DNA of 64,000 nucleotides from Bedellia somnulentella (lineage: Eukaryota > Arthropoda > Insecta > Lepidoptera > Bedelliidae). Each line of letters starts with the position of its first letter. Within the stretch, counting starts at the first letter, position 1. A program made the position numbers and the translations under genes. Under the pieces are notes generated by a model. The model was not told where the DNA came from, searched no databases, and worked only from the letters and a program-made list of their open reading frames with translations. Positions 1-64,000 of the stretch are shown piece after piece. The stretch covers positions 17,657,970 to 17,721,969 of the forward strand of contig OY755186.1 in assembly GCA_963576735.1 (NCBI GenBank). Reading direction: 5' to 3'.

Positions 1-355
1 CATTTGATGTTTACTATCATAAGATAAGAGTGACTTATGAATCCTACCACCGACTCGTAACAAACCGTCACTATGAAGAAATGGTGTAATACGCCTTAAT
101 GATTGAGAAGGCAAATTCCCTTTTAAAATCTTATTTATATCTTCGGTAAAAACCGATTGTTGCACTAAAAGAACGAGTTTTTTCAAGGATTCATTATATT
201 CTGGAACCGTTATATAATCTGAGTGGTGGTTAGTTAAATGTTTGCATTTTTTGTAGAAACGAATTATCCAAGCGGTGATTCGTACTAATTTACCTAGCGA
301 AGAATAACGCTGTATAATCTCAATATCTGTATTAATCGTCGTAGACGCGCAAAAC
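1..355 (-). pseudogene. BEL/Pao pol, segment leading to integrase (third frame)
   Basis: After the frame break near 350-358 the minus strand is open to the window edge in another frame. It reads through a basic, tyrosine-rich stretch to the motif GLLRVGGRI near 25-55, which in BEL/Pao polyproteins lies between RNase H and the integrase zinc finger. The rest of the integrase is outside the window. No start codon belongs to this segment; it is the continuation of pol. Confidence 0.75.
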
Positions 356-1985
356 AATACGCTTCTCTTCATTGGTATCAAATTGTTCATTGAAAGACGG
401 CCATGCATGAGAAGGTCGTTGTAACCAAGCTGGGCCGTGATACCACAGGGGATGGGCGCGTAGCGCGTGGGGCAGTGCACCGCGCGAGGCCACGTCCGCG
501 GGGTTGTCAGCAGAGCGGACATGGCGCCAACGATATGCGGGCACAACAGACAAGATATCACTGGTGCGGTTGGAGACGAAGGTCTTCCAAGTATGAGGTG
601 GTTGGTGTAACCAAGCTAGCACGATCGACGCATCAGACCATGCATACACGTTATCCATATCGACCCGATTGCCGTAGATTGAAAGAACTTTGTCTATTAA
701 TTTTGATAATAATAAGGCAGCCATTAATTCAAGGCGGGGTATTGTTAGACGAACCCGTAAAGGGGCCACACGAGTTTTAGCTATAACGAGGTAAGTACGA
801 ATTACTCCGTCACTACTTGTTAAGCGAATATAAACACAACCGGCATACGCGGTTTCACTCGCGTCAGCAAATCCATGCACCTGCACGGTACAAGTATTAT
901 CTAAAATGTGACGCGGAAAAGAAATACCTTTTATTATAGGTAGCTCTTGAATAAAAAGTCTCCATGAATTAATAATATCAATAGGTGGGGTTTCGTCCCA
1001 ACCAATATTAGCTACCCATAGCAATTGAATTAAATGTTTTGCGTATAAGGTCAGAGGGGACAAAAATCCTAGCGGATCGTAAATCCTAGCTATTTCAGAA
1101 AGGATTGCCCGTTTAGTGTATTTTTCAGAATTGACCTGAACATTAAACTTAAAACAATCAGTTCGCGGATCCCAATGTAACCCTAGGACTTTAGTGTGTG
1201 TATCCTTCTCTACGTGTGCAACGGAGACGGTTTCCTGCCGCCCACCATGAGGAGATGACGACTCAACCGCGGCAAGTATCGCCGGCGAGTTGCTGTGCCA
1301 CTTTCTTAATTCAAACCCAGCCGAGGAGCAAATACCAATAAGCTCACGCTGTAACGCTAGGGCATCGGACTCGGAATTGGCCCCCGCGGCCACATCATCT
1401 ACAAATATAGATTCCAAGAGTACAGGTGCAGCCAACGGGAACCGGTGACTTTTATCATGAGCTAACTGTTGAATAGTACGCAGAGCGAGGAACGGGGACG
1501 AGCTAACTCCGAAGGTGACTGTACGAAGACGAAAATCCTGTACAGGTTCCGCAGGTGAACTCCGCCAGAGGATACGTTGGTAATCCAGATGATCTTTACA
1601 CATAACTATATTTCTATACATTTGTTTACAATCTGATGTGAACCCTATGAGATGAATACGAAACTTAAGAAGGATATCCACAATGTCGGGATGAAGCTTG
1701 GGTCCAGTGAGTAGCACTTGATTCAGGGATACTCCGTTGGATGATTTACACCCTGCATCAAATACTACGCGGGTACGTGTGGTCTCACTGGACTGCGGAA
1801 TATAATAGTGTGCGCCCAGGGCGGCATCACTAGTCACGGGCTCCATGTGGTTTAAATCTAAATATTCTTGGATACACGCGTGGTAGTCACGTTTGAGGTT
1901 TGGATTACGTTCGAGCCTATACTCGAGCTTATGAAGCCTCGCGAGGGCTGTCTGCCGCGTCTCGTTTAAACGGAAGAGAAACGAC
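332..1985 (-). pseudogene. BEL/Pao pol: reverse transcriptase and RNase H
   Basis: The frame reads LNETRQTALARLHKLEYRLE and enters a BEL/Pao reverse transcriptase. Landmarks are RVVFDAGCKSS in the palm, the catalytic box FVDDVAAG (near 1385-1410) and the connection domain ILSEIARIYDPLGFLSPLT. An RNase H-like domain follows with GFADASETAYAGC and WSDASIVLAWL. The frame is open upstream to 2161, but that part overlaps the gag-protease frame and its protein is not BEL-like, so the ATG there is not a true start. The frame ends in a stop at 332-334, while BEL-like coding continues in another frame. Confidence 0.88.
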
Positions 1986-4088
1986 GTAGCGGCCGGTAAT
2001 ACCATCGCGAGTATGCGTCCTTTGAAAAAGGGATTCACATAACTCTTCATCAGGAGTGTAACTCCGTTTCTCAGGAAGGGACTCCAGCTCCCAGAACCTT
2101 TGCAAATTGTCATTGTCGAATGAGCTAAAACACACATGGGGTGGAGTCGAAACCACGGCATCTAAGTTTAATTTACCCAATAATAAATAACCGAATACAC
2201 TGTTTACAGCGATCGGAGAACCAGGCAAACCGGAAACGATATTACCTAATAACACATGGGATAGTATATCCGCTCCTAACAACATTTGCACGGGTTGTGG
2301 AGTACGAAAATCGGGGTCAGCTAAGGTCAAATTGGTTAAATGTGTCCACCCTTTCTGGGGAAGTGGTACGCTCGGCATGTGAGACATCAACTTTGGTAGA
2401 ATTAAAGCTTCTACTTGAATTATAGGGTTTTGTTTACCCTTGGGTTTGACTAAACACGAAATTACACCCTTTGGTTTAACTGGTTCGCTATCACCAATAC
2501 CATATACTGGAATGTTTATTTTCTTACGATTTAAACCTAACCTTTGCGCGCACGACTCAGTTATAAAGGAAGCCTGGCTTCCCGAGTCCACAACACACCT
2601 AACGGTCGATAGTATAGAAGAGCCAACACATACATCGATGAGCGCGGTCGAGAGTAGCACCGTGCTAGTTCGCATAGAAGGAGCATTGGAATTCGAAGCG
2701 CAATTATTATGAATAGAATTCGACTCGGACTGAGTTGGCGGCACTGGGTCTACCTTGGCAGGGGGGAGGGTGATAACAGCGGAGTCACTGACTACCGGCG
2801 AGGCTTGATTAGACAAATGAATTAAACTGTGATGCCTTTTGTGACACGAGCGACACACATAACTCGATTTGCAATTGATAACATTGTGACCTACATTTAA
2901 ACAATTATAACAAATACTTTTATTTTGAATTAAATTGTACCTCGCGTGAGGTGTAAGATTTAAAAACTTCGAACATTTTGTCAACGAATGTTGAGCTTCA
3001 CAGCATATACAAGTTTGCTTCTTAATTACGTTGTAACTACGTTGATTTTCGTCTGTTTGACGAGTAGGAAGGCCGACATTGTTTGCAGCTAATGCATTGA
3101 ATGATCGCTGCTGCGTGATAGTGCGGCTTGATAGCGAACTACCCACTTTTGTATTTTGTTGTGAAATGGACTGCCCACCAACGGATAAGTTTATGATTTC
3201 GTCAGCGGAAATTTCTTTTTCAAGAAATGTGATCAATGTGTTTACATCGGGAATAGAAGATGGTTTCACTAGCGATCTTTCAAAACACTTCCAAGTACCA
3301 ACTGGAATTTTACGTAGTAAAATGTTTAAAAGTATGAAATTCCATGAGCCCACGGGAAACTGCATAGCTTCAAGTGCCTTAATATTTTCTTGGTAGACGT
3401 TAAGTAGCCGACGCAGGCTATGAACCGATTTATCACTGCAATTTTCGATGTCGAGAATTCGATCGAGATGTTTTGACGCGATGACTCGCTTATTTTCATA
3501 ACGAGAAATTAATATTTCTAAAGCGATGGCGTAATTATCTTCGGAAATCGGCAAGGATTTTATAAGATTAAAAGGTTCGTTCTTTACAGTAAGTATTAAG
3601 TACCTAAGCTTCTCGGCATCCGTATAGGCACTGTTGCTATGCACTAACGACTTAAATAAATCAATGTATGATGGCCAATCCGTAGGATCGCCACTAAACG
3701 AGGGCAATGGTAAAGTAGGCAAAGTTTTACTGTGATGACACTGCTGAGGAGCCTCAGACGATGAAAGAAAAATACGACTTGAGCGACGGACACGTTCCTC
3801 CTTTTGCTTAAGGTCGTTAAGATGAGCTAAGATGCCATAATACAAATCGTTAAATTCACTCCGAATAGTTATTTGTTCATCTTTATCAAAGCACTTATGT
3901 TTAAACAATATTTTTTCTATTTTACACTGGACTTTCGTAAACTTTCTCTGATGAGCTGAAATGTCTATAGTTCGCGAACGAAATTGCTGCTCATCGGTAG
4001 TTGCAAACTGTAATGTACGCCTAAGTTCTTCGAGAATCAAGTCCCTTTCGAATATGTCTTGTTCACAAACATGATCGTTCTCGGCCAT
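1929..4088 (-). pseudogene. BEL/Pao gag and aspartic protease
   Basis: I start at the ATG ending at 4088 (MAENDHVCEQ), which has A at -3 and G at +4; the frame stays open up to 4211, but the extra 41 residues are hydrophobic and fall in the leader. From 4088, residues about 125-300 form the Pao gag domain (DUF1759 type, PSFSGDPTDWPSY). Cysteine/histidine knuckles follow near 359-420, including CYNCLNVGHNVINC. The retropepsin box VVDSGSQASFI (D about residue 501) opens an A17/DUF1758-type protease that reaches MLLGADIL. The frame then diverges and stops at 1929, while pol continues in the next frame. Confidence 0.85.
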
Positions 4089-4271
4089 TTTGCGTAACAA
4101 AGATGGCGACTCAAACGATTGAAATGAATTTGAAATTACCAAGTACGTAGTACTGCACAACACAAGACAACAAAACAAAAGATGAAATCGGATCCGGTTC
4201 GATAGGATCAAAATAATTTATGTAGCCGCGAGTGACTTATTTAAACTTTAAACACTTACCAGGCACGTGGC

Positions 4272-4535
4272 TGGCAGGGGTGGCGTTCGAACTCTCGAGA
4301 GTTTATTGATGAATCACAGCGCAGGCTTACACTTTTCACCATAGGTCCATAGATAAATGTGGTTCAGTCCTTTTTCACTTTGTTCGGGAAATAGACTTGA
4401 TTCGGAATTTATTTGGTAACTTTTATACGAACGTGTGCACTCACATCGGCGTGTTGAGAAAGAGAGACTAACTTGCGGAAACGGATGTAGTTGTAAGACG
4501 TCAGACGTCAATGTTGCCAGTTTCCCGCATCAACA
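4272..4535 (-). repeat. Probable 5' LTR of the BEL/Pao element
   Basis: On the minus strand the segment starts TGTTGATGCGGG at 4535 and ends in CCA near 4272. It holds a TATAAAAG box (4427-4420) and an AATAAA signal (4307-4302) about 120 bases downstream, in the order expected of U3-R-U5. A GTAAGT donor-like sequence lies just downstream near 4255-4260. The edges are inferred from TG...CA ends only, and I could not match a primer-binding site to a tRNA. Confidence 0.5.
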
Positions 4536-4767
4536 AGGTAGTGTTAGAGAAAATAAGCCACATGAAATAAATCTATTTCTAACGTGAATTAAAAAGTATG
4601 TAAAATATGTTTTGTTGTCTTGTGCACACCTAATAAAGAAAATTATAAACTAATTTGTTCTAGTACGGAACATTGATAGATACAAACTAAGTTCGAGAGG
4701 TTTCCCAGAATCGTACATGGGAACTAATGGAGTGACTACATCTATGTATGTAAAACCGATTCTAACT
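4536..4767. other. Intergenic, with a scrap of LINE L 3' end
   Basis: Positions 4714-4750 (GGGAACTAATGGAGTGAC then ATGTATGTA) match the 3' end of the L LINE copies at 60465-60500. Nothing else is recognised here. Confidence 0.4.
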
Positions 4768-5778
4768 ATATCAAATAAAAAAAAAAACAAAAACTTCAAA
4801 TTAAAAACTAAACAGAAAAAAAACAAATATTGTTACTTAAAACTATATTATTATTTTTTATTTAAAAAAGAACCGCCTTCAAAAATCCGACTGAAAAGTA
4901 TAAAATAATTTTTATTTATTGTATTATGTACACCTCTATTCAACTTCTTCTTTTTGAAGTCGGTGCCAAACCAATTTTCATGACAAAGAAGAACGAATAT
5001 TAGTAGCCCGCTCAAGTGGAGTGAGTTCTCCACCCCATCAGCGTATGTCATCCTTATAAACCTTCCATTTTAATCAATCAATAAAAAAAATCACATCAAA
5101 ATTCATTTCGTAGTTTTACAGATTAAAGTATACATAAAGATGTCCCTATATCCCAGACAGGGACAGAGAAAGCGACTTTGTTTATACTATGTAGTGATTT
5201 AGATTCTCGACCGTCTTTTTACAAAGTGTTAGAAGTTTTGGTTGTGCCAACTCGGTGCATGCATGTCCCTGTCGAATTGTTAATTCCGTTCGTTTGAAAT
5301 CTGATAATCTTACATAACCTAACCTAACGTTAGTTTACTATCTCGCTATCTATCTAAAATTATAATTTACTAGTATTTACAGTTTTACGGTGACATGCAT
5401 ATTATGATAATTTCTCTGCGGAGTGCGACGCATGCACACCAGGCTAAGCACCGCTCACTGTCCCCTAATTCCATCCTTTATAAAGCGACGTCGGTCGTTG
5501 CGAGCGGATGAAATTTCTTGATTTTTGAGCGCGATTGTGTTACTGTTGTTGAGGCACTATCGATTGATTTATTATTCGTATGGTTTTCTTTATGTAGCAA
5601 TATTCATTTTGGATTTGTCTGTTTGGCACCGACTTCAAAAAGAAGAAGTTGAATAGAGTTGTACATAATAAAATAAATAAAAATTATTTTATACTTTTCA
5701 GTTGGATTTTTGAAGGCGGTTCTTTTTTAAATAAAAAAGATTTTAAATTGAAGTTTTTGTTTTTGTTTTTTATTTCAT
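4768..5778. mobile_element. Inverted-repeat element, about 1 kb, no coding capacity
   Basis: The left arm (4768-4971) and right arm (5622-5778) are reverse complements over about 150 bp, from an A/T-rich outer edge through AAAGAACCGCCTTCAAAAATC to GAAGTCGGTGCCAAAC. The left arm has about 57 extra bases. The interior contains a motif I know as frequent in lepidopteran repeats (GCGACTTTGTTTATACTATG near 5172-5195) and a TATAAA at 5479-5484. No long ORF is present. The superfamily is unknown. Confidence 0.55.
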
Positions 5779-5945
5779 ACTTTTTAGTGATAAGTTCTTA
5801 AATCACTCTGAGTTTTTTTAGTGAATCAGTGATAGATTTTAGAGATAAGTTTTACTGTCCGTTTATTTTATAGTTTTTTTAACAGGTAGTTATAATATTT
5901 GTTATTGTGACTTTAGCTTACTTGTTACTATTTTGTTTACCTGCG

Positions 5946-6260
5946 GGCCTAGATAGAAAATCAAAGGATGCTTTAAGGAAAAGTCGCGTAAGGGAGAACG
6001 AAACACACATCGAAAAAAAAACAAAGACTTCAGCAGGGCAAGCACGAGCCGTATTTAAACTAGTTATCGCGTGGGATAAAGCAGCCATCTTTTACGCACT
6101 TACTTAGTATCGTATACTGCCATCTCATTCTAACCGTTATCGTGTCGATAACTCGTGCTTGCCCTTCAGAATGAGAGAGATCGTCAGCGTGCTGCTCTTG
6201 CTGCCAAAACAGATGAGCAAAGAGAAGTTCACCTATCACAAATGCGAAGAAACACTCTTA
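5946..6260 (+). pseudogene. Remnant of a charged N-terminal repeat region, possibly Helitron helicase-like
   Basis: The frame gives LDRKSKDALRKSRVRENETH before 6035 and NERDRQRAALAAKTDEQREV after 6165. Such arginine/glutamate repeats occur at the N-terminus of lepidopteran Helitron proteins. The two halves are separated by a 131-bp inverted-repeat insertion. A later frame near 6300-6400 (DERALIEMTRMRN) may be a further remnant. The assignment is weak. Confidence 0.3.
6035..6165. mobile_element. 131-bp MITE with 14-bp inverted ends
   Basis: The ends AGGGCAAGCACGAG and CTCGTGCTTGCCCT are exact reverse complements. The flanking sequences (TTCAGC and TCAGAA) suggest a TCAG-like target duplication, but this is ambiguous. 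The insertion interrupts the charged coding remnant around it. Confidence 0.5.
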
Positions 6261-6549
6261 TATATATGTAGCGTTGAGTCGTGTAAAATCCCTTGATGAG
6301 ATGGCTTTAAGTGATATAGATTCAAAGAAATTACTTAACCATCCCCATGACGAAAGAGCCTTGATTGAAATGACCAGAATGAGAAACATGATGTTGCAAT
6401 ATATATTTTTTTCTTCAATATAATTAAGAGTAATTTATTCATGTTTTTATATACTTTTTTGTTTAATAATTTAGTAACAGTAATAATTTATTACTAATAA
6501 AAAAAACTTTATTAACATTATATTGATAAATCTCTGTCTTGTATTGATA

Positions 6550-7320
6550 ACTTTACATACATACTTATATTTCAAACTAAGAAACCTCCTTTTTTTCGAG
6601 TCGGTTAAAGAACTTAAACCTTCTCCTGAATGTAATAACATAAACTGATAACTCTTTGTCTAATAATAACTAAGAACCTTCAAACTTACATACATACTTA
6701 TAGGTGAAACTCAGAAACTCTTTTTTTGAGACGGTTAGATCACTAAAACCTTGTCCTGAAAGTAACAAGTACTTTTCTGAAAATCGCATCTAAATAGCTT
6801 AAGCGAAACGCGAGATAATCGCCGACCAACATACATACATGCAGGTCAAACACAGAACCTCCTTTCTTTTAGAGTCGGTTAAATCACTTTACCCATCTTC
6901 TAAATGTAACGAATACTTTTCTGAAAACCGCATCTAAATAGCTTAAGCCAAACGTGAGATAATCGCGGACCAACAGACATACATACAGGTCAAACACATA
7001 ACCTCTTTTCTTTTTTGGTCGGTTAAGGCACTTAAACCTTCTCCTTAATGTAACGAATACTTTTCTGAAAACCGCATCCAAATAGCTTAAGCCAAACGTG
7101 AGATAATCGCGGACCAACAGACATACATACAGGTCAAACACAGAACCTCCTTTCTTTTTTTGGTCGGTTAAGACACTAAAACCTTCTCCTAAATGTAACA
7201 AATACTGTTCTGAAAACCGCATTCAAATAGCTTAAGCCAAACTCGAGATAATTGCGGACAATTGTACATACATACATACATTCATACAAACAATGGAACT
7301 GAGAACCTCCTTTTTAGCCA
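6550..7320. repeat. Degenerate tandem array, unit about 140-150 bp, five to six units
   Basis: Repeated blocks run CATACATACAGGTCAAACAC, GAACCTCC, a T-rich run, GTCGGTTAA, AACCTTCTCC, GAATACTTTTCTGAAAACCG and AGCTTAAGCCAAAC. The three central units (about 6830-7250) are most alike, the outer ones more worn. A minus-strand ORF across 6884-7222 is only the repeat read in phase and is not taken as a gene. Confidence 0.65.
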
Positions 7321-7332
7321 CTTAAAAAAATA

Positions 7333-7569
7333 AATACATACACTCACGGCCATAAATCCCAAAAAGGGGAAGCGAGAGCTTTAGAGCTGGAAACTCCTCA
7401 GCTACATTTGAAAGTTGATAGGGGACAAGATGGTAGAAAGAAAGCATTGTTGGTGATGGGTCTCCGACCGCATCGCCAAAAAACCACTTTAAAATAGTCC
7501 CGTACCCTTAGTTGCCTCTAATCTAGTCAGTGGGAAGGGGAAGTGACTATTTAAGTCGGCACTACACCA
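7333..7569 (-). mobile_element. SINE family A copy (family description here)
   Basis: Family A is about 250 bp. In its own sense it begins GCYGTGTAGTGTCGGCTTAG, passes TAAGAGGCGACTAAC and GGGCGATGCGGTTGGAGAC, and ends TATAGCCGTGAGTATATG followed by a TATG repeat tail. The middle GGTTGGAGACC resembles a pol III B box with one mismatch, but no clear A box is seen. Variants have either a GGTGGGTGTACG or a CGTGGGT motif. Short target duplications at some copies (TGTATTTG at the 11942 copy, TAGCTT at the 61877 copy) point to target-primed insertion. This copy is diverged. Confidence 0.75.
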
Positions 7570-7817
7570 CTTGAAACATCATGTTCAAATAAATTACTAC
7601 CTCATTTACGATTACTCATCTTTGTTTAGTTTAATTCAATTAAAACTTTAATTATATTCAAACAGTGATCAACGTATAAGTTGAGTTGCGTTAATTGCCG
7701 ACTCGCGTAAGACGAGCCCATATTTGAATTGTAATATTTGCTCGTGAGGCTTGTCTTTCACGGTGTCTTATTTCGTTGTCGTATTATTCACACATATTGT
7801 CGAAGAGGTAGAATATA
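7570..7817. other. Spacer between two inverted family A copies
   Basis: No gene or repeat is recognised. The flanking A copies point tail-outward on both sides. Confidence 0.4.
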
Positions 7818-8060
7818 CTGTGTAGTGTCGGCTTAAAATAGCACTACCCCATTTCTTCCGGTGGGTGTACGTAAGAGGCGACTAACGGTATTGGGGCTTT
7901 TTAAGGGATTTTTGGGCGATGCGGTCGAAGACCCATCACCAACAACCTTTATTATACCATCTTTTCCCCACTCAGCTTTCAAAAGTGGCTGAAGAGTTTC
8001 TAGCTCTAAAGCTCTCGCTTCCCCTTTTTGGAATTTATGGCCGTGAGTATATGTATGTAT
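7818..8060 (+). mobile_element. SINE family A copy
   Basis: Nearly full length, with 3' end GGCCGTGAGTATATGTATG. It is inverted relative to the copy at 7333. Confidence 0.75.
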
Positions 8061-8100
8061 TTTCTTAAGTGGTTTAAAACGTTTTTAATTAAATCGATCT

Positions 8101-8150
8101 GGCTACCCCTTTTAGGGATTTATAGCCGTGAGTATATGTATGTATGTAGG
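8101..8150 (+). mobile_element. SINE family A, 3' end only
   Basis: Only the last 50 bp remain (GGCTACCCC through the TATG tail), lying 40 bp after another A copy. Confidence 0.55.
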
Positions 8151-8298
8151 TAGAACATGTATTTATTATTTTGAACAATATGTGAGGTTTGAAAATACTC
8201 ATTGTTGCTTGAATAATTAATTAATTTATTTAATTATACGCATTTACAAAAAAATAATTACAGTTAACACCAAAGAGTCATTTTTATAAATATACTTA

Positions 8299-8436
8299 CG
8301 CCCGATTTCTGAATTGAGTATTCCAGCTGAGAACAACTTAAGTATCGTTCTGTCGCATTAAAATCTTAACAACTGAATGAGACAAAACGATACTTAAGTC
8401 GTTCTCAGCTTGAATACTCAATTCTGAAATCGGGCG
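8299..8436 (-). mobile_element. 138-bp palindromic MITE, copy 1
   Basis: The arms CGCCCGATTTCTGAATTGAG and CTCAATTCTGAAATCGGGCG lead a near-complete palindrome of about 60-bp arms. It is flanked by TTA on both sides. It is the same family as the copy at 10565, with the central loop in the opposite orientation. Confidence 0.75.
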
Positions 8437-9156
8437 TTAGTACACATAAATGGCAAATTAATATACACATCAAATAATAACAAAAAAAATATATATCTAA
8501 AAATAAAAACAATGATAAATTTATGAATTTATTAGTAAAACTCTACATTGCTCATCGCAACAAAAATGATTTACAAAATATTACAAATACGTTTTGCAAG
8601 AGGAGTAAATTAGTAGTCTTTTCACTAAAAGCGATATTATGCAGACAACCCTTGGATTTAAATTTCAATAAATATAATAACTTGTGGGAAACACGTCTTT
8701 ATGTTTCACACATCAGTGGCACTGAGTATGATTGAATAACTTACATATATTCTTATATTCTCGGCTGTATATTCCTAAAAGAGGTTATATTTTCTAACAT
8801 TCAATAATAGTGCAATAAAGAGAAATAAATAACCGCGCAGCACCCTTTTCAAGTATCTTCCTGTTGACGCCATCAATCGAACAGTTATATAAGACCCCAG
8901 TCCTTATTTATTTTATTGTAACTATTATAATATTATATAATATTATAGTTATACATCATCGGTTTCAATCAAACCTTATTTAAATAATGTATTTGTTAAG
9001 AAAGTATGATTCCACTGGTTTCTAAACAAGTCAAACTTATAGCAGCGATTTTTTGCATGAGATTTATAATAAGGCACTGTTGTAGCAAGCACTATCGCTT
9101 TTTAAGTTCATGATTGCTTAACTATCTTTGTAAATCCAAAAATGTGTTTAATTGGC
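8437..9156. other. AT-rich intergenic stretch
   Basis: A 70-codon frame at 8523-8735 has no recognisable motif and I do not call it a gene. Nothing else is seen. Confidence 0.4.
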
Positions 9157-9525
9157 GGCAACCGTGATAGCCCAGTGGGTAGAACACTCGGTTATCGTGC
9201 AAACGACTAGTGTTCAAATCCTGGGTCGGGCTTACACCAATTTGTCTTTTCTAAAGACATATGTGTGGTTAATTTATCATGATTGTTAACGGTGAGGGAA
9301 AACATCGTGAGGAAACCCACATGGCTGAGTTGTACTTAGTCATGTGACAGTGTATTCGTACAAAACGGCGATAGGCCTGCCCCCTATCAAGTGAGTACAC
9401 TGTCCATGCAAAACGTGGGTACTCTGAACACCAGGTGACAAAGTCACGCGATGTTCAGAAGTATTAGTACCTCTACTCTCTACCTCTGATATGCGGCGTG
9501 AACGTTTATGTTTATGTTATATGTT
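9157..9525 (+). mobile_element. tRNA-derived SINE family B copy (family description here)
   Basis: Family B is about 370 bp. The head has an A box (TAGCCCAGTGG) and a B box (GTTCAAATCC), as in tRNA genes. The body holds GAGGAAACCCACATGGCTGA, GGCGATAGGCCTGCCCCC and AACACCAGGTGACAAAGTCA. The end is GGCGTGAACGTTTATG followed by TTATG-like repeats. This copy is nearly full length. Confidence 0.82.
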
Positions 9526-10200
9526 TTATTTCTTTACATAAATGATCTCAAATCAAAATTCATACACAATTGTCCCACATGAAAATTCACCAAAGTTAAA
9601 ACTGTAACGTACATTTCATACAAAACATTAAGCAAATCAAACGCGACGCAAAACAAAGCTATTTGTCATAAGTTTAAAATCCACTTACGCTACACTTGCA
9701 CCGCTTTTATAAACCATAGTTAACATAAACCAGGCAGTATGACGTTTTAATCACTGCTTTAAATGGATCCTGTTAACAAGGAACAAGTAGAACCATTAGC
9801 AGTGTATATAGAAAACTGTCTGTCTGTTTCATTCTCAAGGAGCCATTAGCGACGGTTCTGCGTAAGATATTAAAATTCATCACCACTACACTTTTAAACA
9901 GGGGGAGTTGTACCGAGTTTTGTTAAACCGGAGTTAAAGTTCTCTCAGCTTTTTTCAATAAGAGGTAAACTTTGAAAATCTGGAATTCAGATTCGACTAA
10001 GAACACATACAAAACACAAGTTTGTTGTTTTTATGAAATTGATTTTTAGAAATATTATAGGAGGTAGACTTTTCCAATTCTAATAAGATATTAAAAGCGT
10101 GATTATAATTAGTTAATTTAATATTTACAAACGCGTTTTATTAAATCCAAATACTAATGTTGTTACAAAATGTATGTCAATTTGTGGTAATCCTTTAACC
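9526..10200. other. Intergenic, nothing recognised
   Basis: AT-rich sequence with no long ORF, tRNA-like fold or known repeat. Confidence 0.4.
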
Positions 10201-10448
10201 ATACATACATACATATACACGCGGCTGTAAATCCTTAGTAGGGGTAGCCAGAGCTAAGGAAATAAAAATTCCTCAGCCACTTTTGGAAAATTAACTCGGG
10301 AAAAGATGGTAAAATAAAGGTTGTTGGTGATGGGTTTCCAACCACAGCGCCCAACAATCGCTTAAAAGCCCCAATACCGTTAGTCGCCTCTTACCTTCAC
10401 CCACCGGGAGAAATGGGGTAGTGCTATTCTAAGCCGACACTACATAGT
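10201..10448 (-). mobile_element. SINE family A copy
   Basis: Full length, with several changes in the GGGCGATGCGG region. Confidence 0.75.
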
Positions 10449-10564
10449 CTTTAACCACTAACATCAATAATGACCCTATCAAGATAAAGAGCATATAAAA
10501 ACATATTATACTAAGAAAACAAACATACCTTTAAAACACGAAATTTTGGTTGACCTTACACTAA

Positions 10565-10702
10565 CGCCCGATTTCTGAATTGAGCATTCCAGCTGAGAAC
10601 AACTTAAGTATCGTTCTGTCTCATTCAGTTGTTAAGATTTCAATGCGACAGAACGATACTTAAGATGTTCTCAGCTGGAATACTCAATTCAGAAATCGGG
10701 CG
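10565..10702 (+). mobile_element. 138-bp palindromic MITE, copy 2
   Basis: The same arms as the copy at 8299 and the same length. The left flank is TAA and the right flank TTA, so the target duplication is uncertain (TA or a 3-base TWA). Confidence 0.75.
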
Positions 10703-10744
10703 TTAGCCTCCGGGCTGTGATCACCAATTAATAACACATCATTT

Positions 10745-10954
10745 TTATTTTAACGGTTGATTAACTAGTAGTAAATCGTGCGTAGTAACAACGCAGGTTG
10801 GTGGAGTCGTCTCGCTAAATACTTCGCGTTTATCATACAAATGGATTTCCTGAATTAAAACACTGAGCTCTACTAGTACTCCACAGCAAAGGAAAACAGC
10901 GGATAATGTTTTCTTCATGAGCACTGTCGTCCAATGTCTAAAACTTCTAGACAT
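10745..10954 (-). other. Open frame of 69 codons, unknown
   Basis: The predicted peptide has a hydrophobic stretch (LSAVFLCCGVLVELSVLI) followed by a polar tail. It could be a remnant exon of a membrane or secreted protein, but no family is recognised and no splice sites were identified. Confidence 0.15.
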
Positions 10955-11000
10955 AATTATTTTTTTTGTTCTATCTTCGTAGATTTAACGATCTTCGTTT

Positions 11001-11250
11001 GCTGTGTAGTGTCGGCTTAGAATAACACCACCCCATTTTTTCCGGTGGGTGTACGTAAGAGGCGACTAACGGTATTGGGGCTTTTAAGGGATTTTTGGGC
11101 GACGCGGTTGGAGACCCATCACCAAAAACCTTTATTTCACCATCTTGTCCCAACGCAACTTCCAAAAGTGGCTGAGGAATTTGTAATTCCCTAACTCTGG
11201 CTACCCCTTCATGGGATTCACAGCCGTGAGTATATGTATGTATGTTTTCA
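11001..11250 (+). mobile_element. SINE family A copy
   Basis: Full length, ending in a short TATG tail. Confidence 0.78.
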
Positions 11251-11559
11251 AAATGTCATTGACACGAAAACAAAACCTCACGGTTTATTCCCATTTGTAG
11301 AAATACGAATGAGCTCTTACGTTTACGTTAAGTTTAGTTAAAATATTCAAAAGAAAAAAGGCAGTTGCCAACCTCAATGTTTATCGTATTTTCATTCATC
11401 AACTCATTGCATATCACTTAATCAAAACTGTTAAAATAACATCATATCATACACATCGTATTTACTCGTAAATTATATCTAAGAAATAATATTTCTCCAT
11501 AGCAGTCCATTATAAGCATTAGGAAAGTTGAGGAGAGCGAGATAATCAATTTAAAACTG

Positions 11560-11775
11560 TTTCCTCAATATATTTATCCGTGGTGCAACTACGTCGTTCG
11601 AGAGATCGCGCGCCGAACACCGCTCATCTCCAGACTACATTTTAATACATAACTTCGTTTAAACGGATTCATATTATGTTTTAAACGTTGGTGTTTTACT
11701 TCACGATCTTGTTTTCTTTAACGTGTTTTCGTGTTCTGAAAATTTAAGTTACATGGTAATATTACAGGGTAAGTA
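11560..11775 (+). promoter_or_regulatory. Possible promoter or first exon ending in a splice donor
   Basis: A locally CG-richer stretch (GAGATCGCGCGCCGAACACC) is followed about 180 bases later by ATGGTAATATTACAG and then GGTAAGTACG, a good match to the U1 donor consensus. No downstream exon is seen. It may equally be chance. Confidence 0.15.
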
Positions 11776-11941
11776 CGTTTAGAATTAAGTTTTTAAGAAT
11801 TAATGATTTATAGTTAATATCTTGTTTCCACACTACGGGGAGATGAAAAGTGAACAAATGTTGCTGAAGCTCCGGTTACTCCTTTATGGAATTGATACCA
11901 CGAGAATATGAATGAAACTATAATCAAAAAGTTTTGTATTT

Positions 11942-12192
11942 GCTGTGTAGTGTCGGCTTGGAATAGCACTACCCCATTTCTTCCGGTGGGTGTACGTAAG
12001 AGGCGACTAACGGTATTGGGGCTTTGTAGGGATTTTAGGGCGATGCGGTTGGAGACCCATCACCAAAAACCTTTATTTCACCATCTTTTCCCCACTCAAC
12101 TTCCAAAAGTGGCTGAGGAATTTCTAATTCCCTAGCTCTGGCTACCCCTTCATGGGATTTATAGCCGTGAGTATATGTATGTATGTATGTAT
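11942..12192 (+). mobile_element. SINE family A copy with a candidate 8-bp target duplication
   Basis: Full length. TGTATTTG precedes the 5' end (allowing one overlapping base) and recurs after the TATG tail. Confidence 0.8.
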
Positions 12193-12320
12193 TTGTATCA
12201 TGAAAATAATAAAGATTGAAAACTAAGCCCAAGCGGCATTACTATATCGTAGAATTGGGGTAATATTTACCTTCCCCTAAGCTATATAGGATATTCGTAA
12301 TAAGTATATTATTGTATTTT

Positions 12321-12527
12321 ACATACATACATACATACATATACTCACGCCATTGTTTCCCATTGCGGTAGGCAGAGACTACCGATCGCCACTTCCGATC
12401 CATTCTGGCAAATCCCACTAGCTTCGTTTATATCCATCAATCTTTTCATACATGCTCTTTTATTCTTCATACTTTGGACGCGAGCCATTGCTATCACACT
12501 CGCTATTTGTGTCCTTTTGCCTATTAT
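12321..12527 (-). mobile_element. LINE family L, 3' fragment
   Basis: On the minus strand it encodes a worn version of the peptide end seen at 24674 and 60102 (KRACMKRL...SVAYPNGN-like), followed by GGCGTGAGTATATG and a TATG tail. Confidence 0.65.
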
Positions 12528-12721
12528 ATATACATATACTCACGGCTATAAATCCCGAGAATGAGTAGCCAGAGGCTTGAAATTCCCAATTGGAAATTCC
12601 TAAGCCACTTTTGGAAAGTAAAGTGGGGAAGGGATAATCCCTTAAAAGCCCCAATACCGCTAGTCACCTCTTACGCTCTCACCCACCGGAAGAAATGGGG
12701 AATTGCTATTCTAAGCCGACA
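12528..12721 (-). mobile_element. SINE family A copy, split by a LINE
   Basis: The middle of the element (the part from AAAAGATGG to CGCCCAAAA) is deleted. Its 5' end is cut at CCGACA, where the LINE at 12722 begins, and resumes at 17147 as GACACTACACG. Confidence 0.8.
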
Positions 12722-13052
12722 AAAAAGATTAACCGTCGTCGAGCACATCATATCTTTTTGATTTGCTTCTGCATATTTTAATTAAAATTAAGTAGTTAAA
12801 AGCCGAATTCTAACTATTAACTTATATTAAGTGGTTAAATAAGTGTTAAACTTCGTTGTGATAAAAGTTTTTCTGTATAATTACAACGTATTAGTGCAAT
12901 ATTAGTGCAAATACAAAGCTGTTCAGTTAAACGCGTAAGCGACGCACTCTGCACGGCGCTTAAGACTTTTTTCACATAACGGGAGCTCGCGCGCAGTATT
13001 GTATTGTGACTTTATTCCGGTGCTTTGCTAATCGGAACAAAATAATATTAAC

Positions 13053-13868
13053 ATGTCGGGTAAGCCGGGTAAGCAGAAGTCGAAACAGAATATTGAACTA
13101 GGCGAACCATTGGTAACGCTGAGTGGGATCGATGCTATCTTTGAAGGAAAAATGGAAACATTGAAAAGTTATATTCGCTTAGTAATACAAGAAAGTGTAG
13201 GTAGCATAAAGGAGGAACTACAATCGTTACAATCTTCGTATAACTACCTATCAGCTGAGTATGATGACATGAAAAAAGAAATTATTGAGCATAATCTCCT
13301 AATAAGTGATCTCAGAAAAGAAAATTTGTCGCTGAAATCAACTGTTGGTGAGCTTACCAATAAGTTCTTGTCCATGGAGTTATTATCGCGTAGTTGTAAC
13401 GTCGAGTTTCATGGAATACCGGAGAAAAAGGACGAAAATGTGATTAAGATCGTGAAAAAAATCTACGACATAACAGGCACACCGTTAACCGACGAATCTA
13501 TCATATCCTGCCGTCGAGTGGCTAAGATAAACACGACTACCAAGCGCCCGCGCAGTATCTTATTGACGCTGCCTACCCCGCGCCATCGTGACTGTATTTT
13601 ATCATCGGTGCATAAATATAACAAATTTAACCCAAACGAAAAACTAAGCTCTCACGTCATTGGAATTTCTGGAGAGAAGAGTCAAATTTACGTTGGGGAA
13701 AATTTACCTATTCAATTAAGAAAACTGCATGCCGAAGCGAGAAAACTATCCAAAGAAAACAATTACAAGTTTGTCTGGGTCAAATACGGACAAATATATG
13801 TCAGGAAAAATGGAGATGCTAAGGAAATAAGAATAAAAAATGAAAATTCTTTAGGCCTTATAAAATAA
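13053..13868 (+). CDS. LINE ORF1 protein, 271 aa
   Basis: The product is an RNA-binding ORF1-type protein that would coat the LINE transcript. It begins MSGKPGKQKSKQ, basic. A heptad-rich segment at about residues 55-108 (QSSYNYLSAEYDDMKKEIIE) is likely a coiled coil. An RRM-like region follows (SRSCNVEFHGIPEKKDENVI, about 112-131, to SILLTLPTPRHRD). The C-terminal part (ENLPIQLRKLHAEARKLSKE) resembles the baculovirus FP25K-like domain found in many LINE ORF1 proteins. The start is the first ATG after the 5' UTR, in context AACATGTCG. Confidence 0.85.
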   Translation: MSGKPGKQKSKQNIELGEPLVTLSGIDAIFEGKMETLKSYIRLVIQESVGSIKEELQSLQSSYNYLSAEYDDMKKEIIEHNLLISDLRKENLSLKSTVGELTNKFLSMELLSRSCNVEFHGIPEKKDENVIKIVKKIYDITGTPLTDESIISCRRVAKINTTTKRPRSILLTLPTPRHRDCILSSVHKYNKFNPNEKLSSHVIGISGEKSQIYVGENLPIQLRKLHAEARKLSKENNYKFVWVKYGQIYVRKNGDAKEIRIKNENSLGLIK

Positions 13869-14049
13869 TTATATATCATTATCTTTTGCTGTTTGTTAAA
13901 ACTTATATTATTTATATATCATTTATTATATATTAGATATGTATTTAGATATACGTACAATGTAAATATATCACATATTTAAACTTACATTTATGCTACA
14001 GTTATCTATAATAGGTTTTAAAAATTAGGATTTCATTACATTCACACTT

Positions 14050-16905
14050 ATGATTACATTATTTTATCAAAACGTTAATCGAGTTAGGTCAAAAACTCAT
14101 GAGGTATATAAGGGTATTTTGGCCCAAAATTATGATATAATTTGTTTGACAGAAACTAATCTTAATAGCGGTGTCTACAGCAGTGAACTTGTCGATAATC
14201 GTTACAGTGTATTCCGAAGAGATCGCGAAACGTCATCTAGTAACAAAAGCGATGGGGGTGGTATTCTCGTAGCAGTTAAAAACTCAATTAGAGCTGAGCG
14301 TTGTAGTGACTGGGAAACAGGTGCTGAAGATCTATACATAGCTATACATTTAGGAAAAAACATAATTTATCTTTGTTTAGTATATTTGCCGCCTAAAATA
14401 TCATTAAATACAATGGACTTATTTTTCGAACGCTGTACTGATTTGTTAATGAATAATAGTTGCAAATTTATTATATTGGGTGATTTCAACATGCCTAATA
14501 TTAAATGGATCAGGAACCCTACTTGTACCGGTTTGAGTATGTCAGTTGTCAGTAGCGACAAAAAAAGTGATTTGTTAGTACAACTCTTAGCATTAGGTGA
14601 TTTACAACAATTGAACTATTTGGTAAATGACAATGAAACTACGTTGGACTTATACTTAACCAACATCGTCAAAACAGGTTTTACAACTTGTGAGCCAATT
14701 TCTAGAGAAGACCGACATCATCCACCTTTTTCCACACACATTCAGGTCACTAATGAACATAGTATTCATTGTAACAGAAGTAACAGAGTATTTAATTTCC
14801 GCAGGTGTAAACTTGAGCAATGCAAGGAATTGCTAAGTGAAATTGACTGGGTCAATGTGCTAACCGACCTCAATATTGATGAAAGTGTGGACATGTTTTA
14901 CAAAATATTAGACAATATTATTTCCGTTACAACACCTATGAAAAAAAATGATTCACATTTATATCCGGTTTGGTTCTCAGATAGTCTCAAAAAAACATTA
15001 TCCGACAAAGAGAAATATCATAAAAAGTTTAAAAGGTTCAATAATCCTCGTGATTACGATGTATATGCATTACTCAGATGCCGTGCGAAAAAAATGCTTA
15101 ACGACTGTTATCAGAGTTTCATTGAGGATGTTGAAGATTCTTTGCTTTCAGGTAATTCTAAAATGTTCTGGACTTATGTAAAAGATAAAAAATCTGCCTC
15201 AACTACAATACCACAAAGAGTGACATATGATAATATTACTTCTAGTATACCTTCTGAAATATGTGAGCTGTTTTCATCCTTTTTTGGGTCAGTGTACGAA
15301 AAACAACCAAATAATATTAGTATTACAACTGACAATACACATAGTCACAGTAATGTTTTGAATAAATTTAGAATAAACGAAAATGAGATTCTAATTCATC
15401 TTAAATCGTTAGACCCAAACAAAGGTGCAGGACCTGATAAGCTTCCGGCATATTTCATTAGATCTTGTGCGGAACAGCTAGTTCTACCCTTACATATAAT
15501 ATATAACAGATCTCTTGAATCAGGAATATTTCCAACTAAGTGGAAATCAGTATTTGTTGTCCCCATATTTAAAACAGGAGACCCAAGTAAATGTGAAAAT
15601 TATAGACCCATAAGTATTCTTTCATGTTTAGCAAAGCTCTTTGAAAAAATAATTTATAATTATATTTTTTATCATGTGCAAACTCTGATTAACCCTAGGC
15701 AGCACGGTTTCGTAAAATCCAAGTCAACTGTAACTAATTTACTGGAATATACCAAATACTTACACGACTCTTTCGATCAAAAACAACCTATCCATTGTAT
15801 TTACACAGACTTTAGAAAAGCTTTCGACAAAATAAATCATTTCATACTAATTCATAAACTACAAGACCAATTTGGAATCCACGGCAGTCTATTAAGATGG
15901 ATCACATCTTATCTAGCCTATAGGAACCAATTAATACCAATTAAAGGTTACTACTCAAAACCCCTTGAAATTCCTTCCGGAGTTCCGCAGGGAAGTCATT
16001 TAGGACCACTACTTTTCATCCTTTTCATCAACGACTTATCTAATTCTTTGCAATGTGATCACTTATTATACGCCGATGATTTAAAAGTTTATCAATCGAT
16101 TCAATCAATAACTGACTGTGAGAATCTTCAAAATGACCTTGTATCCCTGCATAACTGGTGTCAAAACAACTGCATGGTCTTAAATGTGAAAAAATGTTTT
16201 GTTATTAGATTTAATAAAGTTCAAGACCAGTGTGCAAATTACATTTATTCGATAGATGGACACTCCCTTGAAGCAGTCAGCTCTATAAGAGACTTAGGTG
16301 TTATTTTCGATAAAGAATTAACATTTCGATCCCATTATGACTATCTAATCCGGTCTTGCAACAAAATTCTTGGCTTTATCAGTCGGGTGACAAAAGGTAT
16401 GAAGAACCCCCGATCTAGTATATTTCTTTATAATAGTTTCATTAGATCAAAATTAGAATATTGTTCAGTTATTTGGAACCCATATTACAAAAATCATATT
16501 AAGTCAATAGAAAATATACAAGAAAAATTCTTAAGAATGTTATCGTTTAGGTTTAACTTAAAATATAAATGTCGCAACTATGATCTACGATTAAGCTACT
16601 TCAACGTGACGCGTCTAGAACACCGTCGTAATAATATATCTCTTATCACTTTACATAAAATTATTCATGGTTCACTAAATACTTGTCTTTTATCAAATAT
16701 GTCTCTCAATACAATATATAGATCACGTAGAAAGAAACAGGATCTATTCACATTACCTGTTAGTCCCACATTACGTTCTCATCATAACCCTATTATTCAT
16801 ATGCAGCGAATATATAACTCTGTCTCATCTCAACACGATCTTGATGTCTTTCTTAGTCTTACCCAATTCAAACATAAGCTTAAACATATCTCGTACAATA
16901 TATAA
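14050..16905 (+). CDS. LINE ORF2: endonuclease and reverse transcriptase, 951 aa
   Basis: The N-terminal third is an AP-type endonuclease: QNVN near residue 7, TETNL near 36, GDFN at 144-147. A linker follows, then the reverse transcriptase, with DKLPAYFIRSCAEQLVLPLH, KTGDPSKCENYRPISIL, YTDFRKAFD, GVPQGSHLGPLLF and the catalytic YADD at 674-677. The C-terminal part (LGVIFDKELTFRSH, SKLEYCSVIWNPYY) is the usual thumb-side region of CR1/Jockey-group elements. No RNase H domain is seen. Length is normal for the group. It would nick target DNA and copy the LINE RNA into it. Confidence 0.93.
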   Translation: MITLFYQNVNRVRSKTHEVYKGILAQNYDIICLTETNLNSGVYSSELVDNRYSVFRRDRETSSSNKSDGGGILVAVKNSIRAERCSDWETGAEDLYIAIHLGKNIIYLCLVYLPPKISLNTMDLFFERCTDLLMNNSCKFIILGDFNMPNIKWIRNPTCTGLSMSVVSSDKKSDLLVQLLALGDLQQLNYLVNDNETTLDLYLTNIVKTGFTTCEPISREDRHHPPFSTHIQVTNEHSIHCNRSNRVFNFRRCKLEQCKELLSEIDWVNVLTDLNIDESVDMFYKILDNIISVTTPMKKNDSHLYPVWFSDSLKKTLSDKEKYHKKFKRFNNPRDYDVYALLRCRAKKMLNDCYQSFIEDVEDSLLSGNSKMFWTYVKDKKSASTTIPQRVTYDNITSSIPSEICELFSSFFGSVYEKQPNNISITTDNTHSHSNVLNKFRINENEILIHLKSLDPNKGAGPDKLPAYFIRSCAEQLVLPLHIIYNRSLESGIFPTKWKSVFVVPIFKTGDPSKCENYRPISILSCLAKLFEKIIYNYIFYHVQTLINPRQHGFVKSKSTVTNLLEYTKYLHDSFDQKQPIHCIYTDFRKAFDKINHFILIHKLQDQFGIHGSLLRWITSYLAYRNQLIPIKGYYSKPLEIPSGVPQGSHLGPLLFILFINDLSNSLQCDHLLYADDLKVYQSIQSITDCENLQNDLVSLHNWCQNNCMVLNVKKCFVIRFNKVQDQCANYIYSIDGHSLEAVSSIRDLGVIFDKELTFRSHYDYLIRSCNKILGFISRVTKGMKNPRSSIFLYNSFIRSKLEYCSVIWNPYYKNHIKSIENIQEKFLRMLSFRFNLKYKCRNYDLRLSYFNVTRLEHRRNNISLITLHKIIHGSLNTCLLSNMSLNTIYRSRRKKQDLFTLPVSPTLRSHHNPIIHMQRIYNSVSSQHDLDVFLSLTQFKHKLKHISYNI

Positions 16906-17146
16906 TTCATTATTTACTGTTTATTATAATTATTATGTATACAATATTGTATGTATTTATTTTCTTCAGTATGTTAAGTAACATGTAAATAGACGATGGT
17001 AGACTTAGTAATGAGTTAAATAATTGTGCAAGTTGTCAACACACCTAGTAGGGTGGTTTTCATATATTTTATAAAAAAATCATTTTCAAACGTGTATTGT
17101 TAACTGCCTGTTGTGTGATGCAAATAAATAAATAAATAAATAAATA

Positions 17147-17157
17147 GACACTACACG
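17147..17157 (-). mobile_element. Displaced 5' end of the family A SINE split by the LINE
   Basis: GACACTACACG continues the SINE interrupted at 12721. Confidence 0.75.
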
Positions 17158-17212
17158 CCTTTTATACCTTTTCTAATATTTAAGTACACCAAAACATTTT
17201 ATATAGATTAAT

Positions 17213-17269
17213 ATACCCGAGGTCGCGGGTTCAAATCCCGCCTGTGTCGAAATTTTTCTTTTCTTTATT
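17213..17269 (+). mobile_element. SINE family C copy, left part
   Basis: It starts inside the tRNA-like head at ATACCCGAGGTCGCGGG and includes the B box GGTTCAAATCC and the following TGTGTCGAAATTTTTC. It breaks at CTTTATT and resumes at 21975. Confidence 0.7.
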
Positions 17270-18414
17270 AGGGTTCCTTAGCCAAATGGCAAAAACGGGA
17301 CCCTTATAGATTCGTCATGTCTGTCCGTCTGTCCGTCCGTCCGTCCGTCCGTCCGTATGTCACAGCCAGTTTATTCCAAAACTATAAGAACTACATTATT
17401 GAAAATTGGTGCGTAGATGTATTCTGTAAACCGCATTAAGATTTTAAAATAAAATCTGAAAAAAAACCAAAATTTTTAGTGTTCCCCATACATAGAACTG
17501 AAACTCATTTTTTTTTTCATCAAACCTATACGTGTGGGGTATCTATCATAAGGTATTTGAAAATGATGTTGAGGTTTCTTATATCATTTTTTTCAAAACT
17601 GAATAGTTTGCGCGAGAGACTTTTCCAAAGTGGTAAAATGTGTGTCCGCCCCCCCCCGTAACTTCTAAAATATGGGCATGATAAAACTGAAAATAATATA
17701 TGATGTGCATTACTATACAAACTACTAACGAAAATTGGTTTGAATGAGATCTAGCCAGTAGTTCTATTTTTAAACGTCATAAATCAAATTACTTACCTAA
17801 TTTATGAATTTCACTGACATATAAAACAATAATTTTACTATCACAGGCCTTACGCATAAAACGTGAACCATTGTTTTCTTATAGTAAATCAGTGATAAGT
17901 AATCGACGGGTCCGTAGAACAAAGTCACTTGTGCAAGACGTATACTATACGATAGGGGCTCTCGAAGTTACAAGTGGATGTTACTTTTTTATGGAACCTA
18001 ATAGAAACGCGGTTTTTTAAGTAATAGTTTTGGTTGAATGTTAGTTATATATATATTATCTCCAACATCCCAAAATCTTTGTAATCCAGGAGATAGTGGG
18101 TCAGATTATCACGTAAGACGTTCTTATGTAAAGGTTAGATAGACACATGTAAACATATAACCTTTTTCTTGGAAAAACCGACAAAAATTTCTGAATTATG
18201 TTTACATCGCGCTTTCTACTATGGAATTTTGGGTGAGAATTTCGTCTTATGTGAAGATTTATTGACCATACTTTACCTTACCTGACCTTATAGGAATTGC
18301 CCCTGCCAATAAAGAACGAAATTCGATTTAGTTTTATAATTATATTTAAAAAAATGCCAAAAGATATGAAATCTAAAATTGACAGTTAAACTAAATGTTA
18401 TAATCAAATGAAAT

Positions 18415-18960
18415 TGAATTAACATAAACGTAAACTTCTCAAAACGTTATAAGTTATAACTATGTACGTAGTACCTAATAATCGTCTTACATAATAAAAA
18501 CCTTGTCATTGAACTCTAGACGGTCTATTCAATCAGTAGTTGAGGCGAGAAAAAATATACTAGAACAGTCATCTTTATATTTAAAGAAATAACATTATCT
18601 TCCAAATATTTTCACTCGGAAATTAAATTAAATAGGTAACATAAATGTACGTAAACTTTTCAAAACAATATAACACTACAGTAAGTAGGCACCTGGTTAT
18701 ATCTTCTTACCTGCATAGTACAAACTCTGTCATCGAAATGCTGGAGCAAGTAATAATAAGTCTCATAAGTTTTCCTTAATTAATAGATGACAATATTCAC
18801 TTCTAAATATTTTTACTTGCAAACTTAATTCTAACTTACAAAAACGTTAACTCTCAAATTGGTATAACAATTATAATAGTAATATTTCGTTACATAATAC
18901 AAACTCCGTCATCGAGATCATATTTACTGGGGTAATACTAAGTATCAATCAGTCTTACAG
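18415..18960. repeat. Three degenerate tandem units, about 200 bp each, inside the transposon
   Basis: Each unit has an AACATAAACGTAAACT-like start, an interrupted AAAACGTTATAA-like part, then a CTTACATAATACAAACTCCG-like segment and a GTCATCGA motif (near 18508, 18730 and 18912). The arrangement resembles subterminal repeats that bind transposase, but that role is inferred. Confidence 0.5.
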
Positions 18961-19234
18961 AATAAAAGTAATCACATCACATAATAATAAAAATTGACAC
19001 TGAATAATTTACGTTACTCAGGTAGGTACTTAAAATTAATATTAAACAACAAAGTATAGAGATATTTAAATCAGCCTCTTTGGTTTTGATGACACAGAAA
19101 CGTAGCTGCCTCGCAGCTGCGTTAGGACTACAAAATACTTAAATATTAAATTTCTATAATAATTGACAATATTGTAAATATAGGTACTATGAGCTAAGGA
19201 AATGAACAGCCGTACAGTCTGTTCTATCTACTAC

Positions 19235-21045
19235 CTACTCATGATCATCGGTGCCTGATTCTTCTGTTTCTTCCACAACAGTATGTTGGGGTAAGTTCCG
19301 GAAATAGAGGTGGTATTCAGTTGGTATAGTTTTGGTTTGACACATTGCCATCAAATCTTTGTATTTTTCAATTGACATTTTTAAAGGTTCCGCATATGTC
19401 AACTTCAGATATGTTTCCACAGACCTTCTTGTGTTACCACGAAGAACCAAAACATCAGATTCTGTTTGCGTAAGTTCATATTTGTAATATAGCTTATTTG
19501 GATCACTGCATGTTGCATGCACTTCTTTAATATTGCTCCAAACAATTTTCTGACCTCTATTATTTTTTTGCCAAACTTTGTTTACAATGTGATCCTTAAA
19601 GTTGTAAAAAATGTCTTTTGTCATGTTTTTAACAATGTATGGCTCGCCGTCTACCTTTGCCTATTTCGTTAATAAGCGCCACTCTTCCGGAGTGTAAATA
19701 ACTTTAGCTTTCGATGCGCCTTCAATCACAGAGTGAACACTATCACCCTCGTTCTGGGTGTGTCCTTTTTCTAAGAATCTATGTGTTATTGACACATTGA
19801 ATTTCCTTGCTGCATAAACATATAGTGAAAATACTATTCTATTTCTGTTCTGACCAGTACAATTGTCGGACCAGAACCTAAAATCTTGTACACCATCTCT
19901 GACGTTCGATTCAATGAAGTCTAATAAACAGCTGCTCACCTCATTCGCACCCCTCTTTGCTACAGTTTCATCCCACATGTAACAAGTCCCCTTTTTATTA
20001 CCAATATCAAAAACAGTAAAATTCAGGCATGACAATTTTCGTTTATAATAAAAAATACTTACATCTCCATGAGGACACGTCATAACTTTTTCAAAATCAA
20101 ATACAGCTGTAACTATCTTTCCGTTTGAGTTCCTAGCTTCTTTTTTATCGTACTTTTTTAGATTTCTGGCTACCGTTTTCCTCTCTTTGTGTTTAGCGTA
20201 CTTATCTTTCTCTTCTTCTGTGGGGTTCTTTGTGTTCTTAAAAATGTGACATTCGTCACATTGGTCCTTTTTTGGTATATGAAATCCTAAATTGAAGTTT
20301 TCGTTAACTATGTCCCTATATTGGCGTTCTTTTAATGCTTTACAGGTATATTTTGTTGGATCATACCATTCAAGATATAGTTTATGCATCTTGGCTATAC
20401 TCAAACTACCGTCTAAATACAGTTTGTTGCTGTCTTTGCGAATGTAATGTGATTCCACCGGCACGAACGATCGAACATGTTCGCATACATTTTTAATCAT
20501 ATCTTCAGTAATAACGCGGTTGTGCTTATTATGTCGACCTCGTTGATCCTTTTCTATTGAAGCACATCCATCGTACTTCTTCCATGCAGTTCGTAGGATT
20601 CGAGTCCTGACTGAGAGCGTATTAATGAACATTGTCTGACAAACGTCCACTTTCTGGTTCCTCAGACCATCTGTATCGGAAATGACAGGCAAAAAGTACT
20701 TATACGTGTATTTAAGATTGTTGGGAACATCTTGGTTGAGACATCTCTTTTTTTTTAACTTTTCGGTAAATTTAATAATGAAGTCCCATTGCTTTTCTCT
20801 GTTTCCTATTTTCCAGAAGTTAGAAAAGCAGTCTACTCTTTGTTGATGAAAAAACCTTTCGGAAAATTTGAAGCGACATTTGCAGGGATTGCCTAGAGTT
20901 TTCTCGTCCTTCATTTCCCCACGTTTAGTTACATAACTTTGTCCTAAGTTTTTCAAACACTTACACTTGACTTCAGACCATTCCTGAGTACCCCTGGGCC
21001 GTTTCCTTGAAGACTTAACTGAGCTATTAGATTCCGGTGTATACC
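19235..21045 (-). pseudogene. DDE-like transposase with one in-frame stop
   Basis: One frame runs from just after a TAG near 21051 to 19235. It is interrupted only by a TAG at 19661-19663; the frame before and after it is the same, with 12 codons between the stop and the ATG at 19624. Numbering from 20956: a cysteine-rich N-terminal segment (KTLGNPCKCRFKF), CDEC at 233-236, a likely catalytic Asp in VFDFEKV (287), WDETVAKRGANEV, a second Asp in SDNCTGQNRN (364) and FLEKGHTQNEGDS. This layout matches a protein family of arthropod elements I recall as DUF7869. There is no ATG before GEMKDEK, so the true start may lie upstream or in a separate exon. Confidence 0.7.
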
Positions 21046-21584
21046 TACTGTTATATCTAGCCTACCTCATGTACTTATTATATTAATCCTGTACTCCATT
21101 CCATGGTAAAAGTTCTTTTTATTTTAGTAATAAAAATAAAAGTTCTAATATAATACTATGTTTGTTATAGTAAAATTGACCCTTGCTTTACATAATAATA
21201 ATATATTTACTAAAAAATATTTAAAATTTATGTCCTTTTTTGGGAGTTCAAATACGGTATAATGTCTTATATGATTTTGTTCCCAAATAAAACGTCCGAT
21301 TTGCTCTTACGACGGTTAAAACACAGGTACGAATCCTGGAAAAAACGTCCCATGTTCGTATACTACTACAAGGTATTGCAAACATTCCGCAGTAAAACGT
21401 CGTATGTACATTTATGAGGCTCGATTTTTTGATAGACTTATTGATCGATTAACTAACGTATTTAACGTGTCAATAACAGAAACAGAAAACATCTGCGAGT
21501 AAAGAAATTATTTAGTCTTTTTCGATGTTCCAATGAACAACGTCTTATATGAACATCGTTTACCGTCCGGTAAAACCGTTCTCC

Positions 21585-21670
21585 AGCCGACAACGGCGCG
21601 AGTGACGAACGGGCGGCGAGCAACCGGAGCGCGCGCGCCTCGCCCTCCCCCCGCGCACGCCGCATATGAT
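21585..21670. promoter_or_regulatory. GC-rich stretch upstream of the transposase
   Basis: A strongly GC-rich segment (GGAGCGCGCGCGCCTCGCCC) in otherwise AT-rich sequence, about 550 bp upstream of the transposase reading frame. It may belong to the transposon's promoter or a 5' untranslated exon; no TATA box or donor is clear. Confidence 0.3.
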
Positions 21671-21974
21671 GTTCCATCTTTGTGCCGCGAAGCGATTTTG
21701 ACATCTGACGTTTTTCGATTGAATAACTTCAAAACTAAGCTAGATAGGAAAATTTTATAAAGACCATTGGATAGATCTGTGTGAAGGTGTAAAGAAACGT
21801 AAATAAAGCAATAATCGATCTATTGTCACATAGAACTATGTTCTACGGACCCGTCGTAAATAACATTTTAAACTAAACATTTTAAACTTGTATATTACTA
21901 TGTTACCTACCTGCTGCTAGTGCTGCTACGAAACCCTTCATTAGCGAGTCCATCTCGCTCTTGGCCGCTTTTTT

Positions 21975-22034
21975 ATTCCTTATTTATTAGTAATAATCCC
22001 CACATAAGGTTTTTATGAACAAAAAGATTTAAAT
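21975..22034 (+). mobile_element. SINE family C copy, right part
   Basis: ATTCCTTATTTATTAGTAAT and AATCCCCACATAAGG continue the copy interrupted at 17269. Confidence 0.7.
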
Positions 22035-22430
22035 TATTTTATAAAGATACAAAATCAAATGTCATTACGTAATATTACTTTACCAAATTCAATTTTATCT
22101 TATTTTGTATTGTTCGAATATTGATACATATGTATTTTGATTAATGATGTATGTCATCCGAAAAGTGTTGAATATTCATTGCTATATTTCTGAGTCTGTC
22201 AAATTCATTTGAGCATCGCATATTTCTAGGGAATATTTCACTCACAGTAAACAGTTCGGGCGCCAAAACATATATATTACTTAAATTCAGATGCAGGACT
22301 CTGCCACAGAGCATGCGATTTCAATTTCTGAAATTCAAGATACAAAATACAGGAAAAAATAAATGCTATTAGATTTATGTATTTGGTAATTTATCAAATT
22401 TTAAAAAAGTATATAACTGTAAAAAGTATA
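22035..22430. other. Intergenic, nothing recognised
   Basis: AT-rich, no ORF above background and no clear repeat. Confidence 0.4.
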
Positions 22431-22604
22431 TTGGGGCTTTTTATTGGATTTTTGGGCGATGCGGTTGGAGGCCCATCACCAATAACCTTAATTTACATCT
22501 TTACCCCTCTCAACTTCCAAAAGTGGCTGAGGAATTTATAATTCCTTAGCTCTGGCTACCCCTTCTAGGGAAATATAGCCGTGAGTATATGTATGTATGT
22601 ATAT
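22431..22604 (+). mobile_element. SINE family A copy, 5'-truncated
   Basis: Begins at TATTGGGGC and runs to the TATG tail. The 5' truncation is as expected for target-primed insertion. Confidence 0.78.
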
Positions 22605-22695
22605 AATTTCGTATATATACTTACGGCCTGAAAATGGGTTGCGGAGCTTAGCAATTATAAATACTTAAACTTATTCTGGAACTTTGTGAATAAAG

Positions 22696-23072
22696 AATAA
22701 ACATAAACGTAACATAACATAAACGTTCACGCCGAATATCCCCGAAGGGGTTGGCAGAGGTACTAATACTTCTGAACATCACGTGACTTTGTCACCTGGT
22801 GTTCAGAGTACCCACGTTTTGCATGGACAGTGTACTCACGTGATAGGGGGCAGGCCTATCGCCGTTTTGTACGAATACACTGTCACATGACTAAGTACAA
22901 CTCAGCCATGTGGGTTTCCTCACGATGTTTTCCCTCACCGTTAACAACCATGATAAATTAACCACACATATGTCTTTACAAAAGACAAATTGGTGTAGGC
23001 CCGACCCAGGATTCGAACACTAGTCGCTTGCACGATAACCAAGTGTTCTACCCACTGGGCTATCACGGTTGT
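22696..23072 (-). mobile_element. SINE family B copy
   Basis: Full length on the minus strand: tail CATAACATAAACGTTCACGC, body and tRNA-like head ending CTGGGCTATCACGGTTG. Confidence 0.83.
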
Positions 23073-23191
23073 CTGAATAAAAAATAGTTGATGGAAGATT
23101 TTATGCCACCAATAACATAGCACAACCATAACTTCGAAATTTCCAAATCACTAAATCACATTTTCGACATTTGCAAAAAGAAATAAGTGAG

Positions 23192-23413
23192 TGCCGTGTA
23201 GTGTCGGCTTAGAATAACACTACCCCATTTCTACCCGTGGGTGATCGTAAGAGGCGACTTAGGGTATAGGGGCTTCATAAATGATTTTTGGGCGATGTGG
23301 TTGGAGACCCGTATCACCCGAAAATCCCTTAAAAGCCCCAATACCGTTAGTCGCCTCTTACGTACACCCACGGGAAGAAATGGGGTAGTGCTTTTCCAAG
23401 CCAACACTACAAG
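23192..23413. mobile_element. Two SINE family A 5' halves joined head to head
   Basis: The 5' half in plus orientation (23192-23318) is followed directly by a 5' half in minus orientation (23319-23413), giving a foldback of about 95-bp arms. The halves belong to different variants: CGTGGGTGATCG on the left, ACACCCACGGG read on the right. Confidence 0.7.
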
Positions 23414-23807
23414 GCCAAACACTACACTACAAAACAAGCATATTTACAAACAAATCCTTAGAGCGGTAGCGTAAGATGAGGTATTAACATTTTCACTACT
23501 TATTTATCCAAAATGAAGTTTCATAAGTTAAAAAAAAATTGAAACAAAGTTACAGCATGGCACCACTATGGCATCATTAATGTTAATACGTGACATTTAT
23601 CACGTTCACACATTTGCATTGGTAGCTTCAGGTATTAGCATTCCAATCTCAACAGTGAATAAAACAAAGTAAGGAAAGTCACTGCCTACCCCAGGGGGAA
23701 CTTGAACTCGAAGAGCGAAGAAGCGTTTATTATATGTATGAATGCATTGTTGAACTCAAGCGATTATATTCAGAATCCATACTGTGAAGCATACTTAGAA
23801 CATCATT
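23414..23807. other. Intergenic, nothing recognised
   Basis: No gene or repeat is supported here. Confidence 0.4.
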
Positions 23808-24056
23808 CTTACATACATACATATACTCACGGCTATAAATCCCAAGAAAGGGGTAGCCAGAGCTATGGAATCAGAAATTCCTCAGCCACTTTTGGAAGGT
23901 GCGTGGGGAATAGATGGTGAAATAAAGGTTCTTGGTGATGGGACTCCAACCGCATCGCCCAAAAATCCCTTAAAAGCCCCAATACCGTTAGTCGCCTTTT
24001 ACGTACACCCACCGGAAGAAATGGGGTAGTGCTATTCTAAGCCGACAGTACACAGC
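23808..24056 (-). mobile_element. SINE family A copy
   Basis: Full length. Confidence 0.8.
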
Positions 24057-24285
24057 ACTTCATTCTTCTAGCTTTTAAATTAGCAATGGTTGTTGTGAGC
24101 GCGAGCGGTGTGAGCAAACCTTTACCGGTCTCAGGTGCGCTCCGCAACAGTAAACGTTATTTATTGTTTATATTTAAAATCAACAAATTGACAGCATTTT
24201 TACAGCAGAATTTATGTGTCCTTTCAACCCTATTAAAATAACATATTATTTATGAGGGTAATATCCCAGAAAAGAGCATCCAGTG

Positions 24286-24358
24286 TTTACATACATAGTT
24301 ATACTCTGGTCATTGCTTCCAAATGGGTTAATCAGAGACTATCGAACTCTACTTCCCA
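24286..24358 (-). mobile_element. LINE family L, 3' end scrap
   Basis: Worn match to the L 3' end (ACATACATAGTTATACTC, then AATCAGAGACTATCGA). Confidence 0.45.
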
Positions 24359-24639
24359 AAAACCCTTGAGTTTCATCATTATTTGACAATATTATTTAAT
24401 ATTCTAACATTTTTAGGCAGCTAGCGGTTGCGGGGACACTAGGATGAGCCTTTGAGTTATTTTCCGTGAAACGAAATATTATATATGTAAACGATAAAAA
24501 CTTTATGGCTAACACAAAGTGGCGATAAATACTCACAACCTTTTGTTAATGTGAAACTTATGGCTTAAGTCAATGCGTGTATAATATAGGTCTAATTATA
24601 AAACTAAGTTTAGAGTATTCTGAACCACTTAAATATATA

Positions 24640-25048
24640 CATACATACATACATATTACATATACTCACGGCATTAGTTCCCATTGGGGTAGGCAGAGAC
24701 TATTGATCGCCACTTCGTACGATCCTGACAAACCTCTCTAGCTTCGTTAACATCAATCAATCTTTTCATACATGCTCTTTTATTCTTCATACTTCGGAAG
24801 CCAGCATTTTTGAGCACACTCTCAATTTGGTCCAAGTGTGTTCTCCGTGGTCGTCCTCTACTAACATTACCATCCACACTAGCTCTATAGATCCCTTTTA
24901 CCAATTTTCCATCATCCATCCTCTCTATGTGCCCAAACATTCCTTACAATATCATCTTACACACCACATTTTTCACGAATAACACTATTTCTCACTCGGT
25001 CACATAATCTAACATTACAAATTTTTCTGAGCGACCTCATCTCTACTT
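24640..25048 (-). pseudogene. LINE family L, C-terminal reverse-transcriptase end
   Basis: On the minus strand 24674-24940 encodes FGHIERMDDGKLVKGIYRAS, GRPRRTHLDQIESVL and a terminal SAYPNGN stop, the usual end of a LINE ORF2. Upstream to 25048 the coding continues in another frame (VEMRSLRKICNVRLC). After the stop it has GGCGTGAGTATATG and the TATG tail. It is 5'-truncated and frameshifted. Confidence 0.75.
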
Positions 25049-25622
25049 AAATATATGTTCGTTTATTTACTACACATAAATTAAGACGTAGTGATGTGAG
25101 TATCCACTCTCACCAAGTAAATAGTTTAGTTTTAATAGACATTGTTAAACCCAATATTGCTGCAAGAATCTCAGCAGCAAGATCCAAGTTTATAACGTTT
25201 AGTTTGCAATTTAGCTGTAAAGCGCTGCAAGGGATAAAAATGCCAGACATCCCGCTATATTGTGAACCGATATTGGGAGCTGCTAACTGCGCTAATCAGC
25301 GGTGATGTGTATTCAGCTTCATTGGGCTGAGTAGTAAAAAATATTTGAATCGATTATCTACTGTTTAGTATTGATGATGTCTTGCATGTAAAAAAGATAC
25401 CTATCTGCAAGAAAACTAGAAATGCATCCTCTATTAAAGATAGTGAAACTGGAAAAACATATAGTTTGAAGATCGGAGAATAGGTTTCAAGAGGTAGTTT
25501 AAAGTGTGCCTATTGCTTATATACGTATAAATAATTAACAAAAAATTTATATATAACTTTCAATAAATTTTTCTTACATATCAATAACAATATCAATATA
25601 ATTAACGGTACTTCTCAGAATT
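25049..25622. other. Intergenic, nothing recognised
   Basis: A 69-codon frame at 25096-25305 has no family signal. Confidence 0.4.
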
Positions 25623-25848
25623 TGCCGTGTAGTGTCGGCTTAGAATAACACTACCCTATTTCTACCCGTGGGTGATCATAAGAGGCGACGTATTGGGGCT
25701 TTTTAAGTGATTTTTGGGCGATGTAGTTGGAGACCCGTTACCAAATCTTTTCCCCAATCAACTTCCAAAAGTGGCTAAGGAATTTCTCATTCCAAAGCTC
25801 TGGCTACCCCGTTTAAGGATTTATAGCCGTGATATACTCATGTATGTA
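25623..25848 (+). mobile_element. SINE family A copy
   Basis: CGTGGGT variant with small internal deletions (GCGACGTATTGG and GTTACCAAATC). Confidence 0.75.
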
Positions 25849-26084
25849 CTTCTCAGAATTGAATTCCAGTGTATAAGATGAACTTGACTGTTCTAAGAAA
25901 GAGTCGGAATACGGAATGTCTTTGACGATGAACATCGATCCTATTACGAGCTTTAATTAAAAATCTGTTTAAAACCATGAAAGGGCGCTAAGACGAACAC
26001 TCGTTTCTCATTAGCGGGGGCTAAGATGGGGCTATGAATACAACACGCAATTAGCGGAGGAATAAGCGATAAATAAATATTATA

Positions 26085-26336
26085 TACATACATACATACA
26101 TATACTCACGGCTATAAATCCCTTAACGGGGTGGCCAGAGCTTTGGAATAAGAAATTCTTCAGTTACTTTTGGAAGTTGATTGGGGAAAAAATTGTAATA
26201 ATAAATGTTTTTGGTGACGGGTCTCCAACCACATCGCCCAAAAATCACTTAAAAGCCCCTTTACCCTTAGTCGCCTCTTACGATCACCCACGGGTAGAAA
26301 TGGGGTAGTGTTATTCTAAGCCGACACTACACGGCA
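26085..26336 (-). mobile_element. SINE family A copy
   Basis: Full-length CGTGGGT variant, inverted relative to the copy at 25623. Confidence 0.8.
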
Positions 26337-26358
26337 AATATTATATATTACTTGAATT

Positions 26359-26672
26359 GGCAACTGTGATAGCTCAGTGGGTGTTCTACCGCTTGTCGTG
26401 CCGACGATGAAGGTTCAAATCCCGGATCAAACCTACACCAATTTGTCTTTTCTAAAGACATATGTGTGTGGTTAATTTATCGTGCTTGCCAACGGTGAGG
26501 GTAAACATCGTGAGGAAGCTGAGTTTCACTTAGTCATATGACACTCTATTCGTAGAAAATGGCGATAGGCCTGCCCCCTATCACGTGAGTACACTGTCCA
26601 AACAAAACGTGCGTACTCTAATCACCAGGTGACAATGTCACGTGATGTTCAGAAGGATTAGTATCGCTGAAG
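26359..26672 (+). mobile_element. SINE family B copy, tail missing
   Basis: Head with A box TAGCTCAGTGG and B box GTTCAAATCC. It lacks the final GGCGTGAACG region. Confidence 0.75.
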
Positions 26673-26827
26673 AAGTAATATTTTCGGTAGTTCCTTGAGT
26701 TATCTGTGTTACGATACATTATTTTTTATAAGGATAATAATGTTGTTAATTAAAGTTTTATGTGTACTAATGCTATTGCAAGAAGATATTTCAAAATTAT
26801 AAAGTTGTTGAGATTTTGCTACTGTGG

Positions 26828-26882
26828 CTCTGAATAAATATGTAACATAACATAACATAAACTTTCACGCCGAATATCCTAA
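26828..26882 (-). mobile_element. SINE family B tail fragment
   Basis: CATAACATAAACTTTCACGC matches the B 3' end. Confidence 0.5.
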
Positions 26883-26966
26883 ATGTAATGTTATGTACTT
26901 AATACTTATTTACACAGCACTTATAGTGCCGTGCACTTATTGCATATTTATGCATTTATGCACTTG

Positions 26967-27238
26967 CCGTGTAGTGTCGGCTTATAATTTGCCGTGTAGT
27001 GTCAGCTTAGAATAACACTACCCCATAGGTACCGTAGGTGATCGTAAGAGGCGACTAACGGTATTGGGGCTTTTAAGGGATTTTTGGGCGATGCGGTTGG
27101 AGACCCATCACCAAAAACCTTTATTTCACCATCTTTTTCCCACGCAACTTCCAAAAGTGGCTGAGGAATTTATAATTCCTTGGCTCTGGCTACCCCTTCT
27201 AGGGAATTACAGCCGTGAGTATATGTATGTATGTATGT
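26967..27238 (+). mobile_element. SINE family A copy with a duplicated 5' end
   Basis: The first 20 bases (TGCCGTGTAGTGTCGGCTTA) occur at 26967, then again at 26990 where the full copy starts. Confidence 0.78.
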
Positions 27239-27576
27239 ACTTATGGAAGATTTTTAAATCGCTTAAAGCTTATCATTTGAACCACACCGTGTCTCCTACG
27301 CTTTTAAATTCTTTAGAATTAATTACGAAGTTATTTATTGTTGACGCGACACATTACTCTGCTTGCAAGCTTTGTGTATAAAGTTGAGTATGGTCTCGTG
27401 TTTTATTAAGCGTCTCGGGTTTTCATTAGTAATTAATTACTCAAATTAAATATACCTCCTAATGTAAGAGCAATATAAGAAAAGTCTAGACAATATAAGA
27501 AAAAAACTTTTAATCCAATATAGTCACGTCTTTAATTTTTTAAAAGAGAGGTATCTAGATCTACCGATTTAAAAAT
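27239..27576. other. Intergenic, nothing recognised
   Basis: AT-rich. The ORF entering from 27064 is the SINE read in phase. Confidence 0.4.
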
Positions 27577-27826
27577 TACATACATACATACATATACTCA
27601 CGGCTATATTTTCCTAGAAGGGGTAACCAAAGCTAAGGAATTATAAATTTCTCAGCCACTTTTGGAAGTTGAGTGGGGAAAAGCTGGTAAAAATAAAGGT
27701 TTTTGGTGATGGGTCTCCAACCGCATCGCCCAAAAATCCAATTAAAAGCCCCAACACCCTTAGTCGCCTCTTACGACACCCGTGGGTAGAAAGGGGCAGT
27801 TACATTCTAAGCCGGCACTACACGGA
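27577..27826 (-). mobile_element. SINE family A copy
   Basis: Full-length CGTGGGT variant. Confidence 0.78.
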
Positions 27827-27984
27827 CCTGTAGATTTTTGGAAGTTGAGATCTATCGATGAATCTAAATGGAACAATGTTAGAACAACATGTTATTATAA
27901 CTACTAAAGGTCTCCAAAAATCTACTATAGTGTATAAGTATAATAATAGTATTTACAACTTAATTTTTATAGAGATATTATATA

Positions 27985-28035
27985 ACTAGCTTTTTGCCCG
28001 CGACTACGTCCGCGTGGACTACATTTTTTGCATCC
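27985..28035. repeat. Fragment of a common arthropod repeat
   Basis: The string GCCCGCGACTACGTCCGCGT is close to a dispersed repeat end that I recall from many insect genomes; its parent element is not resolved here. Confidence 0.45.
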
Positions 28036-28134
28036 AGTTTATATCCAAAATACCAAAACACTATCTAACTACACTAACTTCTGTTTTTTTGTATTTGTAT
28101 TCCAGTGGGCGTTGTAATAGATATAAAGAACATT

Positions 28135-28275
28135 GAGACTTTTTAAGTGATTTTTGGATGATGCAGTAAGACGGTTGGACGGACCCCATTCAACTTCCAA
28201 AAGTGGATAAAGAATTACTATCTCTGGAGCTGTGGCTACCCTTTTTTAGTATTTATAGCCGTTAGTATATTCTTA
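28135..28275 (+). mobile_element. SINE family A, diverged 3' half
   Basis: TTTTTAAGTGATTTTTGGATG through GCCGTTAGTATAT, with many substitutions. Confidence 0.55.
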
Positions 28276-28904
28276 TGATTGATTGATGGATGAATTTCAT
28301 ACATTCCTTTTTGAAGTTGTTATATCAGTCAATCGCATCAAGATTCAAATTTCTAGATACATTGTATTTATAGATCAAAAATCTGTATAATATATTTCAA
28401 TCTCTTAGGGGATGAGTTCCAAAAAACCTCTTTAATTGTTCATAAGAAACATGAAACAAACCGTTTTGTAACCAAGTATCTATGTTCAAAAATGAAAATA
28501 TCTTGAGTAAGTATGGATAGCAGTTTGGTGACCCGGTGCTTCTCCCTACACTGACTGTTGGTGATGTGTGAGAGATTGCAAATATCGGTCGATAGATGGC
28601 GGTACTGAATTAAAATTGAGATATTTACTATTATTTACAAACTATGCATTCTGAGGCTTAAACAGAATATTAATTTATGCGTAAGTAAAGTATAATATAT
28701 CTATGAGAATATTATTAAAAAAAGTTAAATAAACAAAAGTTATAAACATATTCTCAAATCTACCAAATGAATACGCAAAATTCATACAATACGCTTTCAA
28801 TTATCTTTATTCATACATATTCGCATAGTTGAATGTGAAAAAGAAGGATTAGTGAATCCTATTATTCTAACCTAACACAAAAGCAAAAAAGTCTCAAAAA
28901 GACA
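28276..28904. other. Intergenic, nothing recognised
   Basis: No gene or clear repeat is seen. Confidence 0.4.
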
Positions 28905-28992
28905 TTATTCACCCGGGATCCGAACTTGGGTCATCCGTTAGTTTAGTTTTAACCAATCGGTATACAGCTATGCCACAGAAACATTATCATGA
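28905..28992 (-). mobile_element. Possible tRNA-like SINE head, another family
   Basis: The minus strand has TGGCATAGCTG (A-box-like) and AGTTCGGATCC (B-box-like) about 45 bases apart, but no cloverleaf can be drawn. It is a weak call. Confidence 0.3.
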
Positions 28993-29043
28993 TGTTAAAT
29001 TTGTGATATGGTATATATCTAGTAGCCATACTATTGAAAACAA

Positions 29044-29297
29044 TTAAATACATACATACATACATACATATACTCACGGCTATAAATCCCTAGAAGGGGT
29101 AGCCAGAGCTAAGGAACTTGAAGTTCCTCAGCCACTTTCGGAAGTTGCGTCGGGAAAAGATAGTGAAATAAAGGTTGTTGGTGATGGGTCTCCAACCACA
29201 TCGCCCAAAAATCCCTTAAAAGCCCCAATACTGTTAGTCGCCTCTTACGTACACCCACCAGAAGAAATGGGGTAGTGTTAACTGAGTCGCCACTACA
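29044..29297 (-). mobile_element. SINE family A copy
   Basis: Full length with a long TACA-repeat tail. Confidence 0.8.
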
Positions 29298-29434
29298 CTA
29301 AATTAAAGACACGACACACACACTTCAAACTTAATTAAAGAGTAGGTTAAAAAATAAAATTTGAGCCCATCTTCAATACAAAGCCCTTAAGAATTCAAGA
29401 AATTACTTATTTTTTTAAATTCGTAAAAAAGAAA

Positions 29435-29618
29435 CAAAGGATAGAGAAATTTCGCGCTGGAAGCCAACTGACACTGTAGCTCAGTTGGCAGAGCGACGGG
29501 GGCGTATACCCGAAGGTCGCGGGTTCGAGCCCCGCCAGTGTCGAAATTTTTCTTTCCTTTAATAACATCTTTTATTTATGAGTAATAATCCCCACATGAG
29601 GAATTCATGTCAAAAACA
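29435..29618 (+). mobile_element. tRNA-derived SINE family C copy (family description here)
   Basis: A 35-bp leader (AACAAAGGATAGAGAAATTT) precedes a tRNA-like head at 29470-29543. That head has a perfect 7-bp acceptor stem (GACACTG/CAGTGTC), a D stem GCTC/GAGC, a T stem GCGGG/CCCGC, an A box TAGCTCAGTTGG and a B box GGTTCGAGCCC. The anticodon stem has only four good pairs and an eight-base loop without U33, so it is not a working tRNA. The body is AATTTTTCTTTCC, AATAATCCCCACATGAGG and an A/T-rich end. Confidence 0.78.
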
Positions 29619-29671
29619 TTAAATTTTTATTTTAATTTAAAATTTGTCGTATTAAAATTATAATAAAATAC

Positions 29672-29925
29672 TTGCCGTGTAGTGTTGGCTTAGAATAACA
29701 CTACCCCATTTCTACCCGTGGGTGATCGTAAGAGGCGACTAAGGGTATAGGGGCTTTTTAAGTGATTTTTGGACGATGTGGTTGGAGACCCGTCTCCGAA
29801 AACATTTATTACTACCATCTTTTCCCAAATGAACTTCCAAAAGTGGCTGAAGAATTTCTCATTCCAAAGTTCTAGCTTTCCCGTTTAGGCGTAATAGCCG
29901 TGAGTATTTGTATGTATTTATGTAA
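29672..29925 (+). mobile_element. SINE family A copy
   Basis: Full-length CGTGGGT variant. Confidence 0.78.
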
Positions 29926-30020
29926 AATTATAAATGTGAAAGTTTAGATGTTTGTGTGTTTGAGGCGAAAATGCTCCTCAAATACATAACTTATATATGA
30001 ATGAAATTTGGCAGAATGCA
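29926..30020. repeat. Left remnant of a dispersed repeat, probably split by a LINE
   Basis: ATAAATGTGAAAGTTTAGATG to GAAATTTGGCAGAATG is typical of the start of lepidopteran dispersed repeats. A matching kind of end (GTCGGGCCCGCTAGTA, 31855-31870) lies beyond the LINE. Confidence 0.45.
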
Positions 30021-31750
30021 AAATAATTAAAGATTAAAGATTAAAGATTATTTATTCAGAAAAAAGACAAATGAATAAGACTTAAAATAAATACGACATG
30101 AAAAGTTTACAAAAGAAAAATATGGTCGTTTTCACACGCTGATGCTGTACTAGGTCGAACCCGTATTACAGTCACCAGAGTCTTCCAATGTTTACAAGTA
30201 AAAGTGATATTAAAGTCTTAACAATGATAAATGTAAACAAAACTAGTCAGTGCTTTAGATAAATTGGGAAACATATTATATTAAAATAATGCAAGATAAA
30301 TATAATTAGTGCGATTAATAACTGGTTTAGAAACAAACGTAATAAGAGAAATAAAAGATAATATAAATTAGAAATATATAATGTACATATATATATATTA
30401 TATATACATATAATAGTAAAAGTAATATGTAAATAAATATACTTTGAGAATATGTGTATATGTAGTCGTATTATTTAATGTGCAATATAAAAAAAAAAAT
30501 AAAAAAAATACTTAATTTGATATATATAGTATGATGAAAAATCCTGAACCTTAATATTACTACAAATGAGAATTGTAAAAAAATAATAATAAAAATAGTC
30601 AATGTTACTTCAGTTGAGAACTAATTATTTTAGATAAGTTAGCAGTTCTTCCGTTGAAATGTAATCAGTATTGCGGAGAAATTTGCTAACTGTTAGTTTG
30701 CATTGATGAGGAGAAAGGTGAAAAATGTTGAGTTTATGATTAATTTTATTATATAAATGTGGACCCAAAAAATTTAAAAACCTTTGAGCAAAAGAAGTTC
30801 TGCATAATTTTGAAGAATATACTCGATGGATATTACGTCTAAAAATTTCTTCATTACACTGGGTATTTTGGACATTAGACAATTTATGTATTTTAATTAC
30901 ACTTAATAAAATATATAATTTGCGAACTGATAACACGTCAGCTATTTTGAATAAGTTGGTCGTAGGGGTACGAAAGGGCAAATTATAGCTCACCTTGAGA
31001 ATTGCTCTTTGAGATCTTTCGAGTTTTAGCATGTAAGATTTAGAAGCACCACCCCAAACTCTAATACAATAAGACAATAGTGATTGAGTAAGCGCGTAGT
31101 AGATCGTTTTTAGTAGTTTCAGGTCTACTAAAGATCTTAAGTGTCGAAAAAGAGCCATCAATTTTAGGATTTTAGCCGAAAGTGTTGAGATATGTTTCTC
31201 AAATGTAAGGTGCTGGTCGATGATAATACCAAGGTATTTAATATTATCAACTCTGTCAATGCAAAAGGATGAGCAAGAACATGGAAAAACAGAAGAGATA
31301 TTGAAAATTTCACAATTTTCTAAATGGACTAACAGTTTATAAGCATCAGGGGATGGTTGGGTCGTTTTATTAATAGTGAAACATATATACTTAGTTTTTT
31401 GGATATTGAGAGCGAGCTGATTATTTATTAACCATCTATTTACATTATCAAGACCTTGTTGAGCAAAATGAAACGTTTTATTCCAAGATTTATCAGAAAA
31501 TAATAAGGCAGTGTCATCCGCAAAAGTTATCATTTTACCATTGATCAACTTAAGATTGCACAGCTCATTAATATAAACTAAAAAAAGCGTAGGACCCAAG
31601 ACACTTCCTTGTGGAACACCATATGATATTGGCTTAGCTGTACCCGAAAACTCACCTATCCTTACACTCTGACATCTATCACCAAGGTAACTAATAAAAA
31701 GTTTAAGTTGAGTATCACGTTGAGTATTACCTAAATATGATACTTGTCAC
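30021..31750 (-). pseudogene. 5'-truncated LINE: reverse-transcriptase end and 3' UTR
   Basis: Minus-strand coding is open from about 31750 (YGVPQGSVLGP at 31590-31625) to a stop at 30625. It includes FADDTALLF, KYLGIIIDQHLTFEKH and LTQSLLSYCIRVWGG, so it covers the RT palm, thumb and C-terminal region of a CR1/Jockey-group protein. The endonuclease and fingers are missing. The 3' UTR is about 580 bases and ends in a short TTTAATC repeat (30021-30048). Within the part present no frameshift is obvious. It is a different family from the LINE at 12722. Confidence 0.82.
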
Positions 31751-31875
31751 CCCTGAAAAATTTGACCGATAAAATATTCACGGCTGATTGAACTAAGAGT
31801 ACCGAAAAAAACGCTTAAAATTTTGTCATAAGTAAATTTGACAATACAAAGTCTGTCGGGCCCGCTAGTACCTAT
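31751..31875. repeat. Right remnant of a dispersed repeat beyond the LINE
   Basis: Ends in TCTGTCGGGCCCGCTAGTAC, the type of terminus expected for the repeat fragment at 29926. Confidence 0.4.
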
Positions 31876-32485
31876 TACTATAAGTTGGTAAAGAATGACT
31901 ATTATCTTAAATATTAGCAATCCCTTTTTGAATCAAACCTATGGTAATCCTATGTTATCTTATCCTGTAATACTGAAATTGCTGCGTCTCGTATAAGGTC
32001 GTCAGTAATTACGTAAGCACAAGTTTCCACGTCGTCTGTCGCGGCCGTAATCTCGCAAATTACTACTCCTCATTAGAACCAAAGGAAAGCCTACCGCCCT
32101 CATAGTTAAATCTTATGGCTTTCGTAATAGAATTTATTTTAGCTTAACTTTCTCTTAATATTTCAGAGTACACAAACCGGATTATTCTGTGAAGTTATTA
32201 TTTCAATGAATAATTTCTTTCTCTTCTAGCTTATGTATTAGACAGTATTCTATATTTATAAAAATCTGCATTTTTAATAGAGACTAATAGAGATAAATTT
32301 AATCAAATGCACCACAATTCATTGAGATGATAGTTTAATTTACAGGTTTTTTTTTTCAAAAGCTAGAACTTTAAAGTCCTCAATTTTCATTTTGTTTTGT
32401 AAGTTGAAGGCAATATAAAGTATGATCGAACGAAAGATGTTTAAGTAATAGGTGTTCTTTAGACTACGGTTGCATGCCTATTTGA
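31876..32485. other. Intergenic, nothing recognised
   Basis: No gene or repeat is supported. Confidence 0.4.
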
Positions 32486-32655
32486 GCACATTCCCTTTCC
32501 TTAATGTGTCCTCCTTGGTGGTCCTCTACTAACATTATCAAAAACATTCGCTCTTTACATTTTTTTCACCAATTTACTTTCATCTAACCTTTCTATGTGC
32601 CTAAACCATCTCAACATTCCGTTTTCTATCTTTTTTACAATATCGTCTTTCATTT
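32486..32655 (-). mobile_element. LINE family L fragment, worn
   Basis: GTCCTCCTTGGTGGTCCTCT and TCTATGTGCCTAAACCATCT match the minus-strand L sequence at 24830-24940 and the 60180-60310 copy read in reverse. Confidence 0.6.
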
Positions 32656-32687
32656 ATAATAACCATTTTTGCATTTATATATATCAA

Positions 32688-32880
32688 GCCGTGTAGTGCC
32701 GGCTTAGAATGGTACTTTCCATTTTTACCCACGGGTGTCCTGAGAAGCGAGATATATGGGGCTTGTTATTTGTTTTTGGGCGATGCGGTTGGAGACCAAC
32801 CACCAATGATATTTTATTTCTACCATCTTGTCCCCTATCAACTTCCAAATGTGGATAAATAGTTTCTAGCTCTTAGTTAC
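32688..32880 (+). mobile_element. SINE family A copy, 3' end lost
   Basis: Diverged; runs from CCGTGTAGTGCCGGCTTAG to about TTCTAGCTCTTAG. Confidence 0.65.
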
Positions 32881-33227
32881 AGAACACTGATAATATAGGA
32901 ACGCACTACATTTCCAGAATAGTCTATCTTATACGGCTGAGCTGGCAAAAACTGGAGGCTGTATTTCGTTTCGTTAAATTAGTGCCGTTTGTAAACGCTG
33001 TGGATGGAACTCAGGTAAAGACGAAATTATCTAGGTTTCACGAGAAAATCTCCGTAAAGATTTTATATTTTCATTTAATTTGTATTGAAAACTAAGTTCG
33101 GACAGAATATTTTGAATTATCATTTTAGTAATATTACTGTTAGGAAACGGCTTGACCAATCATAAGCCAATTTAATTTAATTACTTTTTCAACTATGATC
33201 ATACCTGATTAAAGTATTTGTTATGTA
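32881..33227. other. Intergenic, nothing recognised
   Basis: No gene or repeat is supported. Confidence 0.4.
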
Positions 33228-33351
33228 ATAAATAAAGGAAAGAAAAATTTCGACACAGGCGGGAATCGAACCCAATTTTTTTTCCTTTATTTGTTCTTTA
33301 TTTATTACTAATAATCCCCACATGAGGTTTTCATGAACAAAAAGATTTAAG
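33228..33351. mobile_element. SINE family C, inverted joint of head and tail
   Basis: A minus-oriented piece of head and body (33228-33273, AAGGAAAGAAAAATTTCGAC to GGGAATCGAACCC) is joined to a plus-oriented tail (33280-33351, TTATTACTAATAATCCCCAC). Confidence 0.65.
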
Positions 33352-33709
33352 GTATTTGTTATGTTAACAAGAGAATTTAATGTTTTATTGATCATAATCA
33401 TCAAGCTGATATATTTTCCTTTGCTAGTGTGGATCGGCAAATACGAACGAGAAGAAACATTTATAATCGGCGTAAATGAAATCGAGTATGTCTTGCATAA
33501 AAGTAATTGTGCTTAAACAGTTTCATATTATAACTTTTAAGTATTACTTTAGAAATGTATATGTTGTGTGTATTCGATTGACAACAGTCTTTGAGTCGTA
33601 GTTACGAAACAAACTTTTTTAGCAAAAAGGTAGTGGTTTCAAATTCAATAAAAGAAAAAAATGGTATATACTTAAAACATTTCATAAAAAAATTAAAGAA
33701 AGAAAGAAA
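33352..33709. other. Intergenic, nothing recognised
   Basis: Only an AAAG microsatellite at about 33696-33710. Confidence 0.4.
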
Positions 33710-33968
33710 GCTGTGTAGTGTCAGCTTAGAATAGCACTACCCCATTTCTTCCGGTGGGTGTACGTAAGAGGCGACTAACGGTATTGGGGCTTTAAAGGGA
33801 TTTTTGGGCGATGTGGTTGGACACCCATCACCAACAACCTTTATTTTACCATCTTTTCCCCACTCAACTTTCCAAAGGTGGCTGAGGAATTTCTCATTCC
33901 TTAGCTCTGGCTACCCCATCTAGGGATTTATAGCCGTGAGTATATGTATGTATGTAGGTATGTATGTA
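33710..33968 (+). mobile_element. SINE family A copy
   Basis: Full length with an extended TATG tail. Confidence 0.8.
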
Positions 33969-34351
33969 TTTCATAAGAAGACATTAAGCAGGTTTACAAA
34001 ATATATGGTGCATATAATAAGTTGAGTTTAATTCATTGGCATACTTTCATATGTTCAAGTCATGTCAGATGTTTCAGGACGTAGGTAGGGTCGAGGAGAC
34101 CGCATTGCAATAATATCCTCTGCTGAACCGCAAGTAATTGACAACACGCGTCATCTTCACAAAGCTGACAACTGACGACATATAATTGAACAGTATCTGT
34201 CATGTTGCGTCAGTTTAGGATTAACTAAATTGAAACTATTTTAAACTGTGTAGTCTTAGAATGTTTGCAATTAAACTAAACGGAAAACCACCAGATTTAA
34301 AGTAAAACTTGGTACAATAACAAATATTTTCTTGTATGTTTATATATTCTA
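33969..34351. other. Intergenic, nothing recognised
   Basis: No gene or repeat is supported. Confidence 0.4.
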
Positions 34352-34593
34352 CATACATATACTCACGCCTATAAATCCCTTGAAGGGATAGCCAGAGCTA
34401 GGGAATGAGAAATTCCTCAGCCACCTTTGGAAGTTGCATGGGGAAAAGATGGTGAAATAAAGGCTGTTGGTGATGGGTCTCCAACCGCATCGCCCAAAAA
34501 TCCCTTAAAAGCCCCAATACCGTTAGTCGCCTCTTACGTACACCCACCGGAAGAAATGGGGTAGTGCTATTCTAAGCCGACACTACACAGCAA
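34352..34593 (-). mobile_element. SINE family A copy
   Basis: Full-length GGTGGGTGTACG variant, little worn. Confidence 0.82.
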
Positions 34594-34866
34594 TTTATAT
34601 ATTCTCTTGTGTGTATATTTACAAAATGCAGATAGAGATTATCATTTTTCTTGACAAAGAATTGTATGTATAGCTTTCGCGCTTCTTTATATTCAGATGA
34701 ATAAGACAGGGACAAAAAAAAATACTTACGGGCAACTTAATTGAAATCTGTAGTGTAGATCATTGTTTCACATTTTTTTCACTTTCTGTTACCACTGATT
34801 CCCTGGTGAATCACTTGACCTGCAGTTTAAACTCATCATCATTTATTTCATTTTATTTTATTTTCT

Positions 34867-35116
34867 TTCCACTTTTGGAAGTTGAGTGGGGAAAATATGG
34901 TAAAAATAAAAGTTTTTGGTGATGGGTCTCCAACCGCATCGCCCAAAAATCCAATAAAAAGCCCCAACACCCTTAGTCGCCTCTTACGACACCCGTGGGT
35001 AGAAAGGGGTAGCGACATTCTAAGCCGGCACTACATGGCTTCAACTTCCAAAAGTGGCTGAGGAATTTATAATTCCTTAGCTTTGGCTACCCCTTCTAGG
35101 GAAATATAGCCGTGAG
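34867..35116. mobile_element. Two SINE family A pieces joined in opposite orientation
   Basis: 34867-35037 is a minus-strand 5' part (CGTGGGT variant) ending CACTACATGGC; 35040-35116 is a plus-strand 3' part starting at CAACTTCCAAAAGTGGCTGA and ending in the tail. Confidence 0.7.
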
Positions 35117-35276
35117 AATAAGTAAGTAAGTAAGTTTATTTTCTTTGGAAGATTAACAGACCAGTACAAACAATATAATACTTATTATGAATACACAATG
35201 CCATTTACAAATCTTCACCTATAGAAAAATTACATAATACATGCAGAACTAAAAGATGATTATCAAATAATTCAAA

Positions 35277-35388
35277 TCTTTTTATTCATGAAAACCTCAT
35301 GTGGGGATTATTACTAATAAATAAAGAATAAATAAAGGAAAGAAAAATTTCGACACAGGCGGGGATTCTTTATTTATTAGATGATTAT
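35277..35388. mobile_element. SINE family C, minus tail and body with an inverted scrap
   Basis: Minus-strand tail and part of the head (35277-35366) run into ATTCTTTATTTATTAG, a plus-oriented tail piece. Confidence 0.6.
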
Positions 35389-35394
35389 CAAGTC

Positions 35395-35465
35395 AAAACA
35401 ACGATTATAACCAACCAATAGATGTCCACCACTGGATAAAGTCTTCGTCGTCGTCACTACATTAC
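35395..35465 (-). pseudogene. C-terminal scrap of a LINE ORF2
   Basis: The minus strand reads a QWWTSIG-type ending (TATCCAGTGGTGGACATCTA), like the frequent QQWTSIG terminus of insect LINE ORF2 proteins. Confidence 0.4.
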
Positions 35466-35574
35466 TGTTGCGTTGTCTGGTACGTGGCTGCCACTCCATA
35501 AAATTCGAGCCTCGACGGCCTTCAGTTCTGCCTGAAATAAGCCCTGCCCCTTGGCACTTCAGTATGCAATTTCT

Positions 35575-35750
35575 TGGGCTAAGATAGCCACTCCGGATTT
35601 TCTATAGGTTTCCTTGGAAGGTTTCCATGGAATTTTAGGTGGGAAAATGATTGTGAAATAAAGGATTGTTGGCAATAGGTTACCAGCCAAATCACCGATC
35701 TTATATTTACAATGCCTTAAACTCACCTTAAGTCTCCGCTAAAGACACTC
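35575..35750 (-). mobile_element. Very worn relative of SINE family A
   Basis: GTGAAATAAAGGATTGTTGG and the ACCAGCCAAATCACCGATC region follow family A order with many changes. Confidence 0.4.
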
Positions 35751-36274
35751 GCGGTATAATCTTTTAATGCATTTCTAAGCCTATATTAGTTCCACAATTT
35801 ACAATATACTCTTTCAGCTGGGAAACCAGGTATTTTTCCCTATAATTCATATGAAAACAATATCGGAAAATAAAAACGCAAAGCTTTGCGCTCACATAAA
35901 ACAAACCATTCAAACCAATGGATAAAGTTTCAGTGAAATGTGTTGTATTGATATAAACAAGTGAGTGAATGCCTCTCTTGACCGACATGCTCGATCCAAC
36001 TCGCCATCACAAAGGGAACTATTCCCAACTCCGCTCAGTTTGCTTCCTGAAAGGAGTTACTCGAGGATACTCGATTCGAGAAGTTCTGTGTCGGAATGGA
36101 TATGTTGTTTCATTTTTCTGGTTCGTAAATATGGTAGGTATGAATAGTGTTTTCTTTGTTTTTAAACTAGTGAACCAGGGTGCACGTTATGTGAATGAAC
36201 ATTTGTTGAGGCTATCAGTAACAAGCAATAAAACAATGTGATGGAGAAATCGAAATACTTGCTACTTTGTATTA
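35751..36274. other. Intergenic, nothing recognised
   Basis: Two overlapping plus-strand frames (35965-36241) show no family signal and are not called genes. Confidence 0.35.
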
Positions 36275-36405
36275 TTACCAAAACCTTTATTTTTACCATC
36301 TTTTCCCCACTCAACTTCCAAAAGTGGCTGAGGAATTTATAATTTCTTAGCTCTGGCTACCCCTTCTAGGGAAATATAGCCGTGAGTATATGTATGTATG
36401 TTTGT
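36275..36405 (+). mobile_element. SINE family A copy, 5'-truncated
   Basis: Starts near CAAAACCTTTATTTTTACC. Confidence 0.75.
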
Positions 36406-36430
36406 ATTATATATAATCTAACTTAAAATT

Positions 36431-36633
36431 TACCGTGTAGCGCCGGCTTAGAATGTCACAACCCCCTTCTACCCACGGATGTCGTAAGAGGTGACGTAAG
36501 GGTATTGGGCTTTTTAAGTGTTATATGGGCGATGCGGTTGGAGTCCCATCACCAACGATACTTTATTTCAACCGGCTGCTGAGTTTCTAAATCTGGCTAC
36601 CCCTTTTTGGGATTTGTGGCCGTGGGTATATGT
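36431..36633 (+). mobile_element. SINE family A copy, diverged, internally deleted
   Basis: CCGTGTAGCGCCGGCTTAG to GGCCGTGGGTATATG; the segment around CCCACTCAACTTCC is missing. Confidence 0.7.
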
Positions 36634-37017
36634 ATGATTAGTAGTGAAACGGAAAAAAAAAACCGAACGTACAAGTCCACACCTGCATCCAAAGTTGACG
36701 GTGGCTATTTCGTGCTAGTAATTAGTAATTACTGAATGAGCCATTCCCCTTGTAATTATTCGTATCCGCTGTACTCTTTAATTAAGGCTGAGTAACAGTG
36801 AAAATTCTGAAGTATTACAAAACAGACATTTTCTACTAACGCCTTGCGAGGTCACTTGGAATCATTTAACTGTCAGAGGTATATGTTGAAATTGTACAAT
36901 ATTTTTACGAATTAAAATCATGTAAGAAAAGAACAGGAAATTTATGTGAGTTTTTATCGTTAGCAATATCCGGTATATACTATTTACTCAAACTTAAATA
37001 TTTTCTCCGTATATCTC
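36634..37017. other. Intergenic, nothing recognised
   Basis: No gene or repeat is supported. Confidence 0.4.
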
Positions 37018-37312
37018 CGTAGGAATTGGCAGGGGCATCACGTGACATTGTCACCAGGTGCTGCGAATACCCACATTTTGCTTGGACAGTGTACTCACGT
37101 GACAGAGGGCAGGCCTATTACCATTTTGTACAAATACACTGTCACATGAAAAAGTACAACTCAGCCATGTGGGTTTCCTCACGATATTTTTTCTCACCTT
37201 AAACAACCAAAACGAAGACACATTGATGTAGGCCCGACTCGGAGATTGAGCAAACGACACCTCACTCATGACAAGCGCATGTTCTAATAACTGAACTATC
37301 TTGGTTCTTATT
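37018..37312 (-). mobile_element. SINE family B copy, worn
   Basis: The body (GACAGAGGGCAGGCCTATTA) and a damaged head are present; the GGCGTGAACG end is missing. Confidence 0.75.
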
Positions 37313-37971
37313 TATGTATCTATGTTATGTACTAGACAAAGAAAGGTTGTAAGTTGCCAAGAAATTCAATATAATACGAATAAATCTTTAACTTATAATA
37401 ATAATAAAAAAACTTTGTTTTGGATTTACATCATCCATATGCAGTTAGTAAGTTAGTAACAGCGAAATACTTATTAAATATGTTAGTTTTTGTTAGTATG
37501 TCCTTATTTTTGACATAATGATTAACTAATAAAAAGAAAATAAAAAAATATTGTATTATGATTTCCATCACTTCACATGAAACGCAAGGGCATGAAGTCA
37601 TTACCGTTCCGTAGCTATATTTCACACTTGGTCACTTCTCTGCTGACATTGGAATCGTTTATGTGATCCGGCGAAATGTGGGTGGCCTATAATCCACATG
37701 TGTGCTATTGAACTATCGCTGTTAGAAATACAGTCTTAGTTATGTCAAAAAGCCTTTTTGTTTTAAACTAGTTGGTTTCAATATTCTGCCTACTATAGTT
37801 AAGGAGAAAATATGAATTGAAATAACATCTGCAGGTTTGACGTTTTTGTCAAAATCTTGGAAAGTATTCATGGTAGCCGGCTGTAAATTGGAGTGTTGTA
37901 GCAAACAAACGTGTAAAAAAAATTCGGGAAATCTCACAGTGGCCAATGCTCCAACCCAAATGCTACAAATT
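37313..37971. other. Intergenic, nothing recognised
   Basis: Several short frames without family signal; no repeat placed. Confidence 0.4.
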
Positions 37972-38066
37972 ACATACATACATACATATACTTACTTACT
38001 TAATTATACTCACGGCTGTAAATCCCTAGAAGGGGTAGCCAGAGCTAAGGAATTTGAAATCGCTCA
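37972..38066 (-). mobile_element. SINE family A, 3' end only
   Basis: The tail has picked up extra TTAC repeats; the copy ends after ATCGCTCAGC. Confidence 0.65.
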
Positions 38067-38504
38067 GCAAAATCCTTAGCCTGCCAGACCCTTTAGATCT
38101 CCTCTATTGAAGCATTCAGAAGAAAGATAGCAATTGATACGAAATGTAGCAGTATTATCGAAATACCAAATCGTATATTTTCTTCTTACTACTCACTCCA
38201 CTAGATCTAAATGCATCCGACATTACGCGGAATGTGATCATTTGTCCCGGATAAGAGGGGCAGCACCTGAGACCGTCCCTTAACGGCTTCATGGCTGTCG
38301 GTTGCCTAAACAAATGGTTTGCCACTTGAAAGGCTATATTTTTGATAGATATACACAGATAAGATTAATTTGTGTGGGGTCTTTCTTATTTTTTAGAATG
38401 TTTATATGTTGTTTTGATTTCCGTTTAGATTTTTTGATATGTGTCTATAGGAAGAGAATAAAGTTAATTTTTATGGCAGATGTTTTGGAAATTTAGTAAC
38501 ATAT
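38067..38504. other. Intergenic, nothing recognised
   Basis: A 64-codon frame at 38302-38496 shows no family signal. Confidence 0.4.
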
Positions 38505-38736
38505 ATTGATATACTTACGGCCATTATTCCCAAAAAGGGGTAGTCAGAGCATTAGAGGTAGAAACTCCTCAGCCACATTTGGAAGTTGAAAAGAACGAGA
38601 TGGTAGAAATAAAGTATCGTCGGTGATGGGTCTCGAACCGCATCGCCCAAAAACCACTTAAATAAGACATATAGTTGCCTCTTACGTAACCCTTGGGTAG
38701 AAAGAGGTAGTGACATTCTAAGCCCGCACTGCACGG
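38505..38736 (-). mobile_element. SINE family A copy, diverged
   Basis: Same subtype as the copies at 7333 and 44367 (CCCAAAAAGGGG near the tail). Confidence 0.72.
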
Positions 38737-38855
38737 CAAAAATTTAGTTTTTACAGGTCTTAAGCAACGTCGCCAAATCATCACTCAAATACGAATAGCT
38801 CCAAAACCTTAATTTGTATGAAGTCGGAAAAAAATTAAAAGTTTTTCAAACATAC

Positions 38856-38861
38856 TTTATT
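38856..38861 (-). terminator. Polyadenylation signal of the lectin gene
   Basis: AATAAA on the minus strand, about 115 bases after the stop. A second AATAAA overlaps the stop codon itself at 38975-38980. Confidence 0.5.
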
Positions 38862-38975
38862 AATTTAACTCAAGCTACAACAAACAACTGAACAAATGAA
38901 CTGCTTTTTTTAATCTTCAGAAATTCAGAAGTAGTTATAAAAATGACCTTCCTTTTTTATCAACCTAAAAATGTT

Positions 38976-39151
38976 TTATTTCCTCGGCACAAGTGCGTTA
39001 GGTTTCATCTCGCAGATGAAGGGGCTGGGCCGGTCGCACCACAGGTCGTTGAGCTTGCCGGAGCGGTACATACCCGTACAGAACTCCCCCGGCGTCGAGT
39101 TGTTGGGTTCCTTGCACGACCACACCCAACCGGTTGTGGATAGCGGCTCTC
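38976..39151 (-). CDS. Lectin exon 6 (C-terminal half of lectin domain 2)
   Basis: The acceptor is CTCTTTTTCAG before 39151. The exon encodes EPLSTTGWVWSCKEPNN, FCTGMYRSGKLNDLWC and RPSPFICE, ending with TAA at 38978-38976. Confidence 0.88.
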
Positions 39152-42100
39152 CTGAAAAAGAGGATTTAGTACTATCTTCAGAATATACTTTATATTTTTC
39201 TAAAAGTTTTTCGTCATAAGTACACATAGTTTGAATCGTCTAATTCGTCCATTATGATCAATCTTAAAACAATATAATAGTAGGAACAATAAGCTGTATC
39301 CCGAGATACAGGCGATGAGCCTAGTTTGGGACCAGCTGACTCTTGTAAACTATGTATCAATTTTAATCTGATTAAAGAATTATTATTATTATTTTGGGCA
39401 TGGCTTTTAGTTCCTCGCCTCTCCCATGGCCGAAAAAGAAAATATAAATTTTAAATGGGAGAGGCGGTACTCCCCGACAAAAGAACAGTCGGTCGGGGTC
39501 AGGGAGTCAGGTTCAAGAACCGACGGACGATCCGAGCTGTATCGAGCAGCACCGCTTTCTGCATTTGTGCTGGAACCGACACGCCACTGAAATCCAACCG
39601 CCTCAAGTTGGTCGCGAGGCTGGTTGGAATTAACCCGTTCGCGGACAAAACAATTGGGATTATTTCTGTCGAAGTCACACCCCACATGTCGGTGATCTCG
39701 TGAGCCAGATCGAGATATTTCCGACGCTTCTCGGTGTCGGCTTTCATGAGACCCTCATCATGATTATTATTATTATTATTTGTCGTTCCATATTTTAATT
39801 GCTATTTGTTTTGAATCTAGGCAAAAACGTGAAGATTTTATTTTTTTGCTAACGGGATGTCGTTTTTAAAAATCAACCCAAACCATGCAAAATCTCATAG
39901 GAAAACTGAAACACTTACCATCAGTAGTAAGCCATTGCCCCCGTTCCCCCCAATCGAGCACCCCAACGAAAGCACAGTCAGCCCAAATAGCTGTCGTCAT
40001 GGAAGACGCTGGATTCAGCTTGTAAATCGCAGCCAGCACCTTGTCCTCCCCCGGACTATCCACGTTGGCCAGCTTGCCTCCCTCGGCCGCACACGCCATG
40101 AACGCTCTGCTGTATATTCTCGGCACTCTATGGAACTTGTAGCATGTCTCTGTGGCGTTGTAATATTCGTATCCTGTAGAGAACAAATATAAGTAGTATT
40201 TGACGCTGCTTATGATTTTTGCGAAATAAAATTGATATAAATGACAAAAAAATAGTTACTAAAATAAAGTATTATTTTAATTTCAAATGTACTTCTGAAT
40301 AACTCACTGAATAATCAAGAAACTGTTACAACCACAAACTTAAAAATTTAAAAGAAGATTCTTTATTATTCCTTCCCCTAAGGAGATGAAACTTGGATTG
40401 GAAATGTGTATGTCAATATCTCAATACACTAAAGTTTATGACCACAACTACTATAGAAAATAAATAAAAAATAAAATAAAATAATAATTTATTTCAAAGT
40501 AAAAAGATAAATCAGCGACATGATAGTCCAGTGGGTAGAACACCCGCCCGAAAAACAGAAGGGCGTGAGTTCCAATCCTGGGACGGGCCTACACCAATTT
40601 GTCTTTTCTAAAGTCATATGTTTGGTTAATTTATCATGGTTGCTAACGGTGAGGGAAAACATCGTGAGGAAACCCACATGGCTGAGTTGTACTTAGTCAT
40701 GTGACAGTGTATTCGTACAAAACGGCGATAGGCCTGCCCCCTATCACGTGAGTACACTGTCTAAGCAAAACGTGGGTACCTTCTCCGGAAACTAGATGGC
40801 GCTTGCCATGTGAGTTCAGGAGTATTGGTACCTCTGCCAACCCCTTCGGGGATAAACGGCGTGAACGTTTATGTTTATATGTTTATGTTATGTAAAAAGA
40901 TAAATCTTTGTTTTTTGAAAGTCAAATTCCAACTTAATGCTAAGTTTACTTCGGATTCGGAAGGTGTTTTGTTGAGAGAAGAACCCGTAAGAAACTTGTC
41001 AACACACATCTTTTTTTACGTCCATTACAATTTTGGTGTTAGCCCGAAAACATCCTGCACAGAGCCCTGATGACACCAAGCCACTTCATCATTAATGTCA
41101 TCATTAATGTAATCATTGACATTGTAATAGGCTTTCGAACTAAGGTTTCTTTTAACTACTGCTTTGAATTTTGTTTCTGATAAATTTAAAATGTACTCAG
41201 GTATTTTATTATACATTTTTATGCATGACCCCGTGAAAGATGTATTTACTTTTGACAATCTGTATTTAGGTATTGAAATTTTATTGTTGTCTCTCAGATT
41301 TCGAATATGTCTGTCACTATTTTTTTACAAAAGACGCCTGATTTTTTCTTGCATACATAATATTTTCATAAATATATTGACATGGCAGCGTCATTATATT
41401 TATGGTTTTAAACAATTCTCTCAGGGAATCTTGTGATCTCAAATTATAAATAGCTCTTATTGCTCTCTTTTGAAGAATAAATATTTAACCAACATCAGCT
41501 GCTCTACCCCAGAGTAAAATACCGTAAGACATTACACTATGAAAATAGCTGTAATATACTAATCGAGCTGTCTGTACATCTGTCAAATGTCTTATTTTCC
41601 TAACGGCATATGCAGCACTACTTAGCCTGCCAGCTAGTGAGCTAATGTGGGGTCCCCAGTGGAGCTTGGAGTCTAGAGTTATCCCTAAGAAAACTGTGTC
41701 ATATTGTTGTGTGTTATATTTTCATTATTTAAAATTATTTCTTTATCAACGCTTTTAACATTGGGTAATACAAATTTGATGCATTTAGTTTTTTTGCCAT
41801 TCAGTACAAGATTATTGGAAGCAAACCATGTTTGAATCTGTGAAAGCGTGTTATTCACCTCGTCAATATAGTATGGTGAGAGAAAATTACTAGTATAATT
41901 AAAAGGGACGGTGGCGGTGATATTGATGTATAAATTATCTTATTTTTATCTCAAGAAACTTTTAATATAATATAATGTTACTCGTAGTGACTAAATTTTT
42001 ATAAACCGACACCTCACAGCAGATAATGAAGTTGAAGCTTGAAGAATATATGTACGAATAACTTAGAAAATATTATAATACCATTATTCGAAGGTCCACA

Positions 42101-45100
42101 GGGTCTAAGGTGAACTTTGGGATCCCGTTTATGGTAGCAAATGTAGGGGAAGCGAGATCGGCAGGAGACGTCCAACAGCCTCGTGTCTTGAGTGAGGACG
42201 ACGCAGGACTCGTCGTCGCCCTTGTTGTCGAAGTTCATGTTGTCCCTCGTCCAGTAGTGCAGCTTATTCAACGGTTGGCCTGCGTGAAATGAAAAGAAAA
42301 TTTGTTGGTAAATACATTCACTATGTACTTAATTTAATGGGTTTCACCATGGTTTCACCTCTCTTACTTATTGACATGATTACTAAAGAAACTAATGACG
42401 TGAGTACGAGGGGCATGCCAAAAGAAGTTAGATACTCTTTTCTCATTTAATTGACACTGGCAAGCTATACACCATGTCATAGGTTGGTTTTTTATTGACA
42501 TATTTTAATATGTAACACACTTCTTTCATTTAGTTTTAATTTGAATGAGCATCATTTTTCCGAGAATCTGGCGGGAATTCACTTGCAACAATAGAGCTCA
42601 GTCGACGTTATTTTCGCGCTATGATTTATTGTGACTTTAAAAAAGGTTTAAAGCCTCAAGAATGTTTTGAACTTTTGGCTTCTACTTTGGGTGAGTCTGC
42701 TTGTTCTCGAGCAACAGTATTCAATTGGTTTGCTAAATTTAAAAGAGGACGGGGATGTCTCGAAGATGATGCGAAGACAGGACGGCAGCCAACCGCGATC
42801 ACGCAAGAAAATGTTCGTGCAGTCGAAAACCTTATTCGCAAAAACCGACGAATTACATATGTAGAGCTAGAGCGAGAACTAGGAATTGGATCAGCAGCAA
42901 TGCAAACCATAATTCACGACCACCTTTTTCTCCGTAAACGTTGTTCGAGATGGGTGCCGCACAAACTTACCGATGAGCAGAAAGACCGTCGGGTGGATTG
43001 GTGCCTATTCATGATAGATAAATTCAACGGACGCGAGAAAAAAACGTATATGATATACTGACTGGTGAAGAAACATGGCTATATAACTATGATCCGGAAC
43101 CAAAGCGACAGTCGACTGTATGGTGCTTTGAAGACGAGCCAACTCCAACGAAATGTCGCCGTGCACGAAACACACAGACACAAATGGTCGCCTCGTTATT
43201 CTGCAAAACTGGTCATATTGCTACTGTTGTGCTAGAGAATGAAAGAACGGTAAACTCCGAATGTTATGTGACAGTTTAAGCTCCAACAGTAATATCAGCT
43301 TGGTGTGACAAGCGATCGAAGTCAGGAATCCGGCACCTTCTCTGGCACCACGACAATACGGCGCCGCACACGTCTGCCAGAACACTAGACTTTTTCAACT
43401 CGAAAAATGTGTCAATTTTCTCTCATCCGCCATATTCCCCTGAACTAGCACCTTATGATTTTTACTTGTTTCAAAAAATCAAAAAAAAACTAAAGAGGAA
43501 GAGTTTTGAAAGCAAAGAAGATGCAGAGGTATCTAAAGAAGAGTGGTCACAGGTATTTTCCAATTGGTTCAGACGTATGGAAAAGTGTATACGTGCTCAG
43601 GGTGAATACTTTGAATAGATCGATACTTGTAATAAAAAATAAATTTTATAATTTTTGAGTATCTAGTTTCTTTTGGCATGACCCTCGTATACCTATATAT
43701 AAATCTTGCATCTTATAAATCAATGAGTGCCATCTGGATGTACCAGAAAATGTATGGTTCTACGAGAAGTCAAAACTAGGCCGATGCGGTTAGCTGTTGA
43801 AGTAGGTGCTGCTACACCGAAACATCAAATATTTATGAACGATGAAACTAGATGGCACGCAGTGTTATGTAAAAGATTCGACAAAGTTATCAATTCAAAG
43901 CAGCTATGGTGAAGTCTTGTTATAGTTTGTAACTTAGCTCTAATCAGGAAGTCTCAGTTTGATTTGCAAAATAAAAATCAAAATTTTCTAATGTTAATCC
44001 AAAGCTATCCAGATTATTACGAATGAAACTGTTTATGTTTTTACATACAGTTAAAACTGAAATCTTTTTTTTTTTGAGGCTAGCGAAAATAGGCGTAGAA
44101 TTTACTTCTACAATTATGAAAGATACAATGCTAACTTACCTTCCAAGGTAAAGAAGTCGCCCTTACTAAACGTAGCGTGAATGCCGACTAGTATGCTTGA
44201 ATGCAAGTTTTTTTCGCTTCTGATTTTATCTATCGTGTCAAGTTTACTTTCATTGTATGGTATATACAATCTTGAACCTGTTAACAAAAATAATATTTCA
44301 ATATGGTTGTAGAGAAGATGACTTAAAGGTCTCCCCCATTTATATATATTAAACGGATTCCAATTTACATACATACATACTTACATATGCTCAGGGCCGT
44401 TAATCCTAAAAAGGGGTTGCCAGAGCTTCAGAACTAGAAACTTTTCGGCTACATTTGAAAGTTTATAGGGACAAGATGGTTGAAATAAAGTATCATTGGT
44501 GATGGGTTCCCAATCGCATCGCCCAAAAACCACTTAAAAAAGCCTCGTATCGTTTTCTTTTACGACACCCTTAGATAGATAAAGGTAGTGACATTCTTAG
44601 CCGGCACTTAAATTTATAAATCTCATATAGCATGTACACATTTTATTCACGGTTGCAACCGTGATAGCCCAGTGGGTAGAACACTCGGTTATCGTGCAAA
44701 CGACTAGTGTTCAAATCCTGGGTCGGGCCTACACCAATTTGTCTTTTTTTAAATACATATGTGTGGTTAATTTATCATGGTTGTTAACGGTGAGGGAAAA
44801 CATCGTGAGGAAACCCACATGGCTGAGTTGTACTTAGTCATGTGACAGTGTATTCGTACAAAACGGCAATAGGCCTGCCCCCTATCACGTGAGTACACTG
44901 TCCATGCAAAACGTGGGTACTCTGAACACCAGGTGACAAAGTCACGTGATGTTCAGAAGTATTAGTACCTCTGCCAACCCCTTCGGGGATATTCGGCGTG
45001 AACGTTTATGTTATTATGTTATGTTACATTTAATTATCGCCAAATTCTCCTGGGTCATTAGGATTCCGCAATATAGGCATTTGTAGATGTAACGTTTTAA

Positions 45101-47893
45101 GCGTAGTAGATATATGTTTAAAATATAAACAACATATCTGTAGAAATGACACTATGAATATTTAACAATACCTTTGCAATAAATGAAAGATTAATGTATA
45201 TAAATAATAAGTATGAGCGCGTTGATGTCACACCAGGACATGCCCTAAAGTAACTACTGGTATTAAAGCCTAATTTATTATTATTTATTGTGTATTCTTA
45301 TTATCAAAAAAAATATCTCAGAACTTTTGATCCCGGGTAGCTATCGGTTCTAATGCTAATATTTTAAGTATCTCTAAGCACGTATCTAGTTTCTCAACCC
45401 TTTGATCTGGTATAGTAGTTTAAAAAAAACGCACATTGTAGGTATTATTCCTGTATTACTTTACTTTAAGAGTTATTATGAAAAGACATATTTTGTTCTA
45501 CCTTCAAGTCGACAACGCAGGGCAGCGTCTTGAAAAGTGGCTGAAGCAAAATGAATTTTGTAAAAAGCTTTTTCTTCTACCAAATACGTATAGTCTTTGC
45601 GAAATTGTGGAGTTCCTGAAATAAATAAAGATTTTTGTGGTTCAATACAAATAGGTTAAAACCCTATCACTGAGGCTTCGATATTTGTCCAACCCTCTGT
45701 CTGTCTTTCCTTTCTCCATTCCATAAACCGTAAGAGTGAAATTTTCATTGATGATGGATCCGCATATATTATTGTTACTTCATTGTGACTGTAGCAAGAA
45801 ATTTGTAATGCTCATTTAAGCCTCGTAACGTAACCTTAATTTAAAAAAAAAAGCATTTATTCATAACCAATGAAACTCTTTAAATTATAAGGGTCAAATT
45901 TAACTCCATATTCTTAAGATTGTGTGAATAGTTTTATTTACAGTTGCCTTATTTTATGAATTCATCTAGTTTAATATAAATAAGATAAGATAAGAAAAAG
46001 ATAAGAAACACATTTATTCATTGCTACACAAATGGAGGATTAGTTATAAGTTCTGATATTTTGGTAAGAAATAACACATACCTACAAACAAACAGATACT
46101 CACGCCTATAAATACCAAAAAGGGGTAACTAGAGGTTTAGAATCAATGAAATCCCTCAGTTGTTAAGGAAATGTCATTGATGAGAAGACAGCAAATATAA
46201 ACAATTTTTGGGGGATGGCTCACCATCCACATAGTAACAAACACCTAAAAAGCCCCATACCCTTAGTCACCTCGTATGTACGCCACCCGTTTAAGAACGT
46301 TTTTACGTTGTTCTAAGAAAATAAGTTATTTAATTTCATCGATTTTATTCCCTTAGGTGATTAGATCTGACCATGTATAGGTATATAAATCAAATTTTGC
46401 ATTTAAATTCACTTTTCTAAGATAAAAAGACTTAGGCTGAGTGATGATCAATTACTTAAGTACTTCTTCTTCACGGAAAGAAATGAATACATATTTTTTA
46501 AATATAAATCACGACGTTCTAAATGCATTAAAAACAACACACCATTCTTACCACCAGTGTATTCGTACAAAACGGCGATAGGCTTGCCCCCTATCACGTG
46601 AGTACACTGTCCATGCAAAACGTGGGTACTCTGAACACCAGGTGACAAAGTCACGTGATGTTCAGAAGTAATAGTACCTCTGCCAACCCCTTCGGGGATA
46701 TTCGGCGTGAACGTTTATGCTATTATGTAATACACCATTCTTATCCAAACAGCTACCACCAGTACCACCAGTACACCACTACGCCACGGTACTACCAGTA
46801 CGCCACCCGTGATAAGAAACGGGAAAGAGCTATTCTAAGCAGATGAAGACATAGACTACATTAACTACTAAGTTAAGAGCTAGACTAAGCGTATGGTCTT
46901 GTTAAAGAATACGAACCATTTTGCCTCAGATCAGGATTGCTATATATTTCAACCTCGCTGAAAGTTTGACCTGGAGACATAAAACAACAATATTTAGCAA
47001 AATAAACATAAATAAGCGTAAACTCATGTTTAAACTGTTTTACCCTATATCATCCCATAAATATATGTCTTTCTGTAATTCTTTTCTTACTCAATCTCTT
47101 TATTAAAACAACCCTGTACCAAATTTAAATCTTTTTTTTAAACAATACTATATGCATATCCGCCACTTGACTATTTTAAGGATCAATTTTGTACCATCTA
47201 CCATCTTTATTTTTTTACATATATTCACGGCTATTAAGCTTTAGAAGGGGTTCCAGAGCTTCGGAACAAGAAATTACTCAAACTCTTTTGGAAGTTGATG
47301 GGGAGAAGATTGTGAAGTAAATATTTTTGGAGTTGGGTCTCCAAACGCCTCGCCCAAAAATCACTTAAAAGCCCTAATACGCCATGCCTCCCTTACCGAT
47401 AGCTGACACTACACAGCATCTTATCTTATCTTAGTCTATAGCTGAGAATATTATATATTAGCTGTGCCACCGTGATTCACCCCGTAAGGGTTGTATTATT
47501 AAACCTTTCTAGTTGGTCAATCCCATCATAAAAGAAACTCCTGTAATCAATTTCAAGTTTCTAGTTACAGAAGTTAAAACAACATAACAAACAATTCCAC
47601 CACATTTTACTCATTCACATAGATCATTTCAAATTGTAATCAAGGTACTATTTTATAATATTAAGGTTTAAAAGTTACCTCTCTAATAAAACAATGACAA
47701 CAAACTCTCAATAAATATTATTTCGGAGTGAATAAGTCCTGCAATGGCTAATTACAGCACCGAATAATAGGTTAATTATTTTGAATCCAAGTTTTAAAGT
47801 TCTCACTTGACTCGACTTAAATATAAATGAACAAAATATCTTACCATTCAACGAATCAACCAATGCTAGTAGCACCATAATTTGTGGAAACAT
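38976..47893 (-). CDS. Secreted dual C-type lectin (immulectin-like), six coding exons
   Basis: Coding exons on the minus strand are 47893-47845, 45615-45502, 44277-44140, 42279-42082, 40173-39919 and 39151-38976. They sum to 930 bases, giving 309 residues and a stop. Every intron is phase 1, with GT donors and AG acceptors. Residues 1-16 are a signal peptide (MFPQIMVLLALVDSLN). Exons 2-4 encode the first lectin domain and exons 5-6 the second. The second has EPN, GEFC and LNDLWC, the calcium and mannose-type site; the first lacks EPN and probably does not bind sugar this way. Such proteins act in haemolymph as microbial pattern receptors in moths. Introns of 0.8-2.2 kb are filled with transposons. 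Confidence 0.88.
39390..39775 (-). pseudogene. LINE ORF C-terminal fragment in lectin intron 5
   Basis: The minus strand at 39499-39747 reads KRRKYLDLAHEITDMWGV, IIPIVLSANGLIP and QKAVLLDTARIVRRFL. This matches a C-terminal segment common in insect reverse-transcriptase ORFs. ATT microsatellites flank it (39380-39393 and 39765-39780). Confidence 0.6.
39919..40173 (-). CDS. Lectin exon 5 (start of lectin domain 2)
   Basis: Acceptor TTCTCTACAG, donor GATG/GTAAGT. It encodes YEYYNATETCYKFHRVPR through GERGQWLTTD; the split codon at each end is glycine. Confidence 0.9.
40515..40896 (+). mobile_element. SINE family B copy in lectin intron 4
   Basis: Near full length. The AACACCAGGTGAC part is replaced by TTCTCCGGAAACTAGATGGC. 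Confidence 0.8.
41030..41900 (-). pseudogene. LINE reverse-transcriptase end in lectin intron 4
   Basis: The minus strand reads IQTWFASNNLVLNGKKTKCI, LGITLDSKLHWGPHISSLAG, HLTDVQTARLVYYSYFHSVM and SYGILLWG, then KVNTSFTGSCIKMYNKIPEY. This is the palm-thumb to C-terminal part of a CR1/Jockey-group RT. Frameshifts and stops interrupt it, and the 5' part is missing. Confidence 0.75.
42082..42279 (-). CDS. Lectin exon 4 (C-terminal half of lectin domain 1)
   Basis: Acceptor ATTTCACGCAG, donor AATG/GTATTA. It encodes QPLNKLHYWTRDNMNF, DDESCVVL and CRSRFPYICYHK, then a linker to domain 2. Confidence 0.9.
42407..43687 (+). mobile_element. Mariner-family DNA transposon in lectin intron 3
   Basis: The ends CGAGGGGCATGCCAAAAGAA and its near reverse complement (GAGTATCTAGTTTCTTTTGG to CATGACCCTCG) form about 30-bp inverted repeats. 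TA flanks both sides (42405-42406, 43688-43689), as in Tc1/mariner insertions. Length is 1281 bp, normal for mariner. Confidence 0.88.
42621..43618 (+). pseudogene. Mariner transposase, frameshifted and with a stop
   Basis: The first frame (42621-43061) gives the paired helix-turn-helix region (SRATVFNWFAKFKRG, GRQPTAI) and WVPHKLTDEQKDRR. A frameshift near 43045-43060 moves the reading to the frame with TGEETWLYNYDPE (first catalytic D). A TAA at 43277-43279 interrupts before HHDNTAPHTS (second D) and PPYSPELAPYDFYLFQKIK (third D), as in D,D34D mariners. The copy is inactive. Confidence 0.88.
44140..44277 (-). CDS. Lectin exon 3 (middle of lectin domain 1)
   Basis: Acceptor TTGTTAACAG, donor GAAG/GTAAGT. 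It encodes SRLYIPYNESKLDTIDKI and LVGIHATFSKGDFFTLE. Confidence 0.9.
44367..44610 (-). mobile_element. SINE family A copy in lectin intron 2
   Basis: Diverged, same subtype as the copies at 7333 and 38505. Confidence 0.72.
44655..45027 (+). mobile_element. SINE family B copy in lectin intron 2
   Basis: Full length and little worn; the best sequence for the family in this window, with the tail GGCGTGAACGTTTATG. Confidence 0.87.
45502..45615 (-). CDS. Lectin exon 2 (start of lectin domain 1)
   Basis: Acceptor TTTATTTCAG, donor GAAG/GTAGAA. It encodes TPQFRKDYTYLVEEKAFYKI and ATFQDAALRCRLE, the usual opening of an insect lectin domain. Confidence 0.87.
46083..46310 (-). mobile_element. SINE family A copy, very worn, in lectin intron 1
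   Basis: ACTCACGCCTATAAATACC to GTACGCCACCCG follows family order with many changes. Confidence 0.55.
46554..46735 (+). mobile_element. SINE family B copy, 5'-truncated, in lectin intron 1
   Basis: It starts within the body at GTGTATTCGTACAAAACGGC and keeps the 3' end. A CACCAGTAC-type short repeat follows at 46750-46800. Confidence 0.78.
47215..47417 (-). mobile_element. SINE family A copy, worn, in lectin intron 1
   Basis: From ATATTCACGGCTATTAAG to GCTGACACTACACAGC, lacking the GTACACCCACC part. Confidence 0.68.
47845..47893 (-). CDS. Lectin exon 1 (signal peptide)
   Basis: 49 coding bases: ATG at 47893, sixteen codons of hydrophobic leader, then AATG/GTAAGA. The frame joins exon 2 through a glycine codon. 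Confidence 0.83.
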
Positions 47894-47938
47894 GATTTAC
47901 ACTAATTTATTGCTCTTCGTATCAAAACAATCATCGTC

Positions 47939-47951
47939 AAAACTAGTTGGT
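47939..47951 (-). promoter_or_regulatory. Conserved 13-bp promoter-proximal motif, lectin gene
   Basis: ACCAACTAGTTTT, 45 bases before the ATG. The identical 13 bases occur 49 bases before the ATG at 61652 on the other strand. Its role is unknown. Confidence 0.45.
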
Positions 47952-48060
47952 CCTGGAACTTTTTGTAACAATAAATATAAAATTAGTTTTATTATTTTTT
48001 ATAATACAACGATATGGAAAAAAATATGTATACTTTTTTTTATAATATATTAATTAATTT

Positions 48061-48345
48061 AATGTTTTTTGACATGAATTCCTCATGTGGGGATTATTAC
48101 TCATAAATAAAAGATGTTATTAAAGGAAAGAAAAATTTCGACACTGGCGGGGTTTGAACCCGCGACCTTCGGGTATACGCACCAAAGGTAAACAAAGGAT
48201 AGAGAAATTTCGCGCTGGATGCCAACTGACACTGTAGCTCAGTTGGCAGAGCGACGGGGGCGTATACCCGAAGGTCGCGGGTTCAAACCCCGCCAGTGTC
48301 GAAATTTTTCTTTCCTTTAATAACATCTTTTATTTATGAATATAT
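48061..48345. mobile_element. SINE family C inverted pair
   Basis: A minus-oriented piece (48061-48180) and a plus-oriented copy with leader and complete head (48192-48345) face each other with nearly identical arms, 3' ends outward. They could form a hairpin of about 110 bp. The plus copy has B box GGTTCAAACCC. Confidence 0.75.
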
Positions 48346-48524
48346 TAATTTTCAAAAGGATAAGTGCGATGGCTCAGAAGTCTCAGAAATAACTCTTTGA
48401 TATGTGCATCACAAGATAAAATAGTCTTCAATCGGATTTTTTCATTTTGTTATCTATACTTATAATAAGTCTGTAGAAAGGTCAATTCTTTACATTAAAT
48501 ATATTTCCAAAATAACTATCAGGG

Positions 48525-49395
48525 GGATCGATACTGATGCCAAAAATGAAATCAGTAAATTTTTTGTCTGTCTGTCGGTTTGTATGTTCCTTATGAAAAT
48601 AAAAACTACTCGACAGATTTTTAAGAAACTTGATAGAATTATTCATACTCCTGGGCAGGTTATAGTTTACTTTTCAGCAGAGTAGTGAAGGGGAATTTTG
48701 GGAAATTTTAGGAAAACGGGGAAAGTTACTCCTTTTTTTAAGCTTCCGTCGCGTGTGCAGCCTTAATGGTCATAGTCACATAGAAATCATGTATTGTGGA
48801 AATATTTTACATAAAAGTCTCTGAAAAATGTCCTTGAACAGCATATGTCTATCTTTTATGGTTAGCAGTTCGCAGAATTTTAATTATATTTCTTCACTCT
48901 TACGTTAATAATACTCTCACTCAGTCCTAATTCAAAACCGTTAACATTATAACCAACTAAATAAAAAAAGAATTATAGAAATCTGTACAGACACACCAAA
49001 CTTATACATGAAATAAATAAGCCATCACGCCGTTGCGTCGTCGCACGTGAATACTGAATCATGCTATAAGGATTATTTTTGTGTAACGGTTGCGCGGTCA
49101 AAAGGTAGCCGTGAGTATATGTATGATGTATTATATGATATATGCATAGTTTGTAACTCTGATTGTTTGTTTGCAAGGGCTTTTTTTGGAGATACTGAAT
49201 ATAGATACTGGATAGACACTGATACTGAATTATGAACGGTTTCATAAAAGCGCTTTCAGAGTCACAAAGCTGAACTATTCAGGAGTGCTATCAGTTGCGA
49301 TAAATATCATAAAGGTTGAGCAGTGATTGAAGAAACCTCAGATATTTTTAAAACAACGCTACCCGTGCAAAGCTGGGCTGATCCACTAGTTAACA
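48525..49395. repeat. Dispersed lepidopteran repeat with an interior insertion
   Basis: The left part (GGGATCGATACTGATGCC, AAGCTTCCGTCGCGTGTGC) and the right end (CTACCCGTGCAAAGCTGGGC) match the start and end of a dispersed repeat I know from insect genomes. The middle includes a family A 3' scrap at 49105-49127. Confidence 0.5.
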
Positions 49396-49897
49396 ATTAA
49401 CTCTTAGATAATATAATTAATGAACTCTTTATTGTAGTCATGATATTAAAATAGCTGAGAAAGCACTGACTTGAATTTTTTTTATATCCATCTTAGCTTT
49501 GTTTGATATTTTCAAGCTATACCATTAAAGTGAATAAGTAAATCTGATCACTTTCTTTCCAGAATTTCCTACTAGCGATGACAGAATTATTAAGCTGGTA
49601 AATTTTCTTGGAACTATTAAAAATGATGGTTAGCATACTAAAAAAAATATAGTAAAGTAAGTATATAAGTAGTGAGAAAAACCGAACACATCTTACTTTT
49701 AAAACCTAGATCAAATTTACCTACCGTCACAGAACCGGCCGTTTCTACATCCGCTGTAGAAATATATCTATATGTTGCTCGTACCTCAAATTACTGGCTG
49801 TGGAAGCACTCAAATGTCAGATCCACTATACCAAAGATATACAGGTTGCGCGTAAATGAATTTTAGTTTTTTTATATGCATAATAATTTTATGTACA
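49396..49897. other. Intergenic, nothing recognised
   Basis: A 64-codon frame at 49672 shows no family signal. Confidence 0.4.
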
Positions 49898-50118
49898 TGA
49901 CTATGAATCCCTGTAAGGGGTAGCCAGAGACTCAGAATACGAAATTCCTCAGAGATTTTTGCAAGTTGAGTGGGGAAAAGGTTATAAAGTAAAGGTTGTT
50001 GGTCATAGGTGTCCAACCGCATTACACAGAAATCACTAGGCTTTAGTCGCCCTTAGTCGCCTCTTACAATAGCCCAGGGATAGAAATGTGGTAGTGCTTT
50101 ACTTAGCCAACACTACAT
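49898..50118 (-). mobile_element. SINE family A copy, worn
   Basis: From ACTATGAATCCCTGTAAGGG to CAACACTACATAG. Confidence 0.68.
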
Positions 50119-50611
50119 AGTAAAAATATTAATTTTAACATTTTAATTAATAACACTCTAATGAACATAAAATACTGTTACAAGAATTTGTTAAAGTATT
50201 TGATTTGTACTTATAAAGAAAAAAGTAAGTTTCTTCCAAAAAATATTTCACATTAAACCATATCAATTAATCAATAACTCTACTCGAAAACATCACAAAC
50301 GGAACAAAAGAGAAAACTGAAACTCGAATCGTAGCAATTTTTTCGGTGAACACTCGTAAATAAGATTTTCCAGACCATTATCGTAATAGCAGTTTTCGTC
50401 GACGACTATAAAATTCGGCACTACTCGACATGATTGATAGGAATGCCTCTCGATCGCAGTCGAGAATTCACCCCTCGTTGGGATGCCAATGCAAAAAAAG
50501 GAAAACTGCACTCGAAACCACAGACATTAAATTATTTTTAGTTCACTCTTACCAAAACATACATTACAGTAAATTCAAATAATGATTTTGTTTTTACTGA
50601 AAATATATTCT
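50119..50611. other. Intergenic, one unassigned frame
   Basis: A 72-codon minus frame at 50293-50511 has four cysteines and no recognised family. Confidence 0.3.
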
Positions 50612-50855
50612 CATACATACATATACTCACGGCTATAAATCCCTAGAAGGGGTAGCCAGAGCTAAGGAATCAGAAATTCCTCAGCCACTTCTGGAAGTTG
50701 TGTGGAGAAAAGATGGTGAAATAAAGGTTGTTGGTGATGGGTCTCCAACCGCATCGCCCAAAAATCCCTCAAAAGCCCCAAAACCGTTAGTCGCCTCTTA
50801 CGTAAACCCACCGGAAGAAATGGGGTAATGCTATCCTAAGCCGACACTACACAGC
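50612..50855 (-). mobile_element. SINE family A copy
   Basis: Full-length GGTGGGT variant, little worn. Confidence 0.82.
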
Positions 50856-51257
50856 AACTACTGAAAAATAAATAAGTAAAAGACCTTTGTATTTGTTTGA
50901 TTCAAATAAGTGTCACGCATATTTCTCCGTATTATCAAAAGCAAGAGTCACGTCGAAGTACTCGTACTTCCTTCTCATTTTATTTTTATTTTATTTAAAT
51001 TTATTCTTTTCGTTATAATGCTTGTAAGGATGAATAGTTTTAAGTGGGTACGTTCATTTGTATGTATTAAATGAATGGTTTTGTACATTTTTAAATTTTG
51101 TATTTAATTAAATGTTTTTAAAACATATCATCCATAAATTATATTTTTCATTTATGAATCTCAGGATGATAAAGAAACACTTGGTTTTCACTAGCCTAAT
51201 GAGTTTTTAAATTGCGGCTGGAACCCGAAGAGCGGCTTCATTTAAGTTAACACAAAC
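50856..51257. other. Intergenic, nothing recognised
   Basis: No gene or repeat is supported. Confidence 0.4.
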
Positions 51258-51414
51258 TTACATACATATACTTACGGCCATAAATCCCAAAAAGGGGTAG
51301 CCAAAGCTTTAGAGCTGAAAACTGGCCAGCCATATTTGAAAGTTGATAGGGAACAATAATAGTCGCTTCTTACGACACCCGTGGGTTGAAAGGGGTATGA
51401 CATTCTACACAGCA
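51258..51414 (-). mobile_element. SINE family A copy with central deletion
   Basis: AAAAAGGGG subtype; the part between GGGAACAATAA and TAGTCGC is lost. Confidence 0.7.
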
Positions 51415-51969
51415 AAACAACTTCACTTCTGGAAAATCTTTACGGCATTCTAAATGTAACTGATGTATGATGACATGTGATTAAAAATAGATCTGGCGAT
51501 GTATGTCATTTTTCTCTTTATTTTATCATCACACGCTTAAAATCTGAGGAGAAATATAGACTGAGCAACTTAGCTTAATTCGGAACTAACCAAACAATTA
51601 TCATAAGTAAAATTTTATTGCATGTGAAACCCACGTAAATTATTTAATCCAAAATAAATCTTACACAACTGAAGTCAACAATTATTTTCTAAAAAAATAA
51701 TTGCTATAATTCTGTAGCAACACATTTCACCCTATCCTTAGCCTATCAAGGAAATTGCGACCCCTCAAATATCAATTCCACACTTTCCGTTCAAAATTAT
51801 GATTTCGATATCACTAACTTCCAGGCTTTTCCCTACTCCTTTACGATAAATGATTTTACATATTATTACCCTTACATCCTGAATAACAAACTCAGATTAT
51901 TTAGTAGGATACTTTTGAGACCAAACTATGCTCATTTCAGGAATGTAATTTTATTATAACATGGTAAAA
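51415..51969. other. Intergenic, nothing recognised
   Basis: Ends in a CA microsatellite at 51974-51996. Confidence 0.4.
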
Positions 51970-51996
51970 AAGTACACACACACACACACACACACA

Positions 51997-52231
51997 TACT
52001 CATGGCTATAAATCCTTAGAAACGGGTAGCCAGAGCTAAAGAATTCGAAATTCCTCAGCCACTTTTGGAAGTTGCATGAGGAATAGATGGTGAAATAAAG
52101 GTTCTTGGTGATGGGTCTCCAACCGCATCGCCCAAAATCCCTTTAAAGCCCCCAATACCGATAGTCGCCTGTTACGTACACCTACTGGAAGAAATGGGGT
52201 AGTGCTATTCTAAGCCGACACTACACAGCCA
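51997..52231 (-). mobile_element. SINE family A copy
   Basis: Full length; the usual TACA tail is replaced by a CA repeat. Confidence 0.8.
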
Positions 52232-52670
52232 CACAAACAAACAACAGCACAGATAAAAAAGTATCTTTAATCATTTGTAATGTCTCAACTTTTACTATGA
52301 TAGCTATATCGTGCTCGTGCTCAATAATATAGTGATAATAATAAGTAATATCGTAATAGATTTAAAACATTATCTTTGAATTTACATTGAAATGATTATC
52401 ACTTAACCTTCTTGACTGAAAAATATCTAAAATGCCTTTGTGTGAAATTTCATTCAGTGGTAATTTCATAAAATCCATTTGTAATATATCCTGAAAATGA
52501 AAAACATTATCCATTCGTTTATGCTTTTATGTGCAATGAAACTATATTTTAAAGAACGGTGTGTTTGTGTTACTCTAAATAACAACAATATAGATAGTTA
52601 GGCATAGTAAGTTTTAAGTAGTCGATCCGAAAATGAGGTATTAGTGTTTACTTCTAATTTTTAATCAAAT
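52232..52670. other. Intergenic, nothing recognised
   Basis: No gene or repeat is supported. Confidence 0.4.
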
Positions 52671-52733
52671 GCCGTGTAGTGTCGGCTTAGTATACCACTA
52701 GCCCGTTTCTACCGATGGGTGAACGTAAGTGGC
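52671..52733 (+). mobile_element. SINE family A copy, left part, split by the foldback element
   Basis: GCCGTGTAGTGTCGGCTTAG to GAACGTAAGTGGC; it continues at 59471. Confidence 0.88.
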
Positions 52734-52949
52734 ACCTGTGTGAAGTTGGCAGCCAAAACTGGCAGCCATTATAATACGACCAAATTAAGAAGTAAAATAC
52801 TTTTTGGTTCCATTTACCAGAATAACATGTAAATCCAAAGTTTTCAGTAGTTATTATGTTATATGTATCGATACTCATCCGGACATACATCCATATTCAT
52901 CTGTAGACAGTGCCAAAGCCTGCAGATAAAATGAAATTAAGCATGGGAG
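52734..52949 (+). repeat. Left terminal arm of the foldback element
   Basis: 216 bp of non-tandem sequence, ending at GCATGGGAGCCGCTCC where the 183-bp array begins. Confidence 0.88.
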
Positions 52950-55900
52950 CCGCTCCATAAAAATCCTTACCTCTCCTAAACCAAGACCCGTAACACTTTG
53001 TGGTTACATTCATTGTAAAGCCTATTACATAAGCTATCAAATGATGGTATAACAGTATCCCGCTTTGCCGTCAGAGGAAGGAATATTCGACGGAGAAGAT
53101 GACAGCGTATACAAGTATAAGTAATGTAACGGCCGCTCCAGAAAAATCCTCACCTCTCCTAAACCAAGACCCGTAACACTTTGTAGTTACATTCATTGTA
53201 AAGCTTATTACAAAGGCTATCAAATAATGGTATAACAATATCCCGTTTTGCCGTCAGAGTAAGGAATATTCGACGGAGAAGATGACAGCGTATACAAGTA
53301 TAAGAAATGTAACGGCCGCTCCAGAAAAATCGTCACCTCTCCTAAACCAAGACCCGTAACACTTTGTGGTTACATTCATCGTAAAGCTTATTACATAAGC
53401 TATCAAATGATGGTATAACAGTATCCCGCTTTGCCGTCAGAGTAAGGAATATTCGACGGAGAAGATGACAGCGTATACAATTGTAAGAAATAAAACGGCC
53501 GCTCCAGAAAAATCGTCAACTCTCCTAAACCAAGACCCGTAACACTTTATGGTTACATTCATTGTAAAGCTTATTACATAAGCTATCAAATAATGGTATA
53601 ACAGTATCCCGCTTTGCCGTCAGAGTAAAGAATATTTCACGAAGAAAATGACAGCGTATACAACTGTAAGAAATATGGCGGCCGCTCCAGAAAAATCCTC
53701 ACCTCTCCTAAACAATGACCCGTAACACTTTGTAGTTACATTCATTGTTAAGCCTATTACAAAAGCTATCAAATGATGGTATAACAGTATCCCGTTTTGC
53801 CGTCAGAGTAAGGAATATTCGACGGAGAAGATGACAGCGTATACAACTGTAAGAAATATGGCGGCCGCTCCAGAAAAATCCTCACTTCTCCTAAACCAAG
53901 ACCCGTAACACTTTGTGATTACATTCATTATTAAGCTTATTACATAAGCTATCAAATAATAGTATAACGGTATCCCGTTTTGCCGTCAGAGTAAGGAATA
54001 TTCGACGGGGAAGATGACAGCGTATACAACTGTAAGAAATATGGCGGCCGCTCCAGAAAAATCCTCACCTCTCCTAAACCAAGACCCGTAACACTTTGTG
54101 ATTACATTCATTGTAAAGCTTATTACATAAGCTATCAAATAATAGTATAACGGTATCCCGCTTTGCCGTCAGAGTAAGGAATATTCGACGGGGAAGATGA
54201 CAGCGTATACAACTGTAAGAAATATGGCGGCCGCTCCAGAAAAATCCTCACCTCTCCTAAACCAAGACCCGTAACACTTTGTGATTACATTCATTGTAAA
54301 GCTTATTACATAAGCTATCAAATGATGGTATAACAGTATCCCGCTTTGCCGTCAGAGTAAAGAAAATTCGACGGAGAAGATGACAGCGTATACAACTGTA
54401 AGAAATACGGCGGCCGCTCCAGAAAAATCCTCACTTCTCCGAAACCAAGACCCGTAACACTTTGTGGTTACATTCACTGTTAAGTTTATTACATAAGCTA
54501 TCAAATAATGGTATAACAGTATCCCGCTTTGCCGTCAGAGTAAGGAATATTCGACGGAGAAGATGACAGCGTATACAATTATAAGAAATAAAACGGCCGC
54601 TCCAGAAAAATCGTCACCTCTCCTAAACCAAGTCCCGTAACACTTTGTGGTTACATTCATTGTAAAGCTTATTACATAAGCTATCAAATGATGGTATAAC
54701 AGTATCCCGCTTTGCCGTCAGAGTAAAGAATATTTGACGGAGAAAATGACAGCGTATACAATTGTAAGAAATATGGCGGCCGCTCCAGAAAAATCCTCAC
54801 CTCTCCTAAACCATGACCCGTAACAATTTGTAGTTACATTCATTGTCAAGCTTATTACATAGGCTATCAAATAATGGTATAACAGTATCCCGCTTTGCCG
54901 TCGAAGTAAGGAATATTCGACGGAGAAGATGACAGCGTATACAATTATAAGAAATAAAACGGCTACTCCAGAAAAATCGTCACCTCTCCTAAACCAAGAC
55001 CCGTAACACTTTGTGGTTACATTCATCGTAAAGCTTATTACATAAACTATCAAATGATGGTATAACAGTATCCCGCTTTGCCGTCAGAGTAAGGAATATT
55101 CGACGGAGAAGATGACAGCGTATACAATTGTAAGAAATAAAACGGCCGCTCCAGAAAAATCGTCAACTCTCCTAAACCAAGACCCGTAACACTTTGTGAT
55201 TACATTCATTGTAAAGCTTATTACATAAACTATCAAATAATGGTATAACAGTATCCCGCTTTGCCGTCAGAGTAAAGAATATTTCACGAAGAAAATGACA
55301 GCGCATACAACTGTAAGAAATATGGCGGCCGCTCCAGAAAAATCCTCACCTCTCCTAAACCATGACCCGTAACACTTTGTAGTTACATTCATTATTAAGT
55401 TTATTACATAAGCTATCAAATAATGGTATAACGGTATCCCGCTTTGCCGTCAGAGTAAGGAATATTCGACGGGGAAGATGACAGTGTATACAAGTATAAG
55501 AAATTTAGCGGCCGCTCCAGAAAAATCCTCACTTCTCCGAAACCAAGACCCGTAACACTTTGTGGTTACATTCACTGTTAAGTATATTACATAAGCTATC
55601 AAATAATGGTATAACAGTATCCCGCTTTGCCGTCAGAGTAAGGAATATTCGACGGAGAAGATGACAGCGTATACAACTGTAAGAAATACGGCGGCCGCTC
55701 CAGAAAAATCCTCACTTCTCCTAAACCAAGACCCGTAACACTTTGTCGTTACATTCATTGTTAAGTTTATTACATAAGCTATCAAATAATGGTATAACAG
55801 TATCCCGTTTTGCCGTCAAAGTAAGGAATATTCGACGGAGAAGATGACAGCGTGTACAACTGTAAGAAATATGGCGGCCGCTCCAGAAAAATCCTCACCT

Positions 55901-55978
55901 CTCCTAAACCAAGACCCGTAACACTTTGTGATTACATTCATTGTAAAGCTTATTACATAAGCTATCAAATGATGGTAT
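52950..55978 (+). repeat. Left array of 183-bp units, about 16.5 units
   Basis: GGCCGCTCCAG recurs at 53131, 53314, 53497, 53680, 53863, 54046, 54229, 54412, 54595, 54778 and onward to 55876, always 183 bases apart. The unit passes ACCAAGACCCGTAACAC, GTATCCCGCTTTGCCGTCAG and ATGACAGCGTATACAA. Many units carry GCGGCCGC, an 8-base NotI site. Confidence 0.95.
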
Positions 55979-58900
55979 ATATATAGTGAGGATTTTTCTG
56001 GAGCGGCCGCTAAATTTCTTATACTTGTATACACTGTCATCTTCCCCGTCAAATATTCCTTACNNNNNNNNNNNNNNNNNNNNNNNNNNNNNNNNNNNNN
56101 NNNNNNNNNNNNNNNNNNNNNNNNNNNNNNNNNNNNNNNNNNNNNNNNNNNNNNNNNNNNNNNNNNNNNNNNNNNNNNNNNNNNNNNNNNNNNNNNNNNN
56201 NNNNNNNNNNNNNNNNNNNNNNNNNNNNNNNNNNNNNNNNNNNNNNNNNNNNNNNNNNNNNNNTACAATGAATGTAATCACAAAGTGTTACGGGTCTTGG
56301 TTTAGGAGAAGTGAGGATTTTTCTGGAGCCGTTTTATTTCTTATAATTGTATACGCTGTCATCTTCTCCGTCGAATATTCCTTACTCTGACGGCAAAGCG
56401 GGATACTGTTGTACCATCATTTGATAGCTTATGTAATAAGCTTTACAATCAATGTAACCACAAAGTGTTACGGGTCTTGGTTTAGGAGAGGTAACGATTT
56501 TTCTGGAGCAGCCGCCATGTTTCTTACAGTTGTATACGCTGTCATCTTCTCCGTCGAATATTCCTTACTCTGACGGCAAAGCGGGATACTGTTATACCAT
56601 CATTTGATAGCTTATGTAATAGGCTTTACAATGAATGTAACCACAAAGTGTTACGGGTCTTGGTTTAGGAGAGGTGAGGATTTTTCTGGAGCGGCCGCCA
56701 TATTTCTTACAGTTGTATACGCTGTCATTTTCTTCGTCAAATATTCTTTACTCTGACGGCAAAGCGGGATACTGTTATACCATTATTTAATAGCTTATGT
56801 AATAGGCTTTACAATGAATGTAATCACAAAGTGTTACGGGTCTTGGTTTAGGAGAGGTGAGGATTTTTCTGGAGCGGCCGCCATATTTCTTACAGTTGTA
56901 TACGCTGTCATTTTCTTCGTCAAATATTCTTTACTCTGACGGCAAAGCGGGATACTGTTATACCATTATTTGATAGCTTATGTAATAGGCTTTACAATGA
57001 ATGTAATCACAAAGTGTTACGGGTCTTGGTTTAGGAGAGGTGAGGATTTTTCTGGAGCGGCCGCCATATTTCTTACAGTTGTATACGCTGTCATTTTCTT
57101 CGTCAAATATTCTTTACTCTGACGGCAAAACGGGATACTGTTATACCATTATTTGATAGCTTATGTAATAAGCTTTATAATGAATGTAACCACAAAGTGT
57201 TACGGGTCTTGGTTTAGGAGAGGTGACGATTTTTCTGGAGCGGCCGTTTTATTTCTTATAATTGTATACGCTGTCATCTTCTCCGTCGAATATTCCTTAC
57301 TCTGACGGCAAAGCGGGATACTGTTATACCATCATTTGATAGCTAATGTAGTAACCTTCACAATGAATGTAACCACAAAGTGTTACGGGTCTTGGTTTAG
57401 GAGAAGTGAGGATTTTTCTGGAGCGGCCGCTATATTTCTTACAGTTGTATACGCTGTCATCTTCTCCGTCGAATATTCCTTACTCTGACGGCAAAGCGGG
57501 ATACTGTTATACCATCATTTGATAGCTAATGTAGTAACCTTCACAATGAATGTAACCACAAAGTGTTACGGGTCTTGGTTTAGGAGAAGTGAGGATTTTT
57601 CTGGAGCGGCCGCTATATTTCTTACAGTTGTATACGCTGTCATCTTCTCCGTCGAATATTCCTTACTCTGACGGCAAAGCGGGATACTGTTATACCATCA
57701 TTTGATAGCTTATGTAATAAGCTTTACAATGAATGTAACCACAAAGTGTTACGGGTCTTGGTTTAGGAGAAGTGTCGATTTTTCTGGAGCAGCCGCCATG
57801 TTTCTTACAATTGTATACGCTGTCATCTTCTCCGTCGAATATTCCTTACTCTGACGGCAAAGCGGGATACTGTTATACCATCATTTGATAGCTTATGTAA
57901 TAGGCTTTACAATGAATGTAACCACAAAGTGTTACGGGTCTTGGTTTAGGAGAGGTGAGGATTTTTCTGGAGCGGCCGCCATGTTTCTTACAGTTGTATA
58001 CGCTGTCATTTTCTTCGTCAAATATTCTTTACTCTGACGGCAAAGCGGGATACTGTTATACCATTATTTGATAGCTTATGTAATAGGCTTTACAATGAAT
58101 GTAATCACAAAGTGTTACGGGTCTTGGTTTAGGAGAGGTGAGGATTTTTCTGGAGCGGCCGCCATATTTCTTACAGTTGTATACGCTGTCATTTTCTTCG
58201 TCAAATATTCTTTACTCTGACGGCAAAGCGGGATACTGTTATACCATTATTTGATAGCTTATGTAATAGGCTTTACAATGAATGTAATCACAAAGTGTTA
58301 CGGGTCTTGGTTTAGGAGAGGTGAGGATTTTTCTGGAGCGGCCGCCATATTTCTTACAGTTGTATACGCTGTCATCTTGTCCGTCGAATATTCCTTACTC
58401 TGACGGCAAAGCGGGATACTGTTATACCATCATTTGATAGCTAATGTAGTAACCTTCACAATGAATGTAACCACAAAGTGTTGCGGGTCTTGGTTTAGGA
58501 GAAGTGAGGATTTTTCTGGAGCGGCCGCTATATTTCTTACAGTTGTATACGCTGTCATCTTCTCCGTCGAATATTCCTTACTCTGACGGCAAAGCGGGAT
58601 ACTGTTATGCCATCATTTGATAGCTTATGTAATAAGCTTTACAATGAATGTAACCACAAAGTGTTACGGGTCTTGGTTTAGGAGAGGTGAGGATTTTTCT
58701 GGAGCGGCCGCTATATTTCTTACAGTTGTATACGCTGTCATTTTCTTCGTCAAATATTCTTTACTCTGACGGCAAAGCGGGATACTGTTATACCATTATT
58801 TGATAGCTTATGTAATAGGCTTTACAATGAATGTAATCACAAAGTGTTACGGGTCTTGGTTTAGGAGAGGTGAGGATTTTTCTGGAGCGGCCGCCATATT

Positions 58901-59254
58901 TCTTACAGTTGTATACGCTGTCATCTTGTCCGTCGAATATTCCTTACTCTGACGGCAAAGCGGGATACTGTTATACCATCATTTGATAGCTTATGTAGTA
59001 ACCTTCACAATGAATGTAACCACAAAGTGTTGCGGGTCTTGGTTTAGGAGAAGTGAGGATTTTTCTGGAGCGGCCGCTATATTTCTTACAGTTGTATACG
59101 CTGTCATCTTCTCCGTCGAATATTCCTTACTCTGACGGCAAAGCGGGATACTGTTATGCCATCATTTGATAGCTTATGTAATAAGCTTTACAATGAATGT
59201 AACCACAAAGTGTTACGGGTCTTGGTTTAGGAGAGGTGAGGATTTTTCTGGAGC
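55979..59254 (-). repeat. Right array of 183-bp units, inverted, about 18 units
   Basis: The same unit on the opposite strand (CTGGAGCGGCC, GTTACGGGTCTTGGTTTAGG). It is interrupted by a run of N at 56064-56263. Near the outer end a three-unit block is repeated (see findings). Confidence 0.92.
56064..56263. other. Assembly gap, 200 N
   Basis: Exactly 200 N near the palindrome centre; probably a placeholder of unknown true length. Confidence 0.98.
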
Positions 59255-59470
59255 GGCTCCCATGCTTAATTTCATTTTATCGGCAGGCTTTGGCACTGTC
59301 TACAGATGAATATGGATGTATGTCCAGATGAGTATCGATACATAACATTATAACTAGTGAAAACTTTGGATTTACATGTTATTCTGGTAAATGGAACCAA
59401 AAATTATTTTACTTCTTAATTTGGTCGTATTATAATGGCTGCCAGTTTTGGCTGCCAACTTCACACAGGT
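59255..59470 (-). repeat. Right terminal arm of the foldback element
   Basis: Reverse complement of 52734-52949 with a few substitutions and a 2-base indel near 59340. Confidence 0.88.
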
Positions 59471-59662
59471 GTAAGTGGCGACTAACAGTATTGGGGCTTT
59501 TAAGGGATTTTTGGGCGATGCGGTTGGAGACCCATCACCAACAACCTTTACTTTTACCATCTTTTCCCCACTCATATTTCCAAAGGTGGCTGAGGAATTT
59601 CTAATTCCTTAGCTCTGGCTACCCCTTCTAGGGATTTATAGCCGTGAGTATATGTTATGTTA
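59471..59662 (+). mobile_element. SINE family A copy, right part
   Basis: Starts with the duplicated GTAAGTGGC and runs through GCCGTGAGTATATG to the tail. Confidence 0.88.
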
Positions 59663-60018
59663 TGTTCTAATTTTTATTTACCATACTTTTATTTACTTAG
59701 AAAGGCGGCTTAAATAATTAAGAATGCTTACCGATATTTTTTCGATAATCGTTCCTTATTATTTATTCGGTTTTTGGGGTTTGCAAGTATGAAAATAATA
59801 AAACCTTTATTCTATCATCATGTCTGCCTGGTCTATATCGTAGCAGTTTATTTCTATTAAGATTAAGACTTTGTAATTGAATTTTTTATTGGTTATGTTC
59901 GCAAGGTGTAGACCGATTTAGCTATTCTTCATCCTTCATAAATTTACTACGGATATGATATCTGAAAAAGAAAACATATTTAGGCCAATACTTAGTTAAA
60001 AACATACGTAATTTAAGG
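59663..60018. other. Intergenic, nothing recognised
   Basis: Ends with GTAATTTAAGG (60008-60018), the left target duplication of the next LINE. Confidence 0.45.
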
Positions 60019-60498
60019 GACCTCATCTCTACTGCATTCACTCTGCTCTCATGCTTCTTCTGCCACACCCAACATTCGCTTCCATACATAAGCGTAGGAA
60101 CAAAATTTGTAATGTTAGATTATGTGACCGAGTGAGAAATAGTGTTATTCGTGAAAAGTGCGGTGTGAAAGATGATATTGTAAGAAAGATAGAAAAAGGA
60201 ATGTTGAGATGGTTTGGGCACATACAGAGGATAGATGATAGAAAATTGGTAAAAGGGATCTATAGAGCTAGTGTGGATGGTAATGTTAGTAGAGGACCAC
60301 CACGGAGAACACACTTGGACCAAATTGAGAGTGTGCTCAAAAAGGCTGGCGTCCGAAGTATGAAGAATAAAAGAGCATGTATGAAAAGATTGATGGATGT
60401 AAACGAAGCTAGAGAGGTTTGTCAGGATCGTGCGATTTGGCGATCAATAGTCTCTGCCTACCCCAATGGGAACTAATGGCGTGAGTATATGTATGTAT
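60019..60498 (+). pseudogene. LINE family L copy with 5' inversion
   Basis: 60102-60476 in plus sense encodes KICNVRLCDRVRNSVIRE, MLRWFGHIQRIDD, PPRRTHLDQIESVLK and SAYPNGN plus stop, then GGCGTGAGTATATG and a TATG tail. 60019-60101 is the immediately preceding LINE segment (LMYGSECWVWQKKHESRVNA on the minus strand) turned around. GTAATTTAAGG is repeated on both sides (60008-60018 and 60499-60509). This is the C-terminal end of ORF2 only. Confidence 0.85.
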
Positions 60499-60509
60499 GT
60501 AATTTAAGG

Positions 60510-61589
60510 CTTCACTTATTTCCACTACGACTTTGCTACCAGTTTTTGTAAAATAAAAAAACAGTTGAAATAATCTGTTTTTTAACTTGATTCACCCCTA
60601 TTAACTCCTACTTAGTATTCCGTCTGAATACGTCTTGTGTGTAGACATCGCCTTATCAGGCTGGCAACCCCTTGCCATTGTCGGGTTTGGCAATGTTTAG
60701 ACGCGGGCCAACGGGGGTTAGATTTTTATCACGCGTGAAGCGTCCTATCTGCCTAGAATTAGTGTATTGTTATTCATGACAAGTTTCGCGAAAACTGCGA
60801 AGATTGTGTTTGTCATTCATTTATTTTCGTTTGTATTTTAAACACGCTACGAATTCTTCACTTAATATTTAATTTAAGAATGGCGGGGATGTTTATGTTT
60901 TTTAAAAAAGATATAAACTATATTGATATTTGGCATTCGCAATATAGCTTTTAATATTTGATTGACAACCATTTAATTACGAAATATCATTCCTCATTTC
61001 TCAAGCCATGCATGTTACAGAGAGATTTAATCTACCCTTAATAAAATCTGGGCAGAATCTGATGACAACTACCGTGATAGTAGCTGGGGCCAAAGGCTTA
61101 ACATTCCCGGCAAACACGGAATCTTCTTAACTTTTATACTACTGAAACTGAAAAGCGAATCAAAATAGAATGCCAAACTAAACTAGTTTATTCTACAAAT
61201 TCAAAACCATTAAACTTAGGACCAACAAATTCTCAGTATGTAAAAATTTTAGGTACCGAGCATTGTACCTTATATTTTAATTTACTTTACTGTACTTTAA
61301 ATATATGAGAATTGAAAAATGGTCTTTCTTTCTAAGGCAAAAGTATGTGGGAGTCATGTTAGAGCGCACACTACTGCGGACTCAAACGCACATAGCAGCG
61401 TCTCACTCATATTCCTACATCGCGGAGTGTAAATGTTTTTCGAGTTAAGCATATACAAATTATAAGTTGGTACACAGCAGGGTGTGCTGGCCAGGGTGTA
61501 TTGCATTGAGTCTTATAAGCTTAACTGTTTTATACTCAATTTGTCGGAGCTCCCTAGATTGTCGTCATAATTAAAGACACGAAGTGGAA
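60510..61589. other. Intergenic region upstream of a candidate lectin gene
   Basis: No ORF or repeat is placed. Confidence 0.4.
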
Positions 61590-61602
61590 ACCAACTAGTT
61601 TT
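61590..61602 (+). promoter_or_regulatory. Conserved 13-bp promoter-proximal motif, second gene
   Basis: ACCAACTAGTTTT, 49 bases before the ATG at 61652, identical to the motif upstream of the lectin gene. A TTCAGTTG initiator-like sequence lies at 61628-61635. Confidence 0.45.
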
Positions 61603-61651
61603 CTAACTCACAATAATGTTTTGGAGATTCAGTTGACGTACTTAATTAACA

Positions 61652-61700
61652 ATGTATAAACTCTTCGTGATTCTTTTCACTACGATTGCTGTTATAAATG
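61652..61700 (+). CDS. Probable first exon of a second lectin gene (signal peptide)
   Basis: ATG at 61652, sixteen codons (MYKLFVILFTTIAVIN), then AATG/GTAATT. This is a hydrophobic leader with a phase 1 donor. The coding length (49 bases) and phase equal those of lectin exon 1, and both share the 13-bp upstream motif. No downstream exon is found up to 64000, so the gene probably continues past the window. It could instead encode a different secreted protein. Confidence 0.5.
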
Positions 61701-61876
61701 GTAATTACAATATATTTTATTATGAAATTAGTATAGTAATAAGATATAATGAAGTGGTTTGATAAATTTCATAACGATAATTAAGTGCGATACGTATACC
61801 CGTATAGAAATGATAGATAGATTGATGAATCTTAAATATTTAAAAACTAGACTTATAATAACTTGAACTATTTAGC

Positions 61877-62125
61877 TTGCCGTGTAGTGTCGGCTTAGAA
61901 TAACACTACCCCATTTCTACCCGTGGGTGATGGTAAGAGGCGACTAAGGGTATAGGGGCTTTTTAAGTGATTTTTGGGCCATGTGGTTGGAGACCCGTCA
62001 CCAAAAACATTTATTATTACCATCTTTCCCCCAATCAACTTCCAGGAGTGGCTGAGGAATTCCTCATTACAAAGCTCTGGCTACCCCGTTAAGGGTTTTA
62101 TAGCCGTGAGTATATGTATGTATAT
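61877..62125 (+). mobile_element. SINE family A copy with a candidate target duplication
   Basis: Full-length CGTGGGT variant. TAGCTT lies on both sides. Confidence 0.8.
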
Positions 62126-62249
62126 AGCTTTTTAACCAACTTTTCGAATGTTAGCTTTGTGAGAAAACCACCGCCTTTCTCTCGGGACACGCAAGTTCAA
62201 ATGCTGGTTATTGTCTGGTTGTGTCTAGTTAGTTAGGTTGTTATATATA

Positions 62250-62477
62250 TATACATACATACATACATATACTCACGCACGGCTATAATTCCCTAGAAGG
62301 GGTAGCCAGAGCTAAGGAATTATAAATTCCTTGATGGTAAAATAAAGGTTTTTGGTGATGAGTCTCCAACCGCATCGCCCAAAAATCCAATAAAAAGCCC
62401 CAATACTCTTAGTCGCCTCTTACGATACCAGTGGGTAGAAAGGGATAGCGTCATTCTAAGCCGGAACTACACGGCAA
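62250..62477 (-). mobile_element. SINE family A copy, short deletion near the tail end
   Basis: The stretch between AATTCCT and GATGGTAAA is missing (about 35-40 bp). Confidence 0.75.
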
Positions 62478-62486
62478 TATATGTAT

Positions 62487-62668
62487 ATATATGTGTGGTT
62501 ATTGTGTCAAGGCCGTTTAAGGTGACAGAAAACATAATGAGTAAACCGACATGGCTGTGGCTGAGTATTCCTACCAAGCGGCTAAAAGCCTTCCCACTAT
62601 TACAGTGGTTATAGTGTCCCAGCAAAACGTCGGTGCTCTGAACACAAAAATGTCACGTGATTCGTTGA
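62487..62668 (+). mobile_element. SINE family B copy, worn, without head
   Basis: GTGTGGTTATTGTGTCAAGG through CAGCAAAACGTCGGTGCTCT to AATGTCACGTGAT. Confidence 0.6.
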
Positions 62669-63137
62669 CTCTTAGATGTATATTTATTTCACGCTTGGAC
62701 TAAAATAAGACGATCTCTAATAATATATGTTTAAATAACGGAGAAACATAAAGAAAATAGTTGTTGCAGCTTTAGTATGATGCAGACTAAGTTCCGTGGT
62801 TTACCTAATTTGATAAAATAAATGTAGCTAAATAATATAAAAAATCGGCAAAGTCCGAGCCGGATCGCGCAGCTAGAGTTCAACAAAATCCTATAAACTG
62901 TGGTCTTCAATTTAAAATGAAAGAGGAAATTAATGTACATTATGGTTCGAAGGTATTACTGCGATGTAAAAATCAACACCTTTTAGCGCCACCAGAATGT
63001 ACTGAAACTTTTGGTTTTTGTAGCGAAATTAGAAATACAAACTGTGACAGACAGCAAAGTCATAGTGATAGTGTTCCGTTTATACGTTGACTAACCTTTA
63101 GAGTATTGTAGAAATATATGGATCAATGAAAAATATA
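62669..63137. other. Intergenic with a repeat end
   Basis: AATCGGCAAAGTCCGAGCCG at 62843-62862 resembles the right end of the AGGGTTCC-type repeat read in reverse. Nothing else is seen. Confidence 0.35.
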
Positions 63138-63323
63138 CCCACCAAAAACATTAAATGTAAAAAAATGCCAAGTCTCTCGATGCAGTCTTTCCATCGTAAA
63201 AAGTTTTGAGATCTCATAGAAGCCAAGTCCTATTCAAAATATTTCGTAGTTATAAATCAACATTTAGTAATTGTATCAATAGTTTTCTTTATATTATAAT
63301 TATAGTGACTTGGCAATGAGCAC
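63138..63323 (+). repeat. Perfect inverted repeat, left arm (186 bp)
   Basis: Every base is the reverse complement of 63621-63806. Edges: CCCACCAAAAACATT outside, GGCAATGAGCAC inside. Confidence 0.93.
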
Positions 63324-63620
63324 AAGAAGAATAAAATAAAACGGCATATTTGGAAGAGTTGAAAGTTACATATCACAAAATTAATTTTCTTTTGGTTTAT
63401 CCGTGTCGTCCCAACCGAATTTCGGCAACGGCAGTCAGTCTTAGTGCACTCTCGATTCATTTACTTTCATAAAGCGATGGCCCGTAAGGTATTCTTAATT
63501 ATTGTATTGGAGCATGTAGTCGGTAGTGACCATCATGATTCACACATAACAAATAATCTGATCACTGGTCTCGTCAGTAACATTTGCATATAGTTCCAGG
63601 CAGCAAGCAGCTTTTAATTT
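63324..63620. other. Spacer of the perfect inverted repeat
   Basis: 297 bp. A plus frame MARKVFLIIVLEHVVG starts at 63478 and stops after 38 codons; it is not supported as a gene. Confidence 0.5.
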
Positions 63621-63806
63621 GTGCTCATTGCCAAGTCACTATAATTATAATATAAAGAAAACTATTGATACAATTACTAAATGTTGATTTATAACTACGA
63701 AATATTTTGAATAGGACTTGGCTTCTATGAGATCTCAAAACTTTTTACGATGGAAAGACTGCATCGAGAGACTTGGCATTTTTTTACATTTAATGTTTTT
63801 GGTGGG
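63621..63806 (-). repeat. Perfect inverted repeat, right arm (186 bp)
   Basis: Exact reverse complement of 63138-63323. Confidence 0.93.
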
Positions 63807-64000
63807 ATCTCATTTATTTTTTGTAAGTGTATTTCTTTCTTTTACTTTTAGGTGACCTCACAATTTCTTGAACGTCAGCTACTGCTTTGCTTAGAACCCA
63901 TTCTCCATCTCTATCTCTTTTGTTTCTTCTCTGAGGCTTCGTTACTTCTAAGGTAGACAAGTCTGGGCGATATATACTTCGGAGTCGATTATATTCAGCT

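What the first reader, a model, noticed from the sequence alone, without database searches (positions are those of the whole stretch)
52725..59479. A 6.7-kb foldback transposon built from inverted satellite arrays, with a 9-bp target duplication
Seen: matching 216-bp ends in opposite orientation, inner arrays of one 183-bp unit that flip orientation at about 55980, and GTAAGTGGC on both sides splitting a SINE whose two halves join perfectly. So this is a mobile element and not an ordinary satellite. Known: Drosophila FB elements have long internally repetitive inverted arms and 9-bp duplications; Galileo (P superfamily) has 7-bp duplications; MULEs make 8-11 bp ones. Inference: a lepidopteran FB-like, non-autonomous family, possibly mobilised by a MULE-type transposase.
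Basis: partly seen in the sequence, partly recalled or inferred. Interest (0 to 1): 0.88.

Follow-up and report, generated by a model that had tools for sequence, protein, structure and literature searches.

The report
Satellite-armed foldback transposon family
A jumping DNA element built almost wholly of one 183-base repeat, laid out in two mirror-image arrays, is real and has many young relatives in this probably lepidopteran genome, so a transposon is spreading satellite DNA here; the kind of element is known from flies and beetles.

Summary
The element is 52734-59470, 6737 bases as assembled. GTAAGTGGC lies on both sides and splits one SINE; both copies carry a T where 24 of 24 aligned SINE copies have A, so they descend from one target. 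In the host genome the 21-base terminus occurs 136 times (control 0; 100 listed). Of 33 facing end pairs, 31 show a perfect 9-bp duplication. Six complete copies without N are arm, array, inverted array, arm; three checked have no ATG frame over 93 aa. Sizes run 2.0-30 kb. A-type arms differ by 0.25% between copies, while array order is lost from about the third unit inward. The form matches published Rehavkus-1_TC and Tetris. No coding partner was found: none of 98 MULE-domain matches lies within 93 kb of the 100 listed termini. Verdict: a young, non-autonomous foldback family, a new member of a known kind, most likely moved by a MULE or Rehavkus-type transposase; that last step is inferred.

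The parts
52725..52733 (+). left target duplication GTAAGTGGC
   Evidence: private T against A in 24 of 24 aligned SINE copies
52734..52948 (+). left terminal arm, type A, 215 bp, begins ACCTGTGTG
   Evidence: same end in the genome
52949..55979 (+). left array of the 183-bp unit, 16.6 units
55980..56063 (.). flip junction and 79-bp inverted stub before the gap
   Evidence: stub is 98.7% like the inverse of 55455-55533
56064..56263 (.). assembly gap, 200 N
56264..59257 (-). right array of the same unit, inverted, 16.4 units
59258..59470 (-). right terminal arm, type B, 213 bp
59471..59479 (+). right target duplication GTAAGTGGC
52670..52724 (+). left part of the SINE that was hit
59480..59680 (+). 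right part of the same SINE

Best explanation
This is one copy of a young, non-autonomous cut-and-paste DNA transposon family of foldback type. SHOWN: a near-constant terminal arm of about 215 bp at each end, inverted; between the arms two inverted arrays of a 183-bp unit that meet at a short junction; insertion with a 9-bp target duplication; no long reading frame in the gap-free copies checked. INFERRED: a transposase encoded elsewhere, of the MULE superfamily and plausibly Rehavkus-like, recognises the terminal arm and moves the whole unit. The arrays change faster than the arms: blocks of units are duplicated within one arm, and the central junction appears in both orientations, most simply by unequal exchange, slippage or template switching in palindromic tandem DNA during replication or gap repair.
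For: Both duplications share the target's private base. 31 of 33 end pairs have an exact 9-bp duplication, with different target sequences. 136 termini against 0 for the reversed pattern. Six complete copies without N show the same plan (L015, L018, L025, L063, L064, L066). Longest ATG frames 52, 73 and 93 aa in L015, L018, L025. A arms: mean 0.55 differences in 215 over 11 copies. Arrays: position match only next to the arm; 405 of 582 units have their nearest relative in the same array. Published Rehavkus: 9-bp duplication, TIR 26-400 bp, minisatellite (PMC6446971, passages).
Against: No coding element with these ends was found; none of 98 PF10551 matches lies within 93 kb of 100 of the 136 termini. 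Two of 33 pairs lack the duplication, C8:19650199-19668987 and C19:5340192-5343332. 34 of the 100 listed termini have no facing partner by my rule. In L013 and L016 the array runs into an N gap and neither a second arm nor a second duplication copy was found in the fetched stretch. The assembly mishandles these arrays, so unit order is not fully trustworthy.
Confidence: 0.82

Rival explanations
1. The foldback family is real, but its mobiliser is a transposase outside the MULE/Rehavkus group that also makes 9-bp staggered cuts.
For: No PF10551 match within 93 kb of the 100 listed termini. PMC4079207 (section 16 part 1) notes that foldback forms may arise in different lineages.
Against: 9-bp duplication, long terminal arms and tandem repeats beside them are the published Rehavkus features (PMC6446971 and PMC10218199, passages). 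Only 100 of 136 termini could be compared, and partners with a shorter shared end were not searched.
Confidence: 0.2
2. The scrambled array order between copies is mainly an assembly artefact; the true arrays are much alike.
For: 200-N gaps inside arrays in the window, L011, L012, L013, L016 and the C2 copy; L012 repeats its junction across a gap; the C2 copy holds a misplaced 42-kb piece between two gaps.
Against: Three contigs with the same flank (L021-L023) agree on 4.0 units. Gap-free copies also differ strongly in unit number. Units next to the arms agree between copies while inner ones do not.
Confidence: 0.15
3. An ordinary dispersed satellite that merely happens to be flanked by a short repeat.
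For: Tandem 183-bp arrays over more than 9 kb in one direction exist (L014, L017, L020, L027).
Against: 31 of 33 perfect 9-bp duplications abutting one fixed terminus, and a split SINE with a shared private base.
Confidence: 0.01

Closest known systems
Rehavkus-1_TC of Tribolium castaneum and the Rehavkus group (PMC10218199 and PMC6446971, passages only)
   Same: 9-bp duplication; terminal repeats in the 26-400 bp range; tandem units (164 bp there, 183 bp here) in the inverted termini; kb size.
   Different: Rehavkus encodes a transposase with a PHD finger; the copies examined here encode nothing long. Terminal sequences could not be compared.
Tetris of Drosophila virilis (PMC4079207; outline, section 10, section 16 part 1)
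   Same: Non-autonomous foldback; outer flanking domain, then tandem units of about 220 bp, inverted at the other end; duplications of 8-10 bp; units also found in satellite-like arrays.
   Different: Flanking domain up to 866 bp and a variable middle domain there; about 215 bp and no middle domain beyond a short junction here. Tetris arrays in structurally complete copies are short; arrays here reach tens of units. Terminal sequences not compared.
Drosophila FB elements
   Same: Long inverted arms that are internally repetitive, 9-bp duplication.
   Different: Unit length and sequence not compared here.
Galileo, P superfamily (recalled; cited in passing in PMC4079207 section 16)
   Same: Foldback form with tandem repeats in long terminal repeats.

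Membership tests
Foldback-type DNA transposon | long inverted terminal repeats that are internally tandem | tested here: met
   six complete copies without N
Foldback-type DNA transposon | target duplication at many insertions | tested here: met
   31 of 33 pairs, 9 bp
Rehavkus | 9-bp target duplication | tested here: met
   31 of 33 pairs
Rehavkus | terminal repeat of 26-400 bp with tandem repeats beside it | tested here: met
   213-215 bp arm plus 183-bp array; family feature from PMC6446971 passages
Rehavkus | transposase with PHD finger encoded by a member with the same ends | not tested
   no coding copy found and no Rehavkus protein was at hand as a query
Rehavkus | terminal sequence like known Rehavkus | not testable with these tools
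   Repbase sequences are not held
MULE superfamily (PF10551) | 8-11 bp target duplication | tested here: met
   9 bp; range from PMC6446971 passages
MULE superfamily (PF10551) | MULE transposase gene inside an element with these ends | tested here: inconclusive
   98 matches in the genome, none within 93 kb of 100 of 136 termini; 36 termini not listed
   exact match length is 9 in all 31 pairs with a duplication
Tetris | sequence relation of the terminal domain to Tetris | not tested
   Tetris letters were not at hand

The most novel reading that the evidence does not exclude
Array remodelling is coupled to transposition itself: each jump, or repair of the gap it leaves, rewrites the satellite body and can flip or re-form the centre while the ends are copied faithfully, so one transposon lineage lays down a fresh satellite array at each landing and seeds dispersed satellite DNA.
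Probability: 0.25. Interest if true: 0.75.

Novelty: new member of a known kind. Interest (0 to 1): 0.55.

Why it matters
It is a young case of a transposon whose body is satellite DNA. Variants in the terminal arms mark subfamilies, so array change can be measured against point mutation: about 0.25% in A-type arms against loss of unit order in the arrays. That makes the question of how foldback elements and satellites give rise to one another testable in one genome. It also shows how such arrays break assemblies.

Tried and rejected
Chance satellite: rejected. Hidden coding centre: not seen in the three gap-free copies checked. L021-L023 (arm plus 4.0 units, then other DNA with an AATAAA close by) looked like a possible coding copy; no stop-to-stop frame above 110 aa, so I take it for a truncated copy; its other end was not seen. 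The C2 pair of 74.7 kb with a perfect duplication looked like transposed cargo; its interior of about 42 kb lies between two 200-N gaps, so I read it as a scaffolding insert. DUF7869 ORF as partner: no PHD finger in 7 relatives scanned, no terminus in the window outside the two ends. Search with a peptide of the array: none of 178 candidates at E 0.001. Terminus and unit patterns in viral contigs: 0; unit pattern in the prokaryote genome set: 0, which says little for an animal element. Shared blocks by BLAST at 98.5% judged unreliable in tandem DNA and replaced. Terminus-variant search (ends that diverge after 14 bases): not completed.

Full report
What was checked. The element spans 52734-59470. 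GTAAGTGGC abuts both ends and occurs nowhere else in the window. The terminal arms, 215 and 213 bp, are inverted and differ by five substitutions and a 2-bp indel. The inner arrays hold 16 full units of 183 bp each, with consensus units 99.5% alike. The flip is at about 55980-55985.

The target. The element splits a SINE that is very common in the window: 39 BLAST rows, the two halves of this copy included. I aligned the 24 others that cover the site broadly. All 24 have A at the sixth base of the 9-mer, both duplications have T. A private base of the target on both sides is what a duplication gives and a shared SINE motif does not.

The family. After seven busy replies the genome search answered: the window lies in a 549-Mb assembly of 486 contigs. 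Of 151 candidate arm copies 40 were scored; 29 begin exactly at base 52734 of the query, ten reach 1-7 bases further out, as chance matches may, and one is the window itself. In 27 ends read in full and 20 more the first 17 bases are the same. The 21-base terminus with at most one mismatch occurs 136 times, 70 and 66 per strand, against 0 and 0 for the reversed pattern; 100 places were listed. I paired each forward terminus with the next one on the contig if that was reverse and within 75 kb: 33 pairs, 34 listed termini left over. Perfect 9-bp duplications: 6 of 6, 3 of 3, 22 of 24, in all 31 of 33. The exceptions are C8:19650199-19668987, with 7 mismatches, and C19:5340192-5343332, whose flanks are reverse complements of each other with N inside, perhaps a folded assembly. 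In L013 and L016 the array ends at an N gap and no second arm was seen in the stretch. Leaving out the C2 pair, sizes as assembled run from 2030 to 30060 bp, median 8969, over 32 pairs; some include N or nested DNA.

Structure across copies. L015, L018, L025 and L063, L064, L066 are complete and free of N. Each is arm, array, inverted array, inverted arm, with at most 33 unmatched bases at the centre. Unit numbers differ between arms: 5.2 and 21.6 in L015, 23.6 and 6.2 in L018, 19.1 and 18.9 in L025. L010, L012 and L019 hold stretches of 481, 192 and 3381 bp inside an array that do not match the unit, probably nested insertions. Longest ATG frames are 52, 73 and 93 aa in L015, L018 and L025.

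Subfamilies and age. In the window, L011, L012, L015, L018 and the C22 copy one end is type A, the other type B. In L025 and the C8 12.4-kb copy both ends share another type; in the C17 copy both ends are a third type apart from one base. Eleven A arms differ by 0.55 of 215 bases on average, 28 of 55 pairs being identical; five B arms by 0.80 of 213. Two A-like arms with a 1-bp deletion, L019 and L020, were left out of that count. The A/B subfamily is thus young, and its two ends have not been evened out.

Array dynamics. Between nine A copies the unit next to the arm is 98.8% identical at the same position against 94.4% off position, unit 2 is 97.3% against 94.1%, and from unit 3 on the same-position value lies within about 1.1 points of background. 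The five B ends and five ends of the L025 type show the same trend less clearly. In the window the two arms show no match by position (P 0.38). Over 582 units from 22 arrays at 16 places, the nearest relative lies in the same array for 405, in another copy for 162 and in the other arm of the same copy for 15; chance for the same array is 5.8%, ties were counted as same array, and both arms were available at only six places, with 211 units. Blocks of up to 19 consecutive units recur within one array. So arrays grow mainly by block duplication within an arm. The junction AGTATC/TTGG occurs in L010, L011, L012, L015 and L018. Read from arm A it runs one way in L011, L015 and L018 and the other way in L010 and L012, so the centre has inverted at least once or the arm tags were swapped. 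L024 and L025 share a second junction; L026, L028 and the window have others. That the window's junction is an altered form of the first is my inference.

Cautions. The assembly mishandles these arrays. The C2 pair seemed to enclose about 42 kb of ordinary DNA, but N gaps bound it on both sides. L012 repeats its junction across a gap. For the middle probes L128 and L134 I could not tell nested DNA from a coding centre. Three contigs with the same insertion agree on 4.0 units, which speaks for some trust in array order.

Transposase. The genome holds 98 matches to PF10551 (138 candidates scored), most without stops inside. None lies within 93 kb of the 100 listed termini. A partner sharing fewer terminal bases, one among the 36 unlisted termini, or a Rehavkus transposase that this model does not reach remains possible. 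The host is probably lepidopteran: of 120 listed relatives of a window ORF most of the named ones are moths or butterflies, the top one a beetle.

Known relatives. PMC6446971 (passages) gives Rehavkus a 9-bp duplication, terminal repeats of 26-400 bp and a minisatellite. [quoted passage not shown] PMC4079207 (outline with abstract, section 10, section 16 part 1) describes Tetris, a non-autonomous foldback whose 220-bp units became satellite. The kind is therefore known. I saw no paper on this element or on a lepidopteran foldback in searches, in a library that lacks most subscription journals; of the papers they listed I looked only at passages of PMC6446971, PMC13359780, PMC10218199, PMC9659126 and PMC9026859. 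Searches served other points.

Noticed in passing
window 19235-21061 (-): Two adjoining frames (466 and 141 aa); the larger matches PF25273 (DUF7869) and has 313 relatives at E 0.001, mostly lepidopteran where named; no held paper contains the word DUF7869. It may be an undescribed transposase (inference from motifs seen by eye).
   Followed up: partly
window 6688-7276: Another tandem array, 144-bp unit, 4.1 copies.
   Followed up: no
whole window: One SINE type gives 39 BLAST rows in 64 kb, an unusually dense accumulation.
   Followed up: no
window 13032-16905 (+), 30625-31746 (-), 42549-43061 (+): Reverse-transcriptase frames of non-LTR type and a Mos1-like transposase fragment.
   Followed up: no
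L143, L144 (C2:3395801-3398799 and 3440001-3442999): Likely scaffolding error: about 42 kb of ordinary DNA placed between two N gaps inside one copy of the element.
   Followed up: partly
L128 (C8:7026000-7026400) and L134 (C19:5190200-5190600): Middle probes of two end pairs with perfect duplications that do not match the unit; L128 has a 133-aa open frame that looks like a retroelement by eye.
   Followed up: no
L021, L022, L023: Three contigs carry the same insertion flank, arm plus 4.0 units, then non-unit DNA; possible haplotype or segmental copies.
   Followed up: partly
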